Assembly: GCF_011927795.1 (NCBI RefSeq) | Contig: NZ_JAATJJ010000001.1 | Location: 1,861,062 to 1,925,061, forward strand | DNA length: 64,000 nt | Direction: 5' to 3' | DNA from: Saonia flava | GTDB lineage: Bacteria; Bacteroidota; Bacteroidia; Flavobacteriales; Flavobacteriaceae | In this document: one piece after another, positions 1 to 64,000 of the stretch | Layout of the letters: each line of letters opens with the position of its first letter | Numbering within the stretch: position 1 is the stretch's first letter | Made by a program: the position numbers and the translations under genes | The notes under the pieces: model-generated | The model's database searches: none | Told to the model about the DNA's origin: nothing | Seen by the model: only the letters and a program-made list of their open reading frames with translations

Positions 1-906
1 GGCTCTGGTTTTGATGATATTTTGGCTGAAAAAATAATCAATGAAGCTATAGATTCTGGTATTAATTTTATTGATACTGCCGATGTTTACGAAGCTGGTT
101 TAAGTGAAGCCGCTGTTGGTAGGGTTGTACGTTCCAGAAGCGAAGAAGTTTTCGTGGCGACTAAGTGTGGACGACAAATAAATCCTCATATTAATGAAAA
201 TTATACTCCAAAGGTATTACGCCAATATGTAGAGGATAGTCTTAAAAATACAGGATTGGAATGCTTGGACCTTATTCAATTACATTGTCCGCCAACAGAA
301 GTTTATTATCGTCCGGAAATCTTTGAGCTATTTGACAGACTTAAGAATGAAGGGAAAATAAAAAACTTAGGCATAAGTGTGGAAAAAGTTGAAGAAGCCC
401 TAAAAGGAATGGAATTCTCTAACGTTACCACTGTACAAATCATCTTTAACATGTTCCGTCAACGTCCCTCAGAAAAATTCTTCGAGGAAGCTAAGAAAAA
501 AGATGTGGGCATTATTGTTAGAGTACCTCTCGCAAGTGGGTTGCTTACCGGAAAATTTTCAGCAGATACTCAGTTTGAAAAAGATGATCACCGATTTTTT
601 AACCGTGAAGGAGCTGCTTTTGACAAAGGGGAAACCTTTTCTGGTATTCCCTATGAAATAGGATTAAAAGCTGTTGAAGAACTTAAAGTTGTATTTCCAA
701 ATACTCAAAATCTTGCCCCATTTGCCTTAAGATGGATTCTAAACCACCCAGAAATAAGTTGTATTATCCCTGGTGCATCTAGAAAAGAACATTTACTCTC
801 TAATAGTACGGCAATGGATTTAGGTTCATTGACCAAGGAACAAAACCGAGCAATTGATGCTATTTATAAAAAACATATTAAGCCTTATGTACATCAATTG
901 TGGTAA
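1..906 (+). CDS. Aldo/keto reductase, 5' end cut by window edge
   Basis: The reading frame is open from base 1, so the gene begins outside the window; 301 codons are visible. The N-terminal part carries the AKR signature around FIDTADVY (catalytic Asp and Tyr of the family), then a conserved LDLIQLHCP strand of the TIM barrel and a C-terminal ALRWILNHPEISCIIPGAS segment that binds the NADP(H) phosphate in this family. It is expected to be a cytosolic NADPH-dependent carbonyl reductase; the substrate cannot be read from sequence. A second, distinct AKR lies at 50783-51823. The gene converges on the TonB receptor to its right and shares a hairpin with it. Confidence 0.9.
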   Translation, partial: GSGFDDILAEKIINEAIDSGINFIDTADVYEAGLSEAAVGRVVRSRSEEVFVATKCGRQINPHINENYTPKVLRQYVEDSLKNTGLECLDLIQLHCPPTEVYYRPEIFELFDRLKNEGKIKNLGISVEKVEEALKGMEFSNVTTVQIIFNMFRQRPSEKFFEEAKKKDVGIIVRVPLASGLLTGKFSADTQFEKDDHRFFNREGAAFDKGETFSGIPYEIGLKAVEELKVVFPNTQNLAPFALRWILNHPEISCIIPGASRKEHLLSNSTAMDLGSLTKEQNRAIDAIYKKHIKPYVHQLW

Positions 907-911
907 AAAAA

Positions 912-935
912 TAGCCCCACAAAACTGTGAGGCCA
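912..935. terminator. Bidirectional intrinsic terminator
   Basis: GCCCCACA and TGTGAGGC form an 8-bp arm pair with one non-Watson-Crick position around an AAAC loop. An A tract lies on one side and a T-rich stretch on the other, so it can stop both the aldo/keto reductase and the converging TonB receptor. Confidence 0.65.
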
Positions 936-955
936 CTTTTAATTAAACACTTATT

Positions 956-3169
956 TTAAAAATTTATGGTTGCTCCCAACAAAAAATTGGTTCCAGCTTG
1001 CGGATAATAACCCGCTCCTTCAATTGTTGTTGTAGCATTAGGGTCTGACCATGTATCATCAAACGTATAAAAATATCCATTCGAGATATATTCTTTGTTT
1101 AATATGTTGTTGACCAATCCAGAAAGCACAATGTTCTTAATAAAGGAATTCGTTTCAATTACATACTGAATGTTAAGGTCGGTTTGGGAATAAGCATCCA
1201 ATACCGAGCCTTCAGAATCTATATTCCCCATATATTGTTTACCCACAAATTTACTAAACAAAGAAAATTGTAAGTTTGGAGAAGGCAAATAGCTTAACAT
1301 ATTCCCAGCAACAAAACTTGGTGAAAAAGAAATATTGGTATTTCCTAAATTTTGAAGCACCCCATCTCTTTGAAAAACAAAATCTTTATTCTTATTTGTA
1401 CTTAAAGCAACATTAGGTTTCAATATAAACTTGTCCCCCAAATTTATATTGGCATCAACTTCCAAACCCATTCTATAACTATCTCCCACATTTGCCCTAA
1501 GTGGTGCGCCAACATCATTTAACTCACCCGTTAAAACTAACTGGTCTTTATAGTTCATATAATAAACATTAGTGTTTATTTGTGTATCGGAAGAAACATA
1601 ACGCCAGCCCAGCTCAAAATCATTTAATTTTTCTGATTTAGGGTTGCCACTTTCATAATCATTTCTATTGGGTTCCCTATTGGCTACAGCATATGAAAAA
1701 TAGAAATTGTTGTTTTTATTGGCGTCAAAAGTTATACCCGCCTTTGGATTAAAAAAATTAAAGGTATCATCTACTAAACCTGTTTCATCTCCATTAGCAC
1801 TATACCCTACTGTTCTATATTGAAGGTCCCCAAAAAGACTCCACTGTCCATCCAATTTATAATTTGCTTTGGTGTATAGGTTAAAATCCGTTTTCTTGGA
1901 GTCATCATCATAATACCTATCCCTAATTTCACCGTTTCCGGCGTAGCGCGCCCAAATAACCTCTCCAAAATGAGCTCCCTCGTAGGTGTTCCATCCTCCA
2001 CCAAAAATAAGGTTCAGCTTTTCATTGGTATAATTTGCAGAGAAAACAGTGCCATAAAAGTCATTATCCAACCATCTACGACGAATTAAATCTGTTGTAT
2101 TAACTTCTTCCCCATTAATAGTTATTGGAGCAAAATCATAGGTGGCAAAATCATCTTCCACCCTATATTGTTCAAAATAACCTCTTCCATTTGTATAATG
2201 TACAGCAATATTAGTGCTCCAATTTTCTGAAATTTTTTCGTTCCAAAGTAACTGTGCATGGTCTTGCTTGTAATTATCTTCCTCATTTTCATACGTGTAA
2301 TAATTATACCTCCTATCTGAATTACGTAGGTTCTCCGCCTCGGCATCAGAAAGAAAATTGTCTGCTATAAATTGTTCTACTCCAGCCTCATCATTTTTTA
2401 TTCTTACTAATGGCGTTCCGTACCAGGCTTGATATGTAATTTCATGCCCCCCAAAAAGCAATGCCTTAATTAAGGTATTATCATCTTTGTAGGCTCCTTG
2501 TAAAAAATAAGATTCCAAATTTGAAGATGCCCTATCTATATATCCATCAGACTTAATTTTGGATAAACGCCCAGAAATTTCAATATGGTCATTTAATAAT
2601 CCCGTACTGAATTTAACATTGTTTTTAAGCGTATTAAAGCTTCCTATTGAAGAGGATACCTGGGCATAGGCCTCATCAGATACAGCATCAGTCAATACAT
2701 TAAGACTGGCACCAAAAGCACCTGCCCCATTCGTTGAAGTTCCCACACCACGTTGCAATTGTAAACTTTCAGTAGAAGAAGCAAAATCCGGCATATTGAC
2801 CCAAAATGTGCCCTGTGATTCCGCATCGTTATATGGAATTCCATTAATAGTTACGTTGACGCGGGTGGCATCACTACCCCTAACCCGAATTCCGGTATAA
2901 CCTATTCCAGCTCCCGCATCTGTTGTAGTTACCACTCCTGGTAAAAAATTCATAAGAATAGGAATATCCTGTCCTAAATTTCGACTTGCAAATTCTTCTT
3001 TTTTAAGGTTAGAAAAAGTAACTGGTGATTCTTTGGTCACCCGCACTCCGGAAATCAATGCCTCGTCCAGTACAATGGTTTTGCCCACAATAGAATCTGA
3101 TTGTTGGTCTTGGGCAGATATGCCCATGGTCAGGCCAAAAACGGCCAATGTTGTGAAAATAGTTTTCAT
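956..3169 (-). CDS. TonB-dependent outer-membrane receptor, TPP-riboswitch controlled (probable thiamine receptor)
   Basis: A 737-residue TonB-dependent receptor. It starts with a Sec signal peptide (MKTIFTTLAVFGLTMGISAQ), followed directly by the plug domain (IPILMNFLPGVVTT, then GIRVRGSDATRVNVTINGIP) and a 22-strand type barrel ending in a terminal Phe. It lacks the N-terminal carboxypeptidase-like domain seen in the other large receptors of this window. The 5' leader contains a TPP riboswitch, and TPP-regulated outer-membrane receptors of Bacteroidota are established candidates for thiamine import, so thiamine or a precursor is the likely substrate (inference). The start at 3169 is preferred because it opens the signal peptide and sits at the end of a leader hairpin. 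No thiamine biosynthesis genes are adjacent, but a thiamine-binding protein and PnuC-type transporter lie 3.8 kb upstream on the same strand. Confidence 0.92.
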   Translation of the reverse strand: MKTIFTTLAVFGLTMGISAQDQQSDSIVGKTIVLDEALISGVRVTKESPVTFSNLKKEEFASRNLGQDIPILMNFLPGVVTTTDAGAGIGYTGIRVRGSDATRVNVTINGIPYNDAESQGTFWVNMPDFASSTESLQLQRGVGTSTNGAGAFGASLNVLTDAVSDEAYAQVSSSIGSFNTLKNNVKFSTGLLNDHIEISGRLSKIKSDGYIDRASSNLESYFLQGAYKDDNTLIKALLFGGHEITYQAWYGTPLVRIKNDEAGVEQFIADNFLSDAEAENLRNSDRRYNYYTYENEEDNYKQDHAQLLWNEKISENWSTNIAVHYTNGRGYFEQYRVEDDFATYDFAPITINGEEVNTTDLIRRRWLDNDFYGTVFSANYTNEKLNLIFGGGWNTYEGAHFGEVIWARYAGNGEIRDRYYDDDSKKTDFNLYTKANYKLDGQWSLFGDLQYRTVGYSANGDETGLVDDTFNFFNPKAGITFDANKNNNFYFSYAVANREPNRNDYESGNPKSEKLNDFELGWRYVSSDTQINTNVYYMNYKDQLVLTGELNDVGAPLRANVGDSYRMGLEVDANINLGDKFILKPNVALSTNKNKDFVFQRDGVLQNLGNTNISFSPSFVAGNMLSYLPSPNLQFSLFSKFVGKQYMGNIDSEGSVLDAYSQTDLNIQYVIETNSFIKNIVLSGLVNNILNKEYISNGYFYTFDDTWSDPNATTTIEGAGYYPQAGTNFLLGATINF

Positions 3170-3188
3170 TCGTAATGTTGTTACGAAT
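3167..3188 (-). promoter_or_regulatory. Leader hairpin covering the start codon of the riboswitch-controlled receptor
   Basis: ATTCGTAA and TTACGAAT are perfect 8-base arms around a 5-base loop. The last two bases of the right arm are the A and T of the ATG start codon, so the folded leader would occlude the start. Just 5' of it lies CCCCTTTT (3189-3196), which is complementary to AAAGGGG at the 5' side of the TPP aptamer. A translational expression platform is an inference. Confidence 0.5.
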
Positions 3189-3261
3189 AAAAGGGGCTAT
3201 TATTCTTGGTTAAAGATTGATTTTTGCTCCACTATGAAGCATAGAAATTCCAAAAAACGGC

Positions 3262-3338
3262 TTTCGCCTCCCTTGGCAGCATTACCTGCCCAGGTTCATT
3301 GGGTATAATCTCAGCTTTTTACAGCACCCCTTTGAGAT
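3262..3338 (-). promoter_or_regulatory. TPP riboswitch (THI element)
   Basis: Read on the minus strand this stretch has the aptamer landmarks in order: CTC, GGGGTGC, GCTGAGA, TATACCC, GAACCTG, GGTAATGC and GGGAG. The GGGGT/ACCC pairing corresponds to P2, the GCTGAGA loop is the pyrimidine-binding part, and the GAACCTG...GGTAATGC arm is the diphosphate-binding part of the known family. It lies about 95 bases upstream of the TonB receptor start and would repress it when thiamine diphosphate is plentiful. A weak GGC-GAAA-GCC hairpin followed by six T residues lies directly 3' and could serve transcription attenuation. Confidence 0.95.
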
Positions 3339-3343
3339 GGGGG

Positions 3344-3374
3344 CAAAGATACTTGGAAGAGTTAAACTGTACAA
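3344..3374 (-). promoter_or_regulatory. Promoter of the riboswitch transcript
   Basis: On the minus strand TATCTTTG (3344-3351) matches the Bacteroidota -7 element TAnnTTTG, with TTG (3372-3374) 20 bases upstream as -33 element. The predicted transcription start is only a few bases before the aptamer, as expected for a riboswitch leader. Confidence 0.65.
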
Positions 3375-3394
3375 TAAAAAAAGAAAAAGAACAC

Positions 3395-3420
3395 AAAAAA
3401 AGGCTGCCGAAGCAGCCTTT
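3395..3420 (-). terminator. Intrinsic terminator of cassette B (UUCG loop)
   Basis: On the minus strand GGCTGC-TTCG-GCAGCC followed by seven T residues. The UUCG tetraloop closed by C-G is exceptionally stable. The same hairpin with a TTTG loop ends cassette A at 3747-3772. Confidence 0.85.
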
Positions 3421-3506
3421 CCAACCAAACCAACCAATCTAGGAAATATGATTTTGTTTGTAATTAACTACAAGCTCAATCTTTTCCTAACCTTGATATA
3501 TTTATA
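3421..3506 (-). ncRNA. Structured 3' RNA of cassette B with G-rich GGTTGGTTTGGTTGG run
   Basis: This segment follows the 31-codon ORF on the minus strand. In order it holds a shared AAATATATC block, an outer stem TAGGAAA/TTTCCTA, an inner hairpin TTGTAG-TTAA-TTACAA, and then GGTTGGTTTGGTTGG (3421-3435) directly before the terminator. The homologous segment at 3773-3856 has the same architecture with different stem bases, which supports a conserved RNA structure. The four GG pairs could form a two-layer G-quadruplex. It may be the 3' UTR of the peptide mRNA or a processed small RNA. Confidence 0.5.
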
Positions 3507-3543
3507 CGAACTCCATTATTTTAGTCTACAGAGAAATTATTAT

Positions 3544-3639
3544 TTAATATATGAATAACATTATCACAAAGAAGATTGTGATACTCAACAAACTAAATAT
3601 CAAAGGGTTAAAATATTTCTCAATCTTAAAATTATACAT
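3544..3639 (-). CDS. Tiny single-span membrane peptide (31 aa), cassette B
   Basis: A 31-codon ORF begins MYNFKIEKYF and then is almost wholly hydrophobic (IFSLLSITIFFVIMLFIY) to its end, as in a single membrane span with a short polar N-terminus. I do not recognise the family. It is the main ORF between the promoter-like motif at 3690-3717 and the cassette terminator. A 13-codon ORF ends two bases before its ATG but starts too close to the presumed transcription start to be a convincing gene. The position matches that of the two peptides in cassette A. Coding status is inferred from context and composition only. Confidence 0.45.
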   Translation of the reverse strand: MYNFKIEKYFNPLIFSLLSITIFFVIMLFIY

Positions 3640-3689
3640 CCTTAAAGAATAAAATTATTCACATCATTATATTGATGCTTCATTTATTA

Positions 3690-3717
3690 AGACACACCTT
3701 TTTTAAATTGGTCACTT
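3690..3717 (-). promoter_or_regulatory. Promoter-like motif of cassette B (AAGTGACC-N12-GTGTGTCT)
   Basis: Minus strand: AAGTGACC, 12 bases, GTGTGTCT, then AT-rich DNA. The identical two boxes with identical spacing stand before cassette A (4189-4216), while the spacer bases differ. GTGACC and GTCT about 16 bases apart resemble ECF sigma-factor -35 and -10 boxes and do not resemble the house-keeping TTG/TAnnTTTG promoter. A regulator operator is the alternative reading. Confidence 0.55.
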
Positions 3718-3746
3718 TTTAAAGAATGTAATCCAAAACAAATAAT

Positions 3747-3772
3747 AAAAAAAGGCTGCCAAAGCAGCCTTT
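3747..3772 (-). terminator. Intrinsic terminator of cassette A
   Basis: On the minus strand GGCTGC-TTTG-GCAGCC followed by a run of seven T residues; near-identical to the terminator at 3395-3420. Confidence 0.85.
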
Positions 3773-3856
3773 CCAACCAAACCAACCAATTCAGGAGTTT
3801 TAACGTTGTCCGCGATTGCTCGCAAACTTTGTTGTTCCTGACCTGATATATTTACA
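3773..3856 (-). ncRNA. Structured 3' RNA of cassette A with G-rich GGTTGGTTTGGTTGG run
   Basis: It follows the 57-codon ORF on the minus strand. It contains AAATATATC, an outer stem TCAGGA/TCCTGA, an inner 8-bp hairpin GTTTGCGA-GCAA-TCGCGGAC with a GNRA tetraloop, and the 15-base GGTTGGTTTGGTTGG run (3773-3787) before the terminator. Compared with cassette B, the outer stem keeps pairing through a C-G to U-G change, and the inner hairpin differs in sequence but keeps a four-base loop. The G-rich run and its ATT prefix are unchanged. Confidence 0.5.
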
Positions 3857-3858
3857 TA

Positions 3859-4032
3859 TTATAAATTCTCATTATTAGCGGTAGGCCCCGGGGAATCACT
3901 GGTTAGTGCATGCATAGCATTGTCCGAGATTTTATACTTTTCCTTTGTATCGTTGTTCAATATCTGGGATGCAACCAAGAACGTAAATAAGGTTACAATT
4001 CCAAATACCATTGATTTTATAAAATGATTCAT
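3859..4032 (-). CDS. Small membrane or exported peptide (57 aa), cassette A
   Basis: The ATG overlaps the stop of the upstream 39-codon ORF as ATGA, a classic sign of translational coupling. The product begins MNHFIKSMVFGIVTLFTFLV, a positively charged start plus one hydrophobic span, followed by a polar tail of about 35 residues (NNDTKEKYKISDN, then SDSPGPTANNENL). It could be a single-pass membrane peptide with an exposed tail, or a secreted peptide with an uncleaved signal. I do not recognise the family. It sits between the shared promoter motif and the structured 3' RNA of cassette A. Confidence 0.6.
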   Translation of the reverse strand: MNHFIKSMVFGIVTLFTFLVASQILNNDTKEKYKISDNAMHALTSDSPGPTANNENL

Positions 4033-4148
4033 TTATTCTCTGGTTGCCCTTTTTTATGGGATAGTAGCGGCGGAACTAAAATGCACATTCCAATAATAAA
4101 AGCTGAAATACTTAGTATTAAAATTGCCACTATCAAATAATCTTTCAT
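4029..4148 (-). CDS. Small single-span membrane peptide (39 aa), cassette A
   Basis: This 39-codon ORF opens cassette A, about 40 bases after the GTGTGTCT box. It reads MKDYLIVAILILSISAFIIG and continues hydrophobic to a VPPLL segment, then a short basic tail (SHKKGQPENK). This is the pattern of one membrane helix with a cytoplasmic C-terminus. It overlaps the next ORF by four bases. Length recalls accessory subunits of membrane complexes, but I see no match to a known one. Confidence 0.6.
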   Translation of the reverse strand: MKDYLIVAILILSISAFIIGMCILVPPLLSHKKGQPENK

Positions 4149-4188
4149 TTCTATTATAGCTAGATTTGTTCTAGTCTTCTATATATTT

Positions 4189-4216
4189 AGACACACTATT
4201 ATTTGTTAGGTCACTT
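4189..4216 (-). promoter_or_regulatory. Promoter-like motif of cassette A (AAGTGACC-N12-GTGTGTCT)
   Basis: Second copy of the two-box motif described at 3690-3717, with the same 12-base spacing and unrelated spacer bases. It lies directly after the terminator of the DUF4301 operon, so cassette A is set up as an independent transcription unit. Confidence 0.55.
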
Positions 4217-4220
4217 TCGG

Positions 4221-4251
4221 AAATAAAAAAATGCGCAATAAAGCGCATTTT
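4221..4251 (-). terminator. Terminator of the DUF4301 operon
   Basis: On the minus strand ATGCGC-TTTATT-GCGCAT followed by a T-rich tract, 25 bases past the DUF4301 stop codon. Confidence 0.75.
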
Positions 4252-4275
4252 GTTGATTATATGATGGTTAACGAA

Positions 4276-5814
4276 CTATTTATTTTGATGTGCAGGCTTT
4301 AAAAGGTCATTAACTGTTTTAACGGGATTAAAAGTAATCAATGGAACTTCTACAAAAATTGTATTCCAAAAGGCCATTGCTCCGTTCCATAATCCGGGAA
4401 GTTCCATAGCCTTGAGGTTTTTCCCTTCTTTGGTCTTCTCCGTTATAAAACCTTGCCTATGGTCCACAAAATTCAAAAGATTATATTTTTCTCCTTTATA
4501 ATTTTTTACCGCACAAACCAAATCTACAGGATTAAAGTGCGTTGAGCCCTTCAATATCTCCACTTGGGATTCATTATCCATATTTACTTGTGCAGATTCA
4601 ATAATCTGTAGAGATATATTACCCTGGCCATCATTTATCCAAAACGGGCCTCCTCCTGGTTCTCCTTCATTCTTGACCATACCACAAACCCGTATAGGTC
4701 TATTTATTTTATCCTTAAGGATTTTTATTTGTTCCCCTATACTAAAACTATTAAACTTACCCGAAAACCTTACATTAAGCTTAGTTTCCAAAAAGTCCTT
4801 GATTTCATTTAGTTGCTCTGCTGTAATTTCAACCATATCCAACAATGCAGCATAGTCAAATGCCATTCCCTGAACCTGTAAAAGTAGTCCCGCTAAAACT
4901 TTTTTACTATTGCCCACATTTTCTGCAAATTTTGGAACCACAACATTATCAATGTTCTTGATGAAAATTACATCGGCGTTTTGTTCATCCAAATTCTCTA
5001 TCAATGCACCATGACCACCAGGTCTAAACAAAAGAGACCCATCAGAATTTCTAAACAAATTGTTTTCCATGTCAACAGCTATAGTATCTGTTGAAGGCTT
5101 CTGAAAAGAGTACCCAACGTTAAAAGAAGTCTTGGTCTTTTGTGATACACGCTCCCCTACCTTGTTAAACTCTTCATTGAACATTTTCCCATGTTGTTCC
5201 GATATGGTAAAATGTAAATTGGCTGTGCCGTCTGCTTTGGCATAAGCCGAAGCCTCATTCAAGTGTTCCTCAAAAGGAGTGGCTGCATAATTTCCATAAT
5301 CGTGAAAAGGCAGCAATCCTTTGGGAAAAAACCCATAGTTAAATCCTTCTTCTAACATCATTTGTTTTACAAATAGGTATTTTTCTTCATCTTTGGATGT
5401 AGCCTTTCCTTTAATACTATTTTGAATTAAATCATAGAAGGCAAAATTTTGATATCCATCAAAGAAGATTTTCATGTTCTTATCACCTGTACGCTCCAAA
5501 TATGCTTCCAAGGATTCACTAGAAGGATTATAGGTATCCAAAAAATTGAACAAGGCCTTGAACATTCTTGAGGCGGCTCCAGAAGCCGGTACAAATTTCA
5601 ATAGGGATAGACCTGAAATAGATTCATCAAATTTTTCAATGAGATTCTTTTCCTCTGCATCGGAAAGTTTTAATATTCCGTCTGAAATAATAGCAGCTTT
5701 TTCTAATCTTACAAAAGGAATTCCTTTCTTAAAAGTCTCTACCTGTTCTACTACTTTTTCTTTTGATATACCCTTGCTTGCTAATTGTTTTAGGTCTTTC
5801 TCGTTAAAATTCAT
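4276..5814 (-). CDS. DUF4301 family protein, nucleotidyltransferase-like
   Basis: A 512-residue soluble protein of the Bacteroidota family DUF4301. Motifs visible: VPASGAASRMFKAL near residue 75, FRPGGHGAL near 263 and FIKNIDNVVVP near 284. Together they resemble, in order, the nucleotide-binding loop, the PGGHG-type motif and the xDN motif of UTP-dependent sugar-1-phosphate uridylyltransferases, so a GT-A nucleotidyltransferase fold is a reasonable inference; activity is not established. It is the last gene of the minus-strand operon, overlapping the kinase gene upstream by four bases, and is followed by a terminator. No signal peptide or membrane span is present. Confidence 0.85.
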   Translation of the reverse strand: MNFNEKDLKQLASKGISKEKVVEQVETFKKGIPFVRLEKAAIISDGILKLSDAEEKNLIEKFDESISGLSLLKFVPASGAASRMFKALFNFLDTYNPSSESLEAYLERTGDKNMKIFFDGYQNFAFYDLIQNSIKGKATSKDEEKYLFVKQMMLEEGFNYGFFPKGLLPFHDYGNYAATPFEEHLNEASAYAKADGTANLHFTISEQHGKMFNEEFNKVGERVSQKTKTSFNVGYSFQKPSTDTIAVDMENNLFRNSDGSLLFRPGGHGALIENLDEQNADVIFIKNIDNVVVPKFAENVGNSKKVLAGLLLQVQGMAFDYAALLDMVEITAEQLNEIKDFLETKLNVRFSGKFNSFSIGEQIKILKDKINRPIRVCGMVKNEGEPGGGPFWINDGQGNISLQIIESAQVNMDNESQVEILKGSTHFNPVDLVCAVKNYKGEKYNLLNFVDHRQGFITEKTKEGKNLKAMELPGLWNGAMAFWNTIFVEVPLITFNPVKTVNDLLKPAHQNK

Positions 5815-6377
5815 CTTCTGTTCAATAGTTTGTCAATATGTTTAACAGCCGTAGCCAATCTAATTTTTTTATCTCCCTTTAAAATAATGAAATTCCTATT
5901 ATACTTCTCCAGAGTTTCTTTAAAATATTGAAACATTCTTTCTCGTTCGGTAGGTTTGTCCCTTAAATCGTCCTCTTCCCACGGAATGTCAATATAGGTT
6001 AAAAAATAGAGGTCATATGTATTTTGCAAAGCAAACTTTTCCAACAAAGGGTCGCAATGCCCAACGTAATAGGCCTCTGAATATACTTTCGTTTCCAAAA
6101 GGTCCGTATCACAGATTAATACATCTGTTGCCTTATTGGTCAATTCGTTTTCCAACTTCATTTGTCCTTCCGCAATTGGCAATAAATCGTGTGGCTCACA
6201 AGTTTTGCGCTCATTGTTCCATTTGTCCTGTAGATATTCTCTAGCATATTCTGGCACCCACACAGTATTGTAATGCCTCGCCAATTGTTCGGACAAAGTT
6301 GTCTTACCAGTAGATTCTGGACCAAACAAAACTATTTTTACAATGTCTGAGGGCTCTTGTTTAAATTTTTCTTCCAT
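5811..6377 (-). CDS. NadR C-terminal-like P-loop kinase (ribosylnicotinamide kinase type)
   Basis: A 188-residue ATPase beginning MEEKFKQEPSD. Walker A is FGPESTGKTTLSEQLA, followed by PEYAREYLQDKW and CDTDLLET, the same order as in the ribosylnicotinamide kinase domain of NadR. I chose the start at 6377: an upstream in-frame ATG at 6497 would add 40 residues that merely read through pnuC in another frame. The gene overlaps pnuC by 40 bases, indicating translational coupling. The expected role is to phosphorylate the vitamin nucleoside brought in by the transporter and so trap it. In this context thiamine is also possible as substrate; the sequence does not decide. Confidence 0.85.
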   Translation of the reverse strand: MEEKFKQEPSDIVKIVLFGPESTGKTTLSEQLARHYNTVWVPEYAREYLQDKWNNERKTCEPHDLLPIAEGQMKLENELTNKATDVLICDTDLLETKVYSEAYYVGHCDPLLEKFALQNTYDLYFLTYIDIPWEEDDLRDKPTERERMFQYFKETLEKYNRNFIILKGDKKIRLATAVKHIDKLLNRR

Positions 6378-6976
6378 GCAAAATATCCTTGAATTGCCAA
6401 AATAGTGAAAATTAAATATTGAAGTGAAAACATTCCCCAACCTCTTGATGCATATAGTGGAACAGTTATTAAATCTGCAAATATCCAAAGTGTCCAATTC
6501 TCAATTTTTTTATTGGCCATGTACCACATTGCAGTAAAAAATACTCCTGACGTGAATATATCTAAATAATTTGATGGTTTTATTTCTGTTCCCGATATAA
6601 CATAAACGATATAGGTAACAACCATGGTGGTCAAAAACAGAAAAAAACCAATGCCCTTCTCCGTATAATTAGTTCTGGAAATATGCACTATCAATTTATT
6701 ATCTGATTTTCTAGACCAATTCCACCATCCATAAATACTCATTATTGAATAATAAAAATTCATCATCATATCCCCATATAAATCATCTATAAAAAAAATA
6801 TATACCGTGATGACAGTGGCAATAAGACCCGTAGGATAGACCATTATATCCTCAATTTTTGCATAGTAAACACTGGCAATTCCAAAAAAGAATGCCGTAG
6901 CTTCCAAAATAATCAAAGAAACAGGTCTTCCTTGGTAAGGTTCTAGAAAAAAGTCAAAAATGTGGTTCATACTCAC
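6338..6976 (-). CDS. pnuC: PnuC-family vitamin transporter (nicotinamide riboside or thiamine)
   Basis: A 212-residue inner-membrane protein with about seven predicted spans and the family hallmark YGWWNW (a WxxW motif) in the middle. PnuC proteins are facilitated-diffusion transporters of the vitamin nucleoside; Bacteroidota members named PnuT transport thiamine and are tied to TPP riboswitches. Here the gene follows a thiamine-binding-domain protein (overlap of 23 bases) and precedes a NadR-like kinase (overlap of 40 bases). The kinase favours nicotinamide riboside, whereas the thiamine-binding protein and the nearby TPP-regulated receptor favour thiamine. The second ATG at 6970 (MNHIFDFF) is an alternative start. 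Confidence 0.88.
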   Translation of the reverse strand: MSMNHIFDFFLEPYQGRPVSLIILEATAFFFGIASVYYAKIEDIMVYPTGLIATVITVYIFFIDDLYGDMMMNFYYSIMSIYGWWNWSRKSDNKLIVHISRTNYTEKGIGFFLFLTTMVVTYIVYVISGTEIKPSNYLDIFTSGVFFTAMWYMANKKIENWTLWIFADLITVPLYASRGWGMFSLQYLIFTILAIQGYFAWKKNLNKSPQTL

Positions 6977-7214
6977 TTCTATCAGATTTAACTATTTTCA
7001 TATAAAGAAGTCCTTTATCTACCATTTCTAATGCTTCTTTAATTTCTGTTTGTAGTATACTCATTACGTTATCATACTCTCCATAAACTTGTGTACTCAA
7101 TGGGTTTTCCAAAACTGTTAGTCCTGATGATCTTAATCTTTTTATAAAACTTATAATAGGCTCTTCAAATGTATCTTGGAGCGGTGTTAATGTTAGTTCT
7201 ACTGATATGTTCAT
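6954..7214 (-). CDS. Thiamine-binding protein (MTH1187/DUF77 family)
   Basis: An 86-residue cytoplasmic protein of the family with a ferredoxin-like fold, formerly DUF77. It starts NISVELTLTPLQD and has a central helix and a strand LTVLENPLSTQVYGEYD typical of the family, which has been shown to bind thiamine. It lies 20 bases after the PPTase stop and overlaps pnuC by 23 bases, so it is translated from the same mRNA. It may buffer or sense thiamine delivered by the neighbouring transporter (inference). Confidence 0.8.
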   Translation of the reverse strand: MNISVELTLTPLQDTFEEPIISFIKRLRSSGLTVLENPLSTQVYGEYDNVMSILQTEIKEALEMVDKGLLYMKIVKSDRSEYEPHF

Positions 7215-7234
7215 TGGTTATGTCTTTTATATAG

Positions 7235-7867
7235 TTACTTTTTTATTGCATAAACACAGGTAAAATCTTCAAACTCCTCAAAGAAAACATCATAGGTAGA
7301 TGAATCTCCTTGGTACAAAATCTCTGCGGTGGTTTTTTCTTCCTCCATGGAAAAATCATGGACATCAATATGTTGTAAAAAACTTAATCCATGAGTTGAA
7401 TATATTTTATAAAGTGATTCCTTAGCGCCCCAAACCATTGTCAATTTACGAATGAGGGCATCCGCATTCGCTAAAGTCCTGTACTCCTCTATTGGAGTAA
7501 ATTTATGGGCAATTTTAAGGATTTTGTCACGCTGCATTTCGATATCAATTCCTACCTCATCTTTATCAGCTACAATAATCCCAGTAAAATGATGGGAATG
7601 GGTAATAGAAATAAATTTTCCATCCCTTAAATGAGGCTTTCCGGCATCATCATAAAACAAATCAAAATCTGTATACCCAGCTTCCGCCATTAAATGACGA
7701 ATGCTCATAAATCCCTTTCGGTGCATCACAGATTTCATTCCATTAAAACGAGACTGGCAATGATCAGTAAGTTCAATATTTTCTGAGAGTTCTTCTTCAG
7801 ATTCTTCAATCTTCCAGATATAAACCTTAACCAAGGATGTTACTGTTATAGTTTTATAAAGAGGCAT
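7235..7867 (-). CDS. 4'-phosphopantetheinyl transferase superfamily protein
   Basis: A 210-residue Sfp-type transferase that moves the phosphopantetheine arm from CoA to a serine of a carrier protein. The magnesium-binding motif VGIDIEMQ and the WGAKESLYKIYS motif (WxxKE) are both intact, and an ITHSHHF segment precedes them as in the family. It is the first gene of the minus-strand operon that continues with the thiamine-binding protein; no carrier protein or synthase is close by, so its target is unknown. It is divergent from ahcY with 87 bases between them. Confidence 0.88.
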   Translation of the reverse strand: MPLYKTITVTSLVKVYIWKIEESEEELSENIELTDHCQSRFNGMKSVMHRKGFMSIRHLMAEAGYTDFDLFYDDAGKPHLRDGKFISITHSHHFTGIIVADKDEVGIDIEMQRDKILKIAHKFTPIEEYRTLANADALIRKLTMVWGAKESLYKIYSTHGLSFLQHIDVHDFSMEEEKTTAEILYQGDSSTYDVFFEEFEDFTCVYAIKK

Positions 7868-7887
7868 GGGTTTATTTAACTTATTAT

Positions 7888-7895
7888 TACCTTTG
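7888..7895 (+). promoter_or_regulatory. -7 element of the ahcY promoter
   Basis: TACCTTTG matches TAnnTTTG exactly and lies 59 bases before the ahcY start. No good -33 TTG is at the usual distance. Confidence 0.4.
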
Positions 7896-7954
7896 CAGTC
7901 ACTAATTTCTGGTGAAAATCACTGAGAACAACGAAAGTAAAAATAAAAAAGGAT

Positions 7955-9265
7955 ATGAGTACAGAAACTATCCCATACATCCCATATAAAGTAAAAGATA
8001 TTGACCTTGCTGAATGGGGAAGAAAAGAAATTGAATTGGCCGAGGCTGAAATGCCAGGACTAATGTCACTGCGTGATGAATATGGTGCATCCCAACCTTT
8101 AAAAGGTGCTAGAATTGCAGGTTGCCTGCACATGACTATTCAAACCGCTGTTTTAATAGAAACACTGGTTGCTCTTGGTGCCGATGTTACTTGGAGTTCT
8201 TGTAACATATTCTCTACCCAAGACCATGCTGCTGCTGCGATTGCCGCTGCTGGAATTCCAGTCTATGCATGGAAAGGTATGAATGAAGAGGAATTTGATT
8301 GGTGTATAGAACAAACTTTGTTTTTTGGTGAAGATAGACAGCCTTTAAACCTTATTTTGGATGATGGTGGAGATCTTACCAATATGGTTTTAGACAGGTA
8401 TCCAGAATTAGCCTCAGGCATTAATGGTTTAAGTGAAGAAACCACAACAGGTGTTCACCGTTTATATGACCGTATGAAAGCTGGAACATTACCTATGCCA
8501 GCTATTAATGTAAATGACAGTGTTACCAAGTCCAAGTTTGACAATAAATATGGTTGTCGCGAAAGTGCTGTGGATGCTATCCGCCGTGCTACAGATATAA
8601 TGTTGGCTGGAAAACGTGTGGTTGTTTGTGGTTATGGTGATGTTGGCAAAGGTACCGCAGCCTCTTTTAAGGGTGCTGGTAGTATTGTAACTGTTACTGA
8701 AATTGACCCCATTTGTGCTTTACAGGCTGCTATGGATGGTTTTGAAGTGAAAAAATTGGAAACCGTGGTTGGAAATGCCGATGTTGTAATTACCACAACT
8801 GGAAATAAAGACATTGTACAAGCAAGACATTTTCAAGCCATGAAGGATAAAACCATTGTCTGTAATATTGGTCATTTTGATAATGAAATTGATGTTACAT
8901 GGTTGAATAATAATTCGGAAAAGACTGAAATAAAACCTCAGGTTGATAAGTATAACATCAACGGAAACGATATTATCCTATTGGCAGAAGGCCGTTTAGT
9001 AAATTTAGGCTGTGCAACAGGGCATCCAAGTTTTGTAATGAGTAATTCGTTTACGAACCAAACTCTAGCTCAAATTGAGTTATGGACCAATAGAGATGCC
9101 TATAAAAATGAGGTATATATGTTACCAAAACACCTAGACGAAAAAGTTGCTAAATTACACTTGGCCAAAATAGGTGTTGAGCTTACAGAACTGCGTGAAG
9201 ACCAGGCTGAATATATTGGAGTTTCCACAAAGGGCCCATTTAAACCTGAGTATTATCGATATTAA
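7955..9265 (+). CDS. ahcY: Adenosylhomocysteinase (S-adenosylhomocysteine hydrolase)
   Basis: A 436-residue enzyme that splits S-adenosylhomocysteine to adenosine and homocysteine, keeping methylation reactions running. The N-terminal catalytic part shows [13 protein letters not shown] and [14 protein letters not shown]. The NAD-binding loop GYGDVGKG is at about residue 226, and the [19 protein letters not shown] stretch and the conserved terminal [10 protein letters not shown] are present. Length and ends fit the family. It is a single-gene unit with its own promoter region and a strong terminator; the gene on each side points the other way. Confidence 0.98.
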
Positions 9266-9271
9266 GAACAT

Positions 9272-9295
9272 CACCCTGAACTTGTTTCAGGGGCT
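9272..9295. repeat. Palindromic interspersed-repeat-like element
   Basis: CCCTGAA and TTCAGGG are perfect arms around CTTGT. The whole phrase CACCCTGAACTTGTTTCAGG resembles a palindromic intergenic repeat common in flavobacterial genomes. Only one copy is seen here, between the ahcY stop and its terminator. Confidence 0.45.
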
Positions 9296-9304
9296 CTTAT
9301 AAAA

Positions 9305-9336
9305 ATAAACCCTTCATTTAAAATGAAGGGTTTTTT
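9305..9336. terminator. Terminator between ahcY and the cyclophilin gene
   Basis: CCCTTCATT and AATGAAGGG are perfect arms with almost no loop, followed by six T residues on the plus strand and preceded by an A-rich stretch. It serves ahcY and possibly the converging cyclophilin gene. Confidence 0.85.
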
Positions 9337-9348
9337 AATAGAATACCC

Positions 9349-9924
9349 TTATTTAAAATCAGGGTATAGTTTCTGTAAATCCCTTTCTTTTATAGAAATC
9401 ATGTTTACATCCAATGAAATAGGTATTAATGGGGTATCAGTAGAGTCTCGTTCTACATTCACAATGGCATCAATAACATCCATACCCTTTATTACTTTTC
9501 CAAAGACCGTATAATCACCATCCAAACGGTGCAATCCTTCTTTATTCTGTACAATATAAAACTGACAACGAGCAGAAAGTTTCTCGGCATTGCCATCCCT
9601 ACCAGCTCCCAAAGCTCCATATTCATGTAAAAGGGAGTCATTAAATTCTGGTTCCAACAAATATTCTGAATCATTAAACCCTTCCGCGGTATCTGGACAA
9701 CCTCCTTGGGCCACAAAATTAGGAATCACCCGGTTAAAAGTTAAAGAATCCCAATACCCATCATTTGCCAATTGCACAAAACTGGCTTTGTGTTTGGGTG
9801 TTTCATTATATAGCCATACCAAAACCTCTCCCTTGGGTGTTAATATCTGACCTACTTCATATTTCTTTTCTTCAGTATAAGAAAACAACAAAATAACAGC
9901 GAACAGTAAAACTATTTTTTTCAT
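9349..9924 (-). CDS. Cyclophilin-type peptidyl-prolyl cis-trans isomerase, exported
   Basis: A 191-residue protein with an N-terminal signal (MKKIVLLFAVILLFSY) lacking a lipobox Cys, so probably periplasmic. The cyclophilin core is clear: FNRVIPNFVAQGG (the active-site Arg of the family), SARCQFYIV and a C-terminal HRLDGDYTVFGKVIKGMDV. It catalyses proline isomerisation during folding of exported proteins. Stand-alone gene, converging on ahcY. Confidence 0.93.
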   Translation of the reverse strand: MKKIVLLFAVILLFSYTEEKKYEVGQILTPKGEVLVWLYNETPKHKASFVQLANDGYWDSLTFNRVIPNFVAQGGCPDTAEGFNDSEYLLEPEFNDSLLHEYGALGAGRDGNAEKLSARCQFYIVQNKEGLHRLDGDYTVFGKVIKGMDVIDAIVNVERDSTDTPLIPISLDVNMISIKERDLQKLYPDFK

Positions 9925-10094
9925 GATACGGTATTGAATAAAGAATATTAAAAATAGAAAATAAAATTAGGTTTAATAACAAGACAAATAATTATGGCTC
10001 AGTTAGTGTTACAATATGGTAAATAAAAAAATAACTCTCTATATTCCTTTCATAATCATATTGTTTTTTTAGAACTTAGTTAAAAATTTAGTTT

Positions 10095-10616
10095 ATGACC
10101 ATTTTTGTTGATATGGATGAGGTAATCGCCGATACTTACGGTGCCCATGTAGAACTCTATAATAAAGACTTTAATGAAAATTTAACCGTTGAAGAATGTT
10201 GGGGCAAGGAAGTATGGCAGGCTGTCCCAGAAGAAAGGCATGCGAGTGTTCGTAACCATGCCAATACAATTGGTTTCTTTAAAGATCTAAAACCTATAAA
10301 AGATAGTCAGGAAGTTATGCGAGAACTTGCCGCAATGCATGAATTATATATTGCTTCCGCAGCCATGCAATTTCCAAACTCATTAAAGGAAAAAAGTGAT
10401 TGGTTGGATAAATTTTTTCCATTCATAGAATGGACAAATCGTATTCTATGCGGTCACAAATTTATTCTAAATGGCGATGTACTTATTGATGACCGTAGTT
10501 ATAATCATGAGCGTTTTGAGGGAAGATCCCTTTTATTTACTTCGGGTCATAACGTTCATGAAACTGATTTTGAGCGGGTAAATACTTGGCAAGAAGTAGC
10601 AGACAAATTACTGTAG
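10095..10616 (+). CDS. 5'(3')-deoxyribonucleotidase, HAD family
   Basis: A 173-residue cytosolic HAD phosphatase of the NT5C type, expected to remove phosphate from deoxynucleoside monophosphates. Motif I is FVDMDEVIAD (nucleophile and acid Asp), and motif IV is VLIDDRSYNHERF, giving the magnesium ligands. Length fits the bacterial family. It ends nine bases inside the end of the converging phytase gene. Confidence 0.88.
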   Translation: MTIFVDMDEVIADTYGAHVELYNKDFNENLTVEECWGKEVWQAVPEERHASVRNHANTIGFFKDLKPIKDSQEVMRELAAMHELYIASAAMQFPNSLKEKSDWLDKFFPFIEWTNRILCGHKFILNGDVLIDDRSYNHERFEGRSLLFTSGHNVHETDFERVNTWQEVADKLL

Positions 10617-11621
10617 GCCCAACTTTCCCAAGTCGTAAAAATAGAAGTTCTTTTCATCGTTCATAGCAACGAAAAGACCGTTTGGAAAAGTCCTGTTCAA
10701 TGGCATCGTGACCACATCACAGCCATCTGTTTCCAAAGTAGAAAGGTTTACAGCTTTTACAAATGAATTGTCTTTTCTAGAAAAAATATTGAACTGCCCT
10801 TTTTGTTGGTCAGACACAATAATACTGCCTTCACCGTTGGATTGAACGGCTATTGCAATTCCTTCTATATCCTCTTTAAAAAACTCCCCTCCAAAACAAC
10901 CAAGTTCCTTATTTCCCATAGATGGTTCTGCATAATACTTTCTTATACAATGCTGTTCGTCTGAGTAATACACATAGCCCAATTCATCATCTACGGCAAG
11001 AGCCTCTATTTCCTTTTTACCACTGAACTTCCCAAATTTCCTAACCAAATTAGATTTTACCCCAACACTATCACTTTGTAGCTCATATTGGTATAGATAA
11101 TTATCACCAGGGCCTGTTTTTCTTCCAACAATGGCATAAACAGCACCATCCTTTGTTGACTTATAGAGACTAACACCCATTGGCAGCTTATTTTCCAAAG
11201 AAGTTTCATCCTCAAAAACTTGGAAACCACCATTGTCCAAAGGTTTCATATCTGGCACTGAGAACAAGCGAATCTGTTGTTTCTCTCTTTCCGTGAAAAC
11301 AAGAATATCAACAGTAGTTGAATCATTCAATTGAAAACCATATTCCACATCTACATTATTGGGTCTTTGAATATTTCTAATGGTTTTATCTTCTATGATT
11401 TTTCCATCCAAATCAAAAGCATAAATAGCACCATTTGTTTCTTTATCGGTACCAAAAACTATACTTTTTGATGCATTGTTAGGGTTTATCCAAATAGCAG
11501 GGTCATCTGTATCATTCAAGGTGTTTTCGGTAATAACGTCTGGGGAAATAGCGGGCAACTTGTCATTACAAGAAAGTACACAAACGAGAACAACAAAAAA
11601 TAATGGCAAATAAAGTTTCAT
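10608..11621 (-). CDS. Beta-propeller phytase, lipoprotein
   Basis: A 337-residue enzyme with a lipoprotein signal (VLVCVLSC, Cys at about residue 18). The motif NDTDDPAIWINP and the following IVFGTDKETNGAIYAFDLDGK are hallmarks of six-bladed calcium-dependent beta-propeller phytases, which release phosphate from phytate. It is probably anchored at the outer membrane or cell surface. It lies 70 bases after the large TonB receptor on the same strand, a pairing known in marine bacteria, and suggests coupled degradation and uptake of organic phosphate. Confidence 0.9.
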   Translation of the reverse strand: MKLYLPLFFVVLVCVLSCNDKLPAISPDVITENTLNDTDDPAIWINPNNASKSIVFGTDKETNGAIYAFDLDGKIIEDKTIRNIQRPNNVDVEYGFQLNDSTTVDILVFTEREKQQIRLFSVPDMKPLDNGGFQVFEDETSLENKLPMGVSLYKSTKDGAVYAIVGRKTGPGDNYLYQYELQSDSVGVKSNLVRKFGKFSGKKEIEALAVDDELGYVYYSDEQHCIRKYYAEPSMGNKELGCFGGEFFKEDIEGIAIAVQSNGEGSIIVSDQQKGQFNIFSRKDNSFVKAVNLSTLETDGCDVVTMPLNRTFPNGLFVAMNDEKNFYFYDLGKLGLQ

Positions 11622-11691
11622 AGTCTAATATTTTAATGACAAAACCGCCACCTCATAGAGAAGACGGTTTTTAAGGCAGTATTAGGTGCTT

Positions 11692-14553
11692 TTATTTTTT
11701 AAATATATCGTATTTCAATCCAAAAGTAAGTCTTCTTTCATAAAACTCTGCTTGCATGGTACGTTCTCTAACGCCTTGGAAATAGCGCAATGGCTGATTG
11801 GTAATATTGTTTAAATCGGCGTATATCCTAAGGTTATCGTTAATGGCAAAACTGGCATTAAAATCCATAAAGAACTGTTGGTCATAATATCTATCCTCAA
11901 AAGCATTTCCCCCAATTTCATCAATATAAGAATCAGAGAAATTACCCGACAGCCTTGCGCTGAATTTTTTATCCGTATATCCTACAGAACCATTGAACAT
12001 ATTGGGTGCGGTATTGGGTAAATCTAAATCTGTACGCTCATCACCATCTTCGTTTCTAATACCATCTGCATTAGATGATAGATAAGTATAATTTAGATAC
12101 AAACTGAAATTCTTGGCAAAACCTGGAAGAAAATCCAACTGTCGTTGAAAAGCAATCTCCACTCCAAATATTGAAGCACTATCACCATTTAAAGGTTGAT
12201 AAACATCAAAGCCCGTAGTGCCTGCACCAAAAGAATCATCAGACGTCTCTCCCTGAAAAACATAGATAAAATCATTAATGTCTTTATAGAACAAACCTCC
12301 TGAAAGTAGTCCTACACTTTCAAAATAATGCTCTGCCATTAAATCAAAGTTCATTGATGTGGTTGGGTCCAAATCTGGATTACCCACATATATCTCTTCA
12401 TCACCAAAAACAACATCTAAGGTTGGAACTAAATCCGCATAATTGGGTCTTGCAAGGGTATTAGTCCAAGCAAAGCGTAAGATGGTCTGATTTGACAGGT
12501 CATACTTAAAGTGTACACCTGGTAAAACATTGGTATATGAGCTTTCCTCGGTAATTTCACCAATAACATCTTCTTCATCCTCAATTTGATTTCCTGTAGC
12601 CTTAATATTGGTATTTTCAACCCTAAGTCCTATCAAAACTCCTAATTTATCGGATAGTTTTTGGTTGGTCATTGCATAGCCCGCCCACACATTTTCTTCC
12701 ACATCAAAATTGGCCCTCAAAAATTCATCTGGTACAGATTCACCACCAGTATTCAAATTTAAACCACCAAGCCATTCTTCACTAGCAAATAACCCAGCTT
12801 CATATTGACTTCCTGCAACATAGTTTTCATCCGTATAATCTTTGGTGGGAACATCAGCTAAAGTTGGGAAATCGTCTTCTAGATCAAACTCAAAAAAATC
12901 ATTGTCCCTTAGTTTGCTTTTAAACCGTCCACGAGCTCCAAACTTTATGATTCCATCACCATTTCCAAAGAAATCTGCAGGCAGTTCAAAATTCAAGAAA
13001 ACATTTAAATCTTCTTCTTCTGTATATTGGTTCTCATTTGTTATTTCTCCAAATTCAAAATTCCCCAAATCATTTGCATCAGTTGCATCAGCTGAGGTAA
13101 ACAAAGGAAATTCCGAGTCACTTACATCATTATTGATTATATATTCTGATTCGTATTCTGCATAACGCTCATCCAAACGCTCTTCGGAAGCTTTAGCATA
13201 GGAGGCCATCCAATCCATTTTCAAATTACCAAACAAGTGATTTCCTCCCAAGCTATAGTTCTGCATACGCTGGTCTTCTAAGCGTCTATTTTTATTGCGG
13301 TCATTATCTATACCTCCCTTGGTTTGCCTTTTAACTTCCACAGGGAAACGGGTTGGAACACCGTTGGTAATAGTAAAATCGTCAGCTTCAATATCCTCAC
13401 CATCCAAAATTTCATGTTCCAACCTAAAACGATTTTCTCTGTCATCTCTCCAGTTATACATTGTCTTAAGGAAAACATTGTTATTAGCATCAAATTGATA
13501 ATCAAAATTGGCAGAAAAACTTCTTCTTATACGCTGTACCAAATAAGTACGCATTTCAAAAACATTTACAAAGGGGTCAACATCCACTTCATCTAAAATT
13601 GGCTCTCCTTCACCATCATCAACTCCTGTATAAAATTCAAATTCATCCGTCCATTCAGCTTCAATATCATGTGAACCAAAATCATTATCGTTTAAGGACC
13701 CTGCCAGCATCCAACCAAATTTTCCGTTTTTTGAACGATCTCCCACAAGAAGCGAACCATTTAATATGGCCTTATCGGTAATAAAATTAATACCTGATCC
13801 AATATTTGCCGACAAGCGAAAACCTTGCGGTGCGGTTCTAGTTATTAAATTTACCGAGCCCCCCAATGCGTCCGCATCCATATCTGGAGTAACCGCTTTG
13901 TTAACCTCAATGGTTTGTATCATATCAGACGGGATTAAATCCATTTGAACATTTCTATTATCTCCTTCAGCAGATGGAATTCTACTTCCATTCAATGTAA
14001 CTGAATTCAATTGGGGAGAAAGTCCACGAACAATAATATTCCTAGCCTCACCCTGATCTACCTGCATGGTAATACCTGGGATTCTCTTTACAGCGTCACC
14101 TATATTGGCATCAGGGAACTTTCCAATTTGGTCGGTGGAAACAACATTCGTAATATTTAAGTTTGTTTTTTGTGTATTCAATGCCCGGGATTGTCCGCTA
14201 AGTCCATAGGATGTTACCACAACACCGTCCAATTCCAAACTTTTTGGAACCATTGTAATTAATACTGCTGTTGTTTCCCCAGTGGTGACTTCCACCTGCT
14301 GTTCAACATCGGCATACCCTAAATATGAAATACTTAATATGTAGCTCCCTTCTGGGATGCCCACAAAAGTAAATCTGCCATCAAAATCGGAAATTGCTCC
14401 TTTACTTAAATCGGAAATTATAACATTCGCTCCAGGAACATAAATTCCATTTTCATCAGAAATAGTCCCTTGGATATTCCCTTCTTGGGCGGAAATAAAT
14501 AAGGTAAATAATAGATACATAAAAAGAGGTGGTAGAATCTTTTGCATTTTCAT
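11692..14553 (-). CDS. Large TonB-dependent receptor paired with phytase
   Basis: A 953-residue receptor: signal peptide, a carboxypeptidase-regulatory-like domain (residues about 25-105), then a plug and barrel. The plug reads IGDAVKRIPGITMQ, LNSVTLNGSRIPS and VNKAVTPDMDADALGGSVNL, which is typical of the TonB-Xanth-Caul subfamily. The acidic, extended loops suit a cation-complexed ligand, but the ligand is not readable from sequence. It is probably co-transcribed with the phytase downstream and may import phytate or its products. The 190 bases upstream contain no recognisable regulatory box. Confidence 0.93.
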   Translation of the reverse strand: MKMQKILPPLFMYLLFTLFISAQEGNIQGTISDENGIYVPGANVIISDLSKGAISDFDGRFTFVGIPEGSYILSISYLGYADVEQQVEVTTGETTAVLITMVPKSLELDGVVVTSYGLSGQSRALNTQKTNLNITNVVSTDQIGKFPDANIGDAVKRIPGITMQVDQGEARNIIVRGLSPQLNSVTLNGSRIPSAEGDNRNVQMDLIPSDMIQTIEVNKAVTPDMDADALGGSVNLITRTAPQGFRLSANIGSGINFITDKAILNGSLLVGDRSKNGKFGWMLAGSLNDNDFGSHDIEAEWTDEFEFYTGVDDGEGEPILDEVDVDPFVNVFEMRTYLVQRIRRSFSANFDYQFDANNNVFLKTMYNWRDDRENRFRLEHEILDGEDIEADDFTITNGVPTRFPVEVKRQTKGGIDNDRNKNRRLEDQRMQNYSLGGNHLFGNLKMDWMASYAKASEERLDERYAEYESEYIINNDVSDSEFPLFTSADATDANDLGNFEFGEITNENQYTEEEDLNVFLNFELPADFFGNGDGIIKFGARGRFKSKLRDNDFFEFDLEDDFPTLADVPTKDYTDENYVAGSQYEAGLFASEEWLGGLNLNTGGESVPDEFLRANFDVEENVWAGYAMTNQKLSDKLGVLIGLRVENTNIKATGNQIEDEEDVIGEITEESSYTNVLPGVHFKYDLSNQTILRFAWTNTLARPNYADLVPTLDVVFGDEEIYVGNPDLDPTTSMNFDLMAEHYFESVGLLSGGLFYKDINDFIYVFQGETSDDSFGAGTTGFDVYQPLNGDSASIFGVEIAFQRQLDFLPGFAKNFSLYLNYTYLSSNADGIRNEDGDERTDLDLPNTAPNMFNGSVGYTDKKFSARLSGNFSDSYIDEIGGNAFEDRYYDQQFFMDFNASFAINDNLRIYADLNNITNQPLRYFQGVRERTMQAEFYERRLTFGLKYDIFKK

Positions 14554-14693
14554 TGAGTTAGTTGATTAAGGGTCGCAAGTTATATGTATCAACGCTCAGG
14601 AATGTTATCTCATTTTGATGTTTAAGTGATGATTATTTAAAATTTGAAGATTCTTAATAATTATGAAACGTTGATCTAACAAATGGGTACAAA

Positions 14694-14728
14694 ACAAAAA
14701 ACCCTTTCCAAATGGAAAGGGTTTTTCA
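14694..14728. terminator. Terminator of rplU-rpmA
   Basis: ACCCTTTCC and GGAAAGGGT flank AAAT, with A tracts on one side and T tracts on the other. On the minus strand it ends the ribosomal-protein operon 16 bases past rpmA. Confidence 0.85.
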
Positions 14729-14744
14729 TAAAATATAGTATTAC

Positions 14745-15005
14745 TTATGCCTCAAAAGGCTCAATGGAAACATAGGATTTTCCACCAGCTTTCTTTTGAA
14801 ACTTTACCAAGCCATCAACTTTAGCATGTAATGTATGGTCTTTACCAGCATATACATTCTCACCAGGATTGTGTTTTGTACCACGTTGTCTTACGATGAT
14901 ATTTCCTGCAATGGCAGCTTGCCCACCATAAATCTTAACACCTAAGCGTTTCGATTCTGATTCTCTACCGTTTTTAGAACTACCAACACCTTTTTTATGT
15001 GCCAT
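14745..15005 (-). CDS. rpmA: 50S ribosomal protein L27
   Basis: An 86-residue protein starting [16 protein letters not shown], with the canonical [22 protein letters not shown] core. The N-terminus reaches toward the peptidyl-transferase centre in bacterial ribosomes. There is no N-terminal extension of the type that needs protease removal. It follows rplU by 25 bases in the usual order. Confidence 0.98.
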
Positions 15006-15030
15006 GATATATTGTTTTTATTCGTTTTTC

Positions 15031-15570
15031 TTATTTGCTTAGAGCAGCTATAATCTCTGCTTTCTTCATTGAAGATAAACCTTCAATTCCTTTAGCTTTA
15101 GCCAACTCTTTTAATTCAGCAACAGTCTTTTTACTTAAATCTTCTGTTGTCTTTGGAGCTTCCTTTTTTGGTGCAGCTGCTTTCTTCGGAGCTGCAGTCT
15201 CCTTAGCTTTAGGTGCTTCTTTCTTTGGTTCAGCTTTTGGAGCTGCTTTCTTAGCTCCTTTTGCTACAATACCTTCAATAACCAACTCGGTTAAATATTG
15301 ACGATGACCATTTTTCTTTTTGTAACCTTTACGTCTTTTCTTTTTAAAGACAATTACTTTGTCACCCTTTAGGTGTTTAACGACTTTTGCCTCAACAGCG
15401 GCTCCGTCTATAGCTGGGGCGCCAATAGTAATGCTCTTTCCATCTTCAATAAGAAGAACGTTGTCAAAAGATACCTTTTTCCCTTCGTCTTCTTGCAAAC
15501 GGTGAACATACACTTTTTGGTCTTTTGCAACTTTAAACTGCTGCCCTGCTATCTCTACGATTGCATACAT
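15031..15570 (-). CDS. rplU: 50S ribosomal protein L21 with Lys/Ala-rich tail and SAP-like end
   Basis: The first 100 or so residues are canonical L21 (YAIVEIAGQQFKV at the start, KVIVFKKKRRKGYKKKNGHR near residue 70). The protein then continues for about 80 residues: a low-complexity KKAAPKAEPKKEAPK-type linker and a final helical segment LSKKTVAELKELAKAKGIEG with KKAEIIAAL, which resembles SAP/HeH or Rho N-terminal nucleic-acid-binding helices. Normal bacterial L21 is about 103 residues, so the tail is an add-on, also known from other flavobacteria. First gene of the rplU-rpmA operon. Confidence 0.96.
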   Translation of the reverse strand: MYAIVEIAGQQFKVAKDQKVYVHRLQEDEGKKVSFDNVLLIEDGKSITIGAPAIDGAAVEAKVVKHLKGDKVIVFKKKRRKGYKKKNGHRQYLTELVIEGIVAKGAKKAAPKAEPKKEAPKAKETAAPKKAAAPKKEAPKTTEDLSKKTVAELKELAKAKGIEGLSSMKKAEIIAALSK

Positions 15571-15623
15571 AATGTGTATATTTTTATTTAAAATATTGAG
15601 CCCATTTTTTTAATAGGCGGGTG

Positions 15624-15653
15624 CAAATATACTGCTAATTCCGTATTCTACAA
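15624..15653 (-). promoter_or_regulatory. Promoter of rplU-rpmA
   Basis: Minus strand: TTG (15651-15653), 19 bases, TATATTTG (15624-15631), an exact match to the Bacteroidota consensus, about 55 bases upstream of rplU. Confidence 0.65.
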
Positions 15654-15695
15654 GCGATTTACGCAAAAAAAGTGGCTTAACAAGAAAATTATTAA

Positions 15696-15812
15696 GTATC
15701 TGTGTATAGGTTTAAAATGTATAATATGTCTTTCCAATATGCCAAAATGGGAAATGGTGTCCAATTAAAAAAGAATGATGGGATCACACTAGGAACACAG
15801 TATACATTTTAA
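15696..15812 (+). pseudogene. Remnant of an outer-membrane barrel C-terminus
   Basis: An open stretch of 38 codons follows an in-frame stop. It includes FQYAKMGNGVQLKKNDG and closes with ITLGTQYTF and a TAA. The alternating pattern, the glycine turn and the terminal aromatic Phe are what the last two strands of a porin-like barrel look like. Nothing upstream continues it, so I read it as a decayed gene end. The remaining part of the 314-base gap holds the rplU promoter and the -7 element of the next gene. A chance ORF is possible. Confidence 0.3.
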
Positions 15813-15851
15813 ATACAATATTCTTTTATGCCTGTGAGGTTAATTATTTTT

Positions 15852-15859
15852 AACTTTGA
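15852..15859 (+). promoter_or_regulatory. -7 element before the small lipoprotein gene
   Basis: TAACTTTG matches TAnnTTTG, 25 bases before the ATG; no clear -33 TTG is visible. Confidence 0.4.
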
Positions 15860-15884
15860 CCTAACAGGTTTTTAATTTATAGAA

Positions 15885-16307
15885 ATGAAAAAGATAAATT
15901 TTATCGTAATACTAATAACCCTATTGGCACTTTCATGCAAGAAAGACAAAAAAGAAATTGAGGAACCCACCCAAATGGAACAGGTGATGGCAATACATGA
16001 TGAAGTAATGCCAAAAATGAGTGTTATTGGAAAATTGGTAGGTGAATTAAACGATAAGGTAGACAGTACTGAAATTGGCTTAAAGTATGAAGCTGCCAAA
16101 AGAGATTTACAAGCTTCCCACAAAACGATGATGGATTGGATGCAAGGATTTGGGGACAGGTTTAATTCTGATGAAATCCTAAATGGCAAGGAACTTACTG
16201 CTGAAAAGCAAGAATGGTTAAGTGAGGAGGAAGAAAAAGTGAAAGCCCTTAAAGAGCAAATTAACAAGAGTATTGAACAAGCTGAGGCTTTATTAAAGAA
16301 AGAATAG
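15885..16307 (+). CDS. Small helical lipoprotein, function unknown
   Basis: A 140-residue protein with a lipoprotein signal and lipobox (LLALSC, Cys18). The mature part is charged and almost entirely helical, with heptad-like stretches (EEEEKVKALKEQINKSIEQA) near the C-terminus, so it may form a coiled coil in the periplasm. Proteins of this sort are found in flavobacteria, sometimes under misleading names; I know no function. It ends one base before the stop of the converging gldD gene. Confidence 0.8.
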   Translation: MKKINFIVILITLLALSCKKDKKEIEEPTQMEQVMAIHDEVMPKMSVIGKLVGELNDKVDSTEIGLKYEAAKRDLQASHKTMMDWMQGFGDRFNSDEILNGKELTAEKQEWLSEEEEKVKALKEQINKSIEQAEALLKKE

Positions 16308-16871
16308 TTATTCTTCCCACCTAAGACTTTCCATAATCCTACGAATATCTTTTTGAAGATAAATGGCGGCAGGATAAATTGAGTCGTAATTAGGTTTAGC
16401 ATAAAAGTATAGGGAACCCGTTACAAAATGGTCTGTGCTGTCTGTTACATAAAATTGAGCTTGTGAAGCAGCATTCCCCTTTACTTCATAAAACATTCCA
16501 TAAACCCTGTCATCTTCATTAACAAAAGGTTGATTTATAATATTGTCGGCCTTTATGGCATGTTCATATGACAATTTCTGAGCATCGGCCAACAAACTGT
16601 TTATATTCCCTTCTACTTTTTTATAAGTTATAAAAATAGAGCCCTTCATCATTGGGTAATCCAATGACATTGAACAATTGTCACCGGCCTCAATTCTCGC
16701 CATCTGGTTATACTCAAAATTATAATGACAATTAGATGATTTCAGTCGCTTGGTAGGTTCAACTGAGTAATCCAGTCGTAACATAGCTTTTGGTTTGGGA
16801 AGAACATTATCATCCTTACAACCCACAAAAACTAAAATCAAAATAACTATGTAAAAAAGTTTGTTATGCAT
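16308..16871 (-). CDS. gldD: Gliding motility lipoprotein GldD
   Basis: A 187-residue lipoprotein (VFVGC, Cys at 18). After the signal it has the PKPKAMLRLDY opening and a compact single domain with paired cysteines (NCHYNF, DNCSM). Identification rests on this opening and on the arrangement gldD-gldE-ssb-mutY, which matches the known flavobacterial locus. GldD is required for gliding and for type IX secretion in Flavobacterium johnsoniae; its biochemical role is unknown. It overlaps gldE by eight bases. Confidence 0.88.
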   Translation of the reverse strand: MHNKLFYIVILILVFVGCKDDNVLPKPKAMLRLDYSVEPTKRLKSSNCHYNFEYNQMARIEAGDNCSMSLDYPMMKGSIFITYKKVEGNINSLLADAQKLSYEHAIKADNIINQPFVNEDDRVYGMFYEVKGNAASQAQFYVTDSTDHFVTGSLYFYAKPNYDSIYPAAIYLQKDIRRIMESLRWEE

Positions 16872-18189
16872 TTGGAAGGATGATTTTTATTTGCTTCAAT
16901 CTTTTTTTATCAAGACTTTCAACAATAAACTGATAATCCTTAAACTTTATTGTTTCCCCTCGTTTAGGAAACACCCCTGCAATTTCCAAAACAAACCCTG
17001 CAATGGTCTCCGACTCTCCTTTCTGTTCTTCAAAATCATCTTCATCATCAATCTTTACCACACGATAGAAATCCTTTAAAGTGGTTTTCCCCTCGAAAAC
17101 ATAGTTATGTTCGTCTAGCTTTGAAAAGACCAAGTCTACATCATCAAACTCATCACTTATATCCCCAACAATTTCCTCTATAATATCCTCCAAAGTTACA
17201 ATACCAGAAGTGCCGCCATATTCATCTACCACAATGGCCAAATGGTTTTTCTTTTCCTGGAATTCCAAAAGCAAATCATCCAATTTCTTATTCTCAGGAA
17301 CAAAGTAGGGCTCTCTTATCAAGGAAATCCAGTTAAAGGTTTTCCTGTCGATATAGGGCAGAAGGTCTTTAACATAAAGCACGCCCAGGACATTGTCCAT
17401 ATTTTCCGAAAACACCGGAATACGGGAATATCCATTCTTCTTTATCTCTTGGAGCACTTCCAGAAATTTCATGCCCTCACTCAATGCAAAAATATCTATC
17501 CTTGGGCACATCACCTGTTTGGTGTCGGTATTTCCAAAAGAAACAATACCTTCCAATATTTTTTGCTCTTCTTTTGTAGTATCCCCTTCATCGGTAAGCT
17601 CCAATGCTTGTGATAAATGGTCTACACTTAAATTGGATTTTTGTCTTCCCAGCTTATCGTGCAAAAAAATGGTTGCAGACCTCATGGGCATACTAATAGG
17701 GGAAAAAACAAAGTCCAGAACTTTTATAGGATACGCCATTAACATTGAAAAATTAATTCTGTTCCTATTAGCATAAATCTTTGGTAAAATTTCTCCGAAC
17801 ATTAAAATCAGGAATGTTATAACCACAACTTCCAATAAAAACCTAGCGGATATAACTCCAAAAAAATGATAGTTTATATTAGAAAACAACACGTTTCCCA
17901 AAGAACTAAACAGAAGAACAATTCCAATATTGATTGCATTATTGGCAATTAAAATGGTAGCAAGTAATTTTTTAGGCCGCTCCAGAAGTTTACCAACTAT
18001 TTGTCCAGTTGCTTTTTTTTCTTCTAGCAACTCATTTATATCCGTTGAAGAAAGTCCAAAGAATGCCACCTCCGCACCAGAAATAAGTGCTGAACATACT
18101 AAAAGAATTATTAAAATGATTGCTTTTATGGCAAAACTGCCATTGAAAACAGAGAAGTACAACAATAAACTAAGGGGGTCTGGGTCCAA
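16864..18189 (-). CDS. gldE: Gliding-associated membrane protein GldE (CNNM/CorC-like)
   Basis: A 441-residue inner-membrane protein. An N-terminal DUF21/CNNM domain with several spans (about residues 20-200) is followed by a tandem CBS pair (about 215-335, including VMCPRIDIFAL and a VVDEYGGTSGIVTLEDIIEEIVGD segment) and a C-terminal CorC/HlyC domain. The family is related to magnesium and cobalt efflux proteins, but in this locus it is GldE, which supports GldD function in gliding. It lies 19 bases after ssb and overlaps gldD. Confidence 0.92.
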   Translation of the reverse strand: MDPDPLSLLLYFSVFNGSFAIKAIILIILLVCSALISGAEVAFFGLSSTDINELLEEKKATGQIVGKLLERPKKLLATILIANNAINIGIVLLFSSLGNVLFSNINYHFFGVISARFLLEVVVITFLILMFGEILPKIYANRNRINFSMLMAYPIKVLDFVFSPISMPMRSATIFLHDKLGRQKSNLSVDHLSQALELTDEGDTTKEEQKILEGIVSFGNTDTKQVMCPRIDIFALSEGMKFLEVLQEIKKNGYSRIPVFSENMDNVLGVLYVKDLLPYIDRKTFNWISLIREPYFVPENKKLDDLLLEFQEKKNHLAIVVDEYGGTSGIVTLEDIIEEIVGDISDEFDDVDLVFSKLDEHNYVFEGKTTLKDFYRVVKIDDEDDFEEQKGESETIAGFVLEIAGVFPKRGETIKFKDYQFIVESLDKKRLKQIKIILPNA

Positions 18190-18208
18190 TAGTTACAATT
18201 TAATTTAG

Positions 18209-18670
18209 TTAAAATGGTAGATCATCATCCTTTTCCGGTTCACTGACAGATTGTGGTTGCTCTTTAGGAGTAGCTGCAGTTGATTGGGATTGTTGTTGTT
18301 GAGCATTGGAATTTGCATTTGCCAAACTTTCTTTTTTGGTGGATAAGAAAGTAAACTCCTGTACATGCACTTCCGTGGTATACCTAGTATTACCATCTTC
18401 GCCTTGCCATTGTCTGTTCTTTAATCTTCCCTCTACATATATTTTATCCCCTTTACTTAAGTACTTCTCACATATTTCTGCGGCCTTGTTACGCACCACA
18501 ATATTGTGCCAATCTGTATTGGTCACTTTTTCTCCTGTCTGCTTATTGGTATAAGTCTCATTGGTTGCCAATGGAAAACGAGCAATACAGTTACCTCCCT
18601 CAAAATAGTGAATTTTTACCTCATCCCCTAGATGCCCAATTAACATCACTTTATTCAATGTTCCGCTCAT
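18209..18670 (-). CDS. ssb: Single-stranded DNA-binding protein
   Basis: A 153-residue SSB. The OB fold occupies residues 1-110 (NKVMLIGHLGDEV at the start, DWHNIVVRNKAAEICEKYL in the middle), followed by a Gln/Ser-rich linker and the acidic tip DDDLPF that recruits partner proteins. It lies between mutY and gldE, as in related genomes. Confidence 0.97.
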   Translation of the reverse strand: MSGTLNKVMLIGHLGDEVKIHYFEGGNCIARFPLATNETYTNKQTGEKVTNTDWHNIVVRNKAAEICEKYLSKGDKIYVEGRLKNRQWQGEDGNTRYTTEVHVQEFTFLSTKKESLANANSNAQQQQSQSTAATPKEQPQSVSEPEKDDDLPF

Positions 18671-18694
18671 AACTTTTAACTTAAATCAAAAATA

Positions 18695-19732
18695 CTAAAT
18701 TTTAAATGCTTTTATGAAATCTGCTATTAAAACTGGTGCGGGATACTTGTCCAGTTTAGAAAATTCTATTCCTTCCTTAATCTTAGCATGGGTTTTTAAG
18801 ATCCAAAATTTGGTATGCAAATGTTGATGTGAAAGTTTGTGAATTATAGGCTGTTCATTATATAGGTATATATTGGACACTTCATCCAATTCTACAACTT
18901 TCGATATTTCATTTTTTAGGTCCTCTAAATTGATTTCTTTTTCAGTTTCCAACAGGGGAAATTCAAATAAATTTTGCCATATGCCCTTTCCTGTCCTTTT
19001 AATGAATGAAGTACTAGAATCATCATCCATTAACACCAAATAATTGAAATATCTAGCTTTTACTTTTGTTTTTTTAAGCTTTACAGGCAATTGATGGACT
19101 TTGTCTTCTTTTAACGCAATGCATCCATCATTTAATGGGCAATTACTACATTTTGGGTTTTTAGGAGCACATTGAATAGAACCAAATTCCATTATGCCCT
19201 GATTATAATCCCTTATGTTCCCAATATTCATAACTTCTTTAGCAAGCTCTTTAAAATATTTACTTCCCTTAGAACTATTAATAGGTATGGCAACACCAAA
19301 ATACCTTGCTAAAACCCTAAATACATTTCCATCAAGAACAGGTTCTGGTTCATTAAAACAAAATGAGGCAATGGCACTTGCGGTATAATCACCAACTCCC
19401 CTCAACTTAATTAACCCCTTATAAGTAGTTGGAAACTCCCCATCAAAATCATTGACCACTTTTTTAGCGGTGGCATGCAAATTCCTTGCTCTTGAATAGT
19501 ACCCTAATCCTTGCCACAGTTTTAACACCTCCTGTTCATTAGCATTAGCTAAATCTTCCACTGTTGGAAAATTATCTATAAACTTATGATAATAAGGCGT
19601 TCCCTGGGCAATTCTTGTTTGCTGAAGCATTATCTCAGAAAGCCAAATATTATATGGATTTCTAGTGTTTCTCCAGGGCAGGTCTCTTTTATTTAGAAGG
19701 TACCATGCTATTATTTTTTCAGAAAAAGACAT
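18695..19732 (-). CDS. mutY: A/G-specific adenine DNA glycosylase
   Basis: A 345-residue base-excision-repair enzyme that removes adenine paired with 8-oxoguanine. The helix-hairpin-helix LRGVGDYTASAIASF, catalytic Asp in VLDGNVFRVL, and iron-sulfur ligands in CAPKNPKCSNCPLNDGC are all present, as is a C-terminal NUDIX-like domain. It is the first gene of the minus-strand mutY-ssb-gldE-gldD group and diverges from HU. Confidence 0.97.
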   Translation of the reverse strand: MSFSEKIIAWYLLNKRDLPWRNTRNPYNIWLSEIMLQQTRIAQGTPYYHKFIDNFPTVEDLANANEQEVLKLWQGLGYYSRARNLHATAKKVVNDFDGEFPTTYKGLIKLRGVGDYTASAIASFCFNEPEPVLDGNVFRVLARYFGVAIPINSSKGSKYFKELAKEVMNIGNIRDYNQGIMEFGSIQCAPKNPKCSNCPLNDGCIALKEDKVHQLPVKLKKTKVKARYFNYLVLMDDDSSTSFIKRTGKGIWQNLFEFPLLETEKEINLEDLKNEISKVVELDEVSNIYLYNEQPIIHKLSHQHLHTKFWILKTHAKIKEGIEFSKLDKYPAPVLIADFIKAFKI

Positions 19733-19812
19733 TATTATAACAATAATGGGTAAAAGTAACTGTTTAAATACTTAAAATTAGTCCATTAGGATAAAAGATT
19801 GAATTTAATTTA

Positions 19813-19820
19813 TATATTTG
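19813..19820 (+). promoter_or_regulatory. -7 element of the HU gene promoter
   Basis: TATATTTG, exact TAnnTTTG match, 41 bases before the start codon. A usable -33 TTG is not at the standard spacing. Confidence 0.45.
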
Positions 19821-19860
19821 CAACCCTAAAAAAAACATACGGAAAATTTATATTAAAAAA

Positions 19861-20151
19861 ATGACGAAAGCTGATATTGTAACGAAAATCTCGGAGAAAC
19901 TGGGGATTGAAAAAGGAGATGTACAAGCAACTGTTGAATCTTTTATGGAAGAGGTAAAAACTTCCTTGGAAAGTGGTGATAATGTTTATTTAAGAGGTTT
20001 TGGTAGTTTTATAATCAAAACTAGAGCAGAAAAAACTGGTAGAAATATTTCTAAGAACACTACCATAAAAATACCAGCACACAACATTCCTGCATTTAAA
20101 CCTGCCAAGGTATTTGTTGAGGGTGTAAAAAGCAATGTACAAGTTAAATAA
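19861..20151 (+). CDS. HU-family DNA-binding protein
   Basis: A 96-residue histone-like protein that bends DNA. It has the opening MTKADIVTKISEKLG, the RGFGSFIIKTRAEKTGRN hairpin and the IPAFKPAKVF end of the HU/IHF family, including the DNA-intercalating Pro in the beta arm. It is followed 18 bases later by a 29-codon basic ORF, with which it may be co-transcribed. Confidence 0.97.
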   Translation: MTKADIVTKISEKLGIEKGDVQATVESFMEEVKTSLESGDNVYLRGFGSFIIKTRAEKTGRNISKNTTIKIPAHNIPAFKPAKVFVEGVKSNVQVK

Positions 20152-20169
20152 CAATTAAAAAGAATATTT

Positions 20170-20259
20170 ATGCCGAGTGGTAAAAAAAGAAAGAGACATA
20201 AGGTAGCTACCCATAAGCGAAAAAAGCGTAGGAGAGCTAACCGTCACAAGAAAAAGTAG
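20170..20259 (+). CDS. 29-residue highly basic protein, possible mS38/bS22-like ribosomal protein
   Basis: The ORF runs from an ATG to TAG and encodes a peptide in which most residues are Lys, Arg or His (MPSGKKRKRHKVATHKRKK at the start, RANRHKKK at the end). The spacing KRHK...HKRKKRR recalls the COX24/AURKAIP1 (mS38) motif and the actinobacterial ribosomal protein bS22. It lies between HU and rng, is followed at once by a strong terminator whose left arm overlaps its last codons, and I have the impression that it is conserved at this site in related genomes. Assignment to the ribosome is inference from composition and motif. Confidence 0.7.
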   Translation: MPSGKKRKRHKVATHKRKKRRRANRHKKK

Positions 20260-20277
20260 TTATCTTAACTACTTTTT
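20251..20277 (+). terminator. Terminator after HU and the basic peptide
   Basis: AAAAAGTAGTTA and TAACTACTTTTT are perfect 12-base arms around TCT. The left arm includes the peptide's last Lys codons and stop. Confidence 0.85.
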
Positions 20278-20362
20278 CATTTTATACGTTCATTGACATA
20301 GAAATCCCAAAAAGGATTTCGACGGGTTTTATTATACAACCTGTAATAACTATTGTTTAATC

Positions 20363-20403
20363 TATTTATCCCAGAAGAATGGCCAATGCCATCGGGATAA
20401 ATA
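20363..20403 (+). promoter_or_regulatory. Leader hairpin of rng
   Basis: TATTTATCCC and GGGATAAATA are perfect 10-base arms enclosing a second stem ATGGC/GCCAT with a CAAT loop; a six-base bulge lies on the left and one base on the right. It ends 4 bases before the TTG start (13 before the GTG). It could be a site for RNase G/E-dependent autoregulation. Confidence 0.5.
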
Positions 20404-20407
20404 AAAA

Positions 20408-21964
20408 TTGATTCAGGTGAATAGAGAATTAATCGTAAGATCTAGTTCCACTGCCGTCGATTTTGCTTTGTTAAAGGATGGAAAACTCACAGAATTACAT
20501 AAAGAAGAAGATAACAACAACTTTTCTGTTGGTGACATTTTTCTTGCCAAAATTAGAAAGCCTGTAACAGGTCTTAATGCGGCATTTGTAAACGTAGGCT
20601 ATGAGAAAGATGCTTTTTTGCATTACCATGATCTTGGGCCTCAATTATCTTCGATGCTAAAGTTTGTGAAAAATGTGAGTACAGGGAAATTAAAAGATTA
20701 TTCCCTTAAAAATTTTCCATTTGAAAAAGATATTGATAAAAATGGTAGCATAAACGATGTTATCAAAGCCAATCAATCTTTATTGGTGCAAATTGTTAAA
20801 GAACCCATATCCACTAAAGGACCACGTATTAGTTCCGAGCTATCATTGGCAGGAAGATATTTAGTTATGGTCCCTTTTTCTGATCGCGTTTCTGTTTCTC
20901 AAAAAATAGATTCCAACGAGGAAAAAGATAGGCTAAAAAGACTTGTAAAAAGCATTAAGCCAAAAGGATTTGGAGTTATCATTAGAACAGTTGCAGACGG
21001 CAAAAAAGTTGCAGAACTGGATAAAGATCTACAGAACTTGTTGACCAAATGGACAGCAATGTGTAAGAAATTATATAAAGCACCACATCCCTACAAAGCT
21101 ATGGTAGAGCTTAATAGGGCATCTTCTATTTTAAGAGATGTATTTAATGATTCCTTTACTGGAATCCATGTAAATGATGAAACACTTTATAACCAGATTA
21201 AAGACTATGTATTAGAAATTGCACCAGCAAAAGAATCCATAGTAAAATTGTATAATTCTTCTGTTCCCATTTTTGAGAAATTTGGGATAGAAAGGCAAAT
21301 TAAAACCTCTTTTGGTAGAACAGCTACCATGAGTAAAGGTGCTTATTTGATCATTGAACACACTGAGGCACTACATGTAATAGATGTGAACAGTGGCAAC
21401 CGATCTAATAAGGCCAAAAACCAAGAGGATACGGCTTTGGAAGTAAATCTACTTGCAGCTTCTGAAATTGCAAGACAACTACGTTTGCGTGATATGGGAG
21501 GTATCATAGTAGTAGATTTCATTGACATGACAAAGCCTGACCACAGAAGAAAGCTTTTTGATCATCTTAGGGATGAAATGAAAGACGATAGGGCCAAGCA
21601 CAAAATATTACCTCCAAGTAAATTTGGCCTTATACAAATTACAAGACAAAGGGTTCGTCCAGAGATGAATATTAAAACAAGTGAGGAAAACCCCAATGGC
21701 AGTGGCCAAGAGGTAGAGGCTCCAATTGTTTTGATAGATAAGATAAATTCTGATTTGGAAAAATTGCTAAAAGGACCTGCTGATAAAAATGGTATAACAT
21801 TAAATATTCATCCATTTATAGCAGCATACCTAACCCAAGGTTTTCCATCCATTCGTTTTAAATGGTATTTAGAACATAAGAAATGGATTAAAGTACAGCC
21901 TAGGGATGCATATACATACCTTGAATATCGTTTTAAAAATAAAGACGGTAAAACTATATATTAA
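20408..21964 (+). CDS. rng: Ribonuclease G/E family endoribonuclease
   Basis: A protein of up to 518 residues with the S1-like RNA-binding part (DIFLAKIRKPVTGLNAAFVNVG) and the catalytic DNase-I-like part (IDVNSGNRSN and VVDFIDMT, giving the magnesium-binding aspartates). It lacks the long C-terminal scaffold of RNase E, so it is of RNase G length. The open frame starts at TTG 20408; the GTG at 20417, giving NRELIVRSSS, fits family starts better. It acts in rRNA maturation and mRNA decay. A leader hairpin precedes it and a strong terminator follows. Confidence 0.95.
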   Translation: MIQVNRELIVRSSSTAVDFALLKDGKLTELHKEEDNNNFSVGDIFLAKIRKPVTGLNAAFVNVGYEKDAFLHYHDLGPQLSSMLKFVKNVSTGKLKDYSLKNFPFEKDIDKNGSINDVIKANQSLLVQIVKEPISTKGPRISSELSLAGRYLVMVPFSDRVSVSQKIDSNEEKDRLKRLVKSIKPKGFGVIIRTVADGKKVAELDKDLQNLLTKWTAMCKKLYKAPHPYKAMVELNRASSILRDVFNDSFTGIHVNDETLYNQIKDYVLEIAPAKESIVKLYNSSVPIFEKFGIERQIKTSFGRTATMSKGAYLIIEHTEALHVIDVNSGNRSNKAKNQEDTALEVNLLAASEIARQLRLRDMGGIIVVDFIDMTKPDHRRKLFDHLRDEMKDDRAKHKILPPSKFGLIQITRQRVRPEMNIKTSEENPNGSGQEVEAPIVLIDKINSDLEKLLKGPADKNGITLNIHPFIAAYLTQGFPSIRFKWYLEHKKWIKVQPRDAYTYLEYRFKNKDGKTIY

Positions 21965-21999
21965 AAAAAGCGACTTCGAAAACGGAGTCGCTTTTTTTG
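21963..21999 (+). terminator. Terminator of rng
   Basis: GCGACTTCG and CGGAGTCGC (one G-T pair) flank AAAA, followed by seven T residues. Confidence 0.88.
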
Positions 22000-22018
22000 T
22001 TTGTATTAAATTTGAAAG

Positions 22019-22492
22019 ATGTATTCCCAAAAAACTTACACCCTCTCTGAGGCTACTAAAAAAATAGAAAGATTTTGTGCCTACCAAGAGCGTTGTCATA
22101 AAGAAGTTGTAGACAAGTTAAAGGAAATGAAAATGATTCCAGAAGCTGTTGACCATATATTAAGCCATTTGATACATGAGAATTACCTAAATGAAGAACG
22201 TTTTGCCAGAAGTTACGCCAGAGGGAAATTTAAGATTAAGAAATGGGGGAAAAATAGAATTATCCTAGAGCTAAAAAAAAGAGGAATAACAAAATATAAT
22301 ATTAACAATGCTCTACAAGAAATTGATCAGGACGTATATCTTGAAACCTTGGAAGCTTTAGCTATAAAAAGGGTTCAAGAATTAAGGGAAAGAAATCCAC
22401 AAAAAAGGAAAAAGAAATTGGCAGACTATTTACTCTACCGAGGTTGGGAAAGTCATTTGGTGTATGAAAAAGTTAAGGAACTTATCAATTAA
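22019..22492 (+). CDS. recX: Regulatory protein RecX
   Basis: A 157-residue all-helical protein of the RecX family, which limits RecA filament growth. The three-helix repeats are visible, including LIHENYLNEERFARSYARGK and WGKNRIILELKKRGI. RecA itself is not in the window. The gene starts just after the rng terminator and ends four bases inside the end of the converging JmjC-like gene. Confidence 0.9.
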   Translation: MYSQKTYTLSEATKKIERFCAYQERCHKEVVDKLKEMKMIPEAVDHILSHLIHENYLNEERFARSYARGKFKIKKWGKNRIILELKKRGITKYNINNALQEIDQDVYLETLEALAIKRVQELRERNPQKRKKKLADYLLYRGWESHLVYEKVKELIN

Positions 22493-23352
22493 GATAAGTT
22501 GTCTTGGGTTCTTACAATTGCTTTTTCATTTTTCCAATCTATCCATTTTTGACCTTTCAATCGGCGCATAATATTGTCAAAATTTCTCATGAACAATACA
22601 TTATAAAAAGCCTTTCCTAGATTAATAGGGTTGTGGGCAATTGAGCGTAGGCTCATAGAAAACCCTGGGGTAAGATATTTCATATGGTGCCAATAACCTT
22701 CTGGCATATATAAGGTTTCTCCATGCCCCAAATGTGTTTTATATCCTTCTGCATTTTTTAATGCTGGCCACTTATTTAAGTCTGGGTTAGAAAAATCAAT
22801 ACTTTCATGGACAATTAATGAATGTGGGATTTTGTATAAAAATCTGTTCTCGGTCTGCGGGAATAGGATGCACTCTTTCTTTCCTTCAAAATGAAAATGA
22901 AAAATATTAGCCAAATCAATGTCATAATGCATAAAGGTATGGGAATTAGAACCTCCAAAAAAAAGCATTGGCAATCTCTTCATAAGCCTCAACCCGAAAT
23001 CTGGATAAATAAAATCTTTTTGTAGTTCTGGCACTTCTCTAAATATATTCCACAAAAAAATACGATACTTTGTAGGTTCACTTTTAAGCAAATCTATATA
23101 ATCTGCCATTTTCATCGTTGCATGTGCTTCATTAAACCCATCCCTATGATCTACAGGTCTGTCATCATACAATGGAACCATTTTATCCCCGGCAACTCCT
23201 TTCATATATTCCAAATCCCATTTGGAATATGCAGGCCAATCCTTTATAAACTCTTCTATCACCACAGGTTTCTGTGGTTTAAAATAATTGTTTATAAAGT
23301 CCTTTTTGGAAAGGGTCTTTACCCTTGGAATTTCATATAAATTCAGAGTCAA
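22489..23352 (-). CDS. Cupin-like (JmjC/FIH-type) oxygenase
   Basis: A 287-residue protein of the cupin_8 family. The iron-binding HxD is MHYDID (His142, Asp144), and the distal His is in YMPEGYWHHM. A following LRSIAHNPINLG tail fits the family. Such enzymes are Fe(II)/2-oxoglutarate-dependent hydroxylases of proteins or tRNA; the target here is unknown. It lies 74 bases downstream of bioB on the same strand. Confidence 0.85.
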   Translation of the reverse strand: MTLNLYEIPRVKTLSKKDFINNYFKPQKPVVIEEFIKDWPAYSKWDLEYMKGVAGDKMVPLYDDRPVDHRDGFNEAHATMKMADYIDLLKSEPTKYRIFLWNIFREVPELQKDFIYPDFGLRLMKRLPMLFFGGSNSHTFMHYDIDLANIFHFHFEGKKECILFPQTENRFLYKIPHSLIVHESIDFSNPDLNKWPALKNAEGYKTHLGHGETLYMPEGYWHHMKYLTPGFSMSLRSIAHNPINLGKAFYNVLFMRNFDNIMRRLKGQKWIDWKNEKAIVRTQDNLS

Positions 23353-23426
23353 TCTTTAAGTGTTTAACTATCAAAGTTAAAAAACACAACAATATAAAAT
23401 AATAAAAATTTCTTGTAGATGTGGGT

Positions 23427-24530
23427 TTAGTCAACAATTTTAGCTTTTCCTTTGGCAATTTCGTTTCGTTCGATAATATGCCCCGGCCTACTCCATTTTG
23501 GTTTTTCCCCAAATGGCACAAGTTTGGAATCTTCAGCTTCAACTGTTTTGGGTTGGGAAATTTTAGTAAATGGCTTTTGAGGATTTAACCCCAGAAGCTT
23601 AAACATTTCCATATCTTCATTTACATCAGGATTGGGTGTGGTTAACAATTTATCACCAGCAAAAATGGAATTGGCACCTGCAAAAAAGCACATAGCTTGA
23701 CCTTCCCTACTCATTTCTGTTCTTCCAGCTGACAATCTTACTTGCGTTTCTGGCATTACAATTCTCGTAGTGGCAACCATGCGAATCATTTCCCATATTG
23801 AGACAGGTTCTATATCCTCCATCGGGGTCCCTTCCACCGCTACCAAAGCATTAATTGGAACCGATTCTGGTTGTGGGTCCAAAGTGGATAGAGCGACCAA
23901 CATTCCTGCTCTATCTTCCAATTCTTCTCCCATACCTATAATACCGCCACTACAAACGGTAACATTGCTTTTACGAACATTGTCTATAGTTTCCAATCTA
24001 TCCTCGAAAGCACGGGTAGAAATTACATCTTTATAATAATCTTCTGAAGTATCCAAATTGTGGTTGTAGGCATAGAGACCAGCTTCTGCCAACCTATGGG
24101 CCTGGTTCTCAGTGAGCATGCCCAAAGTACAACACACTTCCATATCCAATTTATTAATGGTACGTACCATTTCCAAAACTTGGTCGAATTCTGGTCCATC
24201 TTTAACATTACGCCAAGCAGCGCCCATACAAACCCTAGAACTACCAGATGCTTTAGCTCTCAGGGCTTGAGCTTTGACATGTGAAACTTGCATTAAATCG
24301 TTTCCTTCTATATCTGTATGATAACGAGCAGCTTGCGGACAATATCCACAATCCTCTGGGCAACCTCCAGTTTTGATGGACAATAAGGTGGAAACCTGTA
24401 CAGTATTTGGGTCGTGATTTTTACGATGTATTGTTGCCGCATCATACAACAATTCCATTAAGGGCTTATTGTAAATCTCAAGAATTTCTTGTTTAGTCCA
24501 ATTGTGTCTTATCTCACTCATAAAATCCAT
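23427..24530 (-). CDS. bioB: Biotin synthase
   Basis: A 367-residue radical-SAM enzyme that inserts sulfur into dethiobiotin. The cluster motif is CPEDCGYC (Cys 57, 61, 64), preceded by STLLSIKTG, and the second-cluster ligand and VPINALVAVEGTP region are present. The second ATG (MSEIRHNWT) is an equally good start. A TATTTTTG element (24542-24549, minus strand) lies just upstream. The remaining bio genes are 3.4-8.4 kb away on the same strand. Confidence 0.98.
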   Translation of the reverse strand: MDFMSEIRHNWTKQEILEIYNKPLMELLYDAATIHRKNHDPNTVQVSTLLSIKTGGCPEDCGYCPQAARYHTDIEGNDLMQVSHVKAQALRAKASGSSRVCMGAAWRNVKDGPEFDQVLEMVRTINKLDMEVCCTLGMLTENQAHRLAEAGLYAYNHNLDTSEDYYKDVISTRAFEDRLETIDNVRKSNVTVCSGGIIGMGEELEDRAGMLVALSTLDPQPESVPINALVAVEGTPMEDIEPVSIWEMIRMVATTRIVMPETQVRLSAGRTEMSREGQAMCFFAGANSIFAGDKLLTTPNPDVNEDMEMFKLLGLNPQKPFTKISQPKTVEAEDSKLVPFGEKPKWSRPGHIIERNEIAKGKAKIVD

Positions 24531-24593
24531 ATATTCGGTTTCAAAAATAAGCTATTACAAATCAAATCCCAATAAAGAAAAAGTCTCTAAAAC

Positions 24594-24631
24594 AAAAGAC
24601 CTCTTGATTGTATTAATTCAACAGGTCTTTT
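24594..24631 (-). terminator. Terminator of the NfeD-flotillin operon
   Basis: AAAAGACCT and AGGTCTTTT form the outer stem, TTGA and TCAA the inner stem, with a single mismatch between; 22 bases past the flotillin stop. Confidence 0.75.
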
Positions 24632-24652
24632 AAGATTAAATAAATTGAAAGA

Positions 24653-26116
24653 TTATTCTTTTCCTTCCTTATTCTTAGGTTTGGTTTCTTTTATATTTTC
24701 CTCTTTTACATCCTCATTCCCAGTTTCCTTTCCTTTTAGATACTCCGGTAATTGCATCCCTGCCATATTAAACATTTCTTGTAATGGAGGAACCGCTTTG
24801 TACATTCCAGAAATAAAATTAGAAGTTGATGTTTTGCCATCTTTCCCGCTTCCATTCTCCCAAACTGTAACTTTATCTATCTTGATGTTCTTAATAGCCT
24901 CTGCCTGGGTTTTTACCAGCTCGGGCAATTTATCGGCAATTAAAAGCAATACAGCATCTTTAGGGTCATTCCCTGCAGCTTTTACAATTTCATCAAGACC
25001 CTGCGCTTGTTTTGTTAATATTTCAAACAAACCTTTTGCCTCTGCTTGTGCTTTAAACAAGATGGCATCGGCTTCACCTTTTGCCCTTCTGCGTATCATC
25101 TCAGCCTCCGCCTCTGCATCGATTTCCACTTTCTTCTTGTCAATTTCAGCAGGTACAATAACATCGGCCAATTGAGAACTACGCTCTCTTTCTGCCCTTG
25201 CAATTTCTGCATCCTTTTCAGCAGCGTATGATTCTTCCAACGCCTTGGCCGATTGCACTTTCTCTGAAGCAATTGCAGTTCGCTCTGCTTCTGCTTCTCT
25301 TTGACGACGTAGAGAGTCTGAATTAGCTACATTAATCTTTGCTATATTCTCTCCTTCAACAGCTTGGGCATTTGCTGCCGCCACCTGTGTTCGTTCATCT
25401 TGAAGAGCATTTGCCTCACCTATAGAACCATCCCTATTTTTTTCTGCTACAGATTTACGTGCAGCATTAATGGCGTGCGCGGCCGCTTCCTTTCCCAATG
25501 CCTCTATATACCCAGATTCATCAACAATATCGGTTATATTAACATTGATTAATTTTAACCCTACTTTCTTTAGTTCTGACTCTACGCTTTGAGAAATATT
25601 TGTCAAAAACTTATCTCTATCCGAGTTGATTTCTTCAATATCCATAGACGCCACCACAAGACGTAATTGACCAAAAATAATCTCCTTGGCCAAATCTTGT
25701 ACCTCTTGCATGCCCAGTCCCAATAAGCGTTCAGCAGCATTTTGCATTACCCCAGGTTCTGTGGAAATCCCTATAGTAAATCTTGATGGAACATTAACCC
25801 GAATATTTTGCTTACTTAAAGCATTAACCAGATCTACTTCTATTGAAATAGGGGTTAAATCCAAAAATTCATAATCTTGAATTACTGGCCAAATAAAGGC
25901 CGCACCGCCATGAATACATCGTGCAGAGTTACCAGACCCCACCTTTCCGTATACCACCAGAATACGATCGGAAGGACAACGCTTATAGCGCCTTATAAAA
26001 GAAATTATAATGATAAAAAAGAATAAAATGGCAAAGCCAATGGCCAATAAGGAGAATCCACCTCCCAATTGCAAGGATATTATTAACATATGATTATTTA
26101 TTAAGGAGTTCAACAA
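24653..26116 (-). CDS. Flotillin-like SPFH-domain protein
   Basis: A 487-residue membrane-anchored scaffold protein. One N-terminal span (LAIGFAILFFFIIIISFI) precedes the SPFH domain, followed by a long Ala/Glu-rich coiled coil (roughly residues 200-380) with repeated EAEAE-type segments, and a polar tail. Flotillins organise membrane microdomains. It overlaps the upstream NfeD-like gene by 23 bases; the pair is a well-known functional unit. Confidence 0.93.
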   Translation of the reverse strand: MLNSLINNHMLIISLQLGGGFSLLAIGFAILFFFIIIISFIRRYKRCPSDRILVVYGKVGSGNSARCIHGGAAFIWPVIQDYEFLDLTPISIEVDLVNALSKQNIRVNVPSRFTIGISTEPGVMQNAAERLLGLGMQEVQDLAKEIIFGQLRLVVASMDIEEINSDRDKFLTNISQSVESELKKVGLKLINVNITDIVDESGYIEALGKEAAAHAINAARKSVAEKNRDGSIGEANALQDERTQVAAANAQAVEGENIAKINVANSDSLRRQREAEAERTAIASEKVQSAKALEESYAAEKDAEIARAERERSSQLADVIVPAEIDKKKVEIDAEAEAEMIRRRAKGEADAILFKAQAEAKGLFEILTKQAQGLDEIVKAAGNDPKDAVLLLIADKLPELVKTQAEAIKNIKIDKVTVWENGSGKDGKTSTSNFISGMYKAVPPLQEMFNMAGMQLPEYLKGKETGNEDVKEENIKETKPKNKEGKE

Positions 26117-26672
26117 TTAAAAGCCCGTTATCGGTTACTTCTTTTACCCGCACTACATTTCCCAGCACTAAATCTTTTTTTTCGTCTGTAAGTGCTTCCA
26201 ATTCTCTTAATGTTCCTTGAACATTAATACTTACCTTACCAATGTTGGAACGATTGGCTCCTATAGTAAGGTATACTTCACCTATTTGGTTTAAGGCATT
26301 TTTTAGTTTAAGTGTCCCACTACTCTGCAACCTGCTTAGATAATAAAACAATGCAGCCATTGCAAACATCATTAGCAATCCGCATAAAACGGAAACAAAT
26401 ATTACAATACTCTTTGTCCAACCAGCCTCTAAACACGCTATACCAGTCCAGCCAAAAATGGTAAAAAATCCCATTAAGTTTTTAAATGATAAAAATTGAA
26501 AGCCAATACCTGTATCGGCGTCAATATCAGCATCAACATCTCCTCCAAAATCATCTGCATCTCCCCCTATAAGAGTTAAAACAAGAAGAATTATAAAAAT
26601 TATAGACGAGAGTATTGCAATAACCCAATACACTTTTTCAAAAAGAGTTAAAGCAGAAAACCATGCTTCCAT
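26094..26672 (-). CDS. NfeD-like membrane protein
   Basis: A 192-residue protein with about three membrane spans, an Asp-rich periplasmic loop (GGDADDFGGDVDADIDAD) between the first two, and a C-terminal OB-fold domain typical of NfeD (NQIGEVYLTIGANRSNIGKV). It lacks the ClpP-like protease part of long NfeD proteins. Partner of the flotillin encoded next. Confidence 0.87.
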   Translation of the reverse strand: MEAWFSALTLFEKVYWVIAILSSIIFIILLVLTLIGGDADDFGGDVDADIDADTGIGFQFLSFKNLMGFFTIFGWTGIACLEAGWTKSIVIFVSVLCGLLMMFAMAALFYYLSRLQSSGTLKLKNALNQIGEVYLTIGANRSNIGKVSINVQGTLRELEALTDEKKDLVLGNVVRVKEVTDNGLLIVELLNK

Positions 26673-26741
26673 ATATTATACATTTTATATTATCAATTGT
26701 AAGATAACAACTTTTAGGTTCTTCCCATTTATATTCCTTAA

Positions 26742-27905
26742 CTATCTTGACAGCAAGATACTCACAGCATTACCTCCAAACCCAACAGCGTTTACCAGTA
26801 CTTTTTCAATTTTTTTGGGAAATGAAACATTGTTCAAAAATGGAACTTTTATAAATTTCTGATGCTGTAACATTAAAACAGCCAGCTCAACACTTAACAT
26901 TCCTGAAGTTCCGAAAGTATGCCCGACCTTCCATTTATTAGTAGTCAAATGAGGACTTTTGTTACAAAAAACTTTTTCAATTGCTCTTGTTTCCGACAAA
27001 TCTCCCTTAATTGTCCCAGGAGCATGCATCACGATTATATCTACCTCATTTGGGTTAATATTTCCCAAAGCCATTTTCATAGATTTCTGAAAACATTGTG
27101 CATCTGTGGAAATCGAAATATTATGTTCCAAAACTTCGGTCGCATATCCTACCCCTACAATCATTGCCAAAGAATTCACTTTTTCTCCTTTTTCAAGACA
27201 TGCCATAGATGCTCCCTCTCCTAAAACCATAGTGTTCTTTTTCTTTTTTAAATCCAGTGCCCTGCATGGATAGTCACTATTTTCATTTGAATAGATTTTT
27301 AAAGCCCTCATTTGTGCAATAGTAAAGGGGGTTAAAGGAGCTTCGCTTCCTCCCACCAAAAACTTATCTACCATACCGCTTTTAATCCATGCGACGCCAT
27401 TTAATAAAGCGTGTAAAGCCGTGGAACAAGTAATAGAATGGGATATTTCTGGGCCTTGAGTGCCCAAATCGTGCGCTACCCAAGATGAAATATTTCCCAA
27501 TGTTGTTGTTGGAGATGCCAAAGTGGATGTTGAATTCTTTTTTAGAAATTCTTCATGATATTTTTCAAAAAGTGAGGTAGCACCACGTGATGATCCAATA
27601 TTGATTCCAAAATTATCCTTTGATTTCCATTTGGCCATTTCAACAGCCTTTCTTGAGGCAAATAAGGCATACAAAACACTTTTGTCCAAATTTTTATACT
27701 TTGAATCGGACAACCTGAGATTTTCTATTTCCCGTTTTGCAATATCTGGCAGTCGTGCCACCCATTCTTGAGTACCACCATACTCCCGTTGACTTAAAAA
27801 ATGAACATTTTTAATATAATTTTCCCATGTTTGTTCCAAAGAAATTCCCAAAGGGGATATAGAAGAAATGGCAGTTATGGAAATGGGTTCGCTGAACATA
27901 ATCAA
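26742..27905 (-). CDS. Beta-ketoacyl synthase of the biotin cluster
   Basis: A 387-residue KAS of the FabF type. The triad is intact: Cys160 in SITCSTALHAL, His294 in VMHAPGTIKGD and His329 in KVGHTFGTSG. The HAPGT segment departs from the usual HGTGT, and the protein is shorter than FabF (about 415 residues), suggesting a specialised substrate. It overlaps bioA by four bases and is surely co-translated, so a role in making the pimeloyl precursor of biotin is likely (inference). Confidence 0.85.
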   Translation of the reverse strand: MIMFSEPISITAISSISPLGISLEQTWENYIKNVHFLSQREYGGTQEWVARLPDIAKREIENLRLSDSKYKNLDKSVLYALFASRKAVEMAKWKSKDNFGINIGSSRGATSLFEKYHEEFLKKNSTSTLASPTTTLGNISSWVAHDLGTQGPEISHSITCSTALHALLNGVAWIKSGMVDKFLVGGSEAPLTPFTIAQMRALKIYSNENSDYPCRALDLKKKKNTMVLGEGASMACLEKGEKVNSLAMIVGVGYATEVLEHNISISTDAQCFQKSMKMALGNINPNEVDIIVMHAPGTIKGDLSETRAIEKVFCNKSPHLTTNKWKVGHTFGTSGMLSVELAVLMLQHQKFIKVPFLNNVSFPKKIEKVLVNAVGFGGNAVSILLSR

Positions 27906-29188
27906 ATAATATTCAAAATACTTTTTATACTATTATATATTTTCTGCATTTGTTCCTTTGTAATAACATAAGGAGCTAGTATATATATGGTATTGCCTAA
28001 AGGTCGAAGAAATACTCCATTGTCCATGAAATGCTTAAAAAGTTTATCCCTGAGATTTCCATATCGTTTCATTTTTACATTCAAATCAAGGGCATAAATA
28101 ATTCCTATTTGCCTAGTAGAAGCTACTTTTGGGTGGTGTTTTATTTCTTCATTAAACTCCTGATGCCATTTAACTATTTCCTGAATATTTCCTTGGATTT
28201 CCTCAGTTTGCAATAATTCCAAGCCTGCTAATGCAGCACTACAGGCCAGTGGATTAGCAGTATATGTATGTCCATGAAATAAACCTTTTGAAATATCATT
28301 ACTATAAAAAGCATTGTACACCTTTATGGAACAACTAGTTATGGCCATGGGAACCATACCTGCAGTCAACGCCTTGGAAAGGCAAATAATATCTGGTTTT
28401 GTCTCTATATAATCTGAAGCAAAATGTTTTCCAGTTTTTCCAAAACCAGTCATTACCTCATCCGCTATAAGCAGAACATCTTCTTCTTTTATTATTTTTA
28501 AAATATTGTTTAAATGACTAGCGTTATGCATTTTCATGGCTGCAGCTCCTTGCACCAGTGGCTCATAAATGAACCCGGCGACATCGCCTTTTTCAAGCCT
28601 ATTGCGCAGAAAATCAACAATTTCATGAGCATTTTTGTCTGTTGGGACAGGAATTCGTTCTACATCAATAAAAAAATCTTTAAAAGCACCATTATAAACT
28701 GAAAGACCAGAAACCGACATAGCTCCGAAAGTGTCTCCATGGAAACCCTCTTCAAAAGCCAAAAGTACGTGGCGCTTTTTACCTCTATTATGATGATATT
28801 GTAAGGCCATTTTTATTCCTATTTCCGTAGCGGTAGAGCCATTGTCAGACAAAAAGAGCTTTTCTTGGTTTACAGGTAAAATTTTAATCAGTTCTTCAGA
28901 TAGTTTTACAGCGGGTTCATGGGTAAAACCACTAAAAACAACTTGGTCCAATTGCCTCATCTGATAATACACCTTGTCTATTATGAAGTCATTACAATGG
29001 CCGTACATGGATGTATACCAAGAAGAAATTCCGTCTATATATTCTTTCCCATTTTCATCAAACAAAATACATCCTTTTGCCTTTACAATTCCCAACATTT
29101 CAGGATGGAGTTTGTGTTGTGTCAATGGATGCCAAAGATGTTTTTTGTCTCTTTCAGAAAGATTTTTAGATGTATTGGAATATAACAA
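27902..29188 (-). CDS. bioA: Adenosylmethionine-8-amino-7-oxononanoate aminotransferase
   Basis: A 428-residue class III PLP aminotransferase of biotin synthesis. The N-terminal HLWHPLTQH and ISSWYTSMYGH motifs are typical of BioA, as are DNGSTATEIGIKMALQYH and the PLP site LIADEVMTGFGKTG with Lys in CLSKALTAG. It is the start of the bioA-ketosynthase pair and diverges from the membrane glycosyltransferase gene. Confidence 0.97.
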   Translation of the reverse strand: MLYSNTSKNLSERDKKHLWHPLTQHKLHPEMLGIVKAKGCILFDENGKEYIDGISSWYTSMYGHCNDFIIDKVYYQMRQLDQVVFSGFTHEPAVKLSEELIKILPVNQEKLFLSDNGSTATEIGIKMALQYHHNRGKKRHVLLAFEEGFHGDTFGAMSVSGLSVYNGAFKDFFIDVERIPVPTDKNAHEIVDFLRNRLEKGDVAGFIYEPLVQGAAAMKMHNASHLNNILKIIKEEDVLLIADEVMTGFGKTGKHFASDYIETKPDIICLSKALTAGMVPMAITSCSIKVYNAFYSNDISKGLFHGHTYTANPLACSAALAGLELLQTEEIQGNIQEIVKWHQEFNEEIKHHPKVASTRQIGIIYALDLNVKMKRYGNLRDKLFKHFMDNGVFLRPLGNTIYILAPYVITKEQMQKIYNSIKSILNII

Positions 29189-29249
29189 AGCCTACTTTTT
29201 ATCTATATTGCAAAGATGGGAATTTATACCATATAATTACACAACCCCT

Positions 29250-30737
29250 ATGCTGAATAAGGTCATAGATTTTCTAACTGCCCACTATAAAGATTTAAAA
29301 ACCCGGACGGTTTTTTTGATTCTTTTTTTGGTTTCTTTTTTAATACGGTTTCCCTTTTTTTTTAGAGATTATGTAGATCGGGACGAAAGTACTTTCATTC
29401 TAATGGGACAATCATGGGTTAATGGAAATTTACCCTATACAGAACTATGGGACCTAAAGCCACCTATTACTTTTCTATATTTTGCAAGCATTATTTATGT
29501 TTTTGGCAAAAGTTTTTTTGCCATTCGCATTTTTGGAGCATTTACAGTCGCCTTTACCGCTTTTTTCACCTACAAAATCGGTCTTGAAATCACCACAAAA
29601 AAAATAGCTTTTTGGTCCGCAATTGCCTGTGTTGCTCTGCAAAGTATGTTTGGCAGTTTGCAAGGTGTTATGTCCGAGCACATCTGCATGATGTTTTTTA
29701 TGCCTGGACTTTATTTACTAATAAAATATAACAAGATATACATATATCTTATTTCTGGATTATTAATGGGTTTAGCAGTAATGACAAAGTTAAACCTAGC
29801 ATATGCCATTCTTTTTTTAGGGTTCTATATCCTCTATAGGTCTTTTCTAAATAAGAGGTGTTGGATTGGCTTTTTAAATGTTGCCACTTTTGGGCTTGGA
29901 ACAATCTTGGTTATTTTAATGACAATTTTGCCATATTACCTTAAGGGTGACACAGATTTATGGTGGAGATCGGTAATAGAGGCTCCTTTACAATATGTGG
30001 AAGCCAGAAGATATTCCATTGTCAAAATCCTTCCTTTTTATATATTAATTTTAGGTTTTCTATTTATAATATGGAAGAAAAAACGAATTGATTTTAGGGA
30101 GCAATACAATCAAATTCTTCTTGTGACTTTATTGGGAGTTCTTTTTTCCTTCCTAAAAGGTGGGCGAATAAATGGGCATTATTTAATACAACTGCACCCC
30201 ATACTAATTCTTTTTATTGGTATAGTAGTTAGTCAAATTTCGTTTTTGAAGAAATCCATATTGAAACCATATTATATCCTGCTTTTGCTCTTGCTACCAA
30301 TGGAATCCTATATAGAATATGTCGCTATAGTTAAAAACAAAGTACAGAAAGGGACTTTCTATAATGGAGAAGGTTTTAGCGTCCCCAATTACATCTTAGA
30401 AAATAATATTGAAACAAAGAACATTTTATTCTTGGGATATCATATAGGGTATTGGGAATTAGACCTAAATCCACCAACCAAGGCAGCGACACATCCAAGT
30501 AACATTTGTAGAAGTGAACTTTTCCCCTTTTATGAAAATCCAAGAACTACCTCTATTGAAGAATTACAATATATAATGGAAGAACTTAAACCAAAAACTA
30601 TAATTACAAGAAAAGGGAGGTCTGTTTTTGACAAAAAAATGATTGAAGAAAACGAATATATTAATAACTATTTGGCCAAATATTATAGACCCATCGAAGT
30701 TGTTGAAAAAGCTGAAATCTTACAGCGGCTAGAGTGA
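29250..30737 (+). CDS. Membrane glycosyltransferase, GT39/ArnT-like
   Basis: A 495-residue polytopic protein with about ten spans. An early periplasmic loop has RDESTFILMGQSWVNG with YTELWDLKPPITF, the acidic pair and KPP motif of PMT/ArnT-type GT-C transferases, which use polyprenyl-phosphate sugars. I chose the ATG at 29250 (MLNKVIDFLTAHYKD); the open frame upstream to 28974 only reads through bioA backwards. It lies in reverse orientation between bioA and bioD and overlaps the end of bioD by nine bases. Confidence 0.85.
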   Translation: MLNKVIDFLTAHYKDLKTRTVFLILFLVSFLIRFPFFFRDYVDRDESTFILMGQSWVNGNLPYTELWDLKPPITFLYFASIIYVFGKSFFAIRIFGAFTVAFTAFFTYKIGLEITTKKIAFWSAIACVALQSMFGSLQGVMSEHICMMFFMPGLYLLIKYNKIYIYLISGLLMGLAVMTKLNLAYAILFLGFYILYRSFLNKRCWIGFLNVATFGLGTILVILMTILPYYLKGDTDLWWRSVIEAPLQYVEARRYSIVKILPFYILILGFLFIIWKKKRIDFREQYNQILLVTLLGVLFSFLKGGRINGHYLIQLHPILILFIGIVVSQISFLKKSILKPYYILLLLLLPMESYIEYVAIVKNKVQKGTFYNGEGFSVPNYILENNIETKNILFLGYHIGYWELDLNPPTKAATHPSNICRSELFPFYENPRTTSIEELQYIMEELKPKTIITRKGRSVFDKKMIEENEYINNYLAKYYRPIEVVEKAEILQRLE

Positions 30738-31346
30738 TTCTAAAACATCCCTAAACTTATCCGCATATTTCTTTATGACTTTCTTATCAAAATTTTTCTC
30801 CTCATCTATTCTACCAATTACTTTAGCCTTGGTCTTTTTAACAATAATACTTTCAGTTGAGGGATTTTCATCTCCAGAGAACAAAATAAATACGTCATAT
30901 CCTTTATCACTCAACCATTTTACGGTTAACAAAGTATGATTTATGCTTCCCAAATAATGCCTGGAAACCACTATTACTTTATGGTTTGGCATTATGATAT
31001 CCAAAACTGTATCCGTATCATTAAACGGAACCAATAACCCCCCGGCTCCTTCAATAACCAAATGGTTAGAAGTCTCTGGTTCATGAAGTTTTTTATATTC
31101 TATGGTTATCCCATCAATCTCCGCAGCTGCATGCGGACTTACTGCTGTTTTAAGTTCATAACTGCTTTTGTGAAAAACCGTTTTCTTATTGGATATTAAA
31201 GATTTTACCTTGTCAGTGTCGGTATTATCCAAATCACCAGCTTGTATTGGTTTCCAATAATCAGCCTTTAGTGCTTCAACAATAATTGCCGAAGCAATTG
31301 TCTTTCCAACACCTGTGGATATTCCAGTGACAAAAATATCTTTCAT
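30729..31346 (-). CDS. bioD: Dethiobiotin synthetase
   Basis: A 205-residue ATP-dependent carboxylase that closes the ureido ring of dethiobiotin. Walker A is FVTGISTGVGKTIAS, and the Lys-containing WKPIQAGD and VIEGAGGLLVPF segments are typical. It is preceded by the DUF2007 gene with a three-base gap and its 3' end overlaps the converging glycosyltransferase gene. Confidence 0.96.
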   Translation of the reverse strand: MKDIFVTGISTGVGKTIASAIIVEALKADYWKPIQAGDLDNTDTDKVKSLISNKKTVFHKSSYELKTAVSPHAAAEIDGITIEYKKLHEPETSNHLVIEGAGGLLVPFNDTDTVLDIIMPNHKVIVVSRHYLGSINHTLLTVKWLSDKGYDVFILFSGDENPSTESIIVKKTKAKVIGRIDEEKNFDKKVIKKYADKFRDVLESL

Positions 31347-31349
31347 AAA

Positions 31350-31733
31350 TTAACTAGCTTTGGTAATAATGTTACAATTGAGACATTTATATTTTCTCTC
31401 TTCAAAGAAAGGAAAAAGTTTATAAAATAACCCTTTTCTAGTATAATATACTTCAGATTTTTTGGCCTTACAATTAGGACAAACAATTAATTCTCCATTA
31501 TCGTCCACAGCATAATTCCTTATTTCATTATAAATATGCAAAGCCTTTTTCTTGTCAGAGGAATACACTTGTAGTTTTACCCCCCCAATAGCTCCACTAA
31601 TTAACGGGTCAGAATTAATGGTATTTTCATCAATAAGAAAGACGTCAATCCCTTCTGACTCTAACTTTCCTTTTATAATTTGCGCATCGGCAGGAAATTC
31701 AAATGCCCCTAACGTAAAAAATTTTTGTTTCAT
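31350..31733 (-). CDS. DUF2007-domain protein with zinc ribbon
   Basis: A 127-residue protein. The N-terminal half (FTLGAFEFPADAQIIKGKLE, then a GGVKLQVYSSD strand) is the DUF2007 fold, related to PII-like signalling domains. The C-terminal half has CPNCKAKK and CLNCNI, four cysteines that could bind zinc. It stands between bioF (one-base gap) and bioD (three-base gap), so it is co-translated with biotin enzymes; whether it takes part in biotin synthesis is unknown. Confidence 0.8.
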   Translation of the reverse strand: MKQKFFTLGAFEFPADAQIIKGKLESEGIDVFLIDENTINSDPLISGAIGGVKLQVYSSDKKKALHIYNEIRNYAVDDNGELIVCPNCKAKKSEVYYTRKGLFYKLFPFFEERKYKCLNCNIITKAS

Positions 31734-31734
31734 A

Positions 31735-32898
31735 TTATTTAAGATTAGCTAATAAAATTTGCAAAACCAGACCTATTTCTTCCTTTGAGTTGAAACTGTG
31801 TAAACAAAATCTTAGTCGTTCCTCTCCATCTGGAACTGATGGTGACATTATAGGACGAACATTAAATCCTTTGTCTTGAATTTTTGATGCTACATTTTTA
31901 ACCTTGGTATTACCGGGAATAAGACAACTATGAATTGCGGAATTACTAGGGATAAAATACTTTTTTAAGCTTAAATCTTGAACTTTTTGAATAAAAAACC
32001 CAATGTTAGATTCCAATACTTTTCTTGTTTCTTTAGCCTCATCTGTCAAAATAAAAGAAAAAGCAGAATATATGGTTGCAATAGAATGTGGAGGAAGCCC
32101 TGTAGTATATATAAAACTACGTGCATAATTAACAAGATATTCGGTTAACTTTTTACTCCCCAGTATTGCCGCACCATGGCAGCCCATAGCTTTCCCAAAA
32201 GTTACAATTCTAGCAAAAACATCTTCTTGAACCTTGTTTTCTTGCACCAGGCCTTCTCCTTCTTGACCAAAAAGCCCTACTGCATGGGCTTCATCTATAA
32301 TCAAATTATAACCTCCTTTCCTAGAAAACCTTACCAATTCTTTAATATCTGGAGAATCACCGTCCATTGAAAAGACGGATTCAGTTACAATATATATTTC
32401 TGCCTCGCCACTCTTCCAATCAGCCGTAAGCGACAAAACTTTCGCTTGCAAATTATCTAAATCGTTATGTTTAAACTTGTAACTTTTTGCATTACTAAGC
32501 AAAATACCATCCCGAATGCTTGCATGCACTAGCTCATCATAAAAAATTATATCTCCTCTTTGTGGCACAGAACTAAAAAATCCAAGATTTGCGTCATAAC
32601 CAGAATTAAAAACCAAAGCACTCTCCACAGCAAAAAAAGATGCCAAATAGATTTCTAATTCAGTATATAAAGAATAATTTCCTGAAAGAAGACGAGAACC
32701 GGTAGCTCCATTTTGTGAAGCTTCTTTCTTTAAAATTAATTTGAAAGTATCAGAATATATAGTCTCATTCGTGGCAAAACCTAAATAATCATTAGAGGAG
32801 AAATCCACCAAATTGGTTTTTAAGGGTAAGCTTCGCAAGGCCCCTTCCTTCTCTCTTTTTTTCAATTTACTTTCCAAGTTTTTGGGAAATTTGCTCAT
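31735..32898 (-). CDS. bioF: 8-amino-7-oxononanoate synthase
   Basis: A 387-residue PLP enzyme that condenses pimeloyl thioester with alanine. NLVDFSSNDYLGFA, the GSRLLSGNYSLYTELE motif, DEAHAVGLFG and the PLP lysine in VTFGKAMGCHGAA are all visible. First gene of the bioF-DUF2007-bioD group. No palindromic BirA-type operator is obvious in the 125 bases before it. Confidence 0.96.
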   Translation of the reverse strand: MSKFPKNLESKLKKREKEGALRSLPLKTNLVDFSSNDYLGFATNETIYSDTFKLILKKEASQNGATGSRLLSGNYSLYTELEIYLASFFAVESALVFNSGYDANLGFFSSVPQRGDIIFYDELVHASIRDGILLSNAKSYKFKHNDLDNLQAKVLSLTADWKSGEAEIYIVTESVFSMDGDSPDIKELVRFSRKGGYNLIIDEAHAVGLFGQEGEGLVQENKVQEDVFARIVTFGKAMGCHGAAILGSKKLTEYLVNYARSFIYTTGLPPHSIATIYSAFSFILTDEAKETRKVLESNIGFFIQKVQDLSLKKYFIPSNSAIHSCLIPGNTKVKNVASKIQDKGFNVRPIMSPSVPDGEERLRFCLHSFNSKEEIGLVLQILLANLK

Positions 32899-33023
32899 GT
32901 ATCAAATTTACTATCTTTATAATAACACAAAGCCTATGAATCATAGATATTATGGGTCATTCCAAATAAATTTCATGGACAGGGCAAAAACTTTTGGTTT
33001 ATTAAATTTCATATCCAAGTTAA

Positions 33024-34823
33024 ATGAAAAAATTATTGACACTATTCGCCTTTTTTGCTTTAGTAAACAGCATTAAATCACAATCTATTTCCTATGAAAT
33101 TTCATTTGAGAATGCAGTTCACCATGAAGCTTTGGTAACCGCTACATTCCCCAATTTAAAAAAGAATACCCTTGCTGTAAGAATGAGTAGGACATCCCCA
33201 GGGAGGTATGCTTTGCATGAATTTGCCAAAAATATATACGGTTTTAAAGCAATGGATAGTAAAGGAAATGTTCTAAAGGTTGAAAGGCCTGACCCCTATC
33301 AATGGATTGTTTCTGGACATGATGGCACTATTACTATTGAGTATATACTATTTGCCAATAGAGGGGGTGGTACCTATTCACAAGTTGATGAAACCCATGC
33401 ACATTTAAATATTCCAGCTACTTTTATGTATGCCCCAACTTTAAAAGAAAGAGAAATTGAAGTAAACTTTAAAGTAAGGGAAGACCTAAACTGGAAAGTG
33501 GCAACCCAATTACCCATAGTATCCGGAACAACTTATTCTGCCCCCAACCTTTACTATTTTATGGACAGCCCAACTGAAATTAGTGATTTCAGCATTCGAG
33601 AATTTGATGTAACCGAAATTAAAGGGCAGAAGAAAAAAATTCAATTTGTATTACATCACAATGGAACAGAAGAAGAAGTGGACATGTATTTTGAAAAAGT
33701 AAAGAAAGTTGTTTTGGCCGAACAAAATGTATATGGGGAATTACCAGATTATGATTATGGCACCTACACATTTTTGGCTTGTTATATTCCAAATGCTTCC
33801 GGTGATGGTATGGAGCATAGAAATTCTACCATTCTTACCAGCACTAGAAGTCTTTCTGAAGGTGGAATGGAAAACAATATTGGCACAGTATCCCATGAGT
33901 TTTTTCATGGTTGGAATGTGGAACGTATTCGCCCAAAAACTTTGGAGCCTTTTGATTTTGAAAATGCAAATATGAGTATGGAACTTTGGTTTGCAGAAGG
34001 TTTTACAAGTTATTATACAGGACTTATTTTATGTCGTGCCGGACTTACTCCTCCAGAGAAATATGTGGAAGGTCTAAGTGGAACGTTCAACTATGTCTGG
34101 AATTCTCCTGCCCGCCAATTCTTTAACCCTACAGAAATGAGCATGCAAGCTCCTTTTGTAGATGCGGCTACATCCGTAGATCCCGTAAATAGAGAAAATA
34201 CCTTTATTTCTTACTATTCATATGGAAGTATGCTAGGACTTGCCCTGGATTTATCATTGAGGCGTAAAAATTTAAATCTGGATGATTATATGAAAGAAGT
34301 TTGGAAAGTTCATGGTAAAAAAGAAGTCCCCTATACTATTAAAAATTTACATCAAATATTGAACAACTATGCAGGTAAGGCATTTGGGGATATGTTCTTT
34401 AACAACTACATCTATAAAAGTGAAATGCCAAATTATAAAGTGTTATTCACATCTGTGGGAGTTATATTAGAACAAGATTCAGAAGCGCCATATTTTGGTG
34501 CCGTAGTTTCCATTGATGTTAATTTACAGGGTGAAATTAGAAGAAATACTGCCATTGGAAGCCCTGCCTATAAAGCAGGTTTAGATAAAGGGGATGTTAT
34601 TACCGCTATTGATGACAACCCCCTTCCAAGCGAAGGCTCATTTGGTGATTTATTAAAGAAATACATCGTAGGCGACACTTTAAAGATTGATTTTAACCGT
34701 TTTGGGCAAGAAAAATCCAGTATGGTTGAACTGGAGGCAAGTCCGGTTTATAAAATCTCCATAAATCCAAGAGCTTCCAATGAACAAGTATCCAAAAGAA
34801 ATGATTGGCTAAATGGCAAATAA
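33024..34823 (+). CDS. M61-family aminopeptidase with PDZ domain, exported
   Basis: A 599-residue metallopeptidase with a signal peptide (MKKLLTLFAFFALVNSIKS). An N-terminal beta domain (about 25-190) precedes the catalytic domain with zinc motif HEFFHGWN and downstream WFAEGFTSYY, matching M61 glycyl aminopeptidases. A PDZ domain (about 490-585, IGSPAYKAGLDKGDVITAID) ends the protein. It is likely periplasmic. The gene overlaps the acetyltransferase gene by 11 bases. Confidence 0.94.
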   Translation: MKKLLTLFAFFALVNSIKSQSISYEISFENAVHHEALVTATFPNLKKNTLAVRMSRTSPGRYALHEFAKNIYGFKAMDSKGNVLKVERPDPYQWIVSGHDGTITIEYILFANRGGGTYSQVDETHAHLNIPATFMYAPTLKEREIEVNFKVREDLNWKVATQLPIVSGTTYSAPNLYYFMDSPTEISDFSIREFDVTEIKGQKKKIQFVLHHNGTEEEVDMYFEKVKKVVLAEQNVYGELPDYDYGTYTFLACYIPNASGDGMEHRNSTILTSTRSLSEGGMENNIGTVSHEFFHGWNVERIRPKTLEPFDFENANMSMELWFAEGFTSYYTGLILCRAGLTPPEKYVEGLSGTFNYVWNSPARQFFNPTEMSMQAPFVDAATSVDPVNRENTFISYYSYGSMLGLALDLSLRRKNLNLDDYMKEVWKVHGKKEVPYTIKNLHQILNNYAGKAFGDMFFNNYIYKSEMPNYKVLFTSVGVILEQDSEAPYFGAVVSIDVNLQGEIRRNTAIGSPAYKAGLDKGDVITAIDDNPLPSEGSFGDLLKKYIVGDTLKIDFNRFGQEKSSMVELEASPVYKISINPRASNEQVSKRNDWLNGK

Positions 34824-35358
34824 CGGTGCTATATTATACAAAAAAGCAAGTTCTATTGGGGAGTTAAAGCAAATTATTGAGCTTCAACAAAAAAATCTTA
34901 TCACTCAAATATCTAATGAAGAAAAGAAGAGAGAGGGTTTTGTGACCGCTAGCCATTCCATGGAAATCCTTAAAGAAATGAATGATGTATGTCCACACAC
35001 CCTTGCCCTATACAACAATAAAGTTATAGGCTATGCTCTAAGCATGCACCCTATTTTTTCAACTACATTAAAAGTTTTGGAACCTATGTTCAAAGAAATT
35101 GACAGAGTTTTTCCCAAGGAAAATAAATACATTTCCATGGGGCAAATCTGTATTGAAAAAAATTATAGAGGTCAGGGGGTTTTTAGAAATTTATACAAAA
35201 AAATGAAAGAAAACATATTTCCAGAATTTGACTATATAATTACTGGTGTTGATGAGAAAAATACTCGTTCCCTTAATGCACACTATGCTACTGGTTTTAA
35301 AGATTTGTCCACTATTTCCTCTGGTGGGCAAACCTGGAAAATAATTGTTTTAAAATAA
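34813..35358 (+). CDS. GNAT-family acetyltransferase
   Basis: A 181-residue N-acetyltransferase. The acetyl-CoA site is GQICIEKNYRGQGVFRNLY (RGQG loop), followed by ITGVDEKNTRSLNAHYATGF, typical of the family. The substrate is not predictable. It is translationally coupled to the M61 peptidase. Confidence 0.87.
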   Translation: MANNGAILYKKASSIGELKQIIELQQKNLITQISNEEKKREGFVTASHSMEILKEMNDVCPHTLALYNNKVIGYALSMHPIFSTTLKVLEPMFKEIDRVFPKENKYISMGQICIEKNYRGQGVFRNLYKKMKENIFPEFDYIITGVDEKNTRSLNAHYATGFKDLSTISSGGQTWKIIVLK

Positions 35359-35361
35359 TTA

Positions 35362-35409
35362 TTATTGTTTATCGATAATTTTTATATATTTGTTATCGTT
35401 AAACAATAA
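35362..35409 (+). promoter_or_regulatory. Promoter embedded in an inverted repeat (operator) before DUF2975-XRE
   Basis: The 17-base arms (35362-35378 and 35393-35409) are complementary except for one position. Between and across them lies a perfect promoter: TTG (35365-35367), 17 bases, TATATTTG (35385-35392). A dimeric repressor bound to the arms would cover the -33 box and the start of transcription. The XRE protein encoded downstream is the obvious candidate for autoregulation. Confidence 0.7.
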
Positions 35410-35415
35410 TTTATT

Positions 35416-35940
35416 ATGAAAGACAATACTAATATTTTAACAATCATTACCTGGGTTGTATTACTGTCTACTATTTCGATATTACTTAACGATATGCGTG
35501 AATTTGATTTTAATCAATTTAAAGAATTTCAAAATTGGGCAAAATCAGCAGATAAAAATGAATCTTGGTTTACCTCAAAAAATCTAATTGAATGGAGTTA
35601 TTATGTAATTAGTACAGGCTTATTTTTTTGGAGAGGTTATCTTATTTATGGGTTTAGTTATTTTTTATCCATTTTAAAAGAAATAGAAAGCGGAAATTAT
35701 TTTAGTAATAAAAACATAGGATACTTTAAAAAAATTGGAAATATATTTATTTGGTATACAGTTAATGTACTTGTTCTTAGATTTTTACTTGCAGTAATAA
35801 ATAAATCAACTTTCAACTTTTTTAACGAACTTAAAACAGAATTCACATTTTTAATTCCAGCTGGATTAGCTTTTTTCATTTTGGCAGAAATTTTTAAACG
35901 TGGTAAGCAAACTGAACAAGAAAACGAATTAACTATATAA
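35416..35940 (+). CDS. DUF2975 membrane protein
   Basis: A 174-residue protein with four predicted spans (about 8-26, 58-85, 112-132 and 143-163) and the family's closing pattern FFILAEIFKRG. DUF2975 proteins are commonly encoded with a small Cro/CI regulator, as here (two bases apart). Function is unknown; a membrane sensor or target of the regulator is possible. Confidence 0.87.
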   Translation: MKDNTNILTIITWVVLLSTISILLNDMREFDFNQFKEFQNWAKSADKNESWFTSKNLIEWSYYVISTGLFFWRGYLIYGFSYFLSILKEIESGNYFSNKNIGYFKKIGNIFIWYTVNVLVLRFLLAVINKSTFNFFNELKTEFTFLIPAGLAFFILAEIFKRGKQTEQENELTI

Positions 35941-35942
35941 TT

Positions 35943-36146
35943 ATGCCAATAGTAGTTAATTTAGATGAAATACTTGTAAGGCGACAAATGAAAAGTAAAG
36001 AGCTGGCAGAAATTATAGGAATTACTACGGCTAATCTTTCTATTTTAAAATCTGGAAAAGCAAAAGCTATACGATTCACTACATTAGAGGCTATATGTAA
36101 AGCATTGAATTGCCAACCCAGTGATATATTGAAATATGTGGAATAA
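35943..36146 (+). CDS. Small XRE-family (Cro/CI, YozG-like) regulator
   Basis: A 67-residue protein consisting of one helix-turn-helix domain: RRQMKSKELAEIIGITTANL, then the recognition helix region and CKALNCQPSDILKY. It is co-transcribed with DUF2975 and probably binds the inverted repeat at 35362-35409. Confidence 0.93.
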   Translation: MPIVVNLDEILVRRQMKSKELAEIIGITTANLSILKSGKAKAIRFTTLEAICKALNCQPSDILKYVE

Positions 36147-36172
36147 AAAAACCACTCAATGAGTGGTTTTAA
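36145..36172. terminator. Bidirectional terminator between XRE gene and atpC
   Basis: ACCACTC and GAGTGGT with AAT loop, A tract before and T-rich stretch after; serves both converging units. Confidence 0.8.
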
Positions 36173-36201
36173 TTTTTTATATTTCCTTGATTGGTTCTTT
36201 T

Positions 36202-36480
36202 TTAATCTGCCAATACTATTACCTTATTGTCTTTCATTTCAACAGTTCCGCTATTAATGCTTAAAACAGTTTCTCCATTAGCTCCCTTTGTAAACTTACT
36301 TTCAAAAGTTTCATCAATAGTCACATTTCCCTGAATCTTAACATTCCCCTTCTGCAACAAGGATACAATAGGTGCGTGGTTTGATAACATTTGAAACTCT
36401 CCATTAATTCCTGGAACAGTCACTGATGTAACTTCTCCTGAAAATAATGTAGCCTCTGGTGATACGATTTCTAAATGCAT
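36202..36480 (-). CDS. atpC: ATP synthase epsilon subunit
   Basis: A 92-residue F1 epsilon subunit, short because it holds only the N-terminal beta-sandwich (LEIVSPEATLFSGEVTSVTVP, then GEFQMLSNHAPIVSLL). The C-terminal helical hairpin that inhibits ATP hydrolysis in other bacteria is missing, which is usual in Bacteroidota. It follows atpD by 12 bases. Confidence 0.95.
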   Translation of the reverse strand: MHLEIVSPEATLFSGEVTSVTVPGINGEFQMLSNHAPIVSLLQKGNVKIQGNVTIDETFESKFTKGANGETVLSINSGTVEMKDNKVIVLAD

Positions 36481-36492
36481 AATAACTTTAAA

Positions 36493-38004
<1,512 letters not shown>

Positions 38005-38138
38005 CTAAGTATTTAATTTTTAAGAATCTATTTGTGTTTCAACGCACTAAATATTTTACAATACCTTACGTTTTTCAGGCTGCAAAGATATGTCATTACA
38101 TTTTAAATAGAAACTTCTTTTTTCTTTTTTTACCAATT

Positions 38139-38172
38139 AAAAAGGGCATCATATCAATGATGCCCTTTTTAA
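38139..38172. terminator. Terminator after the 917-residue TonB receptor gene
   Basis: AAAAAGGGCATCAT and ATGATGCCCTTTTT are perfect arms around ATCA, in the gap between atpD and the TonB gene; on the minus strand it ends the receptor transcript. Confidence 0.85.
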
Positions 38173-38189
38173 TACAAATCCTAATGATA

Positions 38190-40943
38190 TTATGGGTTAA
38201 TAGTCCATGAAACGTAATAAATTGACCCAATATTTCCTGTTCCAATAGCAGTAAAATATTCGTCACCCAAAAGGTTAGAACCACCTACTTTAAATATTGA
38301 CTTTATACTAGGCACTGCATAATTAACCTGAGCATCTAACACAGTATATGCTGGGACATCTCCATCAGCAAAAGAAGCTTGCCACTCATAGGTATCACTC
38401 CATCTATAATTTACATTGAACCCAAAATTTTCAAAAAGCTCGGTATTTCCGAAAGAAGCTTTTACCTTATGTTTAGGTGTATTAAAATTAGTTCTGAAAT
38501 CTGGATAGGCATTTTGATCAAAATCCAAATCTGAATAAGTATAATTCGCTCCTAAATCAAAATTTCCAAAAATCTTTGTATCCACTCCGATCGTAGCGCC
38601 ATATGAGTTAATGTCTGCTGCTGAATTGGTATAAGTTTGATATGCCTTAAAATCCCCATTCTGTAACGCCAATAAAGAAAGGGCATTATCTCCCGCCGTT
38701 CCATAAAGAGGAACAAGCACGGTTTGATTAGAGATGAAATTTTTGTATTTATTATAATATCCTGAAAGATCAATAACCACCTTACCAAGTTTAGCTCTAT
38801 ACCCAGCTTCAAAAGCCGTAATCTCCTCTGGTTGTACTATAGGCACATTTACCGCTGTTGGCGCTCCAGTTTGTACAGAATTTAAAGAGAATGCATTTTC
38901 ATAGGCCGCTCTACCGACTATATTAACGCTTGATTGCCCCGTTAAGGCCGCCCCACTTTGACTTAGATTAAATGTTCTAATATCTCTATCCAAGTTATTG
39001 GGTGCTGAACCTACCAATATGGCCGCACCAGCATCTAACCCTATAAATAAATCTTGGGTGGTTGGGTTTCTAAATCCTTGTTGTACAGAAGCTCTAAAAT
39101 TTTGGTTTCTATTCTCACCAGCCGTGTATACCGCAGAGAATCTTGGGGAAAGGAACCCATCAAAAAACTCATTTTTGTCATATCTTACAGAGCCAGTCAA
39201 TTTTAAACGCTCATCCATTAATTTCTTTTGAACCTGCATATAAGCACCGTATTCTTTATACATAATAGGACCATCAACATCAGTGAAAATAGTTCCGTTA
39301 GAATTTAGTTCATATTCTCTAAAAGAACCTCCTACTTGAATATCTGCAACATCTTTGGTGATATGACTAAAATTATAATTGGCATCGGCATGTCTAAACT
39401 TGGTATTATCAATAAATTTAGCGCCAGTTGTTAAATTTCCGTCTGATGTAATTCTATTAAAAGCAGATTTAAACTCTGAAGTTCCAGGTATAAACCTCCC
39501 TCCATCAGCAACTTGTCTGGCAGCTGCATGTGCAGTTGCCTCATCCAACTGAACTCCTGTCCCCACTCCTAATCTTGCACCTATATACGTTTGTGCATAT
39601 TGAGTAAACCAATCCGTATCTGACTTCCATGCCCTATTAATATTGATTGCCGCAAATCTAGTGTCATAAGAATCTCCAGAACCTTCAGTGGTAATATATC
39701 CTCTAAGAAAGAAATTATCATTTCTAATCTCCAACTTATGTTGTTGCATTATAAAATTCTTAATGGAATATCTATTTGCTCCCTGATAAATTGTGTTTCC
39801 TCTACCCACTCTACCATTATATACAATTTCCAAATCATCAGCAAAAGGCTTATAATGAACGGAAAAATCCGTTTTCACACTTTCCGCATTATAATTGGCC
39901 AAATCCGCTTCATCGTATCCCGTTCTAGTAACAAATGCTGAACCAACAGTACCAGATGGCAAACCTGCCGCTGCATCAAAATTGAGTAAGGTTCCAACCT
40001 CATCACCATAGATGTTTATTCCATCATATGCTGGATTAACCCTTGTAGCTCCAGGATTATTTAAATCAGCTGTACTATTAGCATGCCAATCTTCTCCTTT
40101 TAAGAAGGATAAATTTGCTTTTACGGCTAATTTATCACTAAATGCATGGGCAACCCTGATTCCAAAATCATAATAATTATTGTCCCCAGCCGCTGCTTGA
40201 GATGTTATCCCTGTTTTAGCATAGGCGCTAATTCCTTGGTAATCAAAGGGATTTTTACTTCTCATAAACAAAATACCATTGAAAGCACCAGCTCCATATA
40301 GTGCAGATGAAGCTCCTGGAAGTATTTCCACACTTTGCACTTCTAATTCCGACATACCCACAAGGTTTCCTAAAACGAAGTTCAATCCAGGGGCGGTGTT
40401 GTCCATCCCATCCACAAGTTGCATAAAACGCGTATTTGCAAAAGTTGCAAAACCTCTTGTATTTATGGATTGGAAAGTTAAACTATTTGTGTTTACATCT
40501 ACGCCTTTTAGGTTTTCCAATCCTCCATAGAAAGAGGCGGCAGAAGTGTTTTTAATTTCCTTTAATCCAAATCGTTCAACAGAAACCGGAGATTCAAATA
40601 TTCGCTCTGGTGTTCTAGAGGCAGATATAACTATCTCATCAAGAATAGTTTGTGCTTCATTTAGAACAATAGAAACAACTTGTCCATTTGTGGTAATTTC
40701 TGCTTGGGCATCAGAATAGCCGATACTAGTTATTCTTAGTTGAAAAGGCGGCTCCTCTGAGGTATCCAATGTGAAATTTCCATCAAAATCTGAAACCGTA
40801 CCAATGGCTTTCCCCTCTATAACAACATTTGCCCCAGGTATAGGCTCGTTATTTTGATCAACAACACTTCCTTTTACTATTGTTTGTGAATACCCAAGTA
40901 TTCCAAACATTAAAAAGGACAAAAAGATAATCTTTTTCATCAT
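38190..40943 (-). CDS. TonB-dependent receptor with carboxypeptidase-like domain
   Basis: A 917-residue outer-membrane receptor. Signal peptide, then a carboxypeptidase-regulatory-like domain (about 22-105, PIPGANVVIEGKAIGTVSDF), then plug (LVDGMDNTAPGLNFVLGN, VEILPGASSALYGAGAFNGI) and barrel. No SusD partner follows, so it is not a SusC-type glycan receptor. The ligand is unknown. It is a single-gene unit between atpD and glmS. Confidence 0.93.
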   Translation of the reverse strand: MMKKIIFLSFLMFGILGYSQTIVKGSVVDQNNEPIPGANVVIEGKAIGTVSDFDGNFTLDTSEEPPFQLRITSIGYSDAQAEITTNGQVVSIVLNEAQTILDEIVISASRTPERIFESPVSVERFGLKEIKNTSAASFYGGLENLKGVDVNTNSLTFQSINTRGFATFANTRFMQLVDGMDNTAPGLNFVLGNLVGMSELEVQSVEILPGASSALYGAGAFNGILFMRSKNPFDYQGISAYAKTGITSQAAAGDNNYYDFGIRVAHAFSDKLAVKANLSFLKGEDWHANSTADLNNPGATRVNPAYDGINIYGDEVGTLLNFDAAAGLPSGTVGSAFVTRTGYDEADLANYNAESVKTDFSVHYKPFADDLEIVYNGRVGRGNTIYQGANRYSIKNFIMQQHKLEIRNDNFFLRGYITTEGSGDSYDTRFAAININRAWKSDTDWFTQYAQTYIGARLGVGTGVQLDEATAHAAARQVADGGRFIPGTSEFKSAFNRITSDGNLTTGAKFIDNTKFRHADANYNFSHITKDVADIQVGGSFREYELNSNGTIFTDVDGPIMYKEYGAYMQVQKKLMDERLKLTGSVRYDKNEFFDGFLSPRFSAVYTAGENRNQNFRASVQQGFRNPTTQDLFIGLDAGAAILVGSAPNNLDRDIRTFNLSQSGAALTGQSSVNIVGRAAYENAFSLNSVQTGAPTAVNVPIVQPEEITAFEAGYRAKLGKVVIDLSGYYNKYKNFISNQTVLVPLYGTAGDNALSLLALQNGDFKAYQTYTNSAADINSYGATIGVDTKIFGNFDLGANYTYSDLDFDQNAYPDFRTNFNTPKHKVKASFGNTELFENFGFNVNYRWSDTYEWQASFADGDVPAYTVLDAQVNYAVPSIKSIFKVGGSNLLGDEYFTAIGTGNIGSIYYVSWTINP

Positions 40944-41102
40944 TAGGTATTTATGTTAGTTTAAATTTAATTTACCGTTATTTTTCCGTTGGCAAGATAC
41001 ATTTTTTTACATTTCAATAATAGAAAAATGACAAAAACTTATGCGTGCATAGTATTTATTACTAAAATTCACCCTTATAAATTGTGAAATTCATAATTAA
41101 GT

Positions 41103-41128
41103 AAAAAAAAAGACCATATTAATGGTCT
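41103..41128 (-). terminator. Terminator of glmS
   Basis: On the minus strand AGACCAT-TAAT-ATGGTCT followed by nine T residues, 31 bases past the glmS stop. Confidence 0.85.
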
Positions 41129-41159
41129 ATTCATAATTTTTAAAGAAATTTCTGACTCC

Positions 41160-43007
41160 CTACTCCACTGTTACTGACTTGGCAAGATTGCGTGGCTGAT
41201 CAACATTACAACCCCTCATCACTGCTATATGATAGGATAATAATTGCAAGGGTATTGTTGTTAATAGAGGCGTTAAACTTTCTAAAGTCTCAGGAACCTC
41301 TATTACATGATCTGCCAAATCTTTTACTTGGCTATCACCCTCTGTAACTACAGCTATAATTTTACCCTTTCTGGACTTTATCTCCTGTATATTACTCACA
41401 ACCTTTTCATAATGTCCTTTTTTGGTAGCAATAACTACAATTGGCATTTGCTCATCTATTAACGCAATTGGCCCATGCTTCATTTCGGCCGCGGGATATC
41501 CCTCTGCATGTATATAACTTATTTCCTTTAATTTTAAAGCACCTTCCAATGCTACTGGAAAATTATACCCTCTGCCTAAATACAAACAATTTGGAGCATC
41601 TTTATAGACATCCGCAATTATTTCAATCAAAGGATTAGACTCTAATGCCTTTTCAACTTTTGATGGAATAGTTTCTAGTTCAGTTAAAAACTCATGGAAT
41701 TTGGATTCAGAAAAAGCACCTTTCTCTTTGGCAAGTTTTAATGCAATAAGGGTAAGCACGGTAATTTGCGTGGTAAAGGCCTTAGTTGATGCAACACCAA
41801 TCTCAGGCCCAGCATGTGTATAAGCTCCTGCATCTGTAGCTCTCGCAATGGAAGAACCAACAACATTACAAACTCCAAAAACAAATGCACCCTTTTCCTT
41901 GGCCAACTTTATGGCCGCTAAAGTATCTGCAGTTTCCCCAGATTGGGAAATAGCAATCAGAACATCTTTATCGGTGATGACAGGGTTTCTATATCTAAAT
42001 TCCGAAGCATATTCTACTTCTACTGGAACTCTCGCTAAATCTTCAAAAATATATTCTGCAACCAAACCAGCATGCCATGAAGTTCCACAAGCAACAATAA
42101 CAATCCTATTGGCATTAAGAAATTTTTCCAAATGTTGGTCAATTCCCGCCATTTTAACAATCCCTTGATCAGCCAAAAGCCTTCCCCTATATGTGTCTAA
42201 TATTGCCCTTGGTTGCTCATATATTTCTTTCAACATAAAATGATCATACCCGCCTTTTTCAATCTCTTCCAGATTTAATTGTAATTCCAAGATGTTTGGA
42301 TAGGCAATTTTATCATTTTTGATTTTTCTAAGCTTAATTTCCTTGCCAATTCTAAGAATAGCCATTTCCTCATCTTCTAAGTAAACAGCATTATTGGTAA
42401 ATTCTATAAAAGGAGAAGCATCCGAAGCCACGAAATACTCATTCTCGCCAATACCAATTGCCAAAGGGCTACCAAGTTTGGCAACCACAATTTCATCAGG
42501 TTTTTGCTTATCAAAAACAGCAATGGCATAGGCACCAACAACTTGATTCAAAGCTATCTGAACTGCCTTTCCCAGCTTTACGCCCTCTTTCTTTTTAACT
42601 TCTTCAATTAAGTTAACTAAAACTTCTGTATCTGTGTCCGACTCAAAGGTATATCCTCTCCCCGCTAAGGCTTTTTTTATGGATTCATAATTTTCTATGA
42701 TTCCATTATGGATAATGACCAAGTCTCCCGAGTTTGAACAATGTGGATGGGCATTGATATCATTTGGAACTCCATGTGTTGCCCATCTTGTGTGACCAAT
42801 ACCCAACTTACCTTTAGTTGAAATTTCGGCTTTAGATTTTAAAATTAAATCTTCAACCTTCCCTTTCGTCTTGGATAAGTTCATGGTGTCCCCATCGAAT
42901 AATACTACACCAGCACTATCATATCCCCTATATTCTAGTCTTTGTAATCCTTTTATAATAATTGGATAAGCATCTCTGTGCCCAATATATCCTACAATTC
43001 CACACAT
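41160..43007 (-). CDS. glmS: Glutamine-fructose-6-phosphate aminotransferase (isomerizing)
   Basis: A 615-residue enzyme making glucosamine-6-phosphate for peptidoglycan and lipid A. The N-terminal glutaminase starts MCGIVGYIGHRDAYP with the nucleophile Cys2, and HTRWATHG follows. Two SIS domains (about 290-430 and 460-600; ACGTSWHAGLVAEY, ISQSGETADT) and the conserved terminal AKSVTVE complete it. A TATCTTTG element (43043-43050, minus strand) is 36 bases upstream. No glmS ribozyme signature is visible in the leader. Confidence 0.98.
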   Translation of the reverse strand: MCGIVGYIGHRDAYPIIIKGLQRLEYRGYDSAGVVLFDGDTMNLSKTKGKVEDLILKSKAEISTKGKLGIGHTRWATHGVPNDINAHPHCSNSGDLVIIHNGIIENYESIKKALAGRGYTFESDTDTEVLVNLIEEVKKKEGVKLGKAVQIALNQVVGAYAIAVFDKQKPDEIVVAKLGSPLAIGIGENEYFVASDASPFIEFTNNAVYLEDEEMAILRIGKEIKLRKIKNDKIAYPNILELQLNLEEIEKGGYDHFMLKEIYEQPRAILDTYRGRLLADQGIVKMAGIDQHLEKFLNANRIVIVACGTSWHAGLVAEYIFEDLARVPVEVEYASEFRYRNPVITDKDVLIAISQSGETADTLAAIKLAKEKGAFVFGVCNVVGSSIARATDAGAYTHAGPEIGVASTKAFTTQITVLTLIALKLAKEKGAFSESKFHEFLTELETIPSKVEKALESNPLIEIIADVYKDAPNCLYLGRGYNFPVALEGALKLKEISYIHAEGYPAAEMKHGPIALIDEQMPIVVIATKKGHYEKVVSNIQEIKSRKGKIIAVVTEGDSQVKDLADHVIEVPETLESLTPLLTTIPLQLLSYHIAVMRGCNVDQPRNLAKSVTVE

Positions 43008-43128
43008 AATTAAAGTAATTTGATTAGGGAAACTTGTCTAAACAAAGATATGTAAGAGTCCTTATTTGTTATTGAATTTATAGACAAATAACGCATAATT
43101 CCCTTAAAGTGGTATATCTTACAAAGAA

Positions 43129-45003
<1,875 letters not shown>

Positions 45004-45813
45004 TTATTTTAAGACTTCTGTGTTGTAAAAGTTCATATATGCTTCTTCGAATTCTTGCAAAGGAACATATGGTAACACTGGTTTTTGAAGGTTGGCAATG
45101 TGTTCATTTAATTCTGTTGGAATTTCTTCCGAGGCTAAAATAACAGCATCAGAAAAATCTACTGCTATTTTTAACAAATTATTATAGTTGGGAGTGGATA
45201 GTGGAGCTAAATTTTCATTGGCTATACCATCAAAAGCAATTTTTTCTTTTATTTTTTTATCCAAATCTCCTTCAAATCCATTTCCGTAAACAGATGTAAC
45301 TATTTTACTGTCGGCAAATAAAGGTTCGTCTCCGTAGTACTCTCTAAGGTACAATGGAAGCAATGAAGCCATCCAACCATGAATATGGATAATATCTGGA
45401 GACCAGTTTAATTTCTTTACAGTTTCAACCACTCCTTTTGCAAAAAAAATGGCTCTTTCATCATTATCGGGAAATAATTTGCCCTCTTGATCGGCAAAAG
45501 TTGCCTTTCTCTTAAAATATTCTTCGTTATCAATAAAATAAACCTGTATACGCTCTCTGGGTATGGATGCCACTTTTATAATCAATGGCATGTCCATATC
45601 ATTGATTACCAAATTCATACCAGATAAACGTATAACCTCATGTAATTGATGTCGACGCTCATTAATATTCCCATACCTAGGCATAAAAATCCTTATTTGG
45701 CCTCCATTACTGTTGACCATTCTTGGTGTTTCATATGACATTAAGGAAACTTCGTTCTGTGGTAAGTATGGCACTAATTCTGAAGATACAAACAATATCT
45801 TTTTTCCATTCAT
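45004..45813 (-). CDS. Glycogen/starch synthase N-terminal-domain-only protein
   Basis: A 269-residue protein equal to the first GT5 domain of glycogen synthase: ILFVSSELVPYLPQ at the start and PDIIHIHGWMASLLPLYL in the middle. The second Rossmann domain with the ADP-glucose-binding motifs is absent, and the KTGGLAD loop is not seen (VSLMSYETP stands in its place), so glucosyl transfer is doubtful. This short form is the norm beside DUF4270 and panC in Bacteroidota. It diverges from panC. Confidence 0.83.
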   Translation of the reverse strand: MNGKKILFVSSELVPYLPQNEVSLMSYETPRMVNSNGGQIRIFMPRYGNINERRHQLHEVIRLSGMNLVINDMDMPLIIKVASIPRERIQVYFIDNEEYFKRKATFADQEGKLFPDNDERAIFFAKGVVETVKKLNWSPDIIHIHGWMASLLPLYLREYYGDEPLFADSKIVTSVYGNGFEGDLDKKIKEKIAFDGIANENLAPLSTPNYNNLLKIAVDFSDAVILASEEIPTELNEHIANLQKPVLPYVPLQEFEEAYMNFYNTEVLK

Positions 45814-45916
45814 AAAAAATGTATTTTGTTTACTCGGATAAACGCGAATGCAAAATTACAAAAATTATACAGATTAGCCGTAATTATAGTAAGTTTGCTA
45901 GCTTTTAAACCAAATT

Positions 45917-46765
45917 ATGCTGGTATTTCACTCAAAAACTGAATTGAGGAGCCACCTTTCTTCTCTTAAAACCAAAAACCATTCCATAGGTATGGTTCCT
46001 ACCATGGGAGCCTTACATCAAGGTCATATTTCCTTAGTCAACAAGGCCATTTCTGAAAATTCCCATGTTGTTGTGAGTATTTTTGTAAACCCTACGCAAT
46101 TTGACAACAAGGAAGATTTAAAGAAATATCCAAAAACTTTAGACAAGGATATTCAACTCCTTAAGGCGGTTTCTGGAATAGTTATAGTATTTGCGCCTAC
46201 CGCTGATGAAATGTATGAAGGGAAAATAAAATCCAAATCTTTTAAGTTTGATGGTTTGGAGAAAGTAATGGAGGGAGAGTTCAGAACCGGCCATTTTAAT
46301 GGGGTGGCAACCATTGTAGAATTGCTCTTGAGAGCGGTTATGCCAAATAAGGCCTACTTTGGAGAAAAGGATTTTCAGCAACTACAGATTATAAAAAAAT
46401 TAGTCGAAATCAGGAAAATTCCCATAGAAATAATTGGCTGCCCAATAGTCCGTGAATCTAATGGATTGGCAATGAGCTCCAGAAACGAAAGACTGTCAAA
46501 ACCGGTAAGGAAAAAGGCCGGGTTTATATATGAAACCCTAAAATCTGCCAAAAATGAATTTGGCACAAAAAGTGCGAGTAAGGTAATAGAATGGGTGCGA
46601 AATCAATTTGAACAACATCCTATATTTGAATTGGAATATATTCAAATTACCGATGTTGATACGTTGACTCCACTTTTAAGAAAACAGAAAGATAGAAAAT
46701 ATAGGGCTTTTGTTGCCGTTTATACCGAAGGTGTTCGTTTAATAGACAATATTGCACTTAATTAA
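45917..46765 (+). CDS. panC: Pantothenate synthetase
   Basis: A 282-residue enzyme joining pantoate and beta-alanine. MVPTMGALHQGHISLV carries the ATP-binding HxGH motif, and VSIFVNPTQF, YFGEKDFQQLQII and the KMSKS-like AMSSRNERLS are in place. A TAAGTTTG element (45890-45897) precedes it closely. First gene of panC-panD and the membrane-protein gene that follows. Confidence 0.97.
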   Translation: MLVFHSKTELRSHLSSLKTKNHSIGMVPTMGALHQGHISLVNKAISENSHVVVSIFVNPTQFDNKEDLKKYPKTLDKDIQLLKAVSGIVIVFAPTADEMYEGKIKSKSFKFDGLEKVMEGEFRTGHFNGVATIVELLLRAVMPNKAYFGEKDFQQLQIIKKLVEIRKIPIEIIGCPIVRESNGLAMSSRNERLSKPVRKKAGFIYETLKSAKNEFGTKSASKVIEWVRNQFEQHPIFELEYIQITDVDTLTPLLRKQKDRKYRAFVAVYTEGVRLIDNIALN

Positions 46766-46778
46766 TTAACTTTGTCCC

Positions 46779-47129
46779 ATGCAAATTCAAGTAGTAAAAT
46801 CTAAAATTCACCGAGTAAAAGTAACCGGTGCCGACTTAAATTATATAGGCAGCATCACTATAGATGAGGACTTAATGGATGCCGCCAACCTTATTCAAGG
46901 TGAAAAAGTACAAATAGTAAACAACAACAATGGGGAGCGATTAGAAACCTATGCCATTCCAGGGCCAAGAGGTAGCGGAGAAATTACTTTGAATGGAGCT
47001 GCAGCAAGAAAAGTGGCCGTAGGTGATGTTCTAATTTTAATAAGCTATGCTTGGATGGGAATTGAAGATGCCAAAACTTTTAACCCATCTCTGGTTTTTC
47101 CAAATGAAGAAAACAATCTATTAACATAG
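46779..47129 (+). CDS. panD: Aspartate 1-decarboxylase
   Basis: A 116-residue pro-enzyme making beta-alanine for PanC. The self-cleavage site is Gly-Ser in [15 protein letters not shown], which yields the pyruvoyl group. [19 protein letters not shown] is typical of the C-terminal part. It lies 13 bases after panC. Confidence 0.97.
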
Positions 47130-47131
47130 TT

Positions 47132-48097
47132 TTGAATTCTAAACTAAAAAAGACTTTAAAATTACTACTCCCAATAGCCTTGGGAGTTTTTTTAGTCTGG
47201 TACCTATATAGTTCTACCACATCCGAACAAAGGATAGAAATTGTAAACCATATTAAAAATGCCAACCCTCTTTGGATTAGCATCTCTGTCGTAATAGGTA
47301 TTCTAAGTCATATATCCCGTGCCATAAGGTGGAATTATTTATTGGAACCATTGGGGTATAAACCCAAAACAAGCAACAATGTATTTATAATCCTCACTGC
47401 GTATTTAACAAATCTTGGGATTCCTAGATCAGGTGAAATTCTTAGGGCCACTGCCCTTACCACCTATGAAGATGTTCCCTTTGAAAAAGGTTTTGGCACT
47501 ATTGTAACCGAGAGGATTGTCGATTTATTAATGTTGTTTATCATCATAATTATTGCCTTGCTTTTACAAACAGAACTTATTTTAGGCTTTTTACAAGAAC
47601 AAGGGGTAGGTTTAATCACTGGTATAATAGTGCTTTTTATTGGAGTAATTGGGTTGCTTTTAATGATTAGGTTAATCAAAAAATCTACTTCCAATTTTGC
47701 AATGAAGCTCAAGATTTTTCTAAAAAACATGTTAGATGGTGTGCTCAGCATTTTTAAAATGAAGCATAAATGGGCCTTTCTTTTCCATACTATTTTTATT
47801 TGGGTGGCATATATTGCCATGTTTTGGGTCGTAAAATATACAATTCCAGAAACGGCAGACCTCTCCTTGGGGTCTCTACTTGTTGCTTTTGTTGGTGGAG
47901 CTATTGCAATGACCACAACAAATGGTGGTTTTATAGCCTACCCTGCCGCCGTATCCAAATCCCTGGAGATTTTCGGAATCAGTATTGTATCAGGGAATGC
48001 TTTTGGCTGGATTATGTGGATTTCGCAAACCTTTATGGTTGTTTTCTTTGGTGCAATATCTTTTCTGCTTTTACCGTTATTGAACAGAAACAGATAA
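47132..48097 (+). CDS. Lysylphosphatidylglycerol synthase-type transmembrane protein
   Basis: A 321-residue inner-membrane protein with about eight spans of the UPF0104/LPG synthase transmembrane family. The conserved segment ISRAIRWNYLLEPLGYKP and the LGIPRSGEILRA motif are present. It has no aminoacyl-transferase domain, so it may be a flippase-like protein. The TTG start lies two bases after panD's stop, indicating co-translation with panCD. Confidence 0.88.
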   Translation: MNSKLKKTLKLLLPIALGVFLVWYLYSSTTSEQRIEIVNHIKNANPLWISISVVIGILSHISRAIRWNYLLEPLGYKPKTSNNVFIILTAYLTNLGIPRSGEILRATALTTYEDVPFEKGFGTIVTERIVDLLMLFIIIIIALLLQTELILGFLQEQGVGLITGIIVLFIGVIGLLLMIRLIKKSTSNFAMKLKIFLKNMLDGVLSIFKMKHKWAFLFHTIFIWVAYIAMFWVVKYTIPETADLSLGSLLVAFVGGAIAMTTTNGGFIAYPAAVSKSLEIFGISIVSGNAFGWIMWISQTFMVVFFGAISFLLLPLLNRNR

Positions 48098-48119
48098 ACT
48101 CTGTTTGTCCAAAACCCTT

Positions 48120-49265
48120 ATGAAAAGACCTATTCTAATTGCTATATTTCTCTTGGCATGCATTGGTTTAACCGCACAAGTGACCCAAGAAATTTTTGAA
48201 TCTTTTAAACTTCAAGAAAGAAGGGATGTTAAATATTATTTTCCTGAAGATTATTCGGAGGAAAAAAAATACCCCATTATTGTTGTATTAGACGCCGAAT
48301 ATCTATTTGACAATGTTGTGTCAAATGCAAAATTCTATAGCACCTTCCACCGAATGCCTCAAGCCATAATTGTCGGGGTCAACCAAAGCAAAAATGATTT
48401 ACGTTGGGAGGATTGTGCATATGATGAGATAAATGGGTTGCCAACCGAAAAAGGTAAAAATTTCTATGAATTCCTTGGAATGGAACTCATTCCCTATTTA
48501 GAGACCAGTTATAGTACTGCTCCATTTAAAATGTTTGTAGGGTACGATATCACTGCCAATTTTGGCAATTTCTTTTTGTTCAAAGAGGCTTCTTTGTTCA
48601 ATGCTTATGTTAGTATTTCGCCGACAATGGCTCCAGAGATGGAAACAAGGGTGCCAACCAGATTGGCCGCCATGGATCAGCAAATTTTTTACCAACTTAT
48701 TGTGGAAGGTGAAAAGAACAATGATAAACCTCAAATATTAGCCATGGACAAGGCTTTAAAAGAAATTGATAAAGAATCCCTCCATTATTTTTTTGAGGAG
48801 TACGAGGATGCAGATGATATTTCGATTGCCACTTATGGTATTGGCAAGGCGTTTGATAATATCTTTAAAATGTTCAGGCAAATTAGCCCAAAAGAATACA
48901 AAGAAAAAATCTTGACTTCAGAAGAGCCTGTATTTAATTATCTAGAAACCAAATACACGGTCATAGAGGATTTATTTGGGTTTAAAAAGGACTATGAACT
49001 TAATGATGTTATAGCCATTTACGCTGCTGTAAGAAAAAAGTCTGATTTTGAATCATTAAAATCACTTTCCGATTTATGCAAAAAGGAATTTCCGGACACT
49101 ATGCTAGGATTTTACTTTGAAGGAGAATATTATGAGGAAATAGGTGAGCCCAAAAAAGCTTTAAAAACCTTTGAAAAGGCTTTTGGAATGGAGGAAATAG
49201 ATTTTTTGACCAAAGATATGGCCTTGGAAAAAATGGATGCATTAAAGGCTGATTTTGGATACTAA
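48120..49265 (+). CDS. Esterase-D-like alpha/beta hydrolase with Asp at the nucleophile site, exported
   Basis: A 381-residue protein with signal peptide (MKRPILIAIFLLACIGLTAQ); I chose the ATG at 48120 over an upstream TTG for that reason. The domain YPIIVVLDAEYLFDN through FKMFVGYDITANFGN is the alpha/beta-hydrolase fold of the esterase D family. At the nucleophile elbow the expected GHSxGG reads GYDITA, so Ser is replaced by Asp143. The C-terminal 90 residues look like helical repeats (TPR-like: YFEGEYYEEIGEPKKALKTF). It may be a non-classical hydrolase or a binding protein. Confidence 0.83.
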   Translation: MKRPILIAIFLLACIGLTAQVTQEIFESFKLQERRDVKYYFPEDYSEEKKYPIIVVLDAEYLFDNVVSNAKFYSTFHRMPQAIIVGVNQSKNDLRWEDCAYDEINGLPTEKGKNFYEFLGMELIPYLETSYSTAPFKMFVGYDITANFGNFFLFKEASLFNAYVSISPTMAPEMETRVPTRLAAMDQQIFYQLIVEGEKNNDKPQILAMDKALKEIDKESLHYFFEEYEDADDISIATYGIGKAFDNIFKMFRQISPKEYKEKILTSEEPVFNYLETKYTVIEDLFGFKKDYELNDVIAIYAAVRKKSDFESLKSLSDLCKKEFPDTMLGFYFEGEYYEEIGEPKKALKTFEKAFGMEEIDFLTKDMALEKMDALKADFGY

Positions 49266-49317
49266 CCCAAAAATTCAAACCTAAATTAATATCTTCGTCC
49301 AAACCTTAAATTAAGGA

Positions 49318-50679
49318 ATGGCAAAGACCAAAACTGCTTTTTTTTGTCAAAACTGTGGTACCCAATATGCAAAATGGGTCGGGCAGTGCAATGCCTGCAA
49401 ACAATGGAACACCATTGTTGAGGAAGTAGTACAGAAAGAAGAAAAAACCAATTGGAAAATTGGTTCTAACTCTTCCCAAAAAATAGCAAAACCATTAAGA
49501 GTCAATGAAATAAGCACTGAAAAGGAAATCCGTTTAAATTCTTTTGATTTAGAATTTAATCGAGTACTTGGTGGGGGAATTGTTCCTGGGTCTCTTACTC
49601 TTTTAGGTGGGGAACCCGGTGTTGGGAAAAGCACCCTTCTGCTTCAAATTTCATTAAAACTGCCCTATAAAACTTTATATGTTTCAGGTGAGGAAAGCCA
49701 AAAGCAAATAAAAATGCGTGCAGACCGGATTCATCCAAACAGTGAAACCTGTTTAATACTAACCGAAACCAAGACACAAAATATCTTTCAACAAATTGAG
49801 GCTTCTGAACCAGATTTAGTAGTAATAGACTCTATTCAGACTTTGCATTCAGACTACATTGAATCCGCAGCGGGCAGTATTTCGCAAATACGGGAATGCA
49901 CAGCAGAACTCATAAAGTTTGCCAAAGAAACTAATACTCCTGTTATTCTAATTGGACACATTACCAAAGACGGAACCATTGCTGGCCCCAAAATATTGGA
50001 ACATATGGTAGATACTGTCCTCCAATTTGAGGGTGATAGAAATTATGTTTACCGAATTTTACGTTCGCTTAAAAATCGTTTTGGATCCACTGCAGAACTG
50101 GGCATTTATGAAATGCAGGGAAGTGGTTTAAGAGAAGTGAACAACCCATCAGAAATCCTTATTTCCAAAAATGATGAAGGATTAAGTGGTACTGCAATAG
50201 CGTCCACGGTGGAAGGCATGCGACCATTGATGATAGAAATACAGGCATTAGTGAGTACAGCAGTTTATGGTACGCCCCAGCGCTCTACAACAGGTTATAA
50301 TGCCAAAAGATTAAATATGCTCTTGGCCGTTTTGGAGAAACGAGCTGGGTTTAAATTAGCTGCAAAAGATGTGTTTTTAAACATAACAGGTGGAATTTCT
50401 GTTGATGATCCAGCAATTGACCTTGCTGTAATTGCAGCGATATTATCTAGCAATTCCGATATTCCTATAGAAAAAGGCGTTTGTTTTGCAGCAGAAGTGG
50501 GGTTAGCTGGAGAAATACGTTCTGTACAACGTGTTGACCAAAGAATCTCAGAAGCGGAAAAACTCGGTTTTACTTCAATTTATGTTTCTAAAAACAACAA
50601 AATCAGTCTTAAAAATACAAAGATCAAAATTCAATTAGTCTCTAAAATTGAAGATGTGGTAGCTTATTTATTTGGTTAG
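49318..50679 (+). CDS. radA: DNA repair protein RadA
   Basis: A 453-residue RecA-like branch-migration ATPase. The zinc finger FFCQNCGTQYAKWVGQCNAC opens the protein; Walker A is GGEPGVGKSTLLLQ, the RadA-specific KNRFG motif is LKNRFGS, and the C-terminal Lon-like domain is present. Its last four bases overlap the converging 34-codon ORF. Confidence 0.97.
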   Translation: MAKTKTAFFCQNCGTQYAKWVGQCNACKQWNTIVEEVVQKEEKTNWKIGSNSSQKIAKPLRVNEISTEKEIRLNSFDLEFNRVLGGGIVPGSLTLLGGEPGVGKSTLLLQISLKLPYKTLYVSGEESQKQIKMRADRIHPNSETCLILTETKTQNIFQQIEASEPDLVVIDSIQTLHSDYIESAAGSISQIRECTAELIKFAKETNTPVILIGHITKDGTIAGPKILEHMVDTVLQFEGDRNYVYRILRSLKNRFGSTAELGIYEMQGSGLREVNNPSEILISKNDEGLSGTAIASTVEGMRPLMIEIQALVSTAVYGTPQRSTTGYNAKRLNMLLAVLEKRAGFKLAAKDVFLNITGGISVDDPAIDLAVIAAILSSNSDIPIEKGVCFAAEVGLAGEIRSVQRVDQRISEAEKLGFTSIYVSKNNKISLKNTKIKIQLVSKIEDVVAYLFG

Positions 50680-50780
50680 CGTTTATCTCTCATTATTCTG
50701 GCTATCACCATTAAAATAATTATAACAACAAGAATAAATGCTATTTGCCAAAATCCAATTTGTAAAAAAATTAAAGCCAT
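50676..50780 (-). CDS. 34-residue single-span membrane peptide coupled to the aldo/keto reductase gene
   Basis: The ATG lies two bases after the TAA of the upstream aldo/keto reductase, so it is probably co-translated. The product (MALIFLQIGFWQIAFILVVI, then a basic end ARIMRDKR) is one membrane helix with a positive cytoplasmic tail. It fills the whole gap between two genes. I recognise no family. Confidence 0.55.
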   Translation of the reverse strand: MALIFLQIGFWQIAFILVVIIILMVIARIMRDKR

Positions 50781-50782
50781 AT

Positions 50783-51823
50783 TTATGGTGCGGGATTTGG
50801 AATCAACTCATGAATGTCATTAATACTTGCTATTAGCTCATCGCTTAGTGTTACATTAATACTATCTATATTTTCTTTAAGTTGTTTCATGGTTGTAGCC
50901 CCAATAATGTTGCTGGTCACAAAAGATTGTTGGTTGATAAAGGCCAACGCCATAGTCGCTAAGGACATTCCATTTTCACGTGCCAAATCATAGTACATCT
51001 GTGTTGCTCTTAACGAGTTCTCTCCATTATAGCGGGCCATATTAGGAAATAAATTAATCCTAGCTTTGGACACATCATGACCTTCAATGAATTTATTTGA
51101 AAGTCTTCCAAAACCCAATGGAGAATATGGCAAACATCCTATATTCTCTCTTAAGGAAATTTCAGCAAGACCCGCTTCATATGTCCTATTCAACAAATTA
51201 TATGGATTTTGAACCGAAACAATTCTTGGAAGGTTACGATACTTAGCCTCTTCTAAATAGCGCATAGTACTCCACGGCACATCATTGGAAAGACCTATAT
51301 GTCTAATTTTCCCCTCTTTAACATAGCCATAAAGAATATGTAGAATTTCGTTGATATTATCATCCCATTCACTAGCATCGGCATGATTATAACCTCTTTT
51401 GCCAAAAAAATTTGTCTGTCTATCGGGCCAATGCAGTTGGTATAAATCAATATAATCTGTCTGTAATCTTTTTAAGCTACTGTGCAATGCATCCTCAAAA
51501 GATTCTTTTGAATATCCAGTATCACGGATATAATGTTTATTTACAATTGGTGGACCAACAATTTTTGAAGCCAAAACAATCTTATCCCTATTCCCTGTTT
51601 TCTTTAACCAAGTTCCAATGATATTTTCTGTAGAACCCTGTGTTTCTTTCTCAATAGGAATTGCATAAAGCTCAGCTGTATCAAAAAAATTAACGCCCTG
51701 GCCAATAGCATAATCCATTTGCTCATGCCCTTCAGCCTCATTATTTTGCTTGCCCATGTTCATGGTGCCCAAGCATATCTTACTAACTTTAATGGAAGTG
51801 GTTGGAAGGTTGGTATACTCCAT
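50783..51823 (-). CDS. Aldo/keto reductase, Tas-like
   Basis: A 346-residue TIM-barrel oxidoreductase of the NADPH-dependent AKR type. Motifs: FFDTAELYAIP (Asp and catalytic Tyr), LVLASKIVGPP-like strand with Lys, TDYIDLYQLHWPDR and the C-terminal SNIIGATTMKQLKENI. Resembles the Tas/YajO branch. The first gene of a pair with the 34-residue peptide. Confidence 0.92.
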   Translation of the reverse strand: MEYTNLPTTSIKVSKICLGTMNMGKQNNEAEGHEQMDYAIGQGVNFFDTAELYAIPIEKETQGSTENIIGTWLKKTGNRDKIVLASKIVGPPIVNKHYIRDTGYSKESFEDALHSSLKRLQTDYIDLYQLHWPDRQTNFFGKRGYNHADASEWDDNINEILHILYGYVKEGKIRHIGLSNDVPWSTMRYLEEAKYRNLPRIVSVQNPYNLLNRTYEAGLAEISLRENIGCLPYSPLGFGRLSNKFIEGHDVSKARINLFPNMARYNGENSLRATQMYYDLARENGMSLATMALAFINQQSFVTSNIIGATTMKQLKENIDSINVTLSDELIASINDIHELIPNPAP

Positions 51824-51895
51824 AGAAGTATTGTGGTTTTATTTTAGAAAGCGTTAAAAATAGCCAATTCCAAACATTATAATCTTAACAATATG

Positions 51896-52660
51896 TTATT
51901 TCTCTAACTCTACTAAAATGGGACAATGATCACTATGCTTTGCCTCAGAAAGAATTACAGAGCGTTTTAATCTATTCTTCAATGGTTTGCTCACCATACC
52001 ATAATCCAAACGCCAACCTTTATTATTATTGCGGGCATTGGCTCTATAACTCCACCATGTATAATTATCTGGGTCTTTGTTAAAGTGCCTAAAACTGTCT
52101 ATAAAGCCACTTTCCATAAAATTGCCAATCCATTCACGTTCCACGGGCAAAAAACCGGAGACATTTTTGTTACGAACTGGATCGTGAATATCAATTGCTT
52201 CATGACAAATATTATAGTCCCCTAGAACAATGAGGTTGGGCCTCTTTTTTCGAAGTTCCATGGTATAATCCTTAAAATCTGACATATATTTTAACTTAAA
52301 ATCCAACCTGTCCAAATTGGTGCCAGAGGGCAAGTACATGCTCATAATGGAAACATCACCAAAATCTACCCTTAAATTTCTACCTTCAAAATCCATATAA
52401 TCAATCCCAGTACCATACTCCACATGATCTGGCTTTGCCTTGGATAAGATGGCCACACCACTATAGCCCTTTTTTTGTGCACTATACCAATAATTATGGG
52501 AATATCCTGCTTCATCAAAAATAGAAAGGTCCAATTGGTCCTTATTTGCCTTTATTTCTTGAAGGCATATTACATCGGGACCCACGGTTGTTAGCCATTC
52601 CAAAAAACCCTTGTTCAATGCCGCTCTAATACCATTTACATTATAAGAAACTATTTTCAT
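51896..52660 (-). CDS. xth: Exodeoxyribonuclease III
   Basis: A 254-residue AP endonuclease/exonuclease. KIVSYNVNGIRAALNKGFLE, DVICLQEIKA, GDYNICHEAIDIHDP and the final SDHCPI are the family's catalytic motifs. I chose the ATG at 52660; the open frame upstream to 52708 adds residues with no family match. Confidence 0.96.
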   Translation of the reverse strand: MKIVSYNVNGIRAALNKGFLEWLTTVGPDVICLQEIKANKDQLDLSIFDEAGYSHNYWYSAQKKGYSGVAILSKAKPDHVEYGTGIDYMDFEGRNLRVDFGDVSIMSMYLPSGTNLDRLDFKLKYMSDFKDYTMELRKKRPNLIVLGDYNICHEAIDIHDPVRNKNVSGFLPVEREWIGNFMESGFIDSFRHFNKDPDNYTWWSYRANARNNNKGWRLDYGMVSKPLKNRLKRSVILSEAKHSDHCPILVELEK

Positions 52661-52962
52661 ACTTATTATTTGGGCCCAAAAATAGAGAAAGTTTATAGTA
52701 TGGTACAACTCAAAAAAACTAAATAGATTAGTAGTTGATTAAATAAAACAAATCTGATTTAATAGAAATTACATTTTTGAATGTATATATATATATTTGA
52801 TTTACTAAATTTGGCGGCCTTCTTCAGTTTAATTTCTTAATTGTAAAAGGTAAGTTCGTATATATATCTATTGTCGAAAACAATTTCACAAGTGCTTTTC
52901 GTCTAAATCTTTTATTTAAGAGCTTTTAATAATTGATTTTCGCATAACTGTGCAATAAAAAA
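52661..52962. other. AT-rich intergenic region
   Basis: About 300 bases between divergent xth and the TonB receptor. Two TAnnTTTG elements on the plus strand (TATATTTG at 52792-52799, TAAATTTG at 52806-52813) probably drive the receptor, leaving a leader of about 145 bases. A (TA)n tract lies just before them. I see no convincing ORF, riboswitch or hairpin. Confidence 0.5.
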
Positions 52963-55044
52963 ATGCCCAAAATATTTATGAAAAATAATATATGTCTATT
53001 ATTATATGTTTTTATCTGTTCTATTTCATCTGGGCAAACATTGCAAAAAGACTCCATCACCCAATTAGAAGAGGTTATATTACGTGATTTTGCCAAGACC
53101 AAAAATGCAACTGGCATTACGCCTTCTGATGTAATTACCAAAGAGGTTTTTCAAGGTTATAGTCCTATTGATATGGTATCTTCTATAAATCAAATTTCTG
53201 GGGTACTTATCTTTTCCGGTGCGTTGAACACCAATAGAATTACTATTCGAGGAATAGGTGCAAGAACCCCATTTAGCACAGACAAACTTAGGATGTATTA
53301 CAACAATATCCCTATTACAAACGGTACAGGATCATCAACTATTGAAGCTTTTGACCTAGAAAACCTCAACGCTATTGAAGTTGTAAAGGGTCCCAAAGCC
53401 ACATCCTTCGGAAGTAATTTGGGTGGGGCCATCCTATTAAAACCCAATGAGGCCATATTAAACACCACAACTCTTTCCAATAGTCTTACTGTGGGTTCCT
53501 ATAATTTAATAAAAGATAATGTCAGTTTTAACCACAAGGATGAAAAATTGGCTTTAGGTTTTCAATATGGGCATCTGGAAACCGATGGTTATCGTGAGAA
53601 CAACAGTTTTAATCGAAATGGGTTTTTATTGAATACCTCATATCAGTTCAATCAAAAAAACTCTATAGCGCTTCTAGTAAATTATATTGATTATACGGCA
53701 CAAATACCTAGTTCCCTGAACGAAACAGATTATAATGAAAATCCGCAAAAAGCAGCTTTTACTTGGAACGCCGCAAAAGGTTATGAAGCCAATAAATATA
53801 CCCTAATAGGGATTTCCTATTCTCATGAATTCAATAAAAAATTAAAAAATACCTCCAGTCTTTTTTATACTTATTTGGACCATTATGAACCTAGACCATT
53901 TAACATTTTGGACGAGTTTAGTAATGGATATGGGTTTAGAAGTACCTTTTCCGGAAATTTAAATTCTGCAGAATATACTTTTGGAGGAGAACTGTACAAA
54001 GATGAATACAATTGGGGCACCTTTGAAAATTTGTATGAAGAAAACAATGGCAACGGGAGCTTGCAAGGGAATAGGTTGAGCAATAACAAAGAATATCGTA
54101 GACATTTTAGTGCCTTTGGGACATTTTTATATCCTTTTTCTGAAGCTTTTTCTGCTCAAGCAGGATTGAATATTAACAAAACCCATTATGACTTTAGGGA
54201 TTTATACAATTCAGGTTCTCAGAACAAGAATGCCAAAAGAAGTTTTGACGTCATTGCCTTGCCTAGTCTAACACTGTCTTACAAGAATATAAACGGACCT
54301 TCTTTTTATGGCAATATAAGCCGTGGATTTTCCAATCCAAGCCTAGAGGAAACTTTGACCCCAGATGGGGTCATAAACCCAGATATTGCTCAAGAAACAG
54401 GGGTTAATTATGAATTGGGTTCCAAATTAAGGATGTTTAAAAAGAAAGTGAATGTTGGTTTAACAGTATATCAAATGGATATTAAAAATCTTTTGGTGGC
54501 CCAGCGTGTAGGTGATGATCAGTATATTGGTAAAAATGCGGGTAAGACCAAACATCAAGGAATTGAGCTGGACTTAGATATTACCGTGAAGGCATTTAAA
54601 ACCTTTACAATGAAGCGCTTTTTTAATTATACTTTTAGCGACCACCGTTTTATTGATTTTGTTGATGGGGAAAATGATTTTTCTGGAAATCCTATAACTG
54701 GAGTCCCCAAACATAGAATTGTTACGGGTATGCAAATAAAACATGACAGAGGTTTGTTTGCCGGCATGACTTATACACATATGGGAATAATTCCATTAAA
54801 TGATGCCAATACACTTAGTACGGACACATACAACCTCATCAATGCAAAAGTGGGTTACAGTAAACAACTGACCAGTAGATTTAAATTGGAAACGCAATTT
54901 GGCATAAACAACTTCTTTAATGTTCACTATGCTCGGTCCATACTGATTAATGCTACTGGCTTTGGAGGATCCCTGCCCCGCTATTATTATCCCGGAAATA
55001 ATCGTAACTTTTATGGGGGTTTACAATTGAAATATCAGTTGTAG
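52963..55044 (+). CDS. TonB-dependent receptor paired with DUF1080 lipoprotein
   Basis: A 693-residue receptor with signal peptide and no N-terminal extension domain. The plug shows ITIRGIGARTPFSTDKLRM and VVKGPKATSFGSNLGGAI, and the barrel ends FYGGLQLKYQL. A second ATG at 52978 (MKNNICLLLYVFICS) makes a more typical signal peptide. Sequence style is that of siderophore or small-molecule receptors. The DUF1080 lipoprotein gene follows after 14 bases, so the two are likely co-transcribed. Confidence 0.92.
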   Translation: MPKIFMKNNICLLLYVFICSISSGQTLQKDSITQLEEVILRDFAKTKNATGITPSDVITKEVFQGYSPIDMVSSINQISGVLIFSGALNTNRITIRGIGARTPFSTDKLRMYYNNIPITNGTGSSTIEAFDLENLNAIEVVKGPKATSFGSNLGGAILLKPNEAILNTTTLSNSLTVGSYNLIKDNVSFNHKDEKLALGFQYGHLETDGYRENNSFNRNGFLLNTSYQFNQKNSIALLVNYIDYTAQIPSSLNETDYNENPQKAAFTWNAAKGYEANKYTLIGISYSHEFNKKLKNTSSLFYTYLDHYEPRPFNILDEFSNGYGFRSTFSGNLNSAEYTFGGELYKDEYNWGTFENLYEENNGNGSLQGNRLSNNKEYRRHFSAFGTFLYPFSEAFSAQAGLNINKTHYDFRDLYNSGSQNKNAKRSFDVIALPSLTLSYKNINGPSFYGNISRGFSNPSLEETLTPDGVINPDIAQETGVNYELGSKLRMFKKKVNVGLTVYQMDIKNLLVAQRVGDDQYIGKNAGKTKHQGIELDLDITVKAFKTFTMKRFFNYTFSDHRFIDFVDGENDFSGNPITGVPKHRIVTGMQIKHDRGLFAGMTYTHMGIIPLNDANTLSTDTYNLINAKVGYSKQLTSRFKLETQFGINNFFNVHYARSILINATGFGGSLPRYYYPGNNRNFYGGLQLKYQL

Positions 55045-55058
55045 CAAATATTTATATT

Positions 55059-55754
55059 ATGAAATCTCTTTCTCTAGTCGCTATTTCTTTAGTCCTGTTT
55101 ATCTCTTGTAACGAAAAGCAAACCACAAAATCACTTTTTGATGGAGAATCCCTAAACGGGTGGTTTATTGATGTTCCAGAAATGGATACAGTGTCCAGCA
55201 CAAGAAACCCTTTTATAGTTAGAAATAAGATGTTGGTGTCATTGGGAACACCAGGAGGCCATTTAATTACGGATGCTTCATACGAAAATTATAGAGTCAA
55301 TTTAGAGTATCGTTTTGCCGGAAAACCAGGAAACTGTGGTGCATTGGTACATGTTTCCAAAGATAAAATGAGGCGTTTATATGCCATGTTTCCACAATCC
55401 TTGGAAGTGCAGTTAAAACACACTGAAGCTGGTGATTTTTGGTTGATTGGGGAAGATTTGGAAGTGCCCAATATGGTAGAGCGTCGGGGCCCTAAAGAAA
55501 AATGGGGTGTGGACGGAGATAAAAATAGACGCATTCCCAACCTTACTGGCAATGTGGAAAAAAAACCGGGAGAATGGAATTATATGCAAATTGAATGCCT
55601 TGCCAATGAAATTAAGGTCTGGATAAACGGTAAACTGGTGAACCATGGTTTTAACGCTACTGCAAGTAATGGTAGTTTTGCTCTCCAATCTGAAGGTTCT
55701 GAAGTGGAATTTAGGAAAGTGGAACTAACCCCTATTACTAAATTAAGCAATTAG
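55059..55754 (+). CDS. DUF1080 (3-keto-disaccharide hydrolase-like) lipoprotein
   Basis: A 231-residue lipoprotein (VLFISC, Cys17). It is one concanavalin-like beta-jellyroll of the DUF1080 family: SLFDGESLNGW at the start, a GGHLITDASYENYRVNLEYR strand pair and WNYMQIECLANEIKVWINGK. Family members cleave 3-keto-glucosides. Pairing with a TonB receptor suggests breakdown and uptake of a glycoside (inference). Confidence 0.88.
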   Translation: MKSLSLVAISLVLFISCNEKQTTKSLFDGESLNGWFIDVPEMDTVSSTRNPFIVRNKMLVSLGTPGGHLITDASYENYRVNLEYRFAGKPGNCGALVHVSKDKMRRLYAMFPQSLEVQLKHTEAGDFWLIGEDLEVPNMVERRGPKEKWGVDGDKNRRIPNLTGNVEKKPGEWNYMQIECLANEIKVWINGKLVNHGFNATASNGSFALQSEGSEVEFRKVELTPITKLSN

Positions 55755-55758
55755 TCTC

Positions 55759-57300
55759 CTAAATCTTACTTAACCAGTGTTTCATATCCACCTCACTGGC
55801 AATAATTTCCTTCACCTTGTCCACCGAAACACGTTGTTGCTCCATAGTGTCCCTATGTCTAATCGTTACAGTATTATCTTCTAAAGATTGGTGGTCCACA
55901 GTGATACAGAAAGGGGTTCCATTTGCATCCTGCCTTCTATAGCGACGGCCAACAGCATCCTTTTCATCATAAATTACGTTGTAGTCCCATTTTAGCTCGT
56001 TTACAATTTCATGGGCTAATTCTGGCAACCCATCTTTCTTAAGCAAAGGAAGTACAGCTGCCTTTGTGGGAGCTAAAACAGCAGGCAATTTAAGAACGGT
56101 TCTTATGGTTCCATTTTCCAATTCCTCTTCTTTAAGAGAGTTTGAGAATACAGCCAAAAACATACGGTCCAAACCAATTGATGTTTCCAGTACATATGGC
56201 ACATAGGACTTATTCTCTTCATGGTCAAAATACTGCAGTTTTTTACCCGAGAATTCTTCATGACTACTGAGGTCAAAGTCTGTTCTAGAATGAATTCCTT
56301 CCAATTCTTTAAAACCAAACGGGAATTTAAATTCTATATCGGCTGCAGCATCTGCATAGTGTGCCAATTTCTCATGATCATGAAAACGATAATTATCCTC
56401 TCCCATACCAAGTGACAAGTGCCATCTAAGTCGGGTTTCTTTCCAATGTTCGTACCACTCTTTTTGTGTTCCCGGCTTAATGAAAAATTGCATTTCCATT
56501 TGCTCAAACTCACGCATTCTAAATATGAACTGCCGTGCAACTATCTCATTTCTAAAAGCCTTTCCTGTCTGCGCAATCCCAAATGGGATTTTCATTCTAC
56601 CTGTTTTTTGAACATTCGAGAAATTAACAAAGATTCCCTGAGCAGTTTCTGGACGCAAATACAGGTCCATTGCGCTATCGGCAGATGCTCCTAATTTAGT
56701 TCCAAACATTAAATTGAACTGTTTCACATCTGTCCAGTTCTTGGAGCCAGACAAGGGGCAGGCAATTTCGAGCTCTTCAATCAAAGCCTTTACATCCGCT
56801 AAATCTTCCTCTTCCAAAGATTTGGCCATTCTGGAAAGAATCGTATTTATTTTTTCTTGATAGCCTACAACTCTGGGATTGGTTGCCAGAAACTCTTCCT
56901 TATTAAAAGCGTCTCCAAACCGTTTAGCTGCTTTTGCAACTTCCTTATCAATCTTGGCTTCAATTTTTGCACAATAATCTTCTATTAAAACATCTGCGCG
57001 ATATCTCTTTTTGGAATCTTTATTATCTATCAATGGGTCATTAAAGGCATCAACATGCCCAGAAGCTTTCCAGATGGTTGGGTGCATAAAAATGGCAGAA
57101 TCTATTCCAACTATATTATCATTAAGCTGTACCATGGCTCTCCACCAATACTCTCTAATGTTCTTTTTTAGCTCAGCTCCGTTTTGTCCGTAGTCATAAA
57201 CAGCACTGAGTCCATCATAAATTTCACTGGATTGGAACACATACCCATATTCCTTTGCGTGGGATATTACCTTCTTAAAATCATCTTCTTGATTTGCCAT
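55759..57300 (-). CDS. glyQS: Glycyl-tRNA synthetase, single-chain type
   Basis: A 513-residue class II synthetase of the eukaryote/archaea-like dimeric kind. N-terminal YGYVFQSSEIYDGL and YDYGQNGAELKKNI are diagnostic; LRPETAQGIFVNF, FRNEIVARQFIFRMREFEQM and the C-terminal anticodon domain (YDEKDAVGRRYRRQDANGTP) are intact. It converges on the DUF1080 gene. Confidence 0.98.
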   Translation of the reverse strand: MANQEDDFKKVISHAKEYGYVFQSSEIYDGLSAVYDYGQNGAELKKNIREYWWRAMVQLNDNIVGIDSAIFMHPTIWKASGHVDAFNDPLIDNKDSKKRYRADVLIEDYCAKIEAKIDKEVAKAAKRFGDAFNKEEFLATNPRVVGYQEKINTILSRMAKSLEEEDLADVKALIEELEIACPLSGSKNWTDVKQFNLMFGTKLGASADSAMDLYLRPETAQGIFVNFSNVQKTGRMKIPFGIAQTGKAFRNEIVARQFIFRMREFEQMEMQFFIKPGTQKEWYEHWKETRLRWHLSLGMGEDNYRFHDHEKLAHYADAAADIEFKFPFGFKELEGIHSRTDFDLSSHEEFSGKKLQYFDHEENKSYVPYVLETSIGLDRMFLAVFSNSLKEEELENGTIRTVLKLPAVLAPTKAAVLPLLKKDGLPELAHEIVNELKWDYNVIYDEKDAVGRRYRRQDANGTPFCITVDHQSLEDNTVTIRHRDTMEQQRVSVDKVKEIIASEVDMKHWLSKI

Positions 57301-57336
57301 TTGGCAAAAATAGAATTTTAAGAGAAAAGGATATAA

Positions 57337-58233
57337 TTATTTTAATTCAAATTGATTGGTAGAAAGTAATCTTTCATCCTCAAAAACATTGAGGGTATAT
57401 AGTCCTTCCTGCAAAGACCCTTCTGGAATCGTAATAAAATCACAAATATCTACTTGATCTCCCATGAAAACCACTTCTATACGCTTACTATAGATATTTC
57501 CATTTACAGAAATAGTATTGGCATTATCTTCTATAACATTCATATTTGGGCCTAAAAATTGGAAATAAACAACTTTATCTTCCCTAGAGACATTTGGGTT
57601 ACCAACAATAGTGACACAACCTCTAAGTTTTTCTATTGTAGATGCCTTATTGGTCCTAATAGGTCTGGAACTCCTAACTCTAAACCCCATTCCCTCGGCA
57701 TTTTCCAAGTTTAGATAGCTTTTGGTCCTTAATTCATTATTTAACTCCTGTATTTTCTTGCGTTGATCAGCCTCCGCTTGAGCCAAGGAACTACGTTGAT
57801 TTCTTAATTCTTGTATTCTTGTTCTGGTTTCTTCATACTTTTCAGAAAGAAGCATGTTGTTATAGGTAAGAAAGTTGTTCTTAAGCTTTAAACTATCATA
57901 TTTGGCTTCCAAGGCCCTAAGTTCTTTTCTGTTTTCCCTTAATTTAGCAGTATTAAAATTAATCCTGCCCACAGAGTCCAATAACTGCTGTATGCGGTGT
58001 CTAGAGCTTTCCAGTTCAATTTCATTTACTTCGTTCCGTGCAGAAAGTTGATCTACTTGTGCTCTCATTAAGGTAAGGTCTTTCACCAAAAGCCCTTTTT
58101 CTTGCTCTAAAAAATCTATTTGGGTCTGCGATTGTGCGTAACTGTAGTAAAAGGCAATAATAATGCCTACAATAACTGCTGCCAATGCGGCAAGGATAAT
58201 CTTATAGTTGAATTTACTATCTTGGGCTTCCAT
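57337..58233 (-). CDS. Membrane-anchored coiled-coil protein
   Basis: A 298-residue protein with one N-terminal span (IILAALAAVIVGIIIAFYYS), a long coiled coil (about 40-170, rich in Glu, Leu, Arg) and a C-terminal globular beta domain (about 190-298). It resembles flavobacterial proteins sometimes labelled as chromosome-partitioning proteins, without real support. No enzymatic motif is visible. It is divergent from the comF-like gene, 28 bases apart. Confidence 0.8.
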   Translation of the reverse strand: MEAQDSKFNYKIILAALAAVIVGIIIAFYYSYAQSQTQIDFLEQEKGLLVKDLTLMRAQVDQLSARNEVNEIELESSRHRIQQLLDSVGRINFNTAKLRENRKELRALEAKYDSLKLKNNFLTYNNMLLSEKYEETRTRIQELRNQRSSLAQAEADQRKKIQELNNELRTKSYLNLENAEGMGFRVRSSRPIRTNKASTIEKLRGCVTIVGNPNVSREDKVVYFQFLGPNMNVIEDNANTISVNGNIYSKRIEVVFMGDQVDICDFITIPEGSLQEGLYTLNVFEDERLLSTNQFELK

Positions 58234-58261
58234 CTATATTTACAAGTAGGTTATAAAAGAT

Positions 58262-58969
58262 TTGTCACACTTCATCAAGTTAACAAAGATATTAAATGAT
58301 GTACACAACATCCTCTTTCCTCCAATCTGTTTTGGATGTAATGCACATTTAATCGGAGGAGAGAAAACCTTATGTACCATTTGTCGGAACCAATTACCTC
58401 TTACCGATTATAACTATAACGAAGAAAACCCTGTTGACCGTATTTTTTATGGAAGAGTTAACATAAAAAAAGTCAATTCCTTTCTATTTTTCACAAAAAA
58501 TGGCATAATTAAGAACATTATTCATCATTTAAAATATAAAAATCAGGAGGAAATAGGTAGTTTTTTTGGTGATTGGTTTGGACAAATCATAAAAAAAGAA
58601 GGATTTTCAGCATATATTGATGTAATTATTCCTGTTCCGTTGCATAAAAAGAGATTAAAAAAAAGAGGATATAACCAAGTAGCTCTTTTTGGAAAACAAT
58701 TGGCACATCATCTAAATGCAGATTATATGGATAATGTTCTAATAAAAACTGCCAATACCAAAACACAGACAAAAAAAGGAAGAATATACAGGTGGCAGCA
58801 AAATCAAAATCTTTTTGAATTGACCAATTCTTCTTTTTTAAAAAATAAAAACGTGCTGTTAGTGGATGATGTAATAACAACAGGAGCAACGATAGAAGCC
58901 TGTGCAAATGCTCTACACCGAGCAGAAAATGTTAATATCTATGTGGCTACAATGGCAGTAGTGCCTTGA
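58262..58969 (+). CDS. ComF-family phosphoribosyltransferase-like protein
   Basis: A 235-residue protein with an N-terminal four-cysteine zinc motif (PPICFGCNAHL, CTIC) and a type I phosphoribosyltransferase domain with the PRPP loop VLLVDDVITTGATIEAC. KKRLKKRGYNQVALFGK is the usual ComF stretch. In competent bacteria ComF supports DNA uptake. The start is a TTG; no in-frame ATG lies close. Confidence 0.92.
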   Translation: MSHFIKLTKILNDVHNILFPPICFGCNAHLIGGEKTLCTICRNQLPLTDYNYNEENPVDRIFYGRVNIKKVNSFLFFTKNGIIKNIIHHLKYKNQEEIGSFFGDWFGQIIKKEGFSAYIDVIIPVPLHKKRLKKRGYNQVALFGKQLAHHLNADYMDNVLIKTANTKTQTKKGRIYRWQQNQNLFELTNSSFLKNKNVLLVDDVITTGATIEACANALHRAENVNIYVATMAVVP

Positions 58970-59015
58970 TTTTTGCAAATTAGTTGTTTCTTTGCCCTAA
59001 GTTATATTTATAGTG

Positions 59016-60629
59016 ATGCTGAGACGTATTTTAGGATTCATTTTTATGGTTTTTACCATATTTGCTTTTTTTCAATGTGCTAGAAGGGGAAACCCTACTG
59101 GTGGACCAAAAGATATTACCGCACCCATACTTTTAAGTTCAGAACCAGAAAACTTGACCACTAATTTTGACGCCAAAAGAATCCGTTTGTATTTTGACGA
59201 GTACGTTAAGTTGGAAAAAATCCAGGAACAACTCATTGTATCACCGCCCCTAAAATATTTGCCAGAAATAACACCACAGGGCAACGCAAGAAAATATATT
59301 GAAATAATCCTTAAAGACACCTTAAAAGAAAATACTACGTATACTTTTAACTTTGGCCAAAGTATTGTTGATAATAATGAGGGCAACCCCAATAGTTTTC
59401 TTACCTATGTTTTTTCTACTGGGGATTATATAGATTCACTTTCCTTGACCGGAGTGGTACGAGATGCATATAACCAAAAAGCAGATGAGTTTATAAGCGT
59501 AATGTTGTATGAGATAGACAGTGCTTATACAGATTCTACCATATACAAACAACCACCAAATTATATTACCAATACCTTAGATAGCACAATCATATTTAAG
59601 CTAAACTATTTAAAAGCTGGGAAATATGCCCTTGCAGCCATACGTGACGAAGGAAAAACGAATATGTTTGACCAAAAGACTGATAAAATAGGCTTTATAG
59701 AAGACACTATCACGCTTCCCACAGACTCCACCTACCTTTTAACATTGTTCAAGGAAAAACCCGACTATAACATATTAGTTCCAAGTTTTGTTGCTGAAAA
59801 CAGAATTCAATTTGGATACCAGGGAAATAGGGAAGAATTTGTTATTGAAACCTTGACGGAATTGCCAGATACGGTAAAGACCATTTTACTAAAGGATAGG
59901 GAAAAAGACACTCTTAATTTTTGGTTCACTCCTTATGAAATGGATTCCATAATATTCAAAGTAACAAATGAAAAACTTAAGCTAATTGATACTTTTAGCG
60001 TTAAGCCAAGAAAATTGCCTGCAGACACTTTATTAGTATCCCCAGGGCTGAGAAAATTAAGTTTTGAGGAAAATTATAATCTAATAGCCAATACACCTTT
60101 GGTGAAAATTGATACTTCACAAATGATGCTTACCATTCAAGATTCTTTGCCTGGTAGTTTTTCTGTTTCCCTGGACACCCTAAAGAATAGAGTGAATTTT
60201 GATTTTGAAGTTGTTCCAGAACAAAGTTATAAATTAGAGCTGTTTCCTGGAGCTGTTGAAGATTTCTTTAAAGACACAAACGATACTCTTACCTATAACC
60301 TGTCAACCGGAAGTCTGGAAGATTTTGGGACCTTACGGTTAAACTTAACTGGAAATACAAGATTTCCTATGATTGTTCAGCTTACCAATGAAAAAGGGGA
60401 TAATATTATTAGGGAAATTTACATGACGGAACCAAAAATATTGGAATTTGGTCATTTGGATCCTTCTAAATATATGGTTAGGGTAATCTATGATGAAAAT
60501 GGCAATGGAATATGGGATACTGGAAACTACCTTAAAAAATTACAACCTGAGAAAGTAAGTTATTATCCTGAGGTTATTGAGATGCGTGCCATTTGGATTG
60601 AGGAACATACCTTTATTTTAAGAGAGTAA
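59016..60629 (+). CDS. Ig-like-domain lipoprotein
   Basis: A 537-residue lipoprotein (FAFFQC, Cys about 22) starting MLRRILGFIFMVF. The conserved GGPKDITAPIL and an Ig-like fold with IRLYFDEYVKL (bacterial Ig-like domain 5) follow, then several beta domains, and a closing YDENGNGIWDTGNY carboxypeptidase-like strand. Family known across Bacteroidota with unknown role, perhaps envelope assembly. Its end overlaps the converging amidase gene by 17 bases. Confidence 0.85.
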   Translation: MLRRILGFIFMVFTIFAFFQCARRGNPTGGPKDITAPILLSSEPENLTTNFDAKRIRLYFDEYVKLEKIQEQLIVSPPLKYLPEITPQGNARKYIEIILKDTLKENTTYTFNFGQSIVDNNEGNPNSFLTYVFSTGDYIDSLSLTGVVRDAYNQKADEFISVMLYEIDSAYTDSTIYKQPPNYITNTLDSTIIFKLNYLKAGKYALAAIRDEGKTNMFDQKTDKIGFIEDTITLPTDSTYLLTLFKEKPDYNILVPSFVAENRIQFGYQGNREEFVIETLTELPDTVKTILLKDREKDTLNFWFTPYEMDSIIFKVTNEKLKLIDTFSVKPRKLPADTLLVSPGLRKLSFEENYNLIANTPLVKIDTSQMMLTIQDSLPGSFSVSLDTLKNRVNFDFEVVPEQSYKLELFPGAVEDFFKDTNDTLTYNLSTGSLEDFGTLRLNLTGNTRFPMIVQLTNEKGDNIIREIYMTEPKILEFGHLDPSKYMVRVIYDENGNGIWDTGNYLKKLQPEKVSYYPEVIEMRAIWIEEHTFILRE

Positions 60630-61389
60630 ATTCATCTCTATCATCCAAAAATTTTAATTTCCCTCTGGTTTTTTTAATATGTTCTTTTTCCAAATTTGCA
60701 TAAAGAACCTCTTCTTTTTCAGAAAATATTAGCTCCTCTCCCAAGGTATTATATACAGCAGAATGCCCATTATATTCATGCCCATTACTATCTTTACCTA
60801 TCCTGTTTACTCCAATACAGTAAGACATATTTTCTATTGCCCTTGCCTTTAAGAGGGCATCCCATGCATTAATTCTTGGTTTGGGCCAATTGGCTACATA
60901 GATCAATACATCATAAAAATCTGTATTCCTAGCCCAAACAGGAAACCTAAGATCATAACAAACAAAAGGGCAAATTCTAAATCCCTTATACTCCACAATC
61001 AATTTTGAAGTACCGGCAGTGTATATTTTATCTTCACCTGCTAAAGTAAATGTATGGCGCTTATCATAAAATGATACTTCCCCATTAGGTTTTACAAAAA
61101 ATAACCTATTATAAAATTGATTGTTTTCCTGGAAAACAATACTTCCCACAAGGGCTGCATTCTTTGCCGAAGCTTCTGCTTGCATCCACTCCACTGTTTT
61201 TAAACCTTCCCCATGGTCAATATGTTTGGGAGACATGGTAAAACCTGTAGTGAACATTTCTGGCAGAATAATTAAGTCAACATCATTGGAAGTTTCAAGA
61301 ATTTTTTTAGAAAAAGTTTTTCTATTTACCAATGGGTCTTCCCAAGTCAAAGATGCTTGGATTAAAGCTGTTTTAAGTCTATTAATCAT
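60613..61389 (-). CDS. Omega-amidase, nitrilase superfamily
   Basis: A 258-residue enzyme likely hydrolysing 2-oxoglutaramate-type amides. The catalytic triad is visible: Glu in LPEMFTTGF, Lys in YDKRHTF and Cys in FVCYDLRFP. The sequence fits the YafV/omega-amidase branch (WARNTDFYDVLIYVANWP). It lies 21 bases after the ankyrin gene. Confidence 0.9.
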   Translation of the reverse strand: MINRLKTALIQASLTWEDPLVNRKTFSKKILETSNDVDLIILPEMFTTGFTMSPKHIDHGEGLKTVEWMQAEASAKNAALVGSIVFQENNQFYNRLFFVKPNGEVSFYDKRHTFTLAGEDKIYTAGTSKLIVEYKGFRICPFVCYDLRFPVWARNTDFYDVLIYVANWPKPRINAWDALLKARAIENMSYCIGVNRIGKDSNGHEYNGHSAVYNTLGEELIFSEKEEVLYANLEKEHIKKTRGKLKFLDDRDEFTLLK

Positions 61390-61410
61390 TTTTCAACATG
61401 GGTTATCAAA

Positions 61411-61890
61411 TTATTTAAAACCCTCCAGCAATTTCACAAACTCGGTTAAACCCTGTGTCTTTGCATGATTCATTGCCGTACTTCCCCTAGCATCCTTAAG
61501 GGAGGTATTGGCTCCTTCTTCCAAAAGCATTTTTGCTATTTCAACCCTATTAAAAGTTGCTGCATAAATTAAGGAAGTTCCCCCCAAAGCATTGGTTGCA
61601 TCAACGTTTGCCCCAGCCCTAATAAGAAACTTAGCCAACTCATTGTATCCTTTAAAACAAACTCCCATAAGCGGAGTATTGCCAGACCCATCTTTTTCAT
61701 CCACATTAGCTCCTTTTTCCAACAAAAATTTGGTAATATCCAGATGATTGTAATATGTTGCCAGTATCAATGGTGTTGACCCCCTTTGGTCCTTGGAATA
61801 AACTAAAGCAGGGAACTGAGTCAATATTTCTTTTACTAATGTAAGGTCTCCCTCTCGTATTGCATTAAATAAATCTGCACTATTGTCCAT
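61411..61890 (-). CDS. Ankyrin-repeat protein
   Basis: A 159-residue protein made of about four ankyrin repeats (STPLILATYYNHLDITKFLL, NTPLMGVCFKGYNELAKFLI, TSLIYAATFNRVEIAKMLL) with caps. No signal peptide. It is a protein-binding module with an unknown partner, upstream of the omega-amidase gene. Confidence 0.92.
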   Translation of the reverse strand: MDNSADLFNAIREGDLTLVKEILTQFPALVYSKDQRGSTPLILATYYNHLDITKFLLEKGANVDEKDGSGNTPLMGVCFKGYNELAKFLIRAGANVDATNALGGTSLIYAATFNRVEIAKMLLEEGANTSLKDARGSTAMNHAKTQGLTEFVKLLEGFK

Positions 61891-62047
61891 TTGTTCTAAA
61901 TTTAGAAAAAACTTTTAAGCTAAATATCCTTGGATGTAAAATACAAGTTTTCAAAATGATGGCAAACGCCTTTTCCCATAAATAATTAATGATATTACAC
62001 AAGAACACACGTTATTGTAAGAAACTTTCATTTCTATAGGATAATAC

Positions 62048-62075
62048 TTACGTAAATAGAAAAGCCGTATCTTTG
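62048..62075 (+). promoter_or_regulatory. Promoter of the PAS histidine kinase gene
   Basis: TTA (62048-62050), 17 bases, TATCTTTG (62068-62075). The -7 box is an exact match; the -33 box deviates from TTG in its last base. Confidence 0.5.
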
Positions 62076-62114
62076 TTTCTTAATAATAAGATTTATTCTT
62101 AAATAAATTATTGT

Positions 62115-64000
62115 TTGAATACAAATATTTCAGAAGAACTTATTGCTCTGGCAACAGTTCCTGTTGCCCAGTTGGACTCCAACCTATGTTTTATAAATTA
62201 CTCTCCAACATGGTTGATTCACTTTAATATTTCTGATACTAATATTATTGGCAAATATTATTTTGATGTGTTTTCTGATACTCCAATAGAAATCAATGAA
62301 TTATTAACATTATGCCTTCAAGGACAAGAAAACACCAATCTTAAAGGGAAAAAATTTACTTTACCCAGTGGTAGAACACAGTGGTTAAAATGGAAAATGT
62401 ATCCATGTAAAAATGATGCGGGAGAAGTTGACTCGATTTCGGTTATATTGGAAGATTTCACCAAAAAAAAACAACGTATTAATTTAGCCACACGAGCAGA
62501 AAAAGTTGCCAATATTGGGGGGTGGCATGCTGATCTTTTGGACAATACTGTTTATTGGACAAGAAGAGCGAAACAAATTCATGAAGTTCCTTATGAGTTT
62601 GTTCCCACACTTAATGAATGTATTGATTTCTACAAAATTGGAGAACATAGAAGTCGTATTAACAAAGCAATAAATACAGCAATCAATACTGGTAATCCTT
62701 GGGATGAAGAAGCCATTCTTGTCACGGCAGAAGGAAAAGAAATCTGGGTAAGGGTTAAAGGAGAAGCTGAAACACATAATGGAAAAACCGTTAAATTATA
62801 TGGAACTTTCCAAGATATAGATGATAAGAAGAAAATAGAATTAAAATATAGAGCAGTGGCCAAACGCCTAGAGCTTTCAACAAAGGCGGCCAAAATTGGG
62901 ACTTGGGAATACAACATTCTTGACAAAACGGACACTTGGGATTCCAATATGTACAGTATTTATGAAGTTAATGAATTAGAAGACCAAGTTTTATATGATG
63001 TATGGAAAGAGAAAATTCACCCAGATGATTTCAAAAAAGTTGATGATGAAATGCAATTGGCCATAAAAAACGGCAAAAATGTAACTAGTGAATTTAGAAT
63101 CCAAACCGGCCATAATACTATAAAGTTTTTAAAATCAGTGGCCACTGTAGTAAAAAACCAAGAGGGCGTTCCTTCGCAGGTGGTTGGAGTAAATTGGGAT
63201 ATTACAGAGCAAAGATTGGCTCAGCAAAAACTTGAAAAAAGTAGGGAGTCCTTTAAATATGCTTTTGAACATTCTGCAATAGGCATGGCACTTGTTGGCC
63301 TGGATGGCAAATGGTTAGAAATAAACCAAAGTGTTTGCAATAGTTTGGGCTACTCAAAAGCTGAACTGTTAAAACTTACGTTCCAAGACATTACACACCC
63401 CAATGACTTGGAAAAAGATATAGAACTTCTAGAAGAAGTAATAAAAGGCAATAGAATAAGTTATCAAATAGATAAAAGATATTTTCATAAAAGAGGGGGA
63501 ATCGTGCATGCACTACTAACTGTTACTGCTGTAAAAAACTATGACGGTACCGTTTCTCATTTTATATCCCAAATTGTTGACCTAACTTCTAGGGTATACC
63601 AAGAAAACAAACTAAGAAGTTTGGTGGATGTTACTAGAAAACAAAATGAGAGTCTTTATAACTTTGCCCATATTGTATCCCACAACCTTAGATCACATTC
63701 CAGCAATTTATCAATGCTTAAGGATTTCTTGGACAAAGAGAAGGATGAAAAGGAAAAAGAAAACTTAATGAACATGTTGGGTAGTTCGGTAAACAGTCTT
63801 AGTGAAACGGTTGCCCATTTAAACGAGGTAGTACAAATAACAACCGACGTTAAAGTCAAAATGAGACGAATTTCGCTCTTAGAAGCAATTAATACCGTCC
63901 AAAAAAATATTAATGTCAACATTGCGGAACAAAATGCCAATGTAATTCTAAATATTGACGGAACACATTTTGTACATGTGGTCCCTGCTTATTTAGATAG
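62115..64000 (+). CDS. Multi-PAS sensor histidine kinase, 3' end cut by window edge
   Basis: The frame is open from a TTG at 62115 to the window end (628 codons). Four PAS-like domains follow each other: about 10-110, 125-240, 245-370 and 375-495. The third and fourth show IGTWEYNILDK and AFEHSAIGMALVGLDGKWLE, and IHPDDF and THPNDL motifs recur. The H-box FAHIVSHNLRSHSSNL holds the phosphorylated His at about residue 523. No membrane span is visible, so it is a cytosolic sensor. The ATP-binding domain has just begun at the edge. TTG is chosen because no ATG fits and the following NISEELIALATVPVAQLD opens the first PAS. Confidence 0.88.
   Translation, partial: MNTNISEELIALATVPVAQLDSNLCFINYSPTWLIHFNISDTNIIGKYYFDVFSDTPIEINELLTLCLQGQENTNLKGKKFTLPSGRTQWLKWKMYPCKNDAGEVDSISVILEDFTKKKQRINLATRAEKVANIGGWHADLLDNTVYWTRRAKQIHEVPYEFVPTLNECIDFYKIGEHRSRINKAINTAINTGNPWDEEAILVTAEGKEIWVRVKGEAETHNGKTVKLYGTFQDIDDKKKIELKYRAVAKRLELSTKAAKIGTWEYNILDKTDTWDSNMYSIYEVNELEDQVLYDVWKEKIHPDDFKKVDDEMQLAIKNGKNVTSEFRIQTGHNTIKFLKSVATVVKNQEGVPSQVVGVNWDITEQRLAQQKLEKSRESFKYAFEHSAIGMALVGLDGKWLEINQSVCNSLGYSKAELLKLTFQDITHPNDLEKDIELLEEVIKGNRISYQIDKRYFHKRGGIVHALLTVTAVKNYDGTVSHFISQIVDLTSRVYQENKLRSLVDVTRKQNESLYNFAHIVSHNLRSHSSNLSMLKDFLDKEKDEKEKENLMNMLGSSVNSLSETVAHLNEVVQITTDVKVKMRRISLLEAINTVQKNINVNIAEQNANVILNIDGTHFVHVVPAYLD

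Follow-up and report, generated by a model that had tools for sequence, protein, structure and literature searches.

Tandem cassettes of membrane peptides and structured RNA as a probable arm of an ECF sigma factor regulon in Saonia flava and other Flavobacteriaceae

Introduction

What is encoded in the intergenic region that separates a DUF4301 gene from a TonB-dependent receptor gene in Saonia flava, and which regulator does it answer to? Flavobacteria are major marine heterotrophs, and to our knowledge a promoter, a regulon or a non-coding arm is known for few of their ECF sigma factors. In Escherichia coli, the small RNAs RybB, MicA and MicL are sigma-E-dependent and stress-induced small membrane proteins exist, and SgrS/SgrT and similar dual-function RNAs encode a small peptide. 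FoxI and FoxJ of Fusobacterium nucleatum are described in passages of PMC11005410 as sigma-E-dependent small RNAs, with preliminary evidence that FoxJ targets intra-operonic terminators. For Flavobacterium psychrophilum, passages of PMC9723704 report the ECF motif SM6, which contains a CGT box and is tied to T9SS genes, together with the condition-dependent sRNAs Rfp1-89; the main text of that article does not use the terms mechanosensitive, MscS, dodecin or small peptide. Titles and abstract openings of openly licensed PMC articles, searched for ECF sigma factors and mechanosensitive channels in flavobacteria, for the promoter box treated here, for ECF regulons of F. johnsoniae and for small membrane proteins or sRNAs, contained no description of such a system.

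Organization of the Locus

The window, that is the whole stretch of 64,000 nucleotides that was analysed, belongs to a genome of 3.8 Mb (G000), and its coordinates are used here for the two units, A and B. The region of interest (3170-4275, minus strand) lies between the DUF4301 gene (4276-5814, minus; 723 bits in Pfam) and the TonB-dependent receptor gene (956-3169, minus). A preliminary description had put this gap at 0.9 kb, which has to be corrected to 1.1 kb, and a TPP riboswitch also lies inside it; the same description had proposed two units of one plan on the minus strand at 3395-4216, and this was borne out: in each of them, a promoter-like box leads into a region of small ORFs, after which come a structured 3' segment, the GGTTGGTTTGGTTGG run and a terminator. 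Reading along the minus strand, the DUF4301 terminator (4251-4228) is followed in unit A by an ECF-type promoter box (AGTGAC-N17-GTC-TAA, 4187..4215), ORF1 (4029..4148), ORF2 (3859..4032), the structured segment, a long hairpin (3778..3854), the G-run TTGGTTGGTTTGGTTGG (3773..3789) and an intrinsic terminator (3749..3774). The second half, on the same strand, comprises the ECF-type box of unit B (3688..3716), a putative 31-aa ORF (3544..3639), the structured segment (3426..3504), the G-run (3421..3437), an intrinsic terminator (3397..3422), the TPP riboswitch (3251-3341) and the receptor. The box had been claimed for both units as AAGTGACC-N12-GTGTGTCT, and exact matches are found in A (4189-4216) and in B (3690-3717).

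The 3' parts of the units fold better than shuffled sequences (z -4.06 in A and -3.48 in B), and terminators are above expectation, with 4 terminator-like sites on both strands versus 0.6 (sd 0.8) expected; of these, the minus strand has three, for DUF4301, A and B, and the fourth is the DUF4301 hairpin as read on the plus strand. The structured segment, G-run and terminator ascribed to each unit are confirmed, as is the statement that the non-coding parts have been kept while the ORFs diverged, since units A and B align well over their 3' segments and poorly over their ORF parts. Unit B has no counterpart at the same place in the nearest relative (G001, same genus), which carries one unit there.

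The TPP riboswitch, which belongs to the downstream TonB receptor, is a neighbour lying outside the cassettes, and it was missed by the default scan because its score of 43.2 bits is under the Rfam gathering cut-off of 54.3. At gathering score, no Rfam family matched in the window and 15 related loci; weaker scores within 3170-4280, all below cut-off, were obtained for rsmX (21.7 bits) and BSR0709 (19.6 bits, cut-off 382). Upstream of the DUF4301 gene (5811-6976, minus), an AAA_28-type kinase and a PnuC-like transporter are encoded; near a TPP-controlled TonB receptor, the latter may presumably serve thiamine uptake (PnuT) and not NMN transport.

Recurrence in Related Genomes

Among 397 genomes searched, 325 had a DUF4301 match, and the neighbourhoods of the best 90 of these were examined, one of them a stretch of only 580 bases. 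Only 14 of the 90, G000 included (the others being G001, G126, G146, G189, G191, G215, G240, G268, G270, G372, G379, G407 and G422), have a box at a distance of 58-125 nt behind the end of their DUF4301 match, and three more genomes (G027, G250 and G254) have one farther from DUF4301. With G142 and G203 added to these 17 box neighbourhoods, 19 genomes have a cassette-like unit. The joint occurrence of box, G-run or terminator and small hydrophobic ORFs, which had been proposed as a check on the system, is thus seen in relatives.

Of the 14 box neighbourhoods, 13 (all except G268) continue with the TPP signature, and the cassette is not tied to it, because 16 other neighbourhoods have the TPP signature and no box. 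On our own reading, peptides resembling ORF2 (type 2) occur in 10/14 and peptides resembling ORF1 (type 1) in 11/14 syntenic cassettes. Their order varies: type 1 precedes type 2 in G000, G001 and G372, and in G240, G407 and G215 the succession is type 2, a terminator T1, type 1 and a terminator T2. The G268 locus has two tandem boxes, which looks like a duplication independent of that of A and B. Neither peptide type is present in G189, where the box, the G-run/T1, a hairpin designated H1 and T2 remain.

A separate run, TTGGTTTGGTC(A/G)GAAA(A/G)G, was observed about 1200-1260 nt downstream of DUF4301, at a near-constant distance, in several genera without a cassette box at that place (L061, L064, L066, L068, L069, L073 and L077).

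The Promoter Box

In a loose form (AGTGACC-N10..16-GTGTCT), the box occurs in the whole G000 genome only in units A and B, and a reversed control likewise gives 2 sites. Across 299 Flavobacteriaceae genomes, WGTGACY-N14-GTGTCTWA is matched exactly at 303 sites, spread over 90 of the genomes, versus 5 when written backwards, and the box [AT]GTGAC-N17-GTC is a predicted promoter family on these counts. With one mismatch allowed, 6 sites versus 0 in the control were found in G000, 5 versus 0 in G372 and 2 versus 3 in G001, the two in G001 being its cassette and its ECF sigma factor gene. The six sites of G000 comprise unit A, unit B, the ECF gene, an OmpA gene, a DUF3078-like gene (a name assigned by eye) and, at C1:8558, a unit that seems to be non-coding.

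It has to be asked whether the box is read by a sigma factor at all. A sigma-A promoter was considered in place of an ECF promoter and set aside, the TAnnTTTG element not being seen by eye in A, B or G001; the DUF3078-like site (L268) is ambiguous between the two, because the box overlaps TACATTTG there. The box might also be the operator of a transcription factor that co-occurs with the ECF sigma factor, and AAGTGAC...GTGTCTT does form a weak inverted repeat, but this reading is very improbable. The two short blocks stand at a fixed spacing, N17 in 14/14 locus genomes even with N14-N18 allowed in the search, and no promoter of the Bacteroidota type (TTG..TAnnTTTG, as given in passages of PMC9723704) was seen by eye between the box and the first ORF in A, B, G001, G372 and G215. 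The position of the box before the ECF gene and the strong co-occurrence of the two, described below, also speak against an operator.

The ECF Sigma Factor and Its Apparent Operon

In G211, the box lies upstream of an ECF sigma factor gene, with genes for a 62-aa protein and an MscS-like channel next in line. The corresponding gene in the genome of the window (C1:1339769-1340314) apparently shares an operon with those for a 60-aa protein and an MscS-like channel, the latter being about 275 aa long and matching the Pfam MS_channel models. The ECF proteins of both genomes have the Pfam domains Sigma70_r2 and r4_2, that is, regions 2 and 4 only.

A search of 58 hand-picked genomes with the G211 sigma factor as query gave an ECF match of at least 114 bits in 30/30 genomes with a box or cassette versus 1/28 box-free genomes, the exception being G019 (205 bits) and the next best box-free match having 77 bits; the weakest matches, in G047 and G307, were at 33-34% identity. 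Since these 58 genomes had been chosen by hand, the search was repeated on the remaining genomes in handle order, and the ECF gene was found in 30/30 box versus 2/50 box-free genomes and then in 19/20 versus 5/57, the latter count excluding the hand-chosen G250, G254 and G270. Over these 157 genomes combined, with the 58 hand-picked ones excluded, an ECF ortholog is present in 49/50 genomes with a box versus 7/107 without (Fisher 7e-32, a value that ignores shared ancestry). One genome, G239, has a box and no ECF gene; seven have the ECF gene without an exact box, and one of these, G189, carries the cassette box that the strict pattern missed. The ECF gene is likewise present in 18 of the 19 genomes with a cassette-like unit, G250 being the exception.

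By regular expression, 16 of 30 loci have a box of their own upstream of the ECF gene, the distance from the start of the box to the matched part of the gene being 57-113 nt; the ECF gene of G000 has a one-mismatch box, identical in G001. After the ECF gene, an ORF of 56-68 aa and then one of about 270 aa follow in 28/30 loci. The ECF-MscS operon is probably autoregulated, and the sigma factor may already have a group number in the existing ECF classification. The 60-62-aa protein between the ECF and MscS genes (L230, 1318-1497, minus; L200, 2132-2317) had no match in Pfam, searched for G211 and G000, or in NCBIfam, searched for G211, and is a possible tiny anti-sigma factor. In G142 (L191), the minus-strand box at 1500 is separated from the ECF gene by a 37-aa type-1 peptide that has a box of its own and is encoded on the same strand.

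Other Genes and Units Behind the Box

The company of the box was established from the sites inspected, which are part of those listed. Exact boxes precede genes for MscS (L187), dodecin (L182), a LysM protein (L204), an M48 protease (L205) and a GIN-domain protein (L178), and one-mismatch boxes precede MscL and MscS in G372 (L262 and L266) and an OmpA-family protein in G000 (L265), all confirmed with Pfam. Six sites that at first appeared empty (L176, L177, L180, L190, L199 and L203) precede, by their coordinates, the ECF gene. In the preliminary description, the two units were taken as a duplicated, independently regulated peptide/RNA system, perhaps induced by stress; it can be retained that they are promoter-driven and duplicated here, and that the ECF-type promoter is common to mechanosensitive-channel genes, and regulation in stress, with induction itself, is read from the company that this promoter keeps. 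In G177 (L210 and L211), two contigs carry all eight exact boxes of the genome, close to channel-like and secreted proteins.

Box units lacking long ORFs and having their own terminators are also found, four in tandem in G009 (L206, 401-1110), two in G180 (L207, minus, 510-780) and one in G125 (L224, minus, 244-400), in each case just upstream of a gene that we take to be ruvX. Together with units in G106 and G189 and unit 1 of G268, these have, in sequence, the shape of sRNA genes, running from an ECF box to a terminator, and the unit at C1:8558 of G000 apparently has it too; units A and B of the window carry ORFs. By inspection, without a chance control, AACATTAAC(C/T) occurs 15-16 nt after the box in 3 of the 4 tandem units of G009, whereas neither the two G180 units nor the single G125 unit showed it; AACAYUAACC is a possible seed shared by the G009 units and H1. 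A short box-driven unit of about 65 nt, approximately GCTATTA..TCAAT followed by a G-rich hairpin, recurs in several genera (L183, L184, L194, L208, L212 and L218) and may represent a further sRNA family of the ECF regulon.

The Predicted Peptides

All three small ORFs that had been described are present in the window. ORF1 of unit A (39 aa, type 1) has, by hydropathy, a single TM segment and a basic tail, and ORF2 (57 aa, type 2) has an N-terminal TM segment and a polar tail, the start of ORF2 overlapping the stop of ORF1 as ATGA. The 31-aa ORF of unit B is hydrophobic by the same measure and has no counterpart at the locus in G001, so that the claim of small membrane peptides holds for unit A and remains putative for unit B. 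Nothing above the cut-off was found in Pfam and NCBIfam for the three peptides.

The G001 counterparts of ORF1 and ORF2 are 39% and 48% identical, and the differences fall on the three codon positions as 17/6/23 (38 codons) and 18/10/32 (51 codons), respectively, a pattern that is as predicted for proteins under selection. A similar distribution is seen between G372 and G191 (0/0/4 for type 1 and 5/2/6 for type 2) and, less clearly, between G240 and G407 (17/12/22 and 15/15/21). Across the locus genomes, type-1 peptides measure 29-68 aa, with a TM segment and a basic tail in 11/14 rows, and type-2 peptides 50-70 aa, with an N-terminal TM segment and a longer polar tail (13 rows), both by hydropathy. 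Unit A thus appears to encode two small membrane proteins, being conserved, under coding constraint and having one TM segment each (hydropathy only). Relatives of ORF2 are present in other genera; an ORF2 profile searched against the 397 genomes gave 65 at E <= 0.1, of which position confirms only G000, G001, G372, G191 and G215, and the remaining matches that were inspected were noise-like.

Small hydrophobic peptides of 31-57 aa, in tandem copies and with a structured transcript, recall type I toxin-antitoxin systems, in which toxin peptides are silenced by an antisense RNA and which would explain the tandem duplication. Such a system is hardly to be expected here, against which stand a promoter common to stress genes, the long and polar tails of the type-2 peptides, and an opposite strand that has no box at this place; sigma-70-like sites on both strands (9 versus 5.0 +/- 2.8 expected from shuffles) are not clearly above chance. 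The G189 locus, losing the peptides and keeping the RNA parts, is the reverse of what a toxin-antitoxin system predicts.

RNA Elements of the Cassettes

A further question is whether the 3' part of the units does more than end transcription. The units might be membrane-peptide genes of the ECF regulon and nothing else, the 3' structure, G-run and terminator being an efficient terminator with its 3' UTR. Strong terminators with flanking structure are common, most syntenic cassettes do encode the peptides in the fractions given above, and the H1 copy of G000 is degenerate; this explanation is nevertheless judged unlikely, given the hairpin and G-run observations that follow and the ORF-less box units found elsewhere. 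Because G189 keeps the box, G-run and hairpin without a peptide ORF, the RNA may be no less important than the peptides.

The exact 17-base G-run occurs in the 3.8-Mb genome only in units A and B, and with up to 2 mismatches at 10 sites genome-wide versus 4 for the control. In a sample of 464 kb of G000, a stringent home-made finder returned 55 terminators, and a G-run precedes two of them, those of A and B, which counts against a mere terminator and also led to the rejection of the G-run as a generic flavobacterial 3'-end mark; G-run-like runs occur at other places in other genera. A covariance model (R1) built from A and B found 14 genomes at E <= 0.1 among 99 relatives, only G000 and G001 being convincing (E <= 3.4e-7); the other matches had E of at least 0.001, and those inspected looked like unrelated terminators. 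In genome contigs, the pattern TTGGTTGGTTTGGTTGNAAAG gave 3 loci, the G001 locus and two proteobacterial ones.

The H1 hairpin, first noticed as GATAATGCTATGCAAACACTAACC and having the loop AACACUAACC, recurs near the cassette ends, whether translated or not. In unit A (3901..3923, minus), its copy has the loop CACTAACC and a weakened stem, and lies inside the tail of ORF2; this G000 copy is poorly paired and within a coding frame. Aligned over 13 copies, from all 14 locus genomes except G215, which has a different loop, H1 keeps CACU and one later C of the loop invariant. With the stem taken from the G240 hairpin, both sides have changed in 11 of 12 pairs (shuffles, mean 5.2; 0/500 as high), and 72% of the cells are paired versus 33-42% with one side slid; the stem is predicted to covary, within the limits that the structure was drawn from one aligned sequence and that the copies are related. 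RNAalifold, run on the same 13-copy alignment (A8), gave no consensus fold. This covariation and the near-invariant loop argue against a purely peptide-coding function. As a plain pattern away from the DUF4301 locus, H1 was hardly above chance and was rejected (up to 3 mismatches, 38 sites in 35/397 genomes versus 31 for the reversed control), a box lying upstream in only 4 of the 30 loci given, among which G000 and G001 are not found.

Between the loop, as ACUAACCA, and the UGGUUGGU run that precedes the terminators, 7-8 pairs are possible in 11/13 genomes when G-U is counted, and 6 in G146 and G270, numbers obtained without a chance control; the loop substitutions in G407, G379 and G001 preserve the pairing via G-U. 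Covariation is hardly able to test it, because both partners are nearly invariant. Given this pairing potential, the RNA may target terminators, both its own T1 and T2 and terminators in other mRNAs, and not start codons.

Proposed Mechanism and Relation to Known Systems

Units A and B are probably the peptide/small-RNA arm of an envelope/osmotic-stress regulon under one ECF sigma factor. The promoter family, the association of sigma factor and box, the ECF-gene boxes, the conservation of the unit A peptides, the covariation of the hairpin and the terminators on which this reading draws are all sequence-based. Envelope or osmotic stress would free the ECF sigma factor, the 60-aa protein possibly acting as its anti-sigma factor; the sigma factor would then read GTGAC-N17-GTC promoters, amplify itself and the MscS operon, and turn on channels, envelope proteins and the cassettes. 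Each unit would give one short transcript ending at the G-run/terminator. From that of unit A, two single-TM peptides would be made and would enter the inner membrane, and its 3' part, with the hairpins, G-run and terminator, would persist as, or be processed into, a regulatory RNA. Unit B would be a lineage-specific duplicate, the coding part of which has decayed or been replaced. A bolder version, in which a Bacteroidota stress sigma factor has an expanding arm of tandem, fast-evolving cassettes whose transcript combines membrane peptides with a terminator-acting small RNA, is doubtful and is offered tentatively.

The best reading is that this arm would work like the sigma-E sRNA arms of other phyla, built of other parts. 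Similarly to RybB, MicA and MicL and to FoxI and FoxJ, short RNAs are predicted to arise from ECF promoters, several per regulon, as the non-coding arm of an envelope-stress response. Unlike those, they belong to another phylum and another sigma factor, linked to an MscS-like channel and with no known anti-sigma factor recognised adjacent, and the cassettes often encode membrane peptides too and occur as tandem duplicates. The combination of a small ORF with a structured, putatively regulatory part on one predicted transcript resembles SgrS/SgrT, from which the cassettes differ in having two peptides, an ECF promoter and lineages that have lost the peptides. The single-TM peptides, here under presumed stress control, are also comparable to the stress-induced small membrane proteins of E. 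coli, no sequence relation being claimed. With F. psychrophilum, as described in passages of PMC9723704, the system shares flavobacterial ECF promoters and sRNAs, whereas SM6 differs from the cassette box in its CGT box and its T9SS link.

Conclusions

Taken together, these data, as far as genome sequence allows, support a real and conserved feature, an ECF-driven small-RNA/peptide stress arm with an unusually clear sigma factor assignment. The analysis yields a promoter motif together with the sigma factor that likely reads it, a mechanosensitive-channel operon that is probably autoregulated, a number of probable targets and a family of hidden genes for peptides and RNA, at a locus where short peptides and RNA elements can be followed as they come and go across genera.
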